A stretch of DNA of 64,000 nucleotides. Source: Lepisosteus oculatus. Lineage: Eukaryota > Chordata > Actinopteri > Semionotiformes > Lepisosteidae. Positions 1 through 64,000 of the stretch are shown piece by piece; the first letter of the stretch is position 1, and every line of letters begins with the position of its first letter. The translations under genes were made by a program, and so were the position numbers. The notes beneath the pieces were generated by a model. The model was not told where the DNA came from. It worked only from the letters and a program-made list of their open reading frames with translations, and searched no databases. The DNA lies in assembly GCF_040954835.1 (NCBI RefSeq), contig NC_090698.1, positions 32,851,501-32,915,500 of the forward strand, read 5' to 3'.

Positions 1-3000
1 TATTTAACATAATTGATTGACATTTTTCAAACTTCAAATGTATTCATCTAAATAAATGTAAACAAATTCTGCACTTTGGAAGTGTAATTGAAGCCTCTGA
101 AGAGGCTTCCAAAGGGCTTTCTGTTTCTATTCGGTATAAAAGCAGGTAATGCACACGGTTAAGGTCAGAGAGTTCTTCAAAGACTGCAGGCAAATTGTCA
201 CTTATGTCCACAATAGAGTTTTCTACTGTAGTATCTACAATTTGAGGTTACTGTTTTGGTGGAAACCCTACTACGCATAGGACTCAGGTTGATTCTACCA
301 TCACGGCCTTTCAGATAAGTGGTTTGGGAGGTGATCATAAGTCCAAAGGCAACAGCTGGAGATCTCCAAAATAACCTGAAATCTAAACAAATCGTTAAAA
401 CTTACCTGTCTGAATTTGAATGACAATTGAAACAAAATCTTTTCAAGATGATGTGAGCTTTTTGAACAAGCACATCAGGATTATGTTTAGGGTAAAAATG
501 ATGAAGTGCAGGTTGAGAAAACATTCATTTTCACTTTCAAATATTTGGGGATTTGTTACATTTTAGTGTTATGGACATTGGACCTCTTTTCAAGATAGAA
601 GACATGGGCATATAACATCTAATATGTACTGGGACATACAGGTTCAACACGGTTCTTTCTGCCAAGAATCTGAAGCCATGCCAAAAATTATAGCGTGAGA
701 ATAATCCAAAGCATTCAGTATACAGTGCATCCAAATTGACAAAGAAATGGTCAATTGCTCACAAACTAAATGTTCTTGACTGTAAATTGCGATCACCAGA
801 CTTCAGCCTTTACCTTTACCTCAGCCAAACCTTTGTGATTTTAACTCAAGATAGCAGTTCACTAACAGAAACCAAAGTATCAGAAGGATTGAGAGCAATT
901 CTACATGGGAGAAATGTTCATGAATTTCTGCTATGAACTGCCAGAATCACGTATCACACTACAGGAGGTGTCTAGTTAGCAGATTTACAAAATGCATACA
1001 AGGGTGTGAATAAATGTGATCCTCATGTTTCCTGGACTTTATAACAAATATTCCTTGCTATTCAGGCTTTCTTAGACGTTTTTAGACATTTTCAAGTAAG
1101 AAATGCTTATCCAATCACTAAAACATTTTGTTACTTGATGTTTAGTTGTCTAAAAAATAATTTTGGAAACCACTGTATAGAAGCAGAGCCAGTTACACCA
1201 GCTTAAGTGCCATCCAGTGGGTGAAACCTCTCTCCCTAACTTGTAATTGATCCTAGAATATACTTTATAACACTTCAAACTGAATTTGATTCATATTGGA
1301 ATATTTCAATAACAAATATAAAAATACTTTAAATAAGGCCATACACATTGACAAAAAAGGCATCTTGTCAGGTGATTTAAAAAAATCACCAGATTTACAT
1401 GCCCACAAATGTATTTTATATGATATATCTTTCTATGTTATATATTTGTTTTAACAGCAAACTCATAACACTTCAGCCATCTTTCAGACTTCTGGAGAAT
1501 CTCTCTGTAATGCACTGCCATCTTGTGGACACCAGATCCTTTATGGAAGGACTTCAAAAACAAGTATAAATTTTGTTTTTTTATTATTGCTGCTTTTTAT
1601 ATATAATTTACTGTTCAAGACAAAACAATGCCATTACAAATATGTAAAGCAATGCACACATCATTTGCCGTAATTAAAATACTCGTTTCATTAACGACTG
1701 CTCAGTGTACAATATAGTATTTTTTGCATTTTTGTATTTACATCTACATTTTAGGCACATTTGAATGTAAATTCAAAAAGATGAGGGGTGCTGCAAATAA
1801 ATGCATCAAGTACTCTGCCACTGCAGAATAAATAATCAAATGCAACGTTGCAGTTCATCGGAACAAAGCATAGACATTGTTTAAATGATGATTACTGCAA
1901 AGTTATGCAACAGCAGTACACAAAGTACTCTTCACAAAAATAAGATTTGGATACTAAATAATGTTGGTCAGAGGTTTCTACATTGTTTGAAAAATATAGC
2001 TTTCTGTAACCATATAATTAATTAGGATTGAAATAGTTTTCATACGATATACAAGTACATTACATAACCCAATACAATCTGTGCAAAACACAGATCAGAA
2101 TAGAACAGGACATCTCTCTACTGTTAGGTTCAGTAATATAGAAAAAAATTAACTAACCTGAAACCAGCTTTTAGGAATAGACAGCCATCTCACTAAAAAT
2201 GCATAATTATGTCACCTTTATATAAAGTTTCACTAAAAGAAGGTTACTAGAGACGATTAATTGGTTTTAACATCTTTAGATCTTCAATGTGTGTGCTAAA
2301 AGGGATAAAGAAATACCATACTCAGCTTTATGGGAGAAATGCTTCAAAAGAATTCCAGATACATCTATTAAACTGCCTGGAACTCGTGTAGTAAATTAAG
2401 AACAAATCTAAGTGTGAAAACTGATATGGACATCACCCTGTAAGCCCATTCACATACTGATGTTTAACACAAGGTGCATGACAGTTATTTTTAAATGGAG
2501 TCTCATCACATGTGCAATGAAGTGATGAATGAATCCTTTCACATCATTGCACAGTGTAGAGAGGTTTTCTGTTCAGAGACAAAAAGGTGAAGGGTCAAAT
2601 ACGTTGCAGCTCCCATGGTATGTTTTTTTTTTCATTATAATTTTGTTTTCCATGTGGCTGAATTCCCTAACACCCATAACACTGCACTAATCACAATCTG
2701 GGGACAGCTGTTAGCAGGCAATGCAAGCAGACAATGTGGGAGCAAAGCACAGTTACTGCATGCACAAAGATGTAGTGGAAGGAGAGGCTTTGCTATGCAT
2801 AAGGTCAACTAAAATACATTCAATAAACTTAACAATAAAAATGGAACAGTAGGTAGAGTACATCATTCCAATACACTGACTACAAAACAAGTTATTCCTA
2901 AGATTTTAAAACATTGTAAATGCATGGCTTAATGCCCAATAGTATGGGAGAAATACTGGGAGAAAAAGTGGAAGTTAGTCTAAACCTTAATGTGGTGTTT

Positions 3001-4644
3001 GGATTTCTCAGGCAATCATTAAAAGTTTCCACATTAGAAGAAACAAAGGAAAGAGCTGGCTGCCTAAAAATCTGATATTTTTAAAATAATAAGAGTCAAA
3101 ACAGAAACTGAGTTACTTATATCTTTATTATTTTTTTACTTTGCCTGCATAGTTTGCATCCTCAAGTAGATCTCATCACATAAAAATATTTTCAAATCAT
3201 GGATAACATTTATTTTGGATATAAGTATCAAAACCAAGGTAAATTAAAATTAATAACAGGGAAAACAAAGACTTGAGGTATCTGGTGAAACTCAGGGTGT
3301 TTAAATTCAGGAAATGTAAGCTTCCTTATTACTTTTATATTTTAAAAAAGTAATCTTTCAGTGACCATAAAATGAGATTTCAATCTTAAAAATACTACTG
3401 CTCTTTAAAAAGCTTTGAGCAAGACTTATCTTTTTAAATATAAAAAAATCCCAAATAATTTGATCAGACATACAAAATAAAAAATGATTTTCAATATTTT
3501 AGTCTACTAAGTATTATTAACCTCCCACCAGCATACCTCGTTAACTTCCTTTCAGCACACAATTCCAGATTTGGAATTTTTGCGACACTGCATCATCGCT
3601 ATTAAATTATAGTGTGCATAAAAAAAATATTCAAATCCAAATTCTATATTATGTGCTATTTTACAGCAAACTTTTTAAAAGGTATTGAAAGCCATACTTG
3701 TCATCACTGAAGCGCTCAGCTACATAAAAATTGATCTGATGGTACAGATTAATGCATAGAGTTCAACATTTTGTAAACATCTACACCATCATCTCAAGGT
3801 GCTGACTGCTATGCATCCAGCAAAAATTACCATAAGGCATAGAAAAAAAAATATATATAGTTTGATTTCAGTTTTGTTGTCCAGTAATTTCTACTCATTA
3901 AACATAAAATAAGAACTATTTGTTTTATCAATTGTTTTCAGATTGGCATTGAGGAATGCAGGGGTTACCAGCAAAATATATATATATGAGAAGTATCCTT
4001 ACATACTTACTAAGTAAAAAATATTGATAATTCTTTAGTTAAAGTATGCTATAAGTCTCATCAATATAAAAGTACATTTGTAAATGTATATGAGATCTCC
4101 ACAATGTAGATCTGTTGACCTTTTGTCTCAGCTTGGTTTATAAGCACAACAAAAAAAAAGTCCTTGCAGGAGTCAGAATATAATTTACCAAGCAGAATCC
4201 CTTAGAAATAAAAAGAACCAAAGCTCGCCTCCCTCCCTAAAAACGATGAGATCTTTTTTTTAAGATGGTCAAGTTTGCTTCGCTGAAAATATTAACCATC
4301 AAGTCCTCACTGCGATAATTCTTATAACTCACACAAGACTCAGCATGTCAAAATACAGGTACAGGGACATTCAAATTCTCCAACTGCCTGCCATCAGGTA
4401 ACAAAAAAAGCTGGAATAATGATGATATAACATAAATAACAGTTCATATTTGTTTAGCAACCTCCAGAAACACTTTTCTTCATGTAGGCAGCAATGCAAC
4501 ATGGCTGCCGATTTGCATGAAAGACAAGCACGCTAGACTTCAGAATACATTCTGCATCTCGTCTTGTTTTCAGCAGTACCCTGATTCTTCAGTCCCTTGT
4601 TCACCAGCGCAGAAGGGGGACACTGTCACAAGGCAACGTGGCTG
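1..4644. other. mfsd14b 3' UTR and downstream flank
   Basis: This stretch is AT-rich and lies 3' of the mfsd14b stop codon on the minus strand. Several minus-strand AATAAA hexamers are present (seen as TTTATT on plus, for example 3124-3129 and near 3209), so the transcript end cannot be fixed. No coding exon is seen. The first kilobase may hold an old transposon relic, listed separately. Confidence 0.5.
150..960 (+). mobile_element. possible decayed Tc1-like transposon relic
   Basis: Short stretches recall Tc1-type transposase DNA, chiefly 730-820, where the reading resembles the 'NVLEWPSQSPDLNP' region (here NVLDCKLRSPDFS). Frames are broken throughout and no terminal inverted repeats were found. 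The assignment is weak; it may simply be unrelated AT-rich flank. Confidence 0.3.
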
Positions 4645-4860
4645 TCACACACTGCTGTCCTGCAGCAGTGGCTCGATGTCCTCGTCGCTGCCAGGCAGGG
4701 GGGTGTTGCTCTGGGTGCTAGTGATGCTGTTGCTATGTCTCCGGGTGTTGCAAGTCTTTACAGAGAGGCTGTTGTGTTCAGGAATGAATAAGGCAACCAG
4801 GAAAGCAAGAAGAACTGCACATGCTCCAAAAAGAAATGGTGGACCAGAGATAATCGATCT
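4645..4860 (-). CDS. mfsd14b: mfsd14b exon 12 (helix 12, C-terminal tail, stop)
   Basis: The acceptor is attttatag|AGATCG, phase 0. It encodes IISGPPFLFGACAVLLAFLV and ALFIPEH (helix 12), then a Ser/Thr/Asn-rich tail ending GSDEDIEPLLQDSSV and TGA at 4645-4647. EDIEPLL is an acidic-dileucine-type sorting motif. The tail stops where, as I recall it, mammalian MFSD14B runs on for more residues. Confidence 0.92.
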   Translation of the reverse strand, partial: RSIISGPPFLFGACAVLLAFLVALFIPEHNSLSVKTCNTRRHSNSITSTQSNTPLPGSDEDIEPLLQDSSV

Positions 4861-7800
4861 CTATAAAATAAAGAAAGATACTGCAAATGAGACAGAGCTA
4901 TATATCAAAGAATAATAATAATAATAATAATTGCTTACACTTATATAGCGCTTTTCTGGACACTCCACTCAAAGCACTTTACAGGTAATGGGAACTCTCC
5001 TCCACGACCACCAATGTGTAGCATCCACCTGGATAATGCGACAGCAGCCATAGTGCGCCAGAACGCTCACCACATATGAGCTATTAGTGGGGAGGAGAGC
5101 AGAGTAATGAAGCCAATTCATAGATGGGGATTATTAGGAAGCCATGATTGGTAGGGGCCAATGGGAAATTTGGCCAAGACGCCGGGGTCACACCCCTACT
5201 TTTTTCGAGAAACGCCCACAGTCAGGACCTTGGTTTTACGTTAAATGTACTGTTTAAAAACATATATGAATAGTTCATATAGGCTCCACTTGTTAACATA
5301 TAGCAATAGCCTACTATTCAAGTCTGACTTCATGAAACCGTGGAAGAATTCCATGGCGACATAAAAAGAAAAGACAAGAATCTACTAGTAATTAACTGAT
5401 GCTCAAGTTAACAAGTGAATGAATGAAACACAAATTGATCTTTTGGGCATTTTCACTGGGAGTGATTAGCACAGAAAACTGAAGTTCATGTTGAAAATTT
5501 CATCACTGAAACATAAAATTGGATTTGTTCTGGTTTAACGTTGATTTCCATCCCCTGTTCCTGGTTCACAAATGGTAACAAACCAAAGTTTAACCAAAGT
5601 AAATCAAAGTTTATCAGAACATACAGGTCAAAAACTTGTGCTTAAAGATGCTTACAAATGCACTGATCAAAAAGTTAAAATCCTGAGAGAGCAGGAATTC
5701 TTCATCGAGGTGTGGCTTAACATCCTTCATGAGTAATTTAGGAACCTATTAAAAGACTGCAGGAAGGGCTGTGTCAAGTTTTTCTAAGACAATGATTGTC
5801 ATGCTATAAATAAATATGAAAACCAATCACTTAGAAATAAGTAGACAATGTCCTGCTTATAAATATCATACTAAAAACTACACAGTTTTTCAGGTTTTAT
5901 TGTGTTTCTTATACTGAATATCCACCTGGAGTTTCATGATAAATTAACTTGGTTTTTAACTTAGTAACATACTGTATCATTAAAGATGTGACAACATTTC
6001 AAGGCTACTGCAGGTTCCCCTGAGATGCCTGATAGGTTATTGAATATGTTCAAAATAAATTCAGTTGCTTATCAGTGATGATAATTGTGACTTAACATGG
6101 AATAACGAATTCAAAGAATTAGATGCATTTGAGGATGTTTATTAAGTATTTTGTATAGTGAAATTGTCTTGGCTAAGGCCCAAACGTAACTTAAATAAAA
6201 CTATAGGTGCATTGTATAGAGAGAAGCGCAAGTCTCTGAATGCTCAAAATTATCCGAATAACTGATAGTTCAACCTATTAGTTGGGTTTTATATACCTAT
6301 TAGTCAGTCGATTTGAAGACATAGTCCAAAAGCACTGGTAATGGCCCCATACTGTTTGCATGAAAATGTGATTTCATTTTACTTTGGAAATTTGTTTTTA
6401 TTCAAGATAGAGGACAACGGTTTTAATGTATTTTGGCTACTTCTTGTTTTGTGATTGCATTTTGCTGGAGAACCAATAAATTATCAATGGACTTTGGTGC
6501 CTCTTGAAACTGAAACAGGAGATTAATCTTTTTGTGAAAAAATATTAATTTGCTTTATGCTGATGTATGTAGTTATGAAACACTTCTGAAAAGATTTGGT
6601 TGTCACACTTAATCTTAATTAAACTTAATCACCAAAAAATCCACCTTGCAGGACCCATGCTTATACATTTGATGCCAGCAATGTGCTGTGGGTTTAAAAT
6701 AATAAACACAATCATTTTCTGATCTCTAGAGGTCAAATGAAACAAAACTAATTCCTACAATTGTATCCAAAAATAACTGGAAATAACAGAAACCTTCAAC
6801 AAATCTAAACACTATATATAAATTTAAAAAAGAGTTATTCTCATACCTCATCAGTTGGATCAAGCATAACAGTGTTTTTCTCATTCTGAACTGGATCAAT
6901 TTCATTCAATTCCACATTGAAAAGGAAGAAAATGAATCCATAGAGAGCTGGTCCCAATCCATTGCAGAGGCCTCGAATTCCCGTTATCATCCCTTGCACA
7001 ACTCCTGATGGGAAGATTATTATAATGATTAAAGTCATTAACATTCCAGATAAATTATCTTTAACATTAGTGCATTTTACTTATCAAAACTACGTATGTT
7101 TTATGTTATGTTGCTGTTATGTTCTGTTATAAGATAAATCATATTTTTAAAGACATTTGCAACAATGAAACAATTATAAAGCTCTAAAAATAACAGGTCA
7201 TATAGAATTAAACTTCATTGCAAACAAAAATGTATCATAATTAAATTTAATTGCATACACAACATTGGTAGCTAGCATGTCAGTCAATTGGCTTTTATTA
7301 GAAAGAGCATGTTTTTTGTAACTCTGAATACACTTATACCATTAAGCAACTAAATGTTTTAATGCAAGCAGTATAAAAGTGGAAAGAGTGAGTTAGTAAA
7401 GCCTTTTTTCCCTCTTTGCTGCAGTGAGGGTTTAGGTTGATTCCATTTCTCCCTTTAAGAAAAATTCCCAATTACAATTTCTTTTTTTAGATTCACAAAA
7501 CTGGAACCGGGAAGAGGCAACTGGAACTGAAAAACTAATGTTGGCCCGATGTGGTTGTAGACAAGTCTGTTGCATGCTGGTTTTAAAGTCAGTAGTATAG
7601 ACTGGTAGTCTGTATCATTATCTTAACTGACCCACTGCTTTGTAGCCTTTTGTGGACAAAGTCTATCCACATTACAAAAGAAACTGCAACCATGTTTGAT
7701 AGCAGGCATCATAACTGTTCACTTCCCTTTCATCTCCCTGTGAATTCCAGCCTCTCGCACAGAACTGATTTGATATTTTACTATGCTTCAGGAACTACAT

Positions 7801-10800
7801 AACTCGAGAAGGAGTCCAAATTGCACCTCCCATGATTATTTGCTCTGGGTTTTTTTCCAAAACTCAAATTGGCTCCTAATAAAACATATGCACAGATTTA
7901 CAGACCCCTTTAATTTTACAAAGTTGCTCAAATTAAGGAAACATGAACCGGAAGTTGTAATGTTTCATCAGATTGGGAGCAATAATCAAAACATAATAAA
8001 AAACAAACTGTTTAATAAAACTTAAAAAATAAGTACTTTTTATGAAACTTAAATTAAGTGTTAGGAAAAAGTACATGCACAAATTCAGTATTGATTTATT
8101 TTTCATTCTTTCTCAATTGGGAACTTCTCTTTGTTTCTCTATTATTCAGTTTATAATGTTTATGAATGTAAAAGTTAAAATGCAATTCTGATATCGTCAA
8201 GAATGTTTTAAGGATAATTACATAAGTACTAACTTAAAAGAAGATTTTCAAAGCAAATGTGAACTTTTATTTATAATGAGAGTAGTGGGAATATGAGTGT
8301 TTTCAATTTATAATGCTAAATTTATTTGTAAATGGAAACATATTTCCATATTTATTTTGCAAACACAAACATCATGATATAGACTGCAAAGACATTAGAC
8401 TGAGATGAAGAGAATAAATGATTATACTAATGTCTAAAGAGGCACAAAAACAGGAATTAAATTGATTTTCAATGGGTTTTCACCTGCATAAAACAAGCCT
8501 TAATTGTTGATTAGGAGTTCTTGATTAAAATCAAAATCACTTTAAAAACAACATTTTCAAGATTGCTTGGACTCATATTCAGATTTTTACAAAAACCACA
8601 TTAAAACTAAACTCAGCCAATTATCCCCAAATTCCTTATAGTAGGAACATAAAAATCAAATGAGGTGCATAAATGAATAAATGCAGGTTATACAACAGCT
8701 TACAGATCTCCCCATATCATGCAATGAAAGTATTCTATATTATTCCACAGCAATCTTGCTATACTTTTCTTTGGCACAATGAGCATATATAGTGCAGTAA
8801 GATCATCTGCTCTGCTGTTCGACTTTCTTCCCTCTCCTTTATTCTTCTCATGCCATTCTCTTCCTCTGCTTCCATCACTAGCTCCTGGATCCAATTAATT
8901 ACTTATGCTCCTGTTTATCATTCTCTCAACACAGAAGGTGAAAACCCTTATTTCTCTCTTCTACCCCCACTCTCATAATCAAAGGTCAGAATTATGCCAT
9001 CTTCTCAAGACTATCATCATCTGATACTTTTGAAGTGACGTCCATACATATTCATTTATTTATCTGGGCATTTTAATTAAGCAATCAATTGGAATGCTTG
9101 AGATTCTACTGTTACTCAAGGGTACAACAGCAGTATACCAACAAATATTTTAATCCATAACCTTTCAGTTACAAGTAGAGAACCTGCACTTAACCTTATC
9201 CATCATTCACTGAATCTATTTTGTTCCGTAACTGTTTTCAATTAACTGCACTAAGGAATCTGTTGCCCACCCTTATTGTTTCTACCAACAGTCCTGTATA
9301 TGTATATATGGTATATATGGTATCTATGTTACACTTTGTGCTGTTCAATTATCTACTTCAGCATACTATTATATCCATCTTTATACATTTAAAGAATGTG
9401 ATTTACTGCATTTTCCTTGCTTAATAATGACTTATTTTTCTTAATTTTTCTTCATTCACTTATTGTATTGATTTTCTGTAACTGCACATGTTTCTGGATA
9501 ACACTTAATGATAACAATGATAATGATAATAAGATGCTTAGATACAAGGCTATAAATTTTGTTAATACAGAGAAACACAAGACTTAAGGTAGATTTCATA
9601 CAAGTTAAGGAATCAAGAACATCAACAGTCAGCCCAGAATGTTATTTTAACCAAGTCCAAGTTTAAAAGTTGCATTATAGGTGCTTCGGTCATAACTCAG
9701 TAACAACTTGATGAACACCCTATTTTCACATGCAAATTTTATTATTTTTTTAATTGAAGTTTGGAATTTGCAGTGTAATCATTTTTTTATATTTAATGCA
9801 GCTGGACAAATACCTTTGTATCTGTCATTATACTGTATACAGCAATGTGCAGAATGGGAAATGTGTCAACTTCCATATTATATGGTTTATATTAAACAGA
9901 CTTAGAACAACGGAATGAAGTTAGAATAATGCAACCTAAACATGAAAACAGCTCAAACAAGACAAGTTACAGTTCAGTTAAAGTGGCCACTAGATGGGGG
10001 TATTACCCAAGACATACTGCATATCATTTCTATAGCAAGGAAGGAATAATAATTCTCATTTCTATAGTGTTTGTTATTCCCAAAGGATCCCATAACACTT
10101 TAACATTAAGGAGCACATCCTCTTCACCGCACATGAAGTGCGGTAGTAATTACGTGCCAAAAGCCCCAAAGAATTCAATTAGCTGATCAGGTGGAGATCA
10201 GGTGGAGAAGTGAAAATGTACTTCACTAATTGTATTAAGGGGAAACTGAAGTAGGTAAGAATGTTTTTTAGTACTTAAGTACACAAGATTGAAACAAAGT
10301 GAAATTTAGGCAGGGTAAGAAGGTTAAGAGAAGGTTTTTCTATTGACATTTTAATGCTTTGTTAATTTCACATAACTTATCACTCATGAACTTCTTGCTT
10401 CATAGAAAACAAATTACTCTATTAGACAGTTTTTTACAACACAATTAAATTAACCTGAGAAGTTTAGACATATGTTTTACATATCAAACTCCAACAGAAA
10501 TACATTGCTTCTTTCATGTTTGGTTCATACACAACTCAAAACCTTTACTATGCCAGTAGACATGCCATGTAAGATAAATGAAATTAATACTTGGTGATTC
10601 AGTGAAAAATGAAAGCTCAGCCTGAGAAAGGATACATTGTTTAAACTGTGTCCATTATTGTGTTCTGGAGCTCAAAAACACAGCCCCAAAGGTTTCCTAG
10701 GTAATGCTATGATTCACACAAAGTCTTTTCAAGTGACTACTTATTTGACTTTAAACTCACTACTTATTATGCACTCCCAAATTGTCAGAATAATAATATC

Positions 10801-13800
10801 ATATCATAATCTCATTTCTGTTCTTCTTTGCTGTTGCGGTTCATGGTAGAATTGTTTTGATTAATTGATTTGCTAGTCACATATTCAAACAAATGCTAAA
10901 AAATTGATTCTTTTTTTCTCCTTTGCAACGCCTCGACACCAAAATATAAGCATTTTCCGCAACCGTGTGCACAAGTCCCTACGTGATGCTCAGGTCCAAG
11001 CTAGAATGTATAAATTTGATTACATGACTGGCTTTTATTTAGAACGGTATCATCTGTGTCAAGGCTGTTTGTTTTAAAGTGAAGGGCTTGTGGTACTTAG
11101 GGGAACTAAATACAATTTAGTTAGCGTAATAAATTTAACTATGAGAATATACAGTACAAAAACTACAATGTACAATGATGTACATGCTACAGTACATAAA
11201 GTAATACAAGTTATTGACAAGAACAATAGCAGCAGCGGTACTTATTTCAATGTAAGTATTTTGTTGTATGCCCCACCAACCTGGAATCACCAAGTGTGTT
11301 TTTTCCCGACTCACAATAACTAACCCTACAGCTACACATACAAAATACTAGCAAGTATAGAAAAACTATCTAAGCCACCGATCTTCAACTCATTTGTCTT
11401 TTAATACAGCAATACAGTCATGTGCAGGAGGTTCTGTTTTACTTGGAGAAATTTGTTTTTGGTCAACAGAAACGCCAAGTCTGCATACATCTCATAAGTC
11501 ACCGTTCGACTTGGAACCAAGAGAGCCCTGATCATATAAGTCCAGCCACACCCTAGACAACACTCAGAAAATTGTGCTTTGTCATCTGGATAATCCTTTG
11601 CAGAACCAGAGAGGGACAGAGTTGATCAGCCTGCACTTGCATGAGTACCTTTACTGGCCCATTACTGCATGAGCCCAGTAAAAAAAGACGTACACTTCTC
11701 CTTTGGATAATAGGGTCTCAGGCATCTTAAATTTTAATAAGTTTATCAACTGAAATTCAGCCTCAAAGAAATTATTCATTCTTACTTCAAACAAGAACAC
11801 CAGTGGATTTCTGCAACTGTAATGAAAATGGCTCACTTGCCACACAGAATCTCTGCAAGTGCGACTGCTGCTGTAGTGGAAGTGAAGCTGAGCAGAGATC
11901 TGTCTTACCCTGCTGATCAGGCTCTGCGCTGCGAGACACCAGTGCACTCACTGCGGGGAATGTAATACTAGACATCGCTGCCACTGCCCCTGCAGCCCAC
12001 ATCATCCTGCAAGACACAAACTATGGGTCACCAACATGAAGGGAAGACACATTTACCTTAGGACAGCCCACTTGATCTTTTTTTTCCCCAATTGACTGCA
12101 GACTATGTTCTAAATGTAAAAATACTAATCCACAAACCTGAAAATTAATAATACTGTCAAGAAGCATAAATCTCAAAATAAACATCACAATATGTTCAAT
12201 CACAATAAACATAGGAGTATACAAGTTTAAATACTAATATTGTACATTTTATGACCTATGAAATAAGTTACAGGAATGTCAAATTATTGAATGAAAACAA
12301 AAGGCTTGTAATAAATAATTTATGGTCATTAAATCTACTGGGTTATTAGATTTATCATATATTATATATATTTGATTTATGGTCATTATAGACTATTAAA
12401 ACATTTGAAAATGTTTATTCCCATATTACCTATTGATAAGAACAGAATTTGCTACACAAATCTACTTTTTTCATTACTATAGAGCTTTATTTATTAGATA
12501 AATAAAATAACGGAGATGACTGAGCTGGAAAAAAAAATAAAGTATTTGCTATAACCTCACTGTTATCTGTCTTTGAATTCTACTGTAGTTGTTCAATCAT
12601 AGTTTTCTCCAAATACCCCTTATGAATCTTGTACCATACATCCATGTTTATCGCAAGCTTAAGTTTTTCCATTTACCACTTTCAACTTCAATGAAACCTA
12701 AATGTAAAAAAAACCTGTTGTATGATAGGTTTTTATGCACAACTTATGGTTCAGAATTACCTGCAAAATGATGTACCAGTCTAATGATCCAAGACATATT
12801 TTAACTGAAGTCTTTGTGGTCACAATCACCACAAAGAACACATTTAGAATATGGTATTAAATTATTGTTATAATATAACAAGATAAATATAATAGAAAAT
12901 AATACTGCTGCCTTGTGAAGTGTAACTACAACAATTCCTGCTTTGATGACACATGGACAGATTAAATTACAAATTGTTTTCTCCTGAACTTGGGATAGTG
13001 CTAAGGATATTATCTCATGCTCTTAAAGCATTTGGACATAGTTACAATGACCCTGTTACAATGAAAAACATAACTAAAGCATTAACGCTGCAGTACTTTC
13101 CAATAATTAAGACAACACCATTTCTTTGAACATTTCAAAGACTGGTGTTATTGATTAACAGTGATTACAGAGTCACAGTTTCCTTGAGTCAGTGCAGAGA
13201 GTGTGGTGGGAATCTGAAGAAAAAACTATCCAGTTATGTTGCATAAGCTGACACCTTTTAAAGAAATGACTGGATGAGATCTTAGGATTACTCATCTACC
13301 AGCAAACAAATGAGCTAGATTTATTCTGTTTGTATGTTTGTAGATCTGTTTGTATCCTGTGACATTGATAAGAAAGTAAATTTCCAGTTAATCTGCATTC
13401 TAGAAAGAATGGTATTACAGGGTTCACTAATGTCTTTCCAAGAACAGCAGTCTGTCTACATCAAAAGTAAAGAATATAGTTAATATATGAAAGGTGGTAA
13501 TTAAGTGATAAAAACCTGCAAGACACCTGAATGTGGTTAAAATGGAAATAATTCAAACCTCTGGCTTCCTGTACCGCCGTGCTTAGGCAGAAAAAAAACA
13601 CATTTGTAGCAATAATGTTTGATACAATAGCAGCAATTACAGTATTATTTCAGAAAGCAACTTAACAATCTTGTGTGATACTAAGCTATACAGAACAACC
13701 AGTCTACGATAAAACCTTTATAAATGATCAAAAAGAATTGCTGAATTGTTGTTTATAATAATACTATTGTAATACCACTCAATCTGTTCTTGTCTTACCA

Positions 13801-16800
13801 AGATGAAAGCAGAAAAGCTAAAAAATGCTTTTGTGTTTTCTCAGATAACTGCAAAGCTTTTCACCCTAGTCTTTGAAAAACATGCTCTTAAGTTGCAATA
13901 TACTAAGAATTCTGGTGCGTGAAGTTTAAAATAAAACCTTGTGAACTCAAAACACTAGTCTTAGCATCTCTGCATTGGCTCCTGGTGGAGTTGAGAGCCA
14001 AATCAGAATTTTGTTTTTAAAACAAAAGGCTGTATATGTAAAGTATGAGATAGGTTCGATTTATTTCTACATTTTAAGAAGCTTAGTCTTAGATCTCTGG
14101 ACACTGAGCGTCTCTATTACTTTGAGTACAAGAGGGCAAACAGCAATTGACATATTAGTCACCATACATTATCCCATTTGGCAACTAGATTGTAGAACAA
14201 TTTTCCAAAGAACATAAGGGACACTGACACTATCAGCACATTTAAAGCTAAACTGAAAGCTTACTTTTATAGCTTTGGTTTTATGTTAAGATGCTTGCTT
14301 AATGCAATTTTCAAAAATGCACTGTATTTTTTTAAATCTGTTTTTACTCATGTGAAGTGCTTTGGTATTGTTGTACAGAAAGGTTGCTATATAAAGCAGA
14401 AAAGAAGATGTGTAGCAGTTCATAGAGTTCAGTTGTTTCCTTTTATGAAAAAGAAGGATGAACTATTTGAAGTTCAGATGCCTCATGTGGTAAGAGAAAC
14501 AGAGAATTATACTGTTGCAGTAAATGCACACAATAATATTTGGGTTTCAGAATGAATCCATTAAGAGGTATAAAGAAAATATACTTAATTGAACTGAAAA
14601 AGGAGATGACAGAAAAAAACTAAAAATCACTAAAAATGCCTGCAAAAGAATTTGTATTATAAACTGTATAAACTTTTGTTTATCTACTTTTCCTTATCAT
14701 AATCTAAATGCTCCAGCTACGGTGTTCAAGGGAACATTTCTGCAGGTCTTTCCTCCCGGCAGCTGTCAGGTTGTATAACGTTGCCCTAGCTAGGACTGTT
14801 AGCCCTTTATTTGCTCGTCTATGGACACCATTGTACTTTTTGGACAATCAATCTGTATAAACCTATGCACATTTTGCACATATTTTATTGTTTTAGCAGT
14901 GACTATGATCATCATATTTTGCACAGACACATTTATTTTGTATAACTTTTAGTCTATTCAGTTGTCTGTTTTTGCTTGTCTTGGGCTGGACTGCTGTAAC
15001 ACATCAATTTCCCTACACGATCAATAAAGTCTTATCTATCTATCTTACTTTCCAAATGTTTACAGTTCTGCATCCTAAAGGAACAACAGTTAACCAAGCA
15101 AAAATGAAAAGAATCTCAGGGTGGACAGTGAACTTACCATGGTTCAGATCCAAATCCATACCAGGCCAGCTGGAGCATTTGAAACCCAAGCCCAAGCAGC
15201 ACTGTGTTTTTATTCCCTATGGTCTTCATTAGAATGCTAAGAAAAACTGTCTGTGATGAGAGGAAAAATGAATTAGTTGTTCTTCTTCCTAATCTGTGAT
15301 TACCCTATTAATTCTCTAATGTTATCTATTAATGTATGAGTTATCATATGCATTTAATGGAATCTTCAAACTGCTTTTATTTCGGTGCACCTTATCACTT
15401 TATAGAAATATATGGTACTGGGAAAAGAGAAACAAAAAGCAATGTGTTGCAACATAGAACCATCTTATTTAAAAATAGAAAGTTAAAAAACAGCCTAACA
15501 TAATTTAACATAAATATGAAATTCATCAAAAGTTACTGAAGTACCTGGGCTATGATTGAAAGGATCCCCACAACAGCTATAAATGCTGCTATAGTAGTTG
15601 ATGTGAATCCAATAACCTGAAAGAGAAAATATATATCTACGATATGCTGCTTTTGAATTGCATCCTTTTTTCTTCCCTAACATAAGGAATTTTGCATGAT
15701 ACTGAAGCATTACCAACTCACTGGCAGCTCCAGGGCTACTGTATGTAAAGCCACCTTAATGCCTTTGTCTAATTTTAGGCATTTATAAATATGAAGAATA
15801 GAAACAAGGTTCAATACAGATAACATGATTAGATTACATATTCATATTCGTTCAATTGTTGAGCACAAAGAGAAAAGCATAACATCTGTCCTTGTGGTTC
15901 CAGTACAAGATCTCAGGATACTCACGGTGTTAAATACTGTATGTTAGAGTACAATTTGCTAGTTGTGTAAAACACACTTGCTTTTCACTGAATTATAGTG
16001 GTTCATGTCCAAACACAGTAACAGTCCTGAAATTATCCTCACTACATAGAAAAATATCCCAATAATTATAATAATAATAAACTTTATTTTATATAGCTCC
16101 TTTAAAGGTAGCTTCTCAAAGCGCTTTACAGAATGGCAACAACAATAAATTAAAAGAATACACAAGATAAAACACAATTGCAATACACAGAGTAGATGGT
16201 GGTACAAATTAAAGTAGGAGCAGAGGGATAAAGAATGGAAACAGTTTAGTAAAGGGTCTTCTAAAGAAGAAGGTTTTGAGTCTGGATTTGAAGGAGATTA
16301 GAGAAGGTGACTAACTGTCCACGTTGCTGCTCCTAACAGACCTTGTATTCACTGAAAGAAGCTCAATGCACTATGATAAACTGACAGTATAAGAATGGTT
16401 ACAAATGAAGCCATTTAGCAGATTGATCTCACTTGGGTGCTAAGAGATAATTGATTGGAGGATAATATTCAGACGTTTAAGTCAAAGTTTCAGCCATAAC
16501 AACATACAATAGTTGGGTAGCTTGGTCTACACTACCCCAACCCTAATTTAACACATTTCCACTCTGGTTTGCATTTTACTGTTGATCCTTAAGAAGCCTA
16601 GAGCATTCTTTGCCAAAACCTTTGAAGATTTTGAATACTTGAATAAAGACCCTTTATTCCTTTCTATCTTCAAGACTAATGTACACAACATTCTTTACAT
16701 TCTTTACAAGATATCTTAGTGATGTTTTGTACAATTTTAAAACATCATTAAAACAGTATATTTGTCTGTTAGCAGCGTCTTCAAGGTCAGTGTCTCCAGC

Positions 16801-19800
16801 CTTATATTTCAAGTTCAAATAGCATTTTACAAATTCACAAATACCTTCCCAGTGTTGATCTGTAAGAGTTTTGGCATAATATTTCAGTAATAATAATACT
16901 ATAATAAAAAGTCTTTACATAATACTATAATAAAAAGTCTTTACATTTTCGTTAAACATTATTACTATTACACATTTGAGCAAACAAAAAGAACACTAAG
17001 CATAAGCAGTTCCAATTGCACAATGCCAGTTTTCTAAAAGTGCATTCACCATTTGGGTGGTCAAAAGGGGCTTCTGCTGTTAAGTTTCCTGTTTTACTGT
17101 GCTTAGATTAAGTTTTTTGCTGAAATTTTAAACTGAAAACAATTCAACTTCCTAAACTAAAGTACGCAAAACTGACAAGTCACATAATTTAACAAAACTA
17201 CTTGTTTATGAGAAAATCTGTTGTTTTTTAAATGTTGGTTCATCTGTTTAGTTGGAAATGGAAAATTATGGATGCCTGAAAAGAAAATAACTTCTGCAAA
17301 TTACTGACTCAGTCATTCTTTCTACTTTTTACACTGACCTTGTTCTAAAATAAGGGCTCCCTAAAGAGCTCTTTTACTTGCCTGCAGAAAAACAAAATCA
17401 AATTACCAAACCTGAACTCTTAACAGCCTCACAAAAATATTTTCTATAGTATGGCAAAGCTGTCTGATAAAAAGTAGTTCCGTTTTCAGACAAAGAAGTC
17501 TATATTTGTTTTAAACAGCAATTTACTCAAAAAGACTACTTTTATAGGTCACAATAATTAGATGAAAATTTAGAGAAGGATTGAATTTTTTAAGGAGAAA
17601 CCTATGGCGTTATTTACCTGAAAATTTACTCACCTGTCTCAAGTAAAGGAAAAAACTGGAATACTGGCCAGCCTCTGGCAGGTAAGACAAAAACACTGTG
17701 ATACAGATTAGCAACACTGTGGAATCCTTCCCTACTTTCTTCAAGGACTGAAAAGAAAAAAAATTGAAAAGATTTTTTTACTATGTTTACCGCAGCTTCC
17801 TTTTTATTACATTAGCTCTAAATTTAAAACTTTAAATATTAAAAACCTCTAATCTAAAGATATTAAGAGACCACTGAAAAACAATATGATTAGACATTAG
17901 AAGTTGTATATATTAAAAGATAAGCTTCAGATTTAAATCTGAAGATTGATTTTAAATAGAGGGCTCTGAGTGGTTTAAGAAATACCTAGATATTTAACAT
18001 AAATGATGACTGCAAATGCTATTTCTAAAAGTTATATCAAATGAATATTATTAATAAGTGATGAAGGGAATAAATAACCAACTCCTATTGTAGATTATTT
18101 GGATGTTAGTAGCAAAACATTAATCAAGGTCAAGGTCTTACCCTAACTGTAGGGTGATCTCATTGTAACCATTCATTTTTTAGAAAGAATTATTTTTGCA
18201 ACCCCTAAGCTAATTTATGACCATATAATGAGCAAAATCTGTCAAATATTCCACAAAACGACAAGACAAATCATATGGAGACATGTGAATAAAAATTAAT
18301 ACGCCTTTAAGTGTGGTGTTTGCCTAAGCAGATAACATTTGGAGTTAACTGGAGCTAAGTAAAATCCACCTAACCACCATAAAGTTTAAGGGTTAAGCTT
18401 TGTTCTAAATATATCTAAACATTTCTCCAACAATTCCAAATTTCTGGTGTAAAAAACATCTGCCTTATAATTGAATTCCGAAAAAAGAAAAATACTTACA
18501 GCAAAGGGGTCAGCTTTCTCCCATGAAATTGGTGCTCCCCAGGAAGCTGGCCTCATTTTCTCAGGCAATGACTCTGGCACTGCGAGGAGAATGAAGCAGA
18601 TGTCCACCAAAGCAATGATAGTTGCAACAAGCACTACCAAGTTGTCTCCGTAATTAGCAGAGAGGTAAGCACCAATTGCTGGACTCGTTACTAAACTTGC
18701 AGCAAATGTTGCAGAGACCTGAAAGCAAACAGAGATATAATTTAAAACTATCAACATTAGAAAAAATGAGAGCTACAGAAACTGATCTCCAGTACGGGGA
18801 ACAAAAACATGGCATTGTTGAGTTTGGCAGCATTTTCTTTGCCTCCTAAACTGAAGTTTGGCAGGAGTAACATTCTAGAGACAGAGGTTTACCAAGCCCA
18901 CTTCCTCCATGCATCCCAATAGGTTAGTGCTCAGTTTCAGCCTTGTTTGGATTTATAAATATTTATAATTAACACACTACAAATGTAAGTGCCACCAGTC
19001 ATATCACCCTGCAACTCACAACTGGCAACCCACTGAAGCTAAGCAGGTGTGAGCCTGGTCAGTACCTGGATGGGAGACCTCCTGGGAAAAACTAAGGTTG
19101 CTGCTGGAAGAGGTGTTAGTGGGGCCAGCAGGGGGCGCTCGCCCTACGGTCCATGTGGGTCCTAATTCCCCAGTATAGTGACGTGGACACTATACTGTAA
19201 ACAGGCGCCGTCCTTCGGATGAGACGTAAAACCGAGGTCCTGACTCTCTGTGGTCATTAAAAATCCCAGGGCGTTTACCAATCATGGCCTCCTAATTATC
19301 CCCCTCTATGAATTGGCTATATTACTCTGCTCTCCTCCCCACTGATAGCTGATGTGTGGTGAGCGTTCTGGCTCACTATGGCTGCCGTCGCATCATCCAG
19401 GTGGATGCTGCACATTGGTGGTGGTGGAGGGGAGTCCCCATTACCTGAAAAGCGCTTTGAGTGGAGTGTCCAGAAAAGCGCTATATAAGTGTAAGCAAAT
19501 ATTATAATTATTATTAAAAATGACTAATATCCATTAATTGTTTTATTATATTGCTAGACTACTAATTGCAGTCTTTTTTCATTTCTTTTTTGACATGTTT
19601 AAATCTGTGAAACCTCCCTAGTTCTCTCATAAAGGGCAACTGCTTGCATCTAAAGCAGGTGTGTAAATCTCAGTTCCTGGATGGAAAGGTGTCTTCTGTT
19701 TTTTGTTCTTACCTAATTATTTTATTACGTAGACACATACAGGGTGTTTCCTTAGGTCTTTTACAGTTGATAAAATTAATATTTTAAGTTATTAAAAATA

Positions 19801-22800
19801 CAGTTACCTATTAAACACACTGGAGCCAGGATAGAAATATTACAATTATAAAGGATAATTAATTAGACCCACTATGTGTAAGTGTAAGACTCCAGGTGGA
19901 ACAAAAGCCAAAAGACACATGGCCCTTCAGGAACTGAGATTGACACGCCTTTTATTTTTATTTAAGTATACAATTAATAAGGTCATTTATGAAAGACCTT
20001 CTGCATACTCACTGGGGTGAGCTATACAACACTGTTCCTGTAATGAACCTACAGTTCCACCAGAAGGTGCCAAATACTCAGAGAAAGACTAGTTTTCTCT
20101 ATTCCCCAAAGGCATTAGGACATTAAAGGATAAAAAGAGCCATTAGTTAAAATTAATCATATGAACAGCTGAGGCCTGCAAATTGCTAAGATAAGAATCA
20201 TATGAGCTACATTCAAACTGACTTTGCTCCTATTTACCCAAGCTAAGAGTTTCCTATTAACCTGTTCATAGTCTGACAGCAAGAATATACTTGAAAGTCC
20301 AAAGTTCAGTCCACTCTGGCTAGTAGAAGATCAACATGATCGAGGTGATCATTTGATTTAATTACTTTGCCAAGTATATTTAAAGAAATAAACTAAAAAC
20401 TGTTCCATTATGTTATTTGAAAGTTAAATTTGTACAATTAGGTTTATAAATACTATTTCGACTAAGAATGATTGAAAGTAAGAGACTTGGATCCCTATTG
20501 AAATAAGATACAAATCAACAACATATTTAGTTGTTTTTTATACAAAGTACAAACAAATGGCTTACGTTCAATGCATTTGTATTTCAAAATATTTAACTTG
20601 CCACAAGAAAAAGGGGAAAGGACTGAGTAGAAATAATAATTTTCTTACCAGTCCATATGCTGTGATTCTTTCATGTTCCTTGGTGATATCAGCTACATAT
20701 GCAAATATTACAGAGAAGGTGACCGAAAAAACTCCAGACACAGAAATCATAGCAAAATACCACCTAGAAAGAAATGTAAAAATATTAGTTTAAAACGTAT
20801 CTGAAACAGCAGCCATATCAAGGAAAACTACAAAATGCTTAATAAAACAGTACTGCTTGCTCGGCATATACACCCAACAAGAACACCTAATAGAAATCAT
20901 TGGAAATACCTTTAGTTCACGAGAAAGCATACATTTTGCTGTAACATCTTATTTTACTTCAGGGCATACAAGCATTGTCATTATATAATGCAAAATCTAT
21001 TATTCTAGGCATTTAAAAAAATTGAGTAATTACACTTTACAAAACATAACTGGGAAATGAAGGTTGCTATCAGATATTTCAGATTATCAAGCTATGTAAT
21101 TCTGCATCATGCAGTCCTTTCTACACAAAAGTAGGTAGATTTTACTAGGATCGGTTTTCAAACTGCAATTAACCAAAAATAGCTTTTAAAGGAAAAGAGC
21201 CACAGTTATAATGCCCCATGAGATACATGTGACTTGGTACAAAGAGAGCAGTCTCAGCCAGTGCCTCTTACCAGGGACTTATCCTCATTAGAGGAATTGG
21301 GATGCAGGTGAAGAACACTGTGACCAGCAGGAAAGACTTTCTGCCCCACACATCTGAAAGGGCACCAATGAGTGGGGCACTCATGAATGATAAAAAGCCC
21401 TGAAATATTAAGGTAGAAAAAAAGTTAAAGTTCTTCCATTTAAAACAAAGACAACCGAAATAAATTAAAAACTCATTTAGGTAGACTTCTGAAGTTTAAA
21501 AGCAGACGCCATGAAAATATACACTCTCCCCAGGTTACGCAAGACATAACATAACATAACATAACATTACTTTATTAACCCTTTACAATTTCTTGCATTA
21601 GGAATTATCTTTTCCCATACCTCAGCTTGCTCTCCATGAGACACACAGACAGGGATAGAGCTTGGGGTCAGAGCGCAGGGTCAGCCATTGTACAGCGCCC
21701 CTGGAGCAGTTGGGGTTAAGGGCCTTGCTCAGGAGCCCAACGGAGTAGGATTCCAGCCACAGGCGCAGATCCTTAGCCACAGAGCCACCGCTGCGCCCCA
21801 AGACTTGGCTAACGCAAATTTCCACTTCATGTTAAAACCTCCCATGGGTCTCTTAATACATTTTTTATGGTAAAAAGATTTTATGTTGCATGCATAAGGA
21901 GCAAGTAGTACGATACATAACTTCTGCAGATAAAAAGCATGGAATAAACATAATGGAGTAACCACCAACATCACCCGGGGCTGAGTTGGCCACTTTGCTT
22001 TCACACGTGTGGTAACTTCCGAGTTTTTTCCACTGACAATGGTGAGCAATCTGTATTGCAAATATGTCAGGAAGCATCCAAGTGGTTTTATTTTTATTTA
22101 CTGAGTATTGTATTTGGTGTTTAATGGTGGCAATGAAATACACTGTATTTAAACTTTTTTTAGATGGTAATTCTAATTTATTTACTGTACTGTATATTTT
22201 AAGTTTCTGATATATTTGATTTAGTTTGTTACTTTTTTAAGTTTAATTTTTCTAGTTACAGGGTTTTAAAATATATGTTACACTCATTCTTATTTCATTT
22301 CTGTCCCCGATTATAAACAGGGGAAGTTACTTTCTCAACCTCCTGAACAGCTAGCTGCTGATATATTCAAATTCAAGAAGCTTTATTAGTATGACTGATT
22401 TATTACACTGTTGCCAAAGCAGATAAAATTAACACATTTACAGATATTTAGAGCACAAACAAAACTGGACATTTAGATACATTACATAAAACATAAAACT
22501 TTATGTTCAGTGTCAACCCATCTGCCTGTTTCCCCAGGAAGCCCCACTCCAGAAGCCCTTTTACCCTGATCCCAATGCTAATTTCAACAAGCATGAAGAA
22601 ATCTACTTTACTCAGGCTGTGAAAGAAAGAGTAGAGAATGAGCCTGTTATCTCTCTTGCTCTCTACCCCCCTCCATGGTTAGCACACACTTATTAATCAT
22701 TCAACAACAAAAAAACCCAAGGTAATTCTGCTCTCCCGTCTCTTCTTTCTCACTAGACACAGCTTGGGTAAATAAGCAAGGATAACTGTCATAGCATGGT

Positions 22801-25800
22801 AATTCTTTCACGCCTGGCCCGGGAGCGCCTAGTTTCCTGCAGCTGCCATGGGTAACCGCAGCATTCTCACTAGTCCTCACTTTATTTTGCTTTGTTGTAC
22901 ATACACCCTTTACATTATTAATTTCAAATGTGTACTGCAAGAAGAACATCAATCAAAAAGTATTTATATCAAACATACAGAGTACAGAATGATCACTCAT
23001 TACAGTGAACTTTCAATTTCTTCTTATTAATAATTAACAAACCAATAGATTTATTAATAATTAACAAACCACCTATACCTAAAAATATAGCTCATTTTAA
23101 GTTAGGAATTGTGTATTAGAGTACAGATGTTTGCTTTATGTGGTGGCAGTTAGGGCTATGGATTCAATTCTGGACCTGAGGTGGTATCTGTGTGGACTTT
23201 GTATGTTCTCCCTGTAGCGGCGAGGCTTATTAATAAGACAGAATTAAGTGTTGCTGTGCTTTCCCAAATGAGGCCTCATCTCTCTGTTCATCTCTGTGGT
23301 GCAGCCACAGAGAAACTATTCATGCAGGCTGATTTAAAGATGTTTTCTTTTGATAAGGGACAGCTCCCACAGGGGGATGCACTTAGCTAAGCCTGGCTAT
23401 CATGATCAATGGTCATCCATTGGCACCTATCTGTTTAGGGAGTGCCAGATGGACATCTGGACTGCATTCTTAAGTGTCAGGAGTAAGTGACTCATATCTC
23501 ACCTTGATCAACCAATCAGGGACTGGTAGGGCCGAGTAACCCACGTGGGACTCTGATGCCCATGGAACTTTCAGCCAATGAACAAGCTGAAGTTCCTCCA
23601 GGTAAAAACAGGCAACACAGAGGGCCTGAGAGAGAATTCTGTGGACTTTTCTAAAGGGAATTCAAAGGAGAATTCCAGGGCAGGATGGCCCAGGAGCTGA
23701 CCATCCTGAGACCCAGCCCGGACAACCACGGAACGGCCAGTCTGTCCGAGTGCCAGAACTTTCCTTTGTTCTAAGAGTCTAGAGCGGAGGTTGCCAGAGA
23801 GTAACCAGAGGATCCACCCGAGGTTAGCACCAGTAGCAAGCCTCGTGCACAGGTCAGAACTGTGGACAGCTGAATCACTATTCAGAACTAGCTCTTCATC
23901 AGGAACGAACCGGTCCTCTTCCTGACTTGCTGGGACCCACAGTCATCTTTTCTCCTGTGCACAAACTGTGCTAGTTAAAGCCAACACCAACTAGCCAGTC
24001 AGTGAGCATCAGCAGCGCACCGTCGCAAGCCGCACAGCACAACCTGGCACCTAGCCAGACCGCGTGGATTGGACAGCAACAGCCTGAAACTGTTTCTTTG
24101 AGCCCGCAGGAGATCTGAATCCTCAAAGATTGGATGAGTATTCAACTTCACTGCATTACTGCTCGAGAATTCAATTGTTATCCCAACCAGGTACTGACCA
24201 GACTCACACCTGCTTAGGTTGCCAGTTGTGAGTTGCAGGGTGATATGGCTGCTGGCACTTACATTTGTAGTGTGTTAATTATAAATATTTATAAATCCAA
24301 ACAAGGCTGAAACTGAGCACTAACCTATTGGGCTGCACAGAGGAAGTGGGCTGCCAGTTGTGAGTTGCAGGGTGATATGGCTGCTGGCAGATATGTGTTT
24401 GAAATAACCCCAATATATTCAACTGAAGTTAACAAAAGAAATAATAATACATCAAGAAAATCTCCTACCTTTACACCTTGTATTAGGCCATTCATCAAAA
24501 ATGTATGCTGTGGAAATGTTTCATGGAGGACCTAAAAAAGAAAAGCAAGATTGCCAAATAAATTATTATTTTTCATGGTTTAGGATTTTTCCATAACAGT
24601 TTTTTTTTAATGATTCCTGTCAGACCCCAAAAAAGCAATTTCATTAGATTTAAAGATTTTAGATTTCAGTATTTGGCAGGTTATTATTAGGTGTAGTATC
24701 TTCTTAAATTCTTCTCAATCCCATGTATAACAATAACATCATGTGAACTTTCAAATGTGCTGTAGGTCACTGTGGCACCTTACGTATATTATAAGGTATA
24801 ATATGACTTTCTAAAATAAAATGATCATACAGTATGTTATACTATCCACATTCCTACAAATAGTTGCTTGATCTCTGAAAAAAATAACTTTTTTCATAGA
24901 ACTAGGATATTTTTGCCCCCAGAGAAAATAGGTGCCAGTATTATTATTATTATTATTATTAAATTGACAGTAACTTCGTAACCACATAAGGTTTAAGATA
25001 TTGTAAAAATAACTATTGGCCAATAAAGAGAAACAGAATAATGTGCATTTTTTAATTTTAAAATTCATCTGTTAATCTGTTAAAAATATCTCTTAATTCT
25101 TAAAATAACATTTCCAACTGAAATTTACCTTATGTACATGTGTAATGAAATGCAAATATACACTATATATCTGTTGATGAATTTTTGTACCTGCATATAC
25201 AGACTTCTCTTTCTAATGTTCTTGATTTCTGGCAAAAGTGACTTGAAAAGGATTTGAATCTGTGTGTTCACTATTCACACAACTTCTGAAGACACTTGAT
25301 AAATAATGTTCATTTTCAACTTTAACAATCAATCAATTTTACTGTGATATGGTGCCTTTCAAACAGCAGTCCCAAGGCCTACATAAAGAAAATGTACAGA
25401 AGCAGAAAAATAATCATATAAAATGTATAACTTATTAGATTATAAGAAATTAAAAGAATGATGTCAGGAATTGAAGGACGTAAAGAACAAGTAAGTCTTG
25501 AGGCACGTTTTAAAAACATTAGCAGACGGTGCGATCAGGAAGTATATTCCAAATACTGGGGGTCCTAGGAACAGTTAGGGACCTACAGCCATCCAGACAA
25601 AGTGATTGATTAATTCTTGAAAGTACATCGATGGTACACCGCATGGCACCTACTAGGTCAACCAGAGAATTTTAAAGTCAATCCTGTAAAATACTGGTAG
25701 CCAAAGCAAGACTTCCAGCACAAGAAAAATCTGTTCTGATTTTTCAGATCAGCACACGAGCAGCACAGGACTGGACGTACTGTAGTTTCTGAAGTTATTT

Positions 25801-28800
25801 CTTGGATGATCCAGCTAGCAAAGCATTGCAGAAATCTAGTCCTGAGGAGATGAAAGCATGGACTACTTTCTCTGCATCAGTAAGAGAAAGAATTTGTCTT
25901 AAGCAAGATACAGTACGTCTCATAAATGGAAAATGGATGCATTGCAGACTTTGTGGATGTGATTAGAAAAACAGGGAAGTCAAAATATATAAAATATATA
26001 AATCATCCCTAAAGTTTTAACAGAATTTGAGGGAAGATAGCAGACAAGCTATTAGAAAACCAACACGTTTACTTAACTACATAATTAACAATGAATATAA
26101 CAATGAGATTTTACACATTCTTTGGAGGTGGCAGAAACTGCACATACAATTGTGGCTTATATATTTAGAAAGTGTTGGTCCTTTCATCTCCCTATTTAAC
26201 TGATAGGACTTTTTATGGAAATCTGTGGTAAAATATCTGTAATGGATACAATTTCCAAAACTGAATCTGCATAAAATAATTATACTATATACTATAAAAA
26301 TATATATATACTAAATTACAGTATATACTATTATACTACCGTCTTTTGGATGAGACATGAAACCAAGGTCCTCTCAGTGATCATAAAAGATCCCCAGGCA
26401 TTTTGTCAATAAGAGTACGGAGTTACCCCAGTGTCCAGGCCAAATTTCCCCCCTCGGCCTTTACTGTGGCCTGCTAATTGTCCCCATGTATTATTAGCTT
26501 GCAATAGCCCTGCGATGGACTGGCATCCTGTCCAGGGTGTACCCTGCCTTGTGCTCGTTGCTTGCCCGGTAGGCATTTGCACACAAAATGCAACTGTGTG
26601 ACCACTCTCTTGAATTTCCACGATTGAAAGACTCTCACGTTTTTATTGACATATTAAGGATTTTAGAAAAATTATTCTGAGGCTCTCAGAATCAAGCTCA
26701 CTCAAAAGATTTATGATTTATATTTTACTCAAAACATGTAAAGGAATTTTATAAGAAATAGATTATTTGGATTGTGGCCATTTTTTCAAATTGAAAAATG
26801 TTCAATAATATTTTTTTAAAAGGTTTTTAATGAAAACTGAGTTTTCTATAATATTCTCAAATATTCTATAAATTGCTTCAATTGTTAATTATGAATTGAT
26901 TCAATTAATTTGCGGTGCTTAGCGTTGCTGCCTTGCAGCACTGGGGCCCTGGGTTCAATTCCAGATATGGGGTGCTCTCTGTATGGAGTATGTATTTTCT
27001 CCATGGATTCACGTGGGTTTCCGTAGATGTGAGTGTGTTAGTGTCTGTGTGCCCCGCAATGGACTGGCATCCCATCCAGGGTGTACCCTGCCTTGTGCCC
27101 ATTGCTTGCTACAGAAAAGAGAATCACAAAAATAAGAATTAATTCTATATAGTTGAGGAATCCCTTTTTCACAAGATATTTTAAGTTTTAAAAAGACAAT
27201 ACAGTCATGTTTTTTTCTGACCACTGAAAGTGTTAAGTTTCCAGATGTAAAAGTATATCAGTAAAATTAAAATCACAAAAAGCCAAAAGCCTGAAACACA
27301 AATTTCTGTGCTTAGTAAAGGCTCAAGTATAATAAATAAAAACCAATTTAGAGATAGTAACACATAGTAGATGATAAAACAGAAATAACATCCAAGCTAC
27401 ACTATAAATAGAAAGGTAAATATTGTGAAAGGGATATGATGTAATTATGTACCATGGAGCTTGTTGACTCTTGTTTTTAAGTTCATTCATAATACACAAT
27501 GTACGACTTAAGACCACTGGACACTGCACATCATAATTTACTAACCTTGATAATACTGTCTGAATATCCAACACTGTCAGGACAAGATGAATCTTTAATT
27601 TCTAGTCTTAACATGTTATTGATGCATAGAGTTTGGAGATATTTTCCTATTTCCTATTTTTGTACTTCAAGCAAGGAACAGACAATAAACAAAATACAAA
27701 AACAAAATGTTTTGAACATTGCACCAATACCCTGTTAACACAGAACTTCAGCACAAACCAAATTGACTTCATTTTCTACCTTGACGTTAAATGTATACAC
27801 AACTTCTTAATTTGGTCGTATAAAAACATACAGTACTTACAGTTAACATTGGAGTTGTTAATAAGCCCCAGGCAAAAAATTCCAAGAATATTACAATCAC
27901 AGCATGGGTAACACTAGCATTCCCAATTCCCTGGTGCTGTGAAAAGAGAAAGAAAGAATTTAGTAACTTGTAATACCACATATTAAATTAATAGCATTTC
28001 AAACAACTGGAGACTTTGGAATTGCATGTGCAATACAGAATAAGATCTAAAAAATGATTGTGATGGTCAAAATACACACAAACAAAAGTGCAAAGTGTTT
28101 AAAATCAACAAAATGAAACAGAAACCATTAAAATTAAAAGACTGGGAATTAGATTTAACCAAGATGCATTCACAAAATGTCTCATGTGGTGAATATTTGT
28201 TGCAAACGGTTCACCTGCAAAGTCTGTGTTGTATTCTGAGGAAGAATTGATAGCACACAGAGGTAAATAAAACATATCTTACAAAAATCGTACAAAAATA
28301 ATGTCATACACAAGAGCTGAGTATCAGCAAACTATTAGATATAAATTGATAAAAAAATAATAAAATAAATTGTTAAATAGGCCTAGTAAACATTCCTAAT
28401 GAAATTCATAACTTTCATACTTATATTTCAGAGCAATGGCTAGTCGAAACATTCAGAGATGTGTATTGTAACGCTTACGGCCGACAAGCACTGTGTGTAA
28501 GAGCCGGCGTACCAGAGCAGGTGACGTCACCGCCCTTCCCTGTGATAGCAGCACTACAGCTACTGGGCTGTAGAGAGATCTCTCTTTAGCTCACGGGGCT
28601 AGGTCGCTGCAGAGAGACGCGGAAGTCCCGGGTTCAAGCCTCCAGTCGGGATGGGGCCGACCAGATGCGGCAAGGGCGCCCGCCTGAGCCCCCGTTGCGT
28701 TACATTGGTGTTAGAAGCAGGATGGGATAGCCCTTCGCCGGGGACGGCGATTTAAGCGGGGGAGAGCGTAACGCTTACGGCCGACAAGCACTGTGTGTAA

Positions 28801-31800
28801 GAGCCGGTGTACCAGAGCAGGTGACGTCACCGCCCTTCCCTGTGATAGCAGGACTACAGCTACTGGGCTGTAGAGAGATCTCTCTTTAGCTCACGGGGCT
28901 AGGTCGCTGCAGAGAGACGCGGAAGTCCCGGGTTCGAGCCTCCAGTCAGGATGGGGCCGACCAGATGCGGCAAGGGCGCCCGCCTGAGCCCCCGTTGCGT
29001 TACAGTATGAAGGGAAAGGAGGAGATACAGTGTCTCAATAATGTCTCTTTTTGTTGAGTTACATGTTAGATTACTAAGTGAATGTTTTTCATCAAAACCT
29101 AAATGCTCAAATTGAACATGTGTGGGCAATAACTCAAATGTCTGCAAAAACAAAAAAAAATATAGAAAATAAGCTGTAAGAATTCAAATCAGAAATGAAG
29201 CTTCCACCCATTATGAGAAAGCCACTTGTCCTGGTGTGGGTCATGGCAACTTGGAACTAAACCCAGAAGCACATGACATAATACATTCCTTTGTAAACCA
29301 CAAGTGCCGTTATTTTCAGAGCCCAAAAACGGTCTCTTCTTATACCATTCTTGTGCTTAACAAGCAACAGGCAAGAACAAGTCACAGGTAGCTTAACTGG
29401 AATATGCATATGATCTCTAATTTCACACTTGAGGACACAAGTTCTTAAACTATTAAACTAGTGGGTCGCTTTGTTTGCAAATGAGTCACAACACTGGTGT
29501 GCAAAATAGTGGTGCTCTTCAAATAGTCAACCAAAAAGCAAATAAATATATACAGTATTACAGTTTCTATACTGATCACACTGCCCAGAAGAAAAAATAC
29601 CAGCTGAAGATGCAGAAATTGAAACTGTTTGACAAGCTGAAGCACCACAGAGCAAAGCTGAGCTAAATTCATGATGTACTGATATAGCAACGGTTTGTTA
29701 CACTCCAAATGTTTACACTGAAAATGTGGCAAAAGAACTACTATCACATTTTAAATTTAAATGTTTTTCTGTGAATTAAAACTACCATTGTTTTGAGTTT
29801 AATAATTTTCTCATAATACATAATGCTTGTTAGATGTGGTTAATAAAAACATTCAAATTATATGCTAGTATGCTGTGTGATTTGTTTGTTCTCATGACGT
29901 ATAGGCCAGGGTTTTAATTATTTCTACTAAGTAACTACAATAATAGCATACAAGCACTGAATGGTAACCAATAAGAACATTACAAATAATGCAAATATGT
30001 GGAGGCCAATCTGCTCGCAAATCTAGCAGTTCATGCTGCCTTTTCTTAAAAGTACCCAGAGAATGGGCCCAAACAACCTCACTGGGAAGCTTGTTCCACA
30101 TCCCAAAACAATTTTTGTAAAGAAAAATTTCCTATTAAATGTTCTCAATGAATTCTCTTTTAGTTCCAGTTATGACACCATGGTCTTGTGCTACTGAGAT
30201 TAATCATATTTATAAGATCACTTTATTGAGACACTCATGAGACACACAGACAGGGAGAGAAGCTTGGGGTCAGAGGGCAGAGTCAGCCATTTATACGGCG
30301 CCCCTGGAGCAGTTGGGGTTAAGGACCTTGCTCAGGGACCCAATGGAGTAGGATTTCTCTGCTGGCCGGGATACGAACGGGCAACTGTCCAGCCACGGGT
30401 GCAGATCCTTAGCCACAGTGCCACCGCACCACCCAAAGAAAGCTCAGGCCAGGAACAGGGTTTGAGCCCCCGACCTCCAGCATGCGAGTCACACGCCAAA
30501 GCTGGATCTTAAAATCCTTGAATTAGATCTTATCTACCATACTCCTTTTTTATATAGTGAAAAGATTTACAGTATGTCCCCTTACCTGTCTAGACATTAC
30601 AACACCCTGAGATCAGAAATCATTTTTGTTCTTCCTCTTGGAACTTTATAGGCTAAAACTTTCTGTGTTAGTGACCCAATGTGACTGAGTATGCTAAGTG
30701 ACGTATTACTGGTATATTGCAAAGCAAAAACACAATATCCATCCATCTTTTTTCTAAAAACTTTATCCAATACAAGGATGTGGGCTACCACTCCAGGATG
30801 TATCCTGCCTTGCCCCCAGTGATTGCCAGGTTAGGTGTTGGCATCCCCCGCAACTCCATTCTGGATAAAGTGGTTTAGGCAATAGAAAGATAGGTAATAT
30901 TTTAAGCAGCTGACTATCCATCTTTCTCAATTTAAATAGTTCCAATGAAAATACATGAAAAGAAAAATCTAAGCTTTTTGCTGGTCAGCCTTTGCCACAG
31001 TCATTTTAAAATTTTGTTACCACAACATTAAAATCTTTGGTTTACATCAGACAACTACACCCATTTTTTCAAGTTTGAGAAGGTGTTTTTTTCCATTTTC
31101 TTATCAATATTATTCTGTGGCGGAACAGCAATGTAGAGACAAACCTCCTTTGAAACAAAATTTGTTTTTCAAAAAAGTTAAGTCAAAGATGGATCAATAG
31201 CAGACACATTTCTACTAACATCAATTTTTTAAATCCATTTTTTGAAACTTCAAGATGGTATTGCAGAGAACTGTTAAGTGTGTAATTTAGAAATATCAAT
31301 AGGATGATAGAGAACTTCTACCTGTTATCTGAGTGAATGCTTTTGATTTACAAACAAAAAGGCAAAAAAAGGTTACAGAAAAATGTATAAATACTTGTAG
31401 GTCCTCGATTCTATTAAGCAAGGTGAAATTCAGATAAGTTCTAACACTTCAAAGGCTGTAGAAGTGCAGTGTCTAATGGACAGTTAACATGTCGATATTT
31501 TTCAAGTTTTCCTTTGGTTCTGTTTAGGTTTCAATAATAAGCAATTTCCTTTGTCCCTTAGCCTTATATCTCAGTATTAGGGGTTACACAAGGTCTTTGC
31601 GGGGACCAAAAAAAAACGTTTGGTATTTGCATCAGGTATACCGTGTTGTGGTTTTTCCAACACATTGTTCAAGAACGAAGCCAAAATTACTACTTGTTTC
31701 ATACAGACCTTTACGGTTACAGTCACATAACATGTCATACAGTAGCATAAAAACACATTAGGCCTGCACTTCTAGAGTCCCGAAAGACTGCTATAGTCAA

Positions 31801-32935
31801 GAAAATAAATCTATTTAGATTAGCTTAGTGTTGTGACTTAAATTTGCAATAATTATTTAGTATTTTAAGTATTATGGTGTATAACAGTATGATGTTTGCT
31901 ACAGTACGTTTGCGACAGTCCTCGACTCACTGACTCTGGACGGTAGAGTGTCTCTACCATGTACAGGTATACAGTTAAGGTGTTGTTTACTGTACATATT
32001 CCTCGAAATAGTTAAATGGAGTCGGAAAACACTTGTCGCGTTTCACTAAAGTATGACGAATGAAATAGGAAGCAGAGGACTTCATTAAATATGTAACCTA
32101 CACTTTATCAAGTGCTTCACACAAAACTACACTGCTCCAACTGAGACAATCAAGGTACAACAAGGTAGAACGTGTTAACTTCGACATTCAATGACAACCT
32201 TAACTATCTTTCGTCGTATCTACACAAATGTAGTGTACAGCTCTCTAGAGTGTGTGAAAGCCTTGAAGAATTTAAACCGATATACAATTTAGGGGGCACT
32301 ATAAAATCCTGCAGAAAAAACAGCTTTCAGATTCTTGCAAACTTTTAACATAAAAAGAGTTTGAAGAAACTTTTGGTGAAGCTTTAAGACGGTGAACTAA
32401 TATTAAAAGAATTAACACTTTGATCATTGTAACTGGCAACACCATAAAATTGAGTCAATAAAATACAAGTTTTACACTAAAATGAAAACAGCTAATGAAG
32501 AAGGGAATATTACATATTTATCAAATTAATTTAAACAATTATCCTTATAATATAAATATATATATATATATTGGCTCATAATGAATACAGACAAACGTTC
32601 TATAACCATAAATAAAACTTTATTCTACAGCAATCGTCTCCTTTTCATCTTGCGTACTGTTGTGCCCATATTGGCACAAAAACAGCGTTTCCAGAAAACC
32701 TTCACTGATGCTTGAATCGAAACTAGAACCGAACTCGTGTTTTTCATGTCAACACTACAGGATATGTTACAGTTATTCATATATATAATCATGAAGTTCC
32801 TTCGCTTCTGTTCAGTATTCGCGGAGGACTGCAAAAAAATAGAAAACGATCACTTACATTGCTCCCATCTTTCATTATGATCTTTTTGACCAACATGATG
32901 CGGTTGGTCTGCTTCTTCTTTTTCTCCTGGCTCAT
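4645..32935 (-). CDS. mfsd14b: MFSD14B-like major facilitator superfamily transporter, 12 coding exons
   Basis: The exons, in coding order, are 32858-32935, 27841-27936, 24469-24531, 21272-21399, 20649-20763, 18500-18718, 17634-17747, 15545-15616, 15138-15250, 11909-12006, 6847-7004 and 4645-4860. They sum to 1,470 nt (489 aa plus TGA), and every donor is GT and every acceptor AG with matching phase. The protein is an MFSD14 (HIAT1/HIATL1) orphan solute carrier of about 490 aa with 12 predicted membrane helices. MFS motif A (GALSDVWGRKS) lies in exon 4 and PESLPEKMRP in exon 6. LLTTPMLTVLHETF and the acidic-dileucine tail SDEDIEPLLQDSS favour MFSD14B over MFSD14A, although the lysine-rich first exon looks more like MFSD14A. 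The substrate is not established for the family. I see no frameshift or internal stop. Expression is likely driven from the CpG-rich interval just upstream. Paralogue assignment rests on remembered family sequences. Confidence 0.92.
4861..6846 (-). other. mfsd14b intron 11
   Basis: The intron holds the truncated SINE at 4913-5243; the remainder is AT-rich sequence in which I recognise nothing further. Confidence 0.8.
4913..5243 (-). repeat. 5'-truncated copy of the 5S-headed SINE family
   Basis: Read on minus, this is the body and tail of the same family as the full copies at 18991 and 33960: the 'gaggtcctgac' block, 'ggccaaatttccca', 'gtggatgctacacattggtgg' and 'gtccagaaaagcgctatata', ending in an (ATT)n tail at 4913. 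The 5S-rRNA-like head is missing. It sits in intron 11 of mfsd14b in the same orientation as the gene. Confidence 0.85.
6847..7004 (-). CDS. mfsd14b: mfsd14b exon 11 (residues 366-418, helix 11)
   Basis: The acceptor is ttcccatcag|GAGTTG and the donor GATGAG|gtatga, phase 1 to 0. It encodes GVVQGMITGIRGLCNGLGPA and LYGFIFFLFNVELNE, then a variable hydrophilic loop ending in PTDE. Confidence 0.93.
7005..11908 (-). other. mfsd14b intron 10
   Basis: This is a 4.9-kb AT-rich intron. Apart from a possible short repeat near 10020-10250 ('ataataattctcatttc' and following) I recognise nothing. The open frames here have no family resemblance and no splice support. Confidence 0.75.
11909..12006 (-). 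CDS. mfsd14b: mfsd14b exon 10 (residues 333-366, helix 10)
   Basis: The acceptor is gtcttgcag|GATGATG and the donor CAGCAGG|gtaaga, phase 2 to 1. It encodes MMWAAGAVAAMSSITFPAVS and ALVSRSAEPDQQ, a near-perfect match to the family. Confidence 0.93.
12007..15137 (-). other. mfsd14b intron 9
   Basis: AT-rich intron. The only recognised element is the LINE 3' end at 14705-15050; the rest is unexplained non-coding sequence. Confidence 0.75.
14705..15050 (+). mobile_element. LINE 3'-end fragment with (ATCT)n tail
   Basis: A degraded ORF2 C-terminus ('tttcctcccggcagctgtcag' reads as FPPGSCQ, like the FP.AIRLYN motif of fish CR1/L2-type LINEs) is followed by an AT-rich 3' UTR. That UTR contains 'tgctgtaacacatcaatttcc' and 'aataaagtcttatctatctatctta'. 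The simple tetranucleotide tail is typical of Rex1/CR1/L2-class LINEs. The 5' end is missing. Confidence 0.6.
15138..15250 (-). CDS. mfsd14b: mfsd14b exon 9 (residues 296-333, helix 9)
   Basis: The acceptor is ctcatcacag|ACAGTT and the donor CCATG|gtaagt, ending in phase 2. It encodes TVFLSILMKTIGNKNTVLLG and LGFQMLQLAWYGFGSEPW. An AG 15 nt further in (tttcttag) would drop five codons and is less likely by homology. Confidence 0.9.
15545..15616 (-). CDS. mfsd14b: mfsd14b exon 8 (residues 272-295, helix 8)
   Basis: The acceptor is tctttcag|GTTATT and the donor GCCCAG|gtactt, phase 0. It encodes VIGFTSTTIAAFIAVVGILS and ends IIAQ. The donor sequence gtactt is weaker than the others in the gene. 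Confidence 0.9.
15617..17633 (-). other. mfsd14b intron 7
   Basis: AT-rich intron holding a minus-strand LINE 3'-end fragment at about 16060-16330 and a short direct duplication (ataatactataataaaaagtctttaca-like) near 16890-16945. Nothing else is recognised. Confidence 0.75.
16060..16330 (-). mobile_element. L2-like LINE 3'-end fragment
   Basis: Read on minus, the end matches the 3' end of the plus-strand fragment at 45897-46392: the 'aagcgctttgagaagc..ctttaaaggagctatataaaataaag' block, preceded by the 'gatggtggtac' region. It ends in an AATAAT-rich simple tail. The coding part is essentially lost. Confidence 0.6.
17634..17747 (-). CDS. mfsd14b: mfsd14b exon 7 (residues 234-271, helix 7)
   Basis: The acceptor is cttttcag|TCCTTG and the donor AGACAG|gtgagt, phase 0. 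It encodes SLKKVGKDSTVLLICITVFL followed by SYLPEAGQYSSFFLYLRQ, conserved across MFSD14 proteins. Confidence 0.94.
17748..18499 (-). other. mfsd14b intron 6
   Basis: A 752-bp AT-rich intron in which I see nothing recognisable. Confidence 0.8.
18500..18718 (-). CDS. mfsd14b: mfsd14b exon 6 (residues 161-233, helices 5-6)
   Basis: The acceptor is gctttcag|GTCTCT and the donor TTTGCT|gtaagt, phase 0. It encodes VSATFAASLVTSPAIGAYLS, a membrane helix, then the family signature PESLPEKMRPASWGAPISW in the large central cytosolic loop. Confidence 0.94.
18885..18990 (+). repeat. 105-bp linker shared upstream of SINE heads
   Basis: The segment from 'agcccacttcctc' to 'cactacaaatgtaagtgcca', immediately before the 5S head, recurs almost identically, inverted, at 24251-24355, where it lies between two 5S-head copies. 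It is therefore repeated DNA and not chance flank. Confidence 0.75.
18991..19516 (+). repeat. full-length 5S rRNA-headed SINE (SINE3 type)
   Basis: The first 115 bases align by eye with vertebrate 5S rRNA: 'catatcaccctgcaactcac', 'gaagctaagcaggtgtgagc', 'ctggtcagtacctggatggg' and 'agacctcctgggaa' are diverged copies of the 5S internal promoter region (A box, intermediate element, C box). A body follows with 'gatgagacgtaaaaccgagg', 'ggatgctgcacattggtgg' and 'gtccagaaaagcgctatata', then an ATT-rich tail. Vertebrate SINE3 elements are built this way. It lies opposite to mfsd14b, in intron 5. Confidence 0.85.
20649..20763 (-). CDS. mfsd14b: mfsd14b exon 5 (residues 122-160, helix 4)
   Basis: The acceptor is ttctag|GTGG and the donor GGACTG|gtaaga, phase 2 to 0. 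It encodes FAMISVSGVFSVTFSVIFAY and VADITKEHER, matching MFSD14B closely. Confidence 0.93.
20764..21271 (-). other. mfsd14b intron 4
   Basis: A 508-bp AT-rich intron; nothing recognised. Confidence 0.8.
21272..21399 (-). CDS. mfsd14b: mfsd14b exon 4 (residues 80-122, MFS motif A)
   Basis: The acceptor is atatttcag|GGC and the donor CCCTG|gtaaga, ending in phase 2. It encodes the helix 2-3 loop with the MFS motif A variant GALSDVWGRKS, then helix 3 and the start of MRISPWW. Confidence 0.93.
21541..21795 (-). repeat. tRNA-headed SINE, copy 1 (minus)
   Basis: Read on minus it starts with 'cagcggtggctctgtggctaa' (A-box-like), then 'ctactccgttgggctcctga', 'ccccaactgctccaggggc' and 'gtctgtgtgtctcatggag', and ends in a (TTATG)n-type tail at 21541-21565. 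The same family lies at 30228-30434, which keeps the B-box region that this copy has lost. It sits in mfsd14b intron 3. Confidence 0.65.
23146..23212 (+). repeat. tRNA-headed SINE head, cut by an LTR
   Basis: 'ggttcaatt'-type B box (here 'ggattcaattctggacctg') is followed by 'gtgtggactttgtatgttctcc', the same order as the copies at 26908 and 47807. It ends exactly where the LTR begins (tgtagcgg), so the LTR inserted into this SINE. Confidence 0.6.
23213..24190 (+). mobile_element. 3'-truncated LTR of the TGTAG...CTACA family
   Basis: It starts TGTAGCGGCGAGGC and is colinear with the minus strand of the LTR at 48761-50210 through 'gaattcaattgttatcc', then switches at 24191 to inverted SINE sequence. 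The last third of the LTR and its CTACA end are missing. No internal retroelement region flanks it. It is the best-preserved 5' part of the family in the window. Confidence 0.8.
24191..24390 (-). repeat. 5S-headed SINE piece with two heads and a linker
   Basis: On minus: a short 5S head ('gccatatcaccctgcaact'), the 105-bp linker also found at 18885-18990, then a second 5S head running to 'ctggtcagtacc' where it meets the LTR breakpoint at 24190/24191. The SINE body and tail are absent. Confidence 0.75.
24469..24531 (-). CDS. mfsd14b: mfsd14b exon 3 (residues 59-79)
   Basis: The acceptor is cttttttag|GTCCTC and the donor AAAG|gtagga, phase 0. It encodes VLHETFPQHTFLMNGLIQGV plus Lys, the loop and start of helix 2 that precede MFS motif A. 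Confidence 0.93.
25320..25960 (+). repeat. unclassified fish-type interspersed repeat
   Basis: The block begins 'aatcaatcaattttactgtg' and includes 'ggtgcctttcaaacagcag', 'agcattgcagaaatctagtc' and 'gatgaaagcatggactact'. I recognise this layout as a common dispersed repeat in fish introns but cannot name its class. No coding frame survives. Confidence 0.45.
26336..26590 (+). repeat. chimaeric SINE fragment
   Basis: 26336-26500 matches the body of the 5S-headed SINE ('ttggatgagacatgaaacca', 'ggccaaatttccc'). Without a gap it runs into the 3' part of the tRNA-headed SINE ('gatggactggcatcctgtcc', 'agggtgtaccctgccttgtg'). Both heads are missing. Confidence 0.6.
26908..27112 (+). repeat. tRNA-headed SINE (second family)
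   Basis: The head 'cttagcgttgctgccttgca' (A box) and 'gggttcaattccag' (B box) are followed by 'atggactggcatcccatcc' and 'agggtgtaccctgccttgtg'. It is in plus orientation inside mfsd14b intron 2. The middle (second CCCACAGTCCAA block seen at 47807) is shortened. Confidence 0.75.
27841..27936 (-). CDS. mfsd14b: mfsd14b exon 2 (residues 27-58, helix 1)
   Basis: The acceptor is ttttcacag|CACCAG and the donor ACT|gtaagta, phase 0 at both ends. It encodes a conserved first membrane helix containing VIVIFLEFFAWGLLTTPMLT, a signature stretch of the MFSD14 family. Confidence 0.93.
28467..28704 (+). repeat. TRIM 5' LTR
   Basis: 238 bp, TGTAACG...CGTTACA. It contains tRNA-like promoter boxes: TAGCTCACGGGGCTAGG at 28587 and GGTTCAAGCC at 28631, 44 nt apart as in a tRNA gene without a long variable arm. 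A 'gtgacgtcac' CRE-type palindrome lies upstream at about 28522-28531. Confidence 0.85.
28705..28718 (+). other. TRIM primer-binding-site-like sequence
   Basis: TTGGTGTTAGAAGC sits directly after the 5' LTR; the TGGTGT start pairs with a tRNA 3' end in ACACCA, as in tRNA-Leu. The primer is inferred by pattern only. Confidence 0.6.
28754..28766 (+). other. TRIM polypurine tract
   Basis: AAGCGGGGGAGAG is a nearly pure purine run that ends exactly at the 3' LTR, the expected plus-strand primer position. Confidence 0.65.
28767..29004 (+). repeat. TRIM 3' LTR
   Basis: 238 bp, about 98% identical to the 5' LTR. It has the canonical B box GGTTCGAGCC (28931) where the 5' copy has GGTTCAAGCC. Four of the five differences are CpG/TpG-type, as expected of decay after insertion. 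Confidence 0.85.
29892..30170 (-). mobile_element. degraded LINE-like fragment
   Basis: Minus-strand reading gives MWNKLPSEVV, then AHSLGTFKKRQHELLDL, resembling the 'WN.LP..V..A.S...FK..LD' C-terminus found in fish L2/CR1-type reverse transcriptase ORFs. The flanking plus-strand text ('cttgttccacatccc') is a recurrent fish repeat. No catalytic part is present. Confidence 0.45.
30228..30434 (-). repeat. tRNA-headed SINE, copy 2 (minus)
   Basis: Same family as 21541-21795. On minus it starts 'ggtgcggtggcactgtggct' (A box) and keeps the B-box region 'cagttgcccgttcgtatccc', then 'cccaactgctccaggggcg' and 'tctgtgtgtctcatgag'. It is the more complete of the two copies. Confidence 0.65.
30740..30890. 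repeat. two opposed tRNA-SINE 3' tails
   Basis: 'atatccatccatc' plus 'ctttatccaatacaaggatg' reads as a minus-strand SINE end. It is followed directly by 'ggatgtatcctgccttgccc' and 'tctggataaagtggttta' in the plus sense. Both resemble the 3' part of the family at 47807. Confidence 0.45.
32555..32572. repeat. (AT)n microsatellite
   Basis: A short run of about nine AT units in mfsd14b intron 1. Confidence 0.7.
32858..32935 (-). CDS. mfsd14b: mfsd14b exon 1 (start codon, residues 1-26)
   Basis: The exon encodes MSQEKKKKQTNRIM and continues to KDGSN; the donor is AAT|gtaagtg, phase 0. The start is the first ATG, in the context ggagATGa, next to the CpG-rich promoter-like stretch. The run of lysines is the cytosolic N-terminus before helix 1 and resembles the MFSD14A start more than the mammalian MFSD14B start. 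Confidence 0.85.
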
Positions 32936-32939
32936 CTCC

Positions 32940-33310
32940 TCACATTTTTCCGGAATTATATAAAATCCATGTTGCGTAGATATTTTCGGTGTACCTGCTT
33001 CTTCCAGGTTGCCTGCTTTGTTGTTTCCTAATTATAGTTTATTTAAATAAGCAGACTAATATTGCTACAGCACTTTCCTGTCTTATGGGTTCCAATTTTG
33101 GCTCCGCTCAAGGCAACACTACAATCTTCTTCCTGCCGCCGCCTTTGACACACGACCGGAACATACGTAGCCCCGTACGGAATGACGTCTGATCGCTTAG
33201 CAACCGGAGAGAAGTAGCCGTTCCATTGTTAAGCCTATGTACTGTCACGGTGAAGGGAGGGAGAGTGTAGGCGTTCTTTTAACACTTAGTCCAAGGATTG
33301 TTAGACGTCC
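32940..33310. promoter_or_regulatory. CpG-rich, probably bidirectional promoter region
   Basis: CpG dinucleotides cluster here ('cacgaccggaacatacgtag', 'ccccgtacggaatgacgtct'). A CRE-like TGACGTCT lies at 33183-33190 and an X-box-like half site 'ttagcaacc' follows at about 33197. It lies immediately 5' of mfsd14b exon 1 and upstream of the divergent kelch gene. Promoter function is inferred from position and base composition. Confidence 0.5.
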
Positions 33311-33959
33311 GATTTTTGACCCGTGTTCAGCTATTAAGGGATTTGTTAAATTTTCGGTATGGCAGATTATGTCCCCGGACACTTCCCAAGTAACTGCGGT
33401 GCACTTGTTTTGTGCCGTGACAAAACAACGAATTAAGATGTCACTGTCCATATAAGAAACAAATACTATATGGCAACTCTCTTAAGGATTGTTATGATTG
33501 TTGTTTAAAGAGTATAAATGGCTTTAAAAGTAGTAATAAAGCCAATCCTTTATATTTTAGGGTATATTTGAAGAAATTTGAAGACCTGAAGAAGTGAAGG
33601 TCTTGTTGTTTGTATTAATAAAGCATGTTTTTCATATCGATAAGCTATAGAGAAACTAAAGGTCAATGTTGCGTTGTATATTCGGAATAAAAGAACGTTT
33701 CTTTTATTTACAATTTCAGAAGCTTACACGTTTGTATGAAAACATTGTGTATTTCTACAGCATTACATTACAGTATGTATAAGTTAGCAAAAATTGGGTC
33801 CAAGCTCTGAGCCAAAAAACCTAGAGGGTTGAAGTTGGATGCAGCCTGTTTTCTCTTTATTTCAGTGCAATGAAGCTCAGTGACGTTCTGTCTGAACAAT
33901 ACCTATTAAGTTGAAGTTTTATTACATTCTTTAAGAGCTTAGCTTTATTTTAGTTTTTT

Positions 33960-34516
33960 GCCAGCAGCCATATAACCCTGCAACTCACAGCTGGCAGCCC
34001 ACTGAAGCTAAGCAGGTGTGAGCCTGGTCAGTAGCTGGATGAGAGACATCCTGGGAAAATCTAAGGTTGCTGCTGGAAGTGGTGTTAGTGGGGCCAGCAG
34101 CCGGCGCTCACTCTGTGGTCTGTGTGGGTCCTAATGCCCCAGTATAGTGATGGGGACACTATACTGTAAAAAAGCACTGTCCTTCAGATGAGACGTAAAA
34201 CCGAGGTCCTGACTCTCTGTGGTCATTAAAAATCCCAGGGTGTCTCTCGAAAAGAGTAGTGGTGTTACCCTGGCATCCTGGCCAAATTTCCCATGGACCT
34301 TTACCACTCATGGCCTCCTAATAACGCTCATCTATAAATTGGCTTAATACTTGATGTGTGGTGAGCATTCTGGTGCTTTGTGGATGTCATCGCATCACCC
34401 TGGTGGATGCTGCACACTGGTGGTGGTGCAGGGGAATCCCCATTACCTGTATTGCTTTGAGTGGAGTGTCCAGAAAAGCACTATAAAAGTGTAAACAATT
34501 ATAAATTATTATTATT
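33960..34516 (+). repeat. full-length 5S rRNA-headed SINE
   Basis: Head, body and tail are all present: 'gccagcagccatataaccct', 'gaagctaagcaggtgtgagc' and 'cctggtcagtagctggatga' (5S-like), then 'gatgagacgtaaaaccgagg', 'ggatgctgcacactggtgg' and 'gagtgtccagaaaagcacta', with an ATT tail. It is colinear with 18991-19516 and keeps the 'ctcgaaaagagtagtggtgt' block that copy lacks. Confidence 0.85.
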
Positions 34517-34952
34517 TTGTACTTTTTTAAATTAATCTTTAGCCAGTCTAGAAAAGCCTAAGCACTGCAACTCAGCTGGGAAGATATCAGAAGAAAATAT
34601 AACAAAACTGCTGAGGCTTCGAACTGGTGGAATAATCTTTGCTTAATGACTTTAACAAACAGCCTAAAATAAAAAAAAAGTTATTCTCATTTGATGTTTT
34701 TTCTTTGGTAGCTAACATCTTATAATAATGCTGTGACAACATCATGCTTTTCAGTTTTAATTGATGCTTTAATTGCTGAATGTTTACAGTAAATAAGCTT
34801 GTGAATGAGACTGAAAGGTGAATTATATGAAATACATGTATTTGAAAACTTTCAGTGGGCTATTTTAATGTTATTTTATATTTGATATATCTTGATGAAA
34901 TATTGCCGGGTAAGTATTTTTTTTTCTTATTCCATTTTTCACACTTTAAAGG

Positions 34953-35240
34953 TTGGCACCGTGGCCAGCATTGCTGCCTAGCAGCACTGAGGCCTAAGTT
35001 CAATTTCTGGGGTGCTATAGGCGTGGAGTTTGTTTTTTTGTTCCTATGTTTGCGTCAGTTTCTATTGAGTGTTCCGATTTCCTCCCAGAGTCCCTCGTGT
35101 GAATGTGTGTGTCTGTGAATATGTCCTTTGATGGGTTAGTGTCCCATCGAGGGTGTATCTCACCTTGTACTTGTTCCTTGCTGGTATAGACACCAGCTCC
35201 TAAACGAAAGTGTATTGGCTAAAGAGGTTAGAAAATAGAT
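34953..35240 (+). repeat. tRNA-headed SINE (second family)
   Basis: 'attgctgcctagcagcactg' and 'gttcaatttctggggtgct' form the head, followed by 'cctttgatgggttagtgtcc' and 'gggtgtatctcaccttgtac', and the tail 'aaagaggttagaaaatagat'. It is more diverged than the copy at 26908. Confidence 0.65.
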
Positions 35241-35828
35241 GGAGGTCTTTTACAAACCAGGCATGCGCTATCATGACGATAACTTCCTAAGATTAAATTT
35301 AGTGCATTCGTTTTTGGAAAGGTGCGTAAAATGAAAAAAAGAAACTCAAATGCAGCTCCTGAAGTAGACTACATTCTGTCATCCTATTAATAATGAAGTT
35401 CAAGCTTTTGTGCATTGACACTCAATATGTAATATATCCCATGTCTTAACTGACTGTGCGTGCATGTAAAGGTGGATTTGATACTGGAGATGTAATCCTA
35501 TACAGATTACTACTTGGCTCATCATAGTTATCAACTAAACTCTAATTGTCATTTTAGTGCTGCAAGCTCCTGTGTATCTCTGTATCTAAGCAACATGAGT
35601 ACTAGTAGAACTGTGAAGAGCTGCATATCGTCATCCATCCAGAAGTAGAGGGCATATCTGTACTGACAAAGGCTGGTGTTGTTGAAAGAGTGAGAAGCGC
35701 ACTGAAATAAAATTATTTTTTAACTATTTGTGTTTTACTGCACAGGAAATGAAGAGTTTAAACAGATCAGTAGTTTTATACTTACTTACATATCTTTATG
35801 CATGAATGCATGTATTTCAGATAGAAAA

Positions 35829-35890
35829 ATGGCGTTGGCAAGTGGTCATTGGATTGAAAAAGAGATCAAAGGAGACCTGCCGTGCCCCAG
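35829..35890 (+). CDS. kelch gene coding exon 1
   Basis: Encodes MALASGHWIEKEIKGDLPCP and the first two bases of Arg; donor CCCAG|gtaaat, phase 2. An acceptor-like ttcag at 35820 suggests a non-coding exon upstream. This ATG is the only one in the exon in the right frame. Confidence 0.8.
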
Positions 35891-38126
35891 GTAAATTATG
35901 CTTCCTTTTCTGTCTGCTTTGTCTTCATATTTATTTGTTTTTACTTTGAAAAATAATTTAAACAAAACAAGTTGTAACAGTTATTAAAAAAATATTCTAG
36001 AGGATTATGTTTACATTCATTATGTTACATCCATTTAAAATTTAAAAACTTAACTGAGCACAGAAAATGATTTTGTAATTAGTTATTTTACCCTTATACA
36101 GTATACTGTACATCAGCTGATTCTTATAAGCCTCTAATTGAGCACAGAATTTACAATAAAAGTACAAAATATCAGAACATTATTTTTTAACTCAATAAAA
36201 CAATAAACTACGGTTCCTGTAATGTAATGTTTAATGTGTGTTGCAATGTTCCCTTCATAAGTTGCCTACATACCTCTGTTAGTTTTGTTTTGACTCATAT
36301 TATTCATGCATCTTTGTAAAACTAGCTACTTTGACAATATTTTCAAATATTGAGGAAGAGTACAGAGTAACAGGAGGGTAGTACAAAATTGAATTTTTTA
36401 GCCCAAAATTAGTTTTAACTAATATAATTTAATACACTTCTCTTCATCTCCTGTAGTTTAACACTTCTGAACTTTCTAGCAGGAAGTTTACAGGGGTGTA
36501 TTATAAATGTTAATAAGAGACTTGGGTTTAGAAAATCATATGAAACAATGTAAAGGATGTGAAATAAGGAGTCAAAGAACAAAATCAACGTAATTATACA
36601 TTCTACTTCTTTAAACAATGCTAATTTGACACATTGTGATACAAGTAAAGCTTAAGTGCTTCTATCTCTGATCAATAACATAGCCCAGAAAAGAAATTCT
36701 GGACAGGAGTCATATTGTCTTACTGTATATAGATAAATAGTAGATATTTACCTTCTAAATTCAATTTTTCACATTTTTACAATGTCATTCATCTTATTTT
36801 AAAGATACGTTTGTATAGTTTCAATTATCAGGGAATTTTTCAAGATTAATGTCTTGTGTTTTAAACCAAGGTAGATAATAAACATACTTTTTAAACATAT
36901 TATAAAGAAAAATAGGTCTTGTATTATGTAAGCACAGTCAAATATTACTCACTGTTTTTTGTTTTTCAAAGACATGGTCATGCCCTGGCAGTAGCTGGAA
37001 ATATAGCATTCCTGTTTGGTGGCATGTCCACCTTGAATTCCCTGGTGAGTACATTTTGGACTAATTCTAGGTTGTTATTGTCTTACTGACATCAAAAGAA
37101 GGAGGTTCAAAAAAGCTAAAACAAGACAGAGGGCAGTAGAGAACTTGTCCAAACAATGGTTTTAGTTCAACAAATGACCCCAATGATCTCTAAAATATTG
37201 CTATTTTGAGCTTCATCATCCTGTTTAAAGTTGTTCTAATCTTAACATTTCACAAGTTTTTTTGTCAGTTCTTTCTACTTTATGACTATTTAGTGCTTGT
37301 CTGTAAAGCTTCTTCCCCAAAAAGTTGAAATGGATAATACCCTACAAATATTCACTGTATAGCATATATGCTTTCTTACTTCTTGGTCTTAATAATATTA
37401 AACCAGCTCTGGAAAAATACAGAGAAAATAATATTTATATTAAGTTTGTGTGGTTTTATTAAAATTTAGCAAAATTATATATTTCTAAAATGAAAATCTA
37501 ATTATTGTAATTGCACAAAATAAAGGCTTTAGTTCAAGCATTATGTAAGCTGAATTGAAATGTAAGCAGTCTTTAAGATCAACATCTAGCCCAAATAAAT
37601 ACATTTATAACATGTTCTTATAATCTTTTACAGGATGGCCAGCCAAAACATTTAAATGATTTTTACATGTTTACAGGTAACTTTAATAAATTTATGCTTT
37701 AATATTTCTAATTAACATACTAAGAGGTATGTTTTGTTCTGCTCAGAGAATACTACACTTTCATTTTTTTTTCATTTTACTCTGTTACCAGTGACAATCA
37801 ACCCAATCATAAAGAGTGTTTATCATTTTCATATCACTCCAATTTACAGTACTAAATTGATCCAATTAAATTTCTTAACATATATATATATGAATGTTTA
37901 ATTGGACTGCTTTAATGCTAATGCAGGCTGTTTGGTTTCTTAATTGATCAAATGCTATTCCTCCACAAATATGGCTGTGGAAAGTGTTAACAGCAGGTGC
38001 TTAGGGTAATATCTTTAATGTTATACAGTATATAAAGTATATATTGGTGGTGGTGGAGAGGAGTCCCCATTACCTGTAAAGTGTTTTGAGTGGAGTGTCC
38101 AGTAAAGCGCTAGATAAGTATAAGCA

Positions 38127-38188
<62 letters not shown>

Positions 38189-41100
38189 CAGTTTACATAT
38201 ATAGACTAGGTCTTTGACCAGGAGTCTTAATATGCAGTGACAAGCTCACTTTATTAAATTATTCCTTGTGGATTATTATTTATGGAGTCACCACAAGATG
38301 TAACTGGATGCCATCCCCTTTAAATGCTAAAGAATATAACCCACGGAAAAGCTTCTTGCATTCTTTTGAGTACTGTAATGTATGTGTCATTCAGCAGTTT
38401 TAAATATAATTCTATACTGAATGTGTAAACTGAAATTAAGGAAGAAAACAAATTCCTACAAATGATTCATGTTTAAGTGCATGTTTTAAATTGAAGGAGT
38501 CGACTTGCTTTCAAACCCTATGGAAGTCTTTCAAACAGAAGACAAGAGTTGTATTAGGCATAGACCACTTATTAAACATGTAGACACCTCTGTGTGATTT
38601 ATTTTTCTATCTACCTTGTAATTTTTAATTGTCTCTCTTTTGATGACACAGTTCTCAAGAACTGCTCCACTCATTGAAACCATTTACACTTAACACTCAT
38701 TTCATTCTTGTGAGTTTTCAGTAGAATATTTTTCCACTTGTTTAATTTTCTCAGTTCATACAGTGTTACAGAAACAAACTCAGTATTAGTTTCTTCTTGC
38801 AGCCAAAAGTTAAGCTTTGGAGTACAAACATTCACCAGAATGTGTATTAGCAAGACAGGAGACAGGGTTTTTATTGTATTAGCCTAATTATATATTTACA
38901 AAAGTTTGATTTGTGGTTAAAAGCAAAGTACTTTACTCTCACTTCTGTTTTGGTAAATTGCTTTGATCTAACCCAATAACTTTAATAAGAGCTTTGATCA
39001 CATTACACTTTTGTGTAATCACACACTTTGATGTTTATTGTTCTGATGACAGTCTATTTTAGTTAATTCAATATCACTTCCAATAATTGCTTTTCTTCAT
39101 TGTAAAATCTATAAAACCTATGAAATGGATATAGTTTCACCAACTGATTTGACTTGGGAGGTGATACCACAAAATGGGCTGATTCCACCTGCAAGAGAGG
39201 GCCACTCTCTATGGTAAGAAATGACACCATTTCATTTTGTCATTTATAGTTCAGAAAACCTTTATTGGTATTAACATAACATGATTTGCAATATTCATAT
39301 GAACTTCTCTAGGTGACAAAGAATAGAAACCATAAGCACCTTTGTAACAAACTGCTTTTCACTTTAATTTTAAAATTACATTGAGGAGGATAAACTGTGG
39401 AGTTTAAGACCATAATTTTCTTTTAATTGTATTTATAATCTAACTGTAATATAGTTTAATATTCTCATATAACAGACAAAACTAAAAACATTTCAAAGAA
39501 ACTTCTTGCTTGTATATAAAGTGTTCTTGTTTGGCCACAGTGTGATAAATGGAAAATTATACCTATTTGGTGGTGCTTCACATCCACAAGCCAAAGAATG
39601 CCTTCCTGGAGTGTACTGCTTTAACACTGGTAAGATCCAAAATAGCAAGTGTATTATAAAGTGAACTGCACAGGAACAGTAACAGTAATAATACTGTGGA
39701 AGCAACAGGGTCAATTCGACATTCGACACAATGGCAACAGCAGTAGATTTGGTCCTCTCATTTCATCTGTAGTGGCTACAGATTGGATTTCTTGCAGACC
39801 ACTGGTGTAGTGATCAGGTCTCTGCACATACAGTATGAGTAGAAGGTTGGGCGCTGCTTTGAGCAAGGTACTTGATTCAGATTGCTTCTGTATAAATGCT
39901 AAATTTCCAGCTGAATAAATCAATACTTTTCACAAAACATTAGCGAAATAAATTAATAATCAATTAATAGTTCTGACAATGACACGTGTAAATGCTACAC
40001 TTTGTAAATAAAAAATAATGGTATGAAATTAATTGAAAGATTAAAACGGCTATTGTTTTTATAAATGGCACCTGAATAATTTTAAGAAAATGCTATAAAT
40101 ACATGTGGATGTCTGTCATAGTCTGATTCATAAACTTTCACAATAACATCCAGGTTGTCATTGACAGCATCATTAACCTGGGAGAAGCTGAAAACTGGAG
40201 GAGTCTCTCTGAAGAGTTTGAAGCATAGTGCAGTCACAGTCGGGGACAATATTTATGTCTTTGGCGGGATCCTGGATGGCACCCCAAAAGATGACCTTCT
40301 GATGTTTAGCACAGGTCAGTAAACTGTTCTGCTGTTACTGAATTTATAGAGGATAGGATGGAGCTTGTCTCACAACCACGTGCAGTATTTGACTTCACAA
40401 AACAAAACTGTAAATAATGGCATTGACATCACATGGCTTAACATTGACTGGTTTATGGATAATCTCCACAGTACAAATAAAAAATAGTAAGGTTGTAACA
40501 TTAACCATCATATTAATGTGCCACCCTGTGAAGAAAATTATTTATATAAATTGTATTAAAAGGTAAAGTTTCTGCTTTCTAAAATAAGAGCAACAAATTA
40601 GATGACATCCATAAAATTGAAAAACAGCAAGCAAAAATGATACTTTGAAGTATTTGGGTAGCATTAGGTTAGTATCTTCTTGCACGTATTCTTTGCATCT
40701 TTTTATGCTAACATTTTCATTTTCTGCATTTTGAAATCACTGGCTGTCTCTTCAAACACATAAAATTCATAGTTCTGGAGTTTAGGTTTTTCTTTACAAC
40801 ACTCCACTGCACCTCAATCTATGCAAGACTATTCAAACAATTTTTCTGCATTTCGTAAAACTCTCCTTGGTTTTCCACACCTGAAGATTTCAAACATTCT
40901 TATTCTCCTGTGTTTGTCGATTATACTGTAGCCCTCAAACTGCTTTAACAAGAGTCATTTTGTTTTTTTCTTATTGTTTTTCTTCGTTTAATCATATCAC
41001 TGTCATGGTAACATATTGATGTGCTCTTTAGATTTAAATATTTAAATTGATTTTGTAATCGGGTATTTTCATTTCATTTGTCATACTGTAAGGTCATGTA

Positions 41101-44100
41101 TTATTTTTTATCTACTATAGTTATTAGTTTATTGTCTTTACTCATTAGCTGTCAATCACTGGCAATTAATAAATAATTGTCACAGTGTGAGTTTTTACAT
41201 GGTTTTCATTTTATATATGTACATAATAATCTAGCTAGAATATATAATAATTGAAAGAATCTTATTATTTCTCAATCTTCTTCTTCTTCGCATTTTCCCA
41301 CTTATGTGGGGTCTGCTTTTTTGCACCAATTGTTCCACTTCGTATGGTATGCAGCGTCTTGGCAGGTGACTTTTGCGAGGCGCATGTCGTCTTTCAGCCG
41401 ATCCAGCAAGCACGTAAATGGTCGTTCAAGGGGCCGGCAGCCTTCCACATTCAATTCAAGGGCGGTCTTTGCCATTCATGTGTCCATACCATTGCAGGCG
41501 CGATTTCCTCATTTTCTCAGTGATTGGGGCGACTTTGAGTGTTTTTCGCACCTCTTTATTCATGACATGGTCTAGTCTTGTCAAGCCAAGGGTCCATCGC
41601 AGCATTATTTTCATCGCATGGAGTGCCTGTTCATGTTTCTTTGTCGTTGGCCAGCATTCAGTTCTGTATAGGGCCACTGGTCTGATCACTGAGCGGTAGA
41701 CTTTGGATTTTAGGCACAAAGGGATCTTCTTGTCGCACAGTATTCCAGTGACCTGCCGCTATTTCATCCAAGCGGCGCTGACTCGCATCTTGGAGTCTTG
41801 GAGGGTAGTGCAGTCGGAGTTGACACATGAGCCTAGGTACTTGAACTGTGTCACTTTGTTCAGTTGGAACCCACCAGCTGCGATTGTGCCATCGGTTTGA
41901 TCACCGTATTCCAGGTACTCCGTCTTCTTGATGTTCAATTTCATCCCGAATCGTTCAAGGCGGTCTTCCACTCCTGTACTTGCTGTTCAAGGCTGTGTCG
42001 CGTTTCACTTGCTCTCATAACATCGTCGGCATACAATAGCGTCCATGGATGCCTCGTTTGGATATCTTTGTTCACTGTATCCATGCAAAGTATGAATAGC
42101 AAAGGAGACAAGACTGAGCCAACATGGTGGATGCCAACATTGACCGGGAAGGTGTCTGAGGTTACAGCTGCGCAACGTACTGAGCTAGTGGCCTTTTGGT
42201 ACAGGAGCTTTGTCCAGCTGACAAAGCCTTCGGGGACGTGGTGCTGTAGCAGCGCCAGCCAGATGAGATTGTGCGGTACTCTGTCGAATGCCTTTTCCAG
42301 GTCGAGAAATGCCATGTGGATCATTTTCCTCTTCTCGTGGTGCCTATCCATCAGTAGGCGGGCTGCGTGTATGGCGTCTATTGTTCCGCAGTTTTTCACA
42401 AAGCCGCATTGGTTTGGCGAGATATCGATGATGGTTCTTAGTCATGCGTCCAGCACACGCTCGAAAATCTTCATTGTATGGCACAGCAGCCAGATCGGCC
42501 TGTAATTGGAGCAGTCATTAACGTCGCCTTTTCCTTTCCAAATTGGCACTGTGATGCTGGTTTGCCACATTTCTGGGGGTGCCTTTTCCTCAGTGATCTT
42601 ATTGAAGAGGTCCGCGAGCCATGCTGCTCCTTGTGTTCCAAGGAGCTTCCATACTTCGGCTGGGATGTCGTCCGGGCCAGTTGCTTTGCCACTTTTCATT
42701 TTGTTGATGGCAGTGGTTACTTCTGGGATTGTGATGGTGGGTACTGGGCCGGAGATGGTATCGGAGCTGCTGGTAGTGGAGGATGTGGAAATTCCTCGTT
42801 GCATATTTTCTCGAAGTAGTCCTTCCAGCGCCGGAGAATGTTTTTTGGCTTCTGCAGCATCTGCCCATTTTCATCTTTGTCGATATGTTGATAACGTGTC
42901 CTAGGTCTTGTGTGGCTCGGTCATGTGCGTGGGCGAGTTTGTAGATCTTGTTTGCCCCACCAGGCGTGTCCAGTTGATCATAAAGGTCCTGGTAGTGTGC
43001 CGCCTTTGAAGTCGCCATGGTTTGCTTTGCGGTGGATTTCAATGTGCAGTATCGCATTTTGTCTGCCGCCAGGTCTTGTAGGCGTCCTTTTTTGCCTTGG
43101 TTGCCTGCTGCACATCGTCGTTCCACCACCAGGTCTGTTTGTCGATAAAACGCCAGTTTGGTTTTGTGGTTCCCAGGGTGGTTGCGGCGCATGTCTTGAC
43201 GCGTTCAGCCAGGTTGTTCCAATCTTCGCCGACTGTTTGTCTTGGATTGGGCACCAATGGTCCTAGTGTCGCCTTCACAACAGCTTGATGTTCTGGTAAT
43301 TCACCATTTGATGCGTTCAATATTGGTGGTTGGTCGCGCCGGGGTTTGGACTAGGCGGACTTTGGCATCCAACACCAATAGCTGATGTTGTGGGGCGATG
43401 CTGTTGTACGGGATTACTTTGGTGTCAGTGACCATTTTAAATAATCTTATTATTTCTCAGTATTATTTCTATTAGCTAAACATAATGTTGAAAAATGTAT
43501 TGAGTGCTTCCGTAATAACAATTTGCTTGATCAAAATCCCTGCTTTACATGCAGTTTCTTCTTAATAGCTCAGTTCCTTTTGATCTAGAGTTAATAAATT
43601 TAAATTCAGGAAACTGAAAACATAATAAGGTGTTAACAAATATTAAGTGCAACAGACTGAAGGTGGTGTGCTAGATATGTGAGATATTAATTTACAGACC
43701 TGTAGATACACTTTTCAAGTATTATTTAGTATATGAATGTATTGAAGTTTGTAAGCAAACCTAGCATCAGATCTGGATTTTAAAAAAGCACATATGAAAA
43801 AACAATTAACCGGGAACTGGCTAGGAAAATGAGGGATAGTTAACCTGACTGCGAAAGAAAACCCGAAACACACAGTCTTCGGCGTCTTCAACACCCTAAC
43901 TAACCTCCACTGACTACCCAAAACCATACAAGACAAATGGCACTCACCCGTACTAAACTAGTGTTACTAATACAAAGTCAACTAAGTGTGTAAAGTGTAC
44001 CCAACAACCTAAACTAACCTTATATACAAAAGTTCACACAAAAACACAAGTGAACCAGGAATACAAATAAGGGAAAACGAGAGTAATCAACAGGAACAGG

Positions 44101-47100
44101 GTACAAAAAAAAAGGTTGAACATGTAACACGTTAGGGCAAGGTAATGGCAAAACAAGGATAAACACACAAACGAAAGTACAAAGAAACTAACAGAAAACC
44201 AACAAAACAACAAGACTGAAGCTATACGAAAATACACACACACAAAGCAAAACAAACCAACGAAGCCGAAGCAATAACCAAAAGCGAAGTGCAGCGATAC
44301 CCAAAACCAAATGGGACCAAAGTCAAACAAAAGGCCTCTCCCTGCTGAAAACCTCCATGTTATATGCTGAATAAGATGTGTTCTGATTGGCTGAGAGCTA
44401 ATTGATGATGACATCATACTGAAAGTGTGTTGTAATGGTCGGCCAATGGGGAAGGGAGAACAATCAAGGGTCAGCAGTGTAGACATAACAGAAAAAACAC
44501 ACACAGAACACACACTGGGACGTAACAGTCTGTGCATCTGTACTTCTAAATAAAAAGTTTTAAGCTCCTTGTTTTTGTATACAGATGTCACGTACCACAG
44601 GTCTCCTGTAGGGGTTTTGTGAATTTACTGGGACAATTTATTAATTGTAGCAACAGTCACAAGGTGGTTTGTTATGGCTTTTAGAAAATCAATCGATCAG
44701 CGATGCACACACACGGATTCAATAAAAGAGATACATTTATTAATACATAAATTGTGCATAAAACATAACAGTCTGTCTGGATACACATAGCCGATCTTAC
44801 TGTAAGGGTTATCAATGTGCAAGGTATATAATCACAAAGAGATACAAAACACAAAGAGATACAAAGAATATGCTTCAGTATGCTGTTCGGCTATACTATC
44901 GTTAATCAGTCTAGATTAGCTACTCTAAAGTTAATACATTACTCGTATGAATTGAATTGATATAAATTCTCGAGATGTAATGTAGAACATTATGTTTACT
45001 TATCCAGATGTTGATTCGTATTTCCCGGTACGGACACCAAGACCAGCTAGCGGCTGCGTCCAATCGCTGCGGCGTTCAATAGGCATCGTCCCAGCATCCT
45101 CTGGGTCCTGGCCAAACAGCCGCAGTGCAGCTCGGAGTTGGACGAATTAAGAGGAGAGATTTCTGCTGTGGTGACGCGTCGACAGTGTCTCTCTCAGGAA
45201 CCTACTAGTAGTCCAGCTGAGTAGTAGAAAGTCTCTATGCACAGAGGCTGACCGCGGGTCCAAGCAAGTCACTCTTTAGGGGGAAGAAACTTGGTTTGCT
45301 TCCGGTGTAGCGCTGTTGCTGAATAAAAACTTATTCAGTTTGTCGACAAGAGTCCAAACGTATACTTCGTTGATCAAGCGAAGCGTCCACGTTGGCGTTG
45401 GCTGGCAATTTACGTAGGGGCATTCCCCAGGCCAACACTTTGCTGAAACAAGGTTCCACTCCCTATACTGGCGGTCACGTGATTGTCTCTGAGGGTGTGA
45501 AAAGTGGCTGGAGAAACAAAGTTTCTGAGCTGTGCAGTGTCTTTTAAACCAGGACCAAGACAGGTGGTGATTGGCCGAAAGTTTAGCGGGCATTTCAAAC
45601 GCACCTGGGGTTACCATGCCCTACAGATTCATGATTGTTTGGTCAAGGTGAGAGATGAGTCACAATGACCTCTGACATCTTGGACTGCAATCCGATTGTT
45701 CTCAAGAATCTCACAGACACATAAGCACCATCCCCACTTGGGATCTGCTCCTTATTTGAGAGAAAACACCCTAATTCAGAACTGCACGAATAGCTTCTCT
45801 GTGGTTGCACCTCAGAGATGAGAAAGAGAGAAGGGGCCTCATTTAGGATAGCAACACTTAATTCTGTCTTATTAATAAGCATTGCCCCTACACTCCTATC
45901 CTGGAGTCCTTGCACTGGCTTCCTGTCAAGTTTCATGTCAACTTCAAAATGCTCATGTTCACCTGTAAGGCTCTGCATGGCTTGGCACCTCAGTACCTGT
46001 CTGATCTATTATAGTCTTACTCCCCACTTGCAACCTTTGCTCCTCTAATTCTGGTCTCCAAACTGTCCCCCAAGCCCGTCTACACTCTGTGGGTGACAGG
46101 GCCTTCTCCTGTTATGCCCCTAAGCTCTGGAACTCTCTCCCAAAGGATATCAGAGAGTCTTCTCTAAACTCCTTCAAATCCAGACTCTAAACCTTGTTCT
46201 TTAGAAGAATCTTTACTTAACTGGTTCCATTCTTTACCCCTCTGCTCCTACTTTATTTAGTACCACCATCTACTGTCTCCTCTGCATAGTCTCATTGTGT
46301 TTATCTTGTGTATTTTTTATTGTTGTCATTCTGTAAAGCACTTTGAGAAGCCACCTTTAAAGGCACTATATAAAATAAAATAAAGTTTATTACTATTGTA
46401 TTTACAGAAATTATACTTTTTTTTCACTTGCTGTGTGAAGAAGTATGTAGAATTGTGTTTAAATATTATTAATATTCTTATTTCACAATAATAATTGATA
46501 ATTATTAATAATTAATCATTTTCACCTCAAAACAGAGTTTTCCCTTGGTATTTTTAAAACCAGTTACAATCATGAGAAAAAAAACCACATAAGTTCAGAC
46601 TTACTGCTCCATAATAGCAATTATGAAGCAGAGTGTGATGATTTAAATACAGAAGTTCTTAATTGAGACCCAAATGAGCCACCAGGCAGTTGCAATTATT
46701 TTGTAACAGTTGTTTTTAATGGAAATCATTTTACTTTTAATACTACATTAATTTTAATCCTGAATTCTGTTTCAGTGTCAATGACCTGGACTCCAGTTAA
46801 AACCACTGGCTCACTGCCATCTGCCAGGTAATAGATCTGCAACTTGGTTGCATTACTTGTTTTTTTTGGATGTTCTGGCCAGAATCTGTCTGTCATCTAT
46901 TATTCTGACCATAATACCAGAGTAGAAATGTCAATCTGTCATATCCTCCTGCCGTTTGAGGATCAGGCCAGGAAATTCTTTATGTATCTCCTCCTCTGGA
47001 GGCTTTGGCCAAGGTGCATAGCTGTTTGTTTCAGATCTCGTTGTGAAGGGCTACATCTCCCTCCCCATTGGAAACTCACAGGTCATCATGCCACCTTCTG

Positions 47101-50100
47101 GTCTATCAGCTTTGACAACTTTCGGATCCCTAGTCCTTACACCTCCATCATCTCCAGGACTTTTGGCTCACAGGTTGTGGCGTCGCTCACCATTTGCAAT
47201 TGTTTCTGTAGTGTGTGTTTATTTTCAGCCTAGCTAGACTGCAGCTGTCCAACTGTGCCTGTATTTTAGACTCCAAGTTCTCCCTCTGCTGTTCTTTAAA
47301 GGTCTTAGGTCTTATTCATCTCCTTTTTGTGTTTTGTGCACTCAATGCAAATTGCTCAGTTGTGCCTTGAGGCTGTGACTGCAGCTCTGATACTTTCCTA
47401 GCTCATCACTCTCCTCTTTCAATTGTACTAATATACAGCATCTTATATACAATTGAACAAAAATCACAGGAACTTTGTGGAATTGAAACTTATGATTAAA
47501 GGAACATAAGGGGTTACAAATGAGACCAGGCAATTCTGTGCATAGAGGTTTTATTTTGTTTGCAGCTCTTAGATCTTTTTTTCTAACATGGTGTTCAAAA
47601 TTTTTTTTTACAGTTTTTACAATGTAAAATCACTAGATCTTTCCCCCTTATATTGCTTCCCCATACTTTGAAGATTTAAAGTATGTATCAAAATGGACAC
47701 CTAAGCTTTTTTAATACATAGCTTCTTCATCCTGTTTCCCATCTTGAATCAAAATTGTTTGTTTATACTACTTGTGTGTAATAGTCTGCATCACTCTACA
47801 TTAAATATGGCAGCATGGTGATACAGTTGTTAGCGTTGCTTTCTCAAACCACTGGGGCCCTGGGTTCAATTACCAGACTGCTATCTGCATGGAGTTTATA
47901 TGTTCTTCCCATGTTCCCATGGGTGTTCTCCATGCTGCTCTGGTTTTCTCCCACAGTCCAAGGACATACTAGTAGGTTAATTGGATTCTGGAAAAACTGG
48001 CCCTGGTGTGAGTGTGTTTATGTCTGTGTCTGCCCCGCATTGGACTTCTGTCCCGGCCAGGGTGTATCCTACCTTGTACCCACTGCTTGCTAGAATAGTG
48101 CTCCAGTTCTCCATGAACCCTGTATTGGATTAAGTTAGTAGATGGATGGACGTCTACATAAAATATCACCAACCAGGAGTTTGCCTACTGTTACATTTTT
48201 TTCATTTTGAAATTACTTTTCTGCTTCTACAGTACTTGCTAATCTGCTTCTGAAAGTAGGCAATTCTCTGCATAAAGCTCTTTTTATTTTAGTTATTAAC
48301 TGTCCTGAGCAGCATTACCTTATTTGTAACATGGTGTTGATTAGTTTAATAACTATTCCAATCAATATGAATTAGGAAACAGTGGCATGACCTCAATTTG
48401 AGTAATACTTTTAGATGTATTACTGTGTACTATCCATTAACCAGTTATTAATTCAAAATCTTTTAATCTTTAAGTAATTAAACAAAATATGTGTTCAAAA
48501 GTTCTAACAAGTTAGTTAATCAAGGCTTCCCTGATCAAAATCCATACTGACTATTCATTAGAATACTATTACAGTATATCTTCCATAATCGTAATAATTA
48601 CGTTATACTTTTTACATGTAAGAAGTAATGCTTATTCGTCTGTAATTACTTGGCTTGGGCTTGCTGTCTTTTTTATTGATGGATACTTTACTAGAAAATT
48701 CCAGGTAACTGACTATTTTTCCTGTCTTGAGTGAATGTTTTGAAGAGTTTTGTTATTGGCTGTAGGGAAAACCGGTTCAGGGACGCCAAATATGTAATCA
48801 TAGTGGCTCTCTGAAGGCACCAGTTCTGTAGGGTTTGGGCATTTACTGAGACAATTATTAATTGTAGCAGTAAATCACAAAGTTGATTCTTTTGATGGCT
48901 TTAGATGGCTTTAGAATCCAACCATGCGATATAACTCAAACAACGCTCGCACACAGGTACTAATACACGAGGATACATTTATTAATACATAGAATATGCA
49001 TGTAAACCTAACAGATCTTATCGAGAGGGTTATCAGAATACAAAAGGTATATATTCAATCAGTTACGAAGTGTTACACATCAAGAGGACATACGTTCAGT
49101 ATATCATTCATTAAGACCATTTCGTAAAGTGAACTTGGTTACAACTTCTACATTAGATACTCAAAACAAGTACATAACTCTTAGGAATTAAATTGATATC
49201 AACTGGTTTGGATAACAATTGAATTCTCGAGCTGTAATGCATTGAAGTTGAATACTCATCCAATCTTTGGGGATTCAGATCTCCTGCGGGGACAAAGAAA
49301 CAGTTGCAGGCTGTTGCTGTCCAATCCGCGCTCTCTGGCTCCGTGCCAGGCTGTGCTGTGCGGCTTGCGACGGTGCGCTGCTGATGCTCACTGTTGGCTT
49401 TAACTAGCAAAGTTTGTGCACAGGAGAAAAGATGACTGTGGGTCCCAGCAAGTCAGGAAGAGGACCGGTTCGTTCCTGATGAAGAGCTAGTTCTGAATAG
49501 TGATTCAGCTGTCCACAGTTCCGACCTGTTCACGAGGCCTGCTGCTGGTTACTCTCTGGCAACCTCCACTCTAGGCTCTTAGAACAAAGGAAGGTTCTGG
49601 CACTCGGACACACTGGCCGTTCCGTGGTTGTCCGGGCTGAGTCTCAGGATGGTCAGGAGGCGCGCTGCGAGAATGTCCTGCCCTTGGGAGCCTTCTGCTC
49701 CTGGGCCGTCCTGCCCTGGAATTCTCCTTTGAATTCCCTTTAGAACAGTCCACAGAATCGTCTCCAGAATCTTACTGAATCTCTCTGAATCTCCCTTTCT
49801 GAATCTGAATCTGAATCTCCCAGGCTCTCTGTGTTGCCTGTTTTTACCTGGAGGAACTTCAGCTCATTGATTGGCTGAAAGTTCCATGGGCATCAGAGTC
49901 CCACGTGGGTTACTCGGCCCTACCAGTCCCTGATTGGTTGATCAAGGTGAGATATGAGTCACTTAGGAATGCAATCCAGATGTCCAACTCGCACTCCCTA
50001 GACAGATAGGCGCCAATGGATGACCATTGATCATGATAGCCAGGCTTAGCTAAGTGCATCCCCCTTTGGGAGCTGTCCTTATCAAAAGAAAACATCTTGC

Positions 50101-53100
50101 ATGAATGGTTTCTCTGTGGCTGCACCACAGAGATGAACAGAGAAATGGGGCCTCATTTGGGAAGCTCAGAAACACTTAATTCTGCATTATTATTAAGCCT
50201 TGCCGCTACATGGCTTATGAATAATATCCATGGTTACATTAAGCACAATTCACAGAATACCATCAGAACCTGGAAGTTTGTTTTTCTTAAGTGTTTTTAA
50301 TACTTGTAACATTTCTTCCTGTTGTGTGCTATCCAGTGCAATTTGTTTTCTCAGCATGATGCACATTGTCAGTTTTCTTTCTTCGGTAAACACCTGAGTG
50401 AAATATCCACTTAATATACTTGCCTTTTCTCTTGCATTGTCTTAAAGCCTCCCCTTATTAGCTCAGAAACACTTACACTGAAAAAATAAATTGCATTGTT
50501 TATTTTACTCACCATTGGAGTAATCTTTTCTGTCTCTCATTTAACCTTTCAGGGATGCTATTTTATCAGTGTTGCCAATTTATTCCCTAATATCCTCCAT
50601 TTACTCCCATTACTCTGAGAGCCATATCCTGTCTCTCATTTTCAAGAAAATTAAGTGTCCAGAAGATTCTGAACAGAATGATGAAGCAGTGACTGGACTG
50701 TCAAGATTCAAACCTTGTGCTCATATTTAAATTCTGTGATAAATATTATATTATACATATAAATTATTTTACTTCTTTCAAAACAAGAAGCAGGTTTTGA
50801 TAGCTCTGTGTTCCCTATGTGCCGTCTGTATGGCATGTTGTAGAACATGTTGCCATGGTGCAATAAGAGCAGTCAGCAGAGTAGCAGTCTCATGTGAAAA
50901 TTAATCTGATCACCATCTGTCACCTATTGTGAGAGGGTCTCGCTGCTTTGGTGCACTGCAGAGTATCATTCTACCTGAAGCATGAAGAGTCATCATTTCC
51001 CTCTGTCAATGAGAGAACCATTTCATCTACAGAGCCTGACTGCATTCATACCACATCCAAAAATCTGCTTTCTCCCCCTTCCCTGAGACTTTAAGATCTT
51101 TAATGATTAACTGCTTGCACGGCTGCAGATAGTTTTTAGGAAACAGTTTATTGACTTTTAAATTAAAGTAATGTGGTGGATAAATATTAACTGGGATTCA
51201 TTTTATTACTAGGCATTAAACTAAAACATTCACCTTAAATTATTCAGGTAATACACGACAATATGATATCATTTTTTGCATTACAATAATAAACTGAAAA
51301 CTCCCTATGCATATACATTGAAAATGGCAAGAAGGACCAGCACATTGCCAAGGAATTCACATAGCTATACACATTGAAATAGACTTAATTTCCCAGCAGA
51401 ATGTGTTTAATTGTGCAACGATATGATGCCTTTGAGCAAAAAGTTGATTTAAGGTTGTGTCTGGAAATCTGCCATTATTAATAAAATAAAATTCATTACA
51501 CCATTAAAAGAGAACACATAAAATTTAAATTTACAGTGCTCAACTACTAATTTCAATTTCCTAACAAGGTTTAAATATTAGTATCAAATACATTTCTAGT
51601 TTAACATCTTCAGAACCAAAATAATTCAATTATTAATATTTTAATAATGATCTTTCCTGTTGATTTTGTTAGGTTAAATGACTAACAAAATTGGAGTAGT
51701 AGGTGATCCTTCTCATTTTTGGAGTTAAGAATAACAGCATCAGAAAATTAATTTAAATTCTACAGAAGATAATGCCAGCATACTTCAAAGCATAGAGATT
51801 AGGTAAAGGATATGCAGATACTCTTTTTACAATACTGATTAACAAATTCAAGACAGCACTGTTTTTGTTTGGACTGAACGTAACTGATATTTACTTTAAG
51901 CAAAGCTTTTTCATCCATGTTCACCCAGACCAAGAGAGTTGTTGGATCTGTTATTGAAACTGGCACATTCAATCATTAAATAGTGAAGTGGAATTTGATC
52001 ATTAAATAACGACAATTAATTTAACTCAGATTAAATAACAATGTCATCCCAGCTGCCAAATGCAGATGACACATTGTGTGCTGCCTGGACTGTAACCAAT
52101 TAGTCCTCTGCAGAAGGAAAAAAGGTTCATTTTGGGAGTGTGTGGTACTGTACCATGTCATTCATACATGCCTGTTCATTATAAATTTATCAACTAGTAA
52201 GAACTGTTTAGCCAGATATAAAGGCAAGTTGAAGAGACGTTGTGTTGTTGGAGCAGGTATTTTTAACACACAGGGATGACAGAAACAAGTTAAATTGAAG
52301 ATAAAACCAGCAAGCAGATCAATGAAGTCATCAATTAGCACTGCAGATATAGAGCTCCACTACAATGAAAACCACCAGACACACTGTTCCTCCAGGACCT
52401 AGAGTGGTAACTATGGCCTTATACAGTACATCATCAAAAGACCTTTTTTTTTTTAACATTAAAGGCCTTTGATGATAAAGATTAGTTTTACATGAACATA
52501 CTTCCCACATTGTGATGATGGGTAGATAATGACATGGGATGGGAGGTTAATGTAAAGCAGGAAAGAATATGAGCAGGACAGCCTTGTATTTCGGGATGAG
52601 CTCTTTGAGAATGCACTTACCAGAATGCTATCTACAAATGTGTTAACTAGCATTATTTTTTCCATAGGTACGGTCATACATGTGCACTGGTGGGTGACCA
52701 GATATACATGTTTGGTGGCTGTTCAGGGGATAACTGTTATCACACAGATGTTCATATTCTCAATACAGGTAAGTTGGAGATCACACCACCAGTACACATA
52801 AATGGTAGTTAGAAGCTAAAGTTCCTGCTTCTGACGCCCATGTTTCAGTTTATTTTGCAATGTTTCCCTGGTTTGTTTTATTGGATTTTGAACCTGGTTT
52901 GTACATGATGCACATGATATCCTACTTCTTCCCTCAACAAAACAACAAATTAAATGAATTTGATTCTCCTGGCTGGATAAGATGGCCGTTCTGCTACAGC
53001 AATCTCTCTATGTTGACACATACATTATGTGAAAATGAGATGGTGGTGGCGACCTCCCAGATTACAGTAATAGCTCGAACATAGTGATGTTTACAGTAGT

Positions 53101-55964
53101 AGTTTCTAAATCTGGGTCAGTAGGAGTTATTCATTAAGAGAGCATGTAGAATTTATGGAGATCTGTCTTCTGAACACCAAGACAAGCCCAGGTGTTTAGT
53201 TTCACATTTCACCAGTACATGCACAGCAACATTTGAAAGACTATAGTCTGTCTAGCCATGTTTGCGCTGCAGAGATCTATGCTACTCTTCTACCCAGATA
53301 CAGTCCAACAATAGCCAAATACAGATAAGCAAGAATGAGGAGATCATTGAGGGAGGTAGGGATCCAATCCTTCCTGTCGTATCACTCTGATACTTAAGGT
53401 CCTCCATGCTAGTGTTATTTATCTCTCATGGGGGAAATGTGTTGGTACTGTATTTGTTGGCTCTATTGTAGGAGATGCACTGGTGTTTTGGCATTAGGGC
53501 ATGATTAGGGATGCAAAACAAAGGGCTCCTAACTGAGGTCTAACCCAAGTCTAACCTGGGTAGAACAAAGATTGTCATATTTGAAAACATGCACAATTTT
53601 TTTTAATTCCAGATTTGTTTTCACAGCCAGCCTGAATTACCTGTCCTGTTTTTTAGCAGAAAGTTCTTTGGCTTTCATTTTGACTTTCAGCTATGGACTC
53701 TCAACACTAAATTCAAAATAAGATGGATTAATAGGATGTTCACAGTTCTTTTATGTGTGCCTCATTCCCCAACAACAAACACCTGAATAACAAGAGACAC
53801 ATGTCAGCCTTTCATAATCAGAGGTTCATCACTATCAGTTTTGTTTAATTGATCCAAGTAGAAGCAAATTGACTTAGAAAATAAAAGATGATGAAAATTA
53901 TAGTTTAGACCTGACCATATCAATACCAAAGGTGAGGAAATCCTTCCTATTTAATTACTTTGGATTTTAACAGTGGGTGTCAAAGTGCACACATTTTATG
54001 GGAAGCAGTTAAAAGCTTTATTAGAGATAATTCTACTCTACTTGCCTCAGAGGTAAAACTAAGGGTTTGTCTTCTGTTTATGTCTTTCTAGAATAGGGAC
54101 TTAAATGTCACAGATGCTGCTAATGCAGTCTAAGCCTTGCTGCACAAGGGTTTTCACAGTAGTTTGACCATATTTTAAGGATATTTAGGGATTGATGAGG
54201 GTGTTTTTATGTTTCATTTTCTTTTTCTCTTTTTTTGTTTTGTTTAATAAAATAAAAAATACAGTAATAAATAATACAATAAAAAGATCACACATAATAC
54301 AGCTCCGTGTTACAGTAGCATTATATATCAAAACTTGCTTTGTACTTTGCCTATCAATATAATCACTACTAGGATGTTTTTACTGCAGATACTCTGATAT
54401 GGCAGAAGTTAGAAGTGAAGGGAGAATCGCCTGTTGGATGTGCAGGTCACACATTCACACCTCATCATGACAAGGTAATACAAATACATTCATCCTTAAC
54501 AACAGTGCAAATGTGTATATATTCCCACTGTATTTTCTGCTAAAGCTCTTTTTCACACTCCATTGTCATACTGTATATTTTGCTAAATGATGATAAGCAG
54601 AGATGCCTAGTGTTAAAATAATATTTATTAGCTGAAACACTCAGTACAGTACATTTACTTTTTACTTTAGATCACAGTATTTAATTAGCATTTTGTTACA
54701 AGAAGATTTTATTTTAACATTCTAACCCAGATATCAATGCACATCAATTTGCTTAAGTAAAATCCATTACTTCACTTGCGACCAACTTCCATTCCTACTA
54801 AAGCAATTATGTAAAGTCTAACTGTCTGTACATAACAAATACCATCTGTAGTGACTTAAAGTAGCAGACCTGACTAATCCTATGTGGAAATCCTTGTTAT
54901 GTAACAGATTACAATAAGATTTCACAGTGAGTAGAGTTTTTACAGGCTAACCCAATTTCAGACACAAGGTGCAGCTTCTGAAGCAAACTCTGACCTAATA
55001 ACCAAATTAAAATGATAATATTAAACTTCAGTGGAAAAAGACAGAAGGGATGCTATTGGAAATACTGTGGACACTCTAGGCTACAGTTTTTATGAGAGCC
55101 ACAGTAAATACTGGCATGATATTAAGCTCTCATCATTTCTTATGTGCACTGATGTAAACAAAACAATGTTACTTTACACAGTTTAAACATAGTTTAAACT
55201 TTAGATGTATTTTGTTTGCTGATTACATGGACTTTTTGTCAAAAACAAAAAATATGGAACTAGAAATCTTGAAGTACATTGTGGAGTCTAATGGACACTG
55301 AATTGTGTGCCTTTAACTTATTTCAAGAGTTGGGTTTTTTTTTTATTTAGTAGTTCACCACTGTTGTTACTATTAATGCTACTTCCACTACTGCTGAACT
55401 TGTTAGCTGTACTTTTGATACTACTGATTATTTTTGTTTTTTAGTTTATGTATATCATAATAACTAATACCATCTCTATACCAATAATATATGTTTTTGT
55501 TTTGTAACATAGGATATATATTTATTTGGAGGTAGATATATCAGCAAAAATGGCACTATCACATCAACAAATGAAATCCATAAACTGAGCATTGGTAAGG
55601 ATTTATAATCTCTTGTATTATTATTTTGTTGTGATTCTATCTAAATGATCTGTTTTGTGCAATGCATTAATCTTTGTCATTTGATGTGTAGAAAGCTCCA
55701 CCTGCTGGTGAAAATGATTTAGAAATCTTTAATGTTTCACTTATTCATGACATACTGCCTTTCAAATGTTTGGGAGCTCTGAATGATGCTGATGTGTATG
55801 GATCATATCATGAACATAATGTAATGAGCAGAACCTCTTACATCTTTGGAGGTAGACACTACATACTAAATGTCTTATGTCATTCAAGAATACGTGGAAA
55901 AATATCTATCAAATTAAATTTGTTAAAAGAAGTGTTAAATACGGTATTTGGGAGCAAATTGTGA
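35829..55964 (+). CDS. kelch-repeat propeller protein, 11 coding exons
   Basis: Exons: 35829-35890, 36972-37044, 37634-37676, 39135-39213, 39541-39629, 40168-40314, 46776-46827, 52668-52768, 54389-54474, 55513-55594 and 55696-55964. They sum to 1,083 nt (360 aa plus stop), all GT-AG with consistent phases. Six FGG kelch motifs occur (FLFGGMS, YLFGGAS, YVFGGIL, YMFGGCS, YLFGGRY, YIFGGRH), most preceded by a GH or KH pair and followed by a spaced W, so a six-bladed beta-propeller is expected. No BTB, BACK, F-box, signal peptide or membrane helix is seen. Length and layout resemble RABEPK/KLHDC-type soluble kelch proteins, which act as protein-binding scaffolds; I do not recognise the exact orthologue. 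The first ten exons are solid. The last exon has an ambiguous acceptor. Confidence 0.85.
35891..36971 (+). other. kelch gene intron 1 (coding)
   Basis: AT-rich; nothing recognised. Confidence 0.8.
36972..37044 (+). CDS. kelch gene exon 2 (blade with FLFGGMS)
   Basis: Acceptor ttttcaaag|ACATGG, donor TCCCTG|gtgagt, phase 2 to 0. Encodes RHGHALAVAGNIAFLFGGMS and TLNSL, a classic kelch GH...FGG strand pair. Confidence 0.9.
37045..37633 (+). other. kelch gene intron 2
   Basis: AT-rich; nothing recognised. Confidence 0.8.
37634..37676 (+). CDS. kelch gene exon 3
   Basis: Acceptor cttttacag|GATGGC, donor TTTACAG|gtaact, phase 0 to 1. Encodes DGQPKHLNDFYMFT, the LND.Y.F strand that closes a kelch repeat. 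Confidence 0.88.
37677..39134 (+). other. kelch gene intron 3
   Basis: Contains a SINE 3' end with a long (ATT)n tract at 38042-38186; otherwise nothing recognised. Confidence 0.8.
38042..38186 (+). repeat. 5S-headed SINE 3' end with (ATT)n microsatellite
   Basis: 'ggtggtggtggagaggagtc' through 'gtgtccagtaaagcgctaga' is the 3' end of the SINE family, followed at 38127-38186 by about 20 ATT units. Head and most of the body are missing. Confidence 0.8.
39135..39213 (+). CDS. kelch gene exon 4
   Basis: Acceptor atggatatag|TTTCAC, donor CTATG|gtaaga, phase 1 to 2. Encodes VSPTDLTWEVIPQNGLIPPA and REGHSLC, the W...P.P..R.GH spacing of a kelch repeat. Confidence 0.88.
39214..39540 (+). other. kelch gene intron 4
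   Basis: AT-rich; nothing recognised. Confidence 0.8.
39541..39629 (+). CDS. kelch gene exon 5 (YLFGGAS)
   Basis: Acceptor ttggccacag|TGTGAT, donor ACACTG|gtaaga, phase 2 to 1. Encodes VINGKLYLFGGASHPQAKEC then LPGVYCFNT. Confidence 0.9.
39630..40167 (+). other. kelch gene intron 5
   Basis: AT-rich; a short run near 39740-39860 ('cctctcatttcatctgtag', 'agatcaggtctctgcacata'-like) could be an old repeat but is not identifiable. Confidence 0.7.
40168..40314 (+). CDS. kelch gene exon 6 (YVFGGIL)
   Basis: Acceptor tcattgacag|CATCAT, donor AGCACAG|gtcagt, phase 1 to 1. Encodes ASLTWEKLKTGGVSLKSLKH then SAVTVGDNIYVFGGILDGTP and KDDLLMFST. The overlapping frame that reads to a tag at 40227 is not the coding one. 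Confidence 0.88.
41258..41274. repeat. LINE target-site duplication, left
   Basis: AATCTTATTATTTCTCA, identical to 43443-43459. It abuts the LINE's 3' (GAA)n tail. Confidence 0.9.
41275..43442 (-). pseudogene. 5'-truncated RTE-type LINE, broken reverse-transcriptase ORF
   Basis: Minus-strand fragments in order: the end of the endonuclease domain (43440 to about 43040), a linker, then reverse transcriptase (42804-41941) with GKATGPDDIPAEVWK, NYRPIWLL, FLDLEKAFDRVPHNLIW and the catalytic YADD. Next come 'FKYLGSCVNSD' (41971-41759) and the C-terminal RLQWYGH (about 41480). The pieces lie in different frames with stops between, so it is inactive. A (GAA)n tail (41276-41290) and a 17-bp duplication on both sides show one clean insertion by target-primed reverse transcription. 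The RTE assignment comes from the RLQWYGH and LDLEKAFDRVP motifs. Confidence 0.88.
43443..43459. repeat. LINE target-site duplication, right
   Basis: AATCTTATTATTTCTCA, identical to 41258-41274. It marks the truncated 5' end of the element. Confidence 0.9.
43850..44527 (-). mobile_element. T-poor LTR-like block (boundaries uncertain)
   Basis: The plus strand is conspicuously poor in T and rich in A and C over several hundred bases, unlike its surroundings. On minus it begins TGTTACGTCC at 44527 and is strongly T-rich. The terminal TGTTACG suggests the 5' end of an LTR, but no matching CA-end, primer site or duplication was found. The 185-aa frame on minus inside it is a by-product of composition. 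Confidence 0.4.
44607..45892 (-). mobile_element. solo LTR, 1,286 bp, TGTAG...CTACA family
   Basis: On plus it runs TGTAGGGG...CCCCTACA with target duplication CTCC on both sides (44603-44606, 45893-45896). On minus its 5' third ('gcttattaataagacagaat', 'agagaagctattcgtgcagt'-type) matches the LTRs at 23213 and 48761. No gag, pol or env sequence adjoins it, so it is a recombination product of a former full element. Confidence 0.85.
45897..46392 (+). mobile_element. L2-like LINE 3' fragment
   Basis: Plus-strand reading 'ctggagtccttgcactggct' gives LESLHWLP, then KALHGLAPQYLSDL, a motif set common to fish L2-type ORF2 C-termini. The 3' end 'aaagcactttgagaagcc' plus 'ctttaaaggcactatataaa' recurs at 16060 (minus), 61320 (minus) and 63618. 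Stops interrupt the frame. Confidence 0.65.
46776..46827 (+). CDS. kelch gene exon 7
   Basis: Acceptor tctgtttcag|TGTCAA, donor GCCAG|gtaata, phase 1 to 2. Encodes VSMTWTPVKTTGSLPSAR, the W...G..P..R linker between two blades. Confidence 0.88.
47807..48149 (+). repeat. tRNA-headed SINE (second family), longest copy
   Basis: Head 'gttagcgttgctttctcaaa' (A box) and 'gggttcaattaccag' (B box), then 'tgcatggagtttatatgttc', 'ttttctcccacagtccaagg', 'gcattggacttctgtcccgg' and 'cagggtgtatcctaccttgt', ending 'agtagatggatgga'. It shows the full order of blocks missing in the copies at 26908 and 34953. Confidence 0.75.
48761..50210 (-). mobile_element. solo LTR, 1,450 bp, TGTAG...CTACA family
   Basis: On plus it runs TGTAGGGAAAACC...TTGCCGCTACA, with target duplication TGGC on both sides (48757-48760, 50211-50214). 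On minus it is colinear with 23213-24190 for about 980 bases and then carries the 3' third that copy lacks. A perfect 7-bp direct repeat run (ctgaatctgaatctgaatct-type) near 49790-49820 is private to this copy. No internal region is present. Confidence 0.88.
52668..52768 (+). CDS. kelch gene exon 8 (YMFGGCS)
   Basis: Acceptor ttttccatag|GTACGG, donor AATACAG|gtaagt, phase 2 to 1. Encodes RYGHTCALVGDQIYMFGGCS then GDNCYHTDVHILNT, with two Cys in the inter-strand loop. Confidence 0.9.
52769..54388 (+). other. kelch gene intron 8
   Basis: AT-rich; nothing recognised. Confidence 0.8.
54389..54474 (+). CDS. kelch gene exon 9
   Basis: Acceptor tactgcag|ATACTC, donor GACAAG|gtaata, phase 1 to 0. 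Encodes DTLIWQKLEVKGESPVGCAG then HTFTPHHDK. Confidence 0.9.
54475..55512 (+). other. kelch gene intron 9
   Basis: AT-rich; nothing recognised. Confidence 0.8.
55513..55594 (+). CDS. kelch gene exon 10 (YLFGGRY)
   Basis: Acceptor gtaacatag|GATATA, donor AGCATTG|gtaagg, phase 0 to 1. Encodes DIYLFGGRYISKNGTITSTN then EIHKLSI. Confidence 0.9.
55696..55964 (+). CDS. kelch gene last exon (acceptor uncertain)
   Basis: Using acceptor gtagaaag|CTCCAC the frame stays open for 89 residues (APPAGENDLEIFNVSLIHDI and onward, including YIFGGRH) to TGA at 55962-55964. An AG four bases earlier (gtgtag|AAAG, exon from 55692) gives ESSTCW then an immediate stop; that reading fits the kelch 'D..T..W' strand. 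The long reading is preferred for its open length and sixth FGG. A possible AATAAA lies at 56098-56103. Confidence 0.5.
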
Positions 55965-56097
55965 TGTTTATAATGTATCATTTATTTATATTGTTTATCA
56001 ATATTTAATATTTGTTTTATGTTGTAAAAGGAGTTGAAGTCCAGTGTAGCACAACTAAAATTTTCCTGATTGATAGAAAATTTATTAACAGAAAAAT

Positions 56098-56103
56098 AAT
56101 AAA
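56098..56103 (+). promoter_or_regulatory. candidate polyadenylation signal of the kelch gene
   Basis: AATAAA, 134 bases after the last in-frame stop. Position fits, but no further support is available. Confidence 0.35.
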
Positions 56104-56519
56104 TCAAACTCCAGCAGTTACGTTGCTAGTTAGTTTTATACATTTACATTTAATTATTCAATTGAAAATGAAGTCAAGGATGATTGTCTTCCCTTGATCC
56201 AAAGCCAAAGGTGACAGATAAGGCCAAAAGAGGATCCCCACACTCTTGGTCGAGCAGGTGTTGTCTCAGAGGTTATAAGATTGTGTGCTGTTATCTGGTC
56301 TTAATGAGGTCTCTTCCACACTCTTGCTTTGCTTCTTTATTCTGACATCCTGGATTTCAAAGTGCTTGGCTGTTTCCCATATATCCTTTCTGTTTTGGTT
56401 AAGAGCCATAATCTCTCATGCGAAAATACAAATTCCTAATGCAAGAAATTGTATATGGCTAATAAAGTGATCTTATCTAACATTCTTAGGGAGACTGGAG
56501 TCTGATATCTGAATAACAT

Positions 56520-57302
56520 GACAAACCTAACACACTCGATCATCAAGAAATGGAAGGTGCATTATACAACCCAGACACTGAGTAGTTCAGGACATCCCTC
56601 CAAACCGAGTAGCTGGACAGATATGAAACTAGTGAGGCATGCCACTGTGACAACTTTGAAAGAGCTTGAATGGCTGCAATAGGAAAAAGTGTGCAACAGT
56701 CAACAATATCAAGAACACAACAATATCCAGAACACTACACAAAACAAGCCTTTAAGGCAAGGAGACAAACCCACCTGAAATCCCATATGTTTTAACACTG
56801 CAAAGAAGTTACAAAGGTTTTGTTGCTAGATGCAACACATTCAGAACTTCAACTTCAACTAAATGCAAAGTGTTTTGTCTGGTGCAAATCATCTGGTCAA
56901 CATCATCCTTACTGTCAAGCATGATGGTGGCAGCATTATGTTATGGGATTGCTTCTCATCAGCATGGACTGAGTACCATGTCAAGACTGAGGGGAAATGG
57001 ATGGAGAAAGGTGCTAGCATAGTTTTGAGGAAACCTGCTTCAGTCTGTAAACAGAACAGACCAGTGACCCAAAGCACAAGGCCATTGCAACTCTGGAGTG
57101 GCTTAAGACTTAGAAAGTGAATGTCCCTGAGTATCCCAGTGAAAGTCCTGACTTAAATCCTAATGAGAACCTGAAAAACTTTAATCCATATGTAATCTCC
57201 AAGCAACATGAGAGATCTTGAGCAAATCTGCCAAGAAGAATGTGCAATTGCACAAAACTAGTAAGCAACGTTGATAAAGACTCATCCCAAAAAACTTGCA
57301 GC
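56520..57302 (+). pseudogene. degraded Tc1-like transposase, 5' part
   Basis: The plus strand reads VKHDGGSIMLWDCFSSAWTE at about 56917-56976, matching the 'VKHGGGS.M.WGCF' core of fish Tc1 transposases. Degraded SPDLNPNEN ('gaaagtcctgacttaaatcc') follows near 57140, then 'aaacttgcagctgtaa' at the element's 3' end. Many stops and deletions; clearly dead. The 3' end continues at 57762 after an LTR insertion. Confidence 0.75.
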
Positions 57303-57761
57303 TGTAACGATCAGTTCTTTCCGGGCCCCATGCAGACGACACGATCCAGAATTATGAGGATACAATAGGGAAAATAGTCATGCAGGAGAAGGGTCTGGAG
57401 ACGGGGGGGGGGCGTGTCCGAGGAGTGCAGGTGTCCAGTGGGAGTGAATCCAAGGCGAACAATCCAAGGGTATATCTAAAGGGGGAATCCAATATGGGAG
57501 GCAGAGTCCAAGACCAGGGAATCCATCCAAAGGAACTAAAAACAAGAACCGGGTCGGAACAGGCGGGGCAGGGAGTCAGGAACAGGAAACTAAAACCACG
57601 ACGGAGCCAGACGCGGCAGGACCCCGGGCTCTCACGAAATGCCTGCGTCTGGCTTAAAAGGTGGAACTAAAGATGGGCTGGGCAAAGGAGCAGGTGTAAA
57701 CAATGGGGGAAAACGAGGAAGGGCTGGAGCGCCCTTAAGACGGAGAGTAGCAATCGTGACA
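57303..57761 (+). mobile_element. solo LTR (459 bp) inserted in the Tc1-like relic
   Basis: TGTAACGATC...GCAATCGTGACA gives imperfect inverted ends (TGT[A/C]ACGAT). GC-rich against its surroundings. The flanking Tc1 sequence breaks off at 'cttgcagc' and resumes 'gccaaaggtacttgg', where an unbroken Tc1 would read through. A clean target duplication is not visible. The orientation is not determined by any internal region; plus is nominal. Confidence 0.65.
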
Positions 57762-57905
57762 GCCAAAGGTACTTGGACCAAATACTGTATACTATACAAC
57801 CAACATATTTTCAGTTTTTTTTCTTTAGGCTTTGTGAAATTTACTGTAACGTATACTACCCTTAGAATTTTTCAGTCTGAACATTCAGATATTTAACAAA
57901 ATATG
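57762..57905 (+). pseudogene. degraded Tc1-like element, 3' end
   Basis: 'gccaaaggtacttggaccaaatactg' corresponds to the last codons and stop region of Tc1 transposases ('AAKGAST.Y'), followed by the typical AT-rich 3' sequence with ttttttctttagg. It is the continuation of 56520-57302. Confidence 0.6.
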
Positions 57906-60059
57906 AAGTTTTAAAAACTGTGCTTTTTTACAATATGGAACACCACAGGAAATTTCTGAATACTCTGTAAGGGACTGTAGCACCTGGTAGACTCTGCAGT
58001 AATATGCAGACATGCTATAGCCACCTACAAGATGAATACTGCAATAAATGTGTGTGCCAGATAAAGCTAAAATCTGATTAAATTTAAAAGGATTCAGCAG
58101 GATTTGTTCTTGAGCTTGTTTGATTTTAACATCTGTAACATATTTATAGTCAAAAGCTTTATTTCAGCAGGATTCTCTTTTTGTATCAGTCCATTTATTT
58201 TGTTTTAGTTAACAAGTGTGGCCATGTTGTTTAGATCTTACAGCCTTTTATGAACATCAAAGTCACACCTGTTCATTTGCATAATGTAAAAATATAAAAA
58301 GCTATGAAATTTAGTCTATTAATTATGTTTAGGCTTGGCTAGTAATTCATAATGTGCCACAACAAACATATTAGAAATAAGTTAATTATACATGTTGATA
58401 CTGTTACAGCTATCCTTAAAAAATGGAAGTGATATATATTAATTATGTCCTGAATGTTGTTAGCTATTGCTTAATTCCGGCTGACATCTTTAAACCAAAG
58501 ATACTCCCCCACATCTGTAGACTATACACAGTAAAACGTCCAGAATATGTCTCTGTATATGTCATCCATATATAATTTATAATATATCTGCTTCTAGCCA
58601 TCTTACATTGTATGAGCCTCAAGATTCCTCTCTAAACTTTGTATTTCTTATCTTGTACCAAACATATTTATTTTGCCAAACTTTTTTTCTGTCTCCTTCT
58701 TATTCAGAGTATACAACTTTCCATACTTCTTTGGGATGTCTGTAGTTTCTGCATAATTTGTTTTCATGGCCAAGCTTTTGTATGTACTGTATATTAACAC
58801 AGGCTGTACACATAGATCAAATACTTTCTTTTTTCAAAGACACAAAGGCACTTTCCCCCCTAGACTCATATTTAATCTTCCAAAAGAACTTCATCCTATT
58901 TTTACTTGTTTATTTTAGAGATCCAGCTTTGAATTGATTATATTATTTGACCCAGATACACATAATTATTGGTATCTTATAGCTTGTTGATATTGACTCC
59001 TTGAGAAGAGATTATTTGTTAAGGCATCAGTCTAGTTTTCTCCAAGTTAATTCTCAGTCCTGCTTTAATGTTACCATCTGGGCAAACATGATTATGCTGT
59101 TTGCAAACTTGTAGGTGAGTATTACATACATACATATGTTAAGTGTCCAAATCCAATGATCTTTAGATGTTTTATTCACAGTTATATTATATTGAAAAAC
59201 TATATTGCAGTCCCTTAGCAATTATATTTCTACATTTAAATTTTCTTTCTGCCCTTATTAAGCTGATGTGATGACTTGGTAGTAAATGGGGCTAGTTAAG
59301 TTAATGGACTTCTGCTTAATGCCTCGGCATTACATTCTAATCAAGTGGTACAGAGTACCCTGTAGTTTGAAAATGAGTGTTTCAGATTTTGTTCTTACAG
59401 GAAATACACACCTGTGCAAGCAAAGTGTTTCAGCTGCAGCAATAGCAAGTAACTATCCAGCGTGTGAATCCCATGAGAGATTTACATTACAAGCTCTCTT
59501 AATTACACAGTTTGAAACAGTTGCCCTTAAGATATACTGTACAACAAACAATACATACAGTATTAATTTGCAAACATCACAAATGGTATACTTAAAATTA
59601 AACAAAGCACCCACTTTTGATTTGTACTGTGTTCCTACAAAACAGTATTGTACAAAATGAAAGTTTTGGTTTCCTTGTATATGAAATATAAAATACATAA
59701 AACATTCACCTTGCAACATAGGTCTTCAAACAGACAGTATTTATTCTTTAACACAACCCTTTAAAGTGTGGTTTCAGAGTGAGTATGAAGACATTAAAAA
59801 ATATCATATACAATGAAGCTAATGTATGTGGTTTACTGTACTTTTTCCATCTATCTGTTTATTGCTCTATATGTTCCTAAAATCTGAGCAGGAGGTTTCA
59901 TGGCATAACATTAATATCACTTTGTTGAAAATTACATTAAAACAGATAGTTTTGGAATATGTCAGTAAAAGTGATATATTTACCTGAAAAAAAAAATGTA
60001 ACTGCAATCCATTTTGATTCTTAATGGCTTAATATAACTTTCTTTATAAGTAATAAATG

Positions 60060-60240
60060 GTACAGATGCAGCCATTCAAAGTGCGCGGTACAGACACGTA
60101 CGGCAGGTAATTGGCTGCGGTGTCGCGTATCATGACGCAAGATGACGTTGGGTACCGCGGTACGTGATTGGTTGACCGACAGGGGCACTCGTGGTCCGTT
60201 GGTCTGTCGTAGAAAGACTTACTGTAAATGTCTTTATTGT
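60060..60240. promoter_or_regulatory. CpG-rich promoter-like patch
   Basis: A dense CpG cluster in an AT-rich region. It contains the 12-bp palindrome GTACCGCGGTAC (60152-60163), two ATTGG motifs (inverted CCAAT boxes) and two TGACG half-CRE motifs. It could be the promoter of a gene I cannot see, or the end of a mobile element. Confidence 0.4.
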
Positions 60241-60611
60241 GCCCGTTGTAGATATTGAATTTTACCACTGAAGGGAAATCTTAGTAGCTGAGCATAAAAA
60301 GAATAGGAGCATACTGTAACGCGTGTGAAGGCTATAAACGATATTAATTTTGGAACATAAACATACAGTGTATAGCTGGTCTTGGTACTTAAAAAAAAAT
60401 ACACACCAGTATTCCATTTCTCCCTAAACCTTTTAAGCATCGAAGTCTTTAACTAACGTGATACCGGAGTCAACAAGCATACTTTTAGAATTTGATTAAT
60501 AGGGAATATAATATGAAATCGCGTATCTAAAGAATTTAATAACGGTATGATTATATTCGTGTACTGCGACAGGGCTGTGTAGGGCTGTTTCGCCTCCCTG
60601 TTCATGCGAGC

Positions 60612-60690
60612 TGTCTTGTAGCCTACTGGTCTACGTGCCTGACTAACAACTGGCAGGCTGTGTGTTCGAATCCAGCTGGTGCTGGACTTT
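60612..60690 (+). other. tRNA-like sequence with T-run
   Basis: A-box-like TAGCCTACTGGTCTACG at 60619 and B-box-like GTTCGAATCC at 60664-60673, followed by 'gacttttctttt', a possible Pol III terminator. The anticodon arm does not fold into a normal 5+7 stem-loop, so this is at best a tRNA pseudogene or SINE head. Confidence 0.35.
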
Positions 60691-61317
60691 TCTTTTAACA
60701 AACATTTCTTCGAAAAAATAGAATAGCGATATTATGGACAATCAATTTACTTTTATATTTCAAAATATCGCAACATGATCGATTCTAAGTCATTTTTGAT
60801 AACAATGAATAGTCACCTTCTTCCCTTCTGACAACGGTCCCTGCTTCTGCTTCCTGCTTCTATTGTGTGTGTGTGTGCAACAGAGTAAATTTTTATAGAG
60901 AAATGGAGGCTGGACAGTATGCGTTACAATATAAACATTTATATTGATTTAAATCGTGTTCTGATTTAAATCGCAAACGCGTGTTTAATTATATGTGTTT
61001 TTTAATCATAATCAGGCTAATGCAACATAAATTGATACAGTATCTTTGTCTTCTAAGTATCTTAATAAACTTTCAGCATAGCTTTCTACCCGTCAAGATT
61101 TATATTTCTTGGGATTTTGGGATCAAACATGGAAGGATTAGATTGTAATCGTTTTTATTTGTCAAATACGTGATTGTATTTCTGAATGTTATGTGACACC
61201 TACAGTAGTTCACTGCTTTAAATACATCGAATTAAGAAAGTTATGTGTAGCACTTTAGATCTTTTTTCTGAACCAGGGAAAATCTGATCATCATTTTCTA
61301 TAACATTAATAAAAAAT

Positions 61318-61385
61318 TTTATTTTACATATTGCCTTTAAAAGTGGCATCTCAAAGCAATACAGTAGATCAAAAAACAGTTAAAA
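61318..61385 (-). repeat. L2-like LINE 3'-end remnant
   Basis: 'ttttattttacatattgcct' plus 'aaaagtggcatctcaaagca' is the inverted 3' end also seen at 46340-46392 and 63618-63680. Confidence 0.5.
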
Positions 61386-61583
61386 GGGACCAAATTAAAT
61401 ACCAGACAATCGCAAACACGTTTTCAATAAAATTATTTTATTCATTCAGCAGAGAGTGAGAGGGACATCCAGCAGAGAGAGACACACACACCGGTTTTCA
61501 TTGACAAAAAGTAATTTTTTTTTTACATTTTTTTTTACATGTTTTACAGACTGTCCACAAACGTGAGACTGTCTTTCTCAGAC

Positions 61584-62661
61584 TTACATTCCCGAACGTC
61601 CCCCGCCCCGGTCAACAATCCTAGGAAGAACACGAAACAGCCTGTTAATAAAATTGTTACAATTTTGTTCGGTCAGTTCTTCCTCCCAGAATTTATAGAT
61701 CGCATCGATAAGTTCCTGCTTTGTGACGGGCTTAGCGGTTTTCCGAACGTAGTCTTTCAACGAATGCCAAACCATCTCTATCGGATTTAGATCTGGGGAT
61801 TAGGCTGGAGTTTTCACCCAGTTCACTCCTTCTGCTATAAGCCTCGCCCTTGCTGCTGTGTGTTTCGGATCGTTGTCTTGAAAGAGACGGTGCCTTGATC
61901 CAAACTGCTCCCTGATATATGGGGCAGCATGCTGTGTGACCACGACTTCCTCGAAGAATACACGGTCCATAATTCCTTCGAAAATAAGAAGTGGTCCCGG
62001 GCCTCTTCTAGATATACCCCCCCAGACGTGAACCTTCAGTGGATGTTTGGGCTTTGGCTTGTCCACATGCCTCCCCTTTTTGCAAAATGCCATTGTTGAA
62101 AACTGTTCCAGAGCCACTGTTGTTTTGTCGGTAAAAAGTACATCCTGAAATGCCTCCCCCTGTTCAATCCATTGGAGCGCTTGCTTGAGTCTTTCCTCTT
62201 TGTTTTTTAGCCTTATCATGGGGCATGTGTTGGTTTTTCTGTATCTCCATCCAAGCCTCCTGCGTACTCTTCTTATCGATGTCGGGCTAATATTCGCACC
62301 GATGTCAGCCCATAGCCGTCTTTGGACTTGCATTGCCGGTAGCTCATCATTTTCATCGGTCAGTTTGTCGATAGCTCGCACAATAGGACTTGAAAAAAAA
62401 GAGATCAGCAGTTAGTTTTAAAAATAATGTGCGTAGTTGTATTTACATGCAAGAAAGGTATTTTTGGAAATGTATTTACCTTTGAATCGTCCTCGGTTTA
62501 GATTCTCTTTGCCTCCTCTCCCCTTTATAATACCGTCTCACTGTGCTTTCAGAAACGAAGATGTCCATCGAAGCCAACTGCTGTACAATGTCCCGTGTTG
62601 ACTTCCAGTTTCTTTTCATCTTCATTATTTGGTGTGAGAGAGTCTTCGTGATTTTGGTCAT
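61584..62661 (-). pseudogene. Tc1/mariner transposase with a 91-bp intron and one nonsense codon
   Basis: Exon A 62480-62661 (MTKITKTLSHQIMKMKRNWK onward, helix-turn-helix with STRDIVQQL and SESTVRRYY) joins exon B 61584-62388 through a GT-AG intron (62389-62479, phase 2). The product would be 328 aa, typical for Tc1. Domain 2 has [15 protein letters not shown]; the DDE domain has [36 protein letters not shown] and SPDLNPIEMVW. A TAA (61800-61802 on plus, as tta) falls just before SPDLNPIE; otherwise the frame is open. The spacing between the second Asp and the Glu is 32 residues, not the usual 34. No terminal inverted repeats were located. A single stop suggests recent death. Confidence 0.85.
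62389..62479 (-). other. intron of the Tc1/mariner transposase
   Basis: Donor CAAAG|gtaaat, acceptor tttttttcaag|TCCTAT, 91 bp, phase 2; joining gives [14 protein letters not shown] without a break. Most Tc1 transposases lack introns. Confidence 0.7.
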
Positions 62662-63329
62662 TGTCCGTCCCCTTACCAAAGCGATACAGTGGTGCAGCTT
62701 GAATTCTGTACCTATATACTGTATGGTATGGTACTGATAAAACTTACACCATACCGATGAGCTAATGCCAGGGAAAGACACTCCTATTTTATTTAAAACA
62801 CAATACGCCAGGAAATGTGTCTGATGCATTAGCAAGTTAAAACAATTGGGTCGAAAACCTGGGCGTAACACCATTTCCTTTTTCTGATCACTCGCTTTCT
62901 GGATACACATCTCACCTGTCCTGTTCTTTGTTTTCCTGGTTTGCTGATTATGCCTGCTGCAGTCCACTCCTACCCTCACACCTAAAGAATACTATTTTTA
63001 ATTTCTTGGCGCAGTTCATAAACCCTTGTATGTGCTGTCCGCGCCCAAAATTTAAAAAAAGTAAAAAAAAACGTGCTCAAAATGCAATTTAGAGCTTAAT
63101 AAGATACACTCCACAGGCAAAATTAAAGACAAAATTAAAGACGATTAAAATCTGTAATCTTTCCACTTGTACTGTGAGTCATCGGACAGTTTCTGCTTTG
63201 TGTAAGGATGGTATCGAAAAGCAATCTTAAGTGGTGAGAAAACTATGCTCAATGTATTTAAGAGACTTAAAAGTAAAAGGAGATGCTTCATATTGCTTGA
63301 CTAATTTTAAAAACTAAGTTATAAATGCA

Positions 63330-63445
63330 GACGCTCCCTCGGTGCCGCGCCGGGTGTAAATATCAAAGTATACATTCCCTACAAGAATTGTACCCATCTG
63401 TCACGCAAATAAAACACCTTGAATTGAATTGAATTGAGGGAGAGA
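63330..63445 (+). repeat. LINE 3' tail with (GAATT)n repeat
   Basis: 'ctgtcacgcaaataaaacac' followed by 'cttgaattgaattgaattga' is the 3' UTR end and pentamer tail typical of fish L1/Tx1-type LINEs. No coding sequence remains. Confidence 0.5.
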
Positions 63446-63604
63446 GGGGGGGAGGGGGACAGAGATAGACAGGACTCAAGGCAAATAAGATACTTATGGG
63501 TACACAGGCATTCACGACAGCAACATACGAAACGTTTGCACGTACTGTATAGTTAAGTTATTACTTGGTTTTCAAAGTGCAATGAAATCTAATATTGTTG
63601 TTGC

Positions 63605-63680
63605 TGCTGTTCTGGTTGTTTTTATCCTGTAAAGCGTTTTGAGAAGCCACCTTTAAAGGCGATATATACTGTAAAACCGC
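63605..63680 (+). repeat. L2-like LINE 3'-end remnant
   Basis: 'atcctgtaaagcgttttgag' plus 'aagccacctttaaaggcgat' matches the 3' end of the LINE fragment at 45897-46392. Confidence 0.55.
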
Positions 63681-64000
63681 TGATTCTTATGGAATGTGTT
63701 CTGCAGGAGATTCAAATTTGTATTTATTTTTTTTTAATCGCGTATCTAAGGAAATCTCAGTATAACTTTGTTCATGAGCAAACAGTGGCATGTTACATTA
63801 TTATTAGTTTTTTTAACAAGGCTCGCCAGCTAATGTGAATCGAAACCTGTCTTGCTAGCTTTTAAAGTCGTGCGAGGTGTAAACGACAATTCAAATAGAG
63901 AAAAAAAGACCTGACTGACAAGATTTAATTTATGCAGATCAGTAAATCAAGGGACAAAACAACTATTGCGCCCGGGTCCTCAATGGGCTTTGACGTGCTA

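Follow-up and report, generated by a model that had tools for sequence, protein, structure and literature searches.

The first coding intron of an MFSD14-family gene of the gar harbours a 538-bp element (28467-29004), antisense to the gene. With a probability of about 0.86 it represents a Helenus-type TRIM with all its structural parts in place. Helenus is the name for TRIMs whose LTRs contain tRNA-derived sequence (Kojima 2024, PMC10886601), and the assignment is made by described features (anatomy, boxes, primer and target site duplication) on one copy in the window, that is, the whole 64-kb stretch of DNA analysed.

Anatomy of the element

The element reads directly as an LTR, a 62-bp interior and a second LTR (Table 1). 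The LTRs are direct repeats of 238 bp each with a start-to-start distance of 300 bp, and the 4-bp target site duplication GTAT borders the element on either side. This layout had been claimed in the original prediction, and direct reading agrees with it in every part. The two LTR copies differ at 5 of the 238 positions, and four of these mismatches are, by reading, CpG/TpG or CpG/CpA differences. The complementary ends TGTAACG and CGTTACA, also claimed earlier, are right for the element as a whole and for the 5' LTR, but the 3' LTR opens with a C in place of the usual TG end and begins CGTAACG; this position is among the CpG/TpG-type differences.

Table 1. Features of the element and its borders (positions in the window).
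Feature	Position	Strand	Basis
Target site duplication, left copy GTAT	28463..28466	.	read directly
5' LTR, 238 bp, TGTAACG...CGTTACA	28467..28704	+	direct reading, repeat comparison
CRE-like palindrome TGACGTCA, 5' LTR	28522..28529	+	one copy per LTR
A-box-like motif TAGCTCACGGGG, 5' LTR	28587..28598	+	within tRNA-aligned stretch
B-box-like motif GGTTCAAGCCT, 5' LTR	28631..28641	+	inside/at end of tRNA-aligned stretch
Interior, 62 bp	28705..28766	.	read directly
PBS, tRNA-Leu-like	28706..28723	+	15/18 match
6-bp hairpin TCGCCG-GGGA-CGGCGA, interior	28735..28750	+	MFE and centroid of 28720-28760
Polypurine tract AGCGGGGGAGAG	28755..28766	+	read directly
3' LTR, 238 bp, CGTAACG...CGTTACA	28767..29004	+	direct reading, repeat comparison
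CRE-like site TGACGTCA, 3' LTR	28822..28829	+	one copy per LTR
A-box-like motif TAGCTCACGGGG, 3' LTR	28887..28898	+	consensus scoring
B-box-like motif GGTTCGAGCCT, 3' LTR	28931..28941	+	consensus scoring
Target site duplication, right copy GTAT	29005..29008	.	read directly
First TTTT 3' of element, in flank; presumed Pol III stop	29048..29051	+	presumed role

The interior holds little beyond a PBS and a polypurine tract, both of which had been predicted and are confirmed. The PBS matches the end of tRNA-Leu at 15 of 18 positions, the runner-up among 23 tRNA ends matching at 12, and a score of 15 against any of the 23 was attained by 2 of 10000 random strings of interior composition. The polypurine tract AGCGGGGGAGAG contains one C and abuts the 3' LTR. 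Coding capacity is nil, the longest stretch started by Met on either strand being 34 aa.

TRIMs are defined by two LTRs and a total length of <1000 bp without protein coding (PMC10886601). The element has two LTRs, a total below 1000 bp, no protein coding, a PBS, a polypurine tract and a target site duplication, and the TRIM architecture proposed for it is upheld. As the LTR arrangement is present once within the window, a GC-rich segment that happened to be duplicated locally in tandem might be considered, but the GTAT duplication, the complementary ends, the PBS (2 of 10000 random strings) and the purine tract all lie at the positions of an LTR element, and the GC content is 61.5% in the element against 35.8% in the 2-kb flanks. 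Such a duplication has next to no probability and was rejected on the target site duplication, the PBS and the purine tract.

The tRNA-like region of the LTRs

Each LTR of the TRIM carries an A-box-like motif and a B box exactly 44 nt apart, as originally predicted and as consensus scoring confirms (the spacing of 44 taken from the earlier prediction). The A box TAGCTCACGGGG is present in both LTRs, but it is imperfect, fitting 7 of the 9 fixed consensus positions. The B box GGTTC[A/G]AGCCT fits 8 of 9. The 3' copy of the latter, GGTTCGAGCCT, had been singled out as canonical; it is indeed near the consensus, but not special, the 5' copy GGTTCAAGCCT fitting equally well.

The box score depends on the spacing allowed. 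At the fixed spacing of 44, none of 1000 dinucleotide shuffles equalled either LTR, and with spacings of 40 to 50 the score was equalled by 6 of 1000 shuffles for the 5' LTR and 8 of 1000 for the 3' LTR. A scan of the window on the plus and minus strands turned up one further site of equal score at spacing 44 (60619, plus strand); the 3' LTR, read on its reverse strand, also attains this score, at spacings of 51 and 62.

In local alignment against 15 human tRNAs, the best partner of the A-to-B-box stretch is tRNA-Ile, with about 57 nt aligned; tRNA-Ala spans a similar stretch, and tRNA-Gly just 19-21 nt near the B box. The alignment score was equalled by 1 of 1000 shuffles for the 3' LTR and 10 of 1000 for the 5' LTR. 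Of 1060 window tiles not overlapping the element, one (47720, plus strand) outscored the 3' LTR on the tRNA panel, a comparison made against the 3' LTR alone, the score of the 5' LTR being lower. The stretch at 47720 reads as a tRNA-type SINE-like sequence. For the tRNA-like part, a blastn search of the window (word size 7) returned no other source copy, the matches outside the element being stretches of 11-25 bases with E values of at least 0.38.

The LTRs had also been described as tRNA-carrying, with tRNA finders named as the check. This is overstated: ARAGORN finds no tRNA gene in the window, no Rfam tRNA match occurs on 28400-29100 at E values up to 10, and the likeness to tRNA is limited to the stretch between the boxes, with no cloverleaf by either program. 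Since both programs show no tRNA and the boxes are present, the LTR is read, from its letters, as retaining a predicted tRNA-type promoter region and not a tRNA.

Pol II or Pol III promoter

The palindrome TGACGTCA, which is CRE-like, has two copies in the whole 64-kb window, one in each LTR, and the CpG observed/expected ratio is high in the element (0.85 vs 0.38 in the window). Both features would suit Pol II transcription of an ordinary TRIM, with an LTR promoter that is rich in CpG and bears a CRE. The boxes would then be inert, left over from a SINE or tRNA once inserted in the LTR. The lack of a tRNA fold in ARAGORN and Rfam, the imperfect A box and the equal box scores at some other places likewise favour such a relic. 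However, CREs also lie upstream of some Pol III genes, for example 7SL. Moreover, the boxes have kept the spacing of a tRNA, the B box is near the consensus in both LTRs, and the plus strand of the element, scanned over its 538 bp, has no TATAA, AATAAA or ATTAAA. Inert boxes are also at odds with the conservation seen around them when Helenus families are compared (PMC10886601). A Pol II-transcribed TRIM with relic boxes is judged improbable, and the reading of the boxes as a Pol III-type promoter region is preferred.

Relation to Helenus and other elements

The original prediction held a tRNA-type TRIM in a vertebrate to be new, but such elements are already described as Helenus, with vertebrate families among them (PMC10886601). 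Helenus is grouped with Cassandra and Ajax as 'TRIMp3' (Pol III-transcribed TRIM), and its vertebrate hosts are coelacanth, sterlet, paddlefish, zebrafish and other Ostariophysi, with families such as LTR-11_DR of zebrafish, LTR1_LCh and LTR2_LCh of coelacanth and those of sterlet and paddlefish (PMC10886601). According to that paper, animal Helenus elements make 4-bp duplications, vertebrate families use tRNA-His, -Leu or -Lys as primers, the box motifs are TRGCY...YGG (A) and GGTTC (B), and a tRNA is predicted in just a few families (PMC10886601). The gar element agrees on each count: either LTR has TAGCT...CGG and GGTTC at a spacing of 44 nt, the 4-bp duplication is GTAT, and tRNA-Leu is the best of the 23 primer ends. 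Its size, LTRs, PBS and purine tract fit the description too. Like most Helenus families, it is a TRIM of a few hundred bp with an A/B-box region in the LTRs and no working tRNA. Unlike the described hosts, gar is missing from the host Table 1 of the paper (PMC10886601), and the likeness is one to the described features.

Other Pol III-type elements share fewer features with the gar element. Cassandra of plants is similarly a TRIM whose LTRs bear a Pol III promoter (predicted in gar), but it is derived from 5S rRNA and has conserved terminators, its transcription ending inside the 3' LTR (PMC10886601), whereas the gar element is tRNA-like and its plus strand is free of TTTT. Ajax of nemerteans is likewise a TRIM with a Pol III-type promoter and a tRNA-Leu primer, but it is 5S-derived and makes a 5-bp duplication (PMC10886601). 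The tRNA-headed SINEs (SINE2) have an A/B-box head too, but they are without LTRs, PBS and purine tract and are moved by non-LTR retrotransposons (PMC10886601).

The main text and host table of the Helenus paper do not mention gar, Lepisosteus or Amia (PMC10886601). Because no gar stands in that host table, the gar, and with it the Holostei, is probably a new host lineage for a known kind of element. A word search of the longnose gar genome paper gave no hit for 'miniature' and three for 'trim', all of them naming read-trimming software (PMC10320754). In a literature search, the listed titles and abstract openings, for some queries a part of the papers found, contained no report of tRNA-bearing TRIMs in gar or beyond those of Kojima. 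Exact patterns of the LTR and interior gave 0 matches in viral and prokaryote contig collections, and blastn gave no match against phages and plasmids; both results say little about fish.

Predicted transcription and mobilization

By its boxes, the element would be transcribed from within the 5' LTR, where TFIIIC would bind the A and B boxes and Pol III would initiate roughly 12-20 nt 5' of the A box, at about LTR position 101-109. As TTTT is missing from the element's plus strand, Pol III is proposed to transcribe the 62-bp interior and then the 3' LTR without stopping and to terminate in the flank, at the first TTTT (29048). With 61.5% GC over 538 bp, however, the absence of TTTT is only weakly informative. 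Such an RNA would contain the R-U5 of both LTRs together with the U3 of the 3' LTR, and therefore a helper reverse transcriptase could rebuild both LTRs from it. The Gag, reverse transcriptase and integrase would be provided by a helper LTR element. tRNA-Leu would prime at the PBS, the strong-stop DNA would jump to the 3' LTR, the purine tract would prime the second strand, and the helper integrase would insert the copy with a 4-bp duplication.

Gypsy helpers have been suggested for animal Helenus families (PMC10886601), and on account of these families of Kojima's a Gypsy element is the presumed kind of helper. The use of Pol III, the start and stop points and the helper itself are, likewise, parts of a proposed model.

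RNA folding was examined for four LTR and interior pieces, none of which folds clearly more strongly than shuffles (z of -0.15, 0.68, 1.00 and -1.03). The whole interior gave the z of -0.15, with 77 of 200 shuffles folding equally well, and the piece 28720-28760, which contains a hairpin, gave -1.03, with 30 of 200. The hairpin may be a weak candidate for a packaging signal.

The primer and the ends could instead point to an autonomous LTR retroelement, sharing these LTRs, from which the present element would derive by a recent deletion and in which the boxes would not be conserved, as tRNA-Leu primers and TG...CA ends are common to autonomous elements. A Leu-primed Gypsy of a wasp, for example, has been named (PMC10886601). 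On the other side, the 62-bp interior is little more than PBS and purine tract, and in the one aligned pair of a Helenus and an autonomous element given by Kojima the interiors are alike and the LTRs are not (PMC10886601). A recent deletion is thus given a very small probability beside a Helenus-kind TRIM.

Significance for fish TRIMs

Gars are a slowly evolving outgroup of the teleosts. The element extends tRNA-promoter TRIMs to them, which would bear on a single versus multiple origin of Helenus in fish. It is also a compact case, with its 62-bp interior and no internal TTTT, of how little an LTR element needs for mobilization in trans. A bolder reading, which we hold to be rather unlikely, is that of an unreported Holostean branch of vertebrate Helenus, sharing common descent with the sturgeon/paddlefish and ostariophysan families and having a composite CRE-Pol III promoter. 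If true, one tRNA-promoter TRIM lineage would have existed in ray-finned fishes since before the split of sturgeon, gar and teleost, and the CRE, about 40-50 bp 5' of the presumed start, would boost Pol III in the manner of 7SL-type genes.

Genomic setting

The MFSD14-family gene is on the minus strand, and the element is flanked by its first coding exon (32935-32858) and the one that follows (27942-27838). Among the best 120 of 1667 matches, the protein joined from the exons matches MFSD14-family proteins of Lepisosteus oculatus and Atractosteus spatula at 96%; the sturgeon, paddlefish and polypterid relatives in the same set match at 83-89%. By these matches the host is a gar, most likely the spotted gar and less probably another Lepisosteus. 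Inside every exon the window agrees with the L. oculatus protein, any mismatches being confined to the edges of the matched segments, at expected exon boundaries. Near one exon boundary, the window and L. oculatus have H where the A. spatula record has Q.

Promoter-type motifs in the LTRs and the window

Each LTR of the TRIM carries a single copy of the perfect CRE palindrome TGACGTCA, at 28522-28529 and 28822-28829, and these are its only two occurrences in the 64-kb window. A scan of both window strands for A- and B-box-like motifs (tRNA-type Pol III promoter motifs) also found a pair at 60619 (+), with the 44-nt spacing and a score equal to that of the LTRs. When the LTRs were compared with the window by blastn, no match was found at the tRNA-type SINE-like stretches listed in the table.

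Other repeats and the host gene

The repeats headed by the 5S rRNA-like stretches are 91% alike across 285 bp and are probably 5S-headed SINEs (SINE3 type) of gar. A long inverted pair, at 23261-24352 and 49203-50163, is one repeat in two copies of opposite orientation; they are separated by about 25 kb, and identity is 92-97% in the pieces that align. The exons of the gar MFSD14-family transporter, also termed hippocampus abundant transcript 1-like, lie at 4648-32935 (-) and cover all 489 residues.

Repeat-like features of the window
Feature	Position	Strand	Basis
5S rRNA-like stretch 1	18991-19109	+	exceeds Rfam gathering score
5S rRNA-like stretch 2	33960-34078	+	exceeds Rfam gathering score
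tRNA-type SINE-like, with A/B-box-like motifs	21640-21800	-	by-eye naming
tRNA-type SINE-like, with A/B-box-like motifs	30240-30423	-	by-eye naming
tRNA-type SINE-like, with A/B-box-like motifs	34954	+	by-eye naming
tRNA-type SINE-like, with A/B-box-like motifs	47806	+	by-eye naming
Fragmented LINE-like reverse transcriptase and Tc1-like transposase frames	41456-43350, 61584-62991	-	by-eye naming, ORF list
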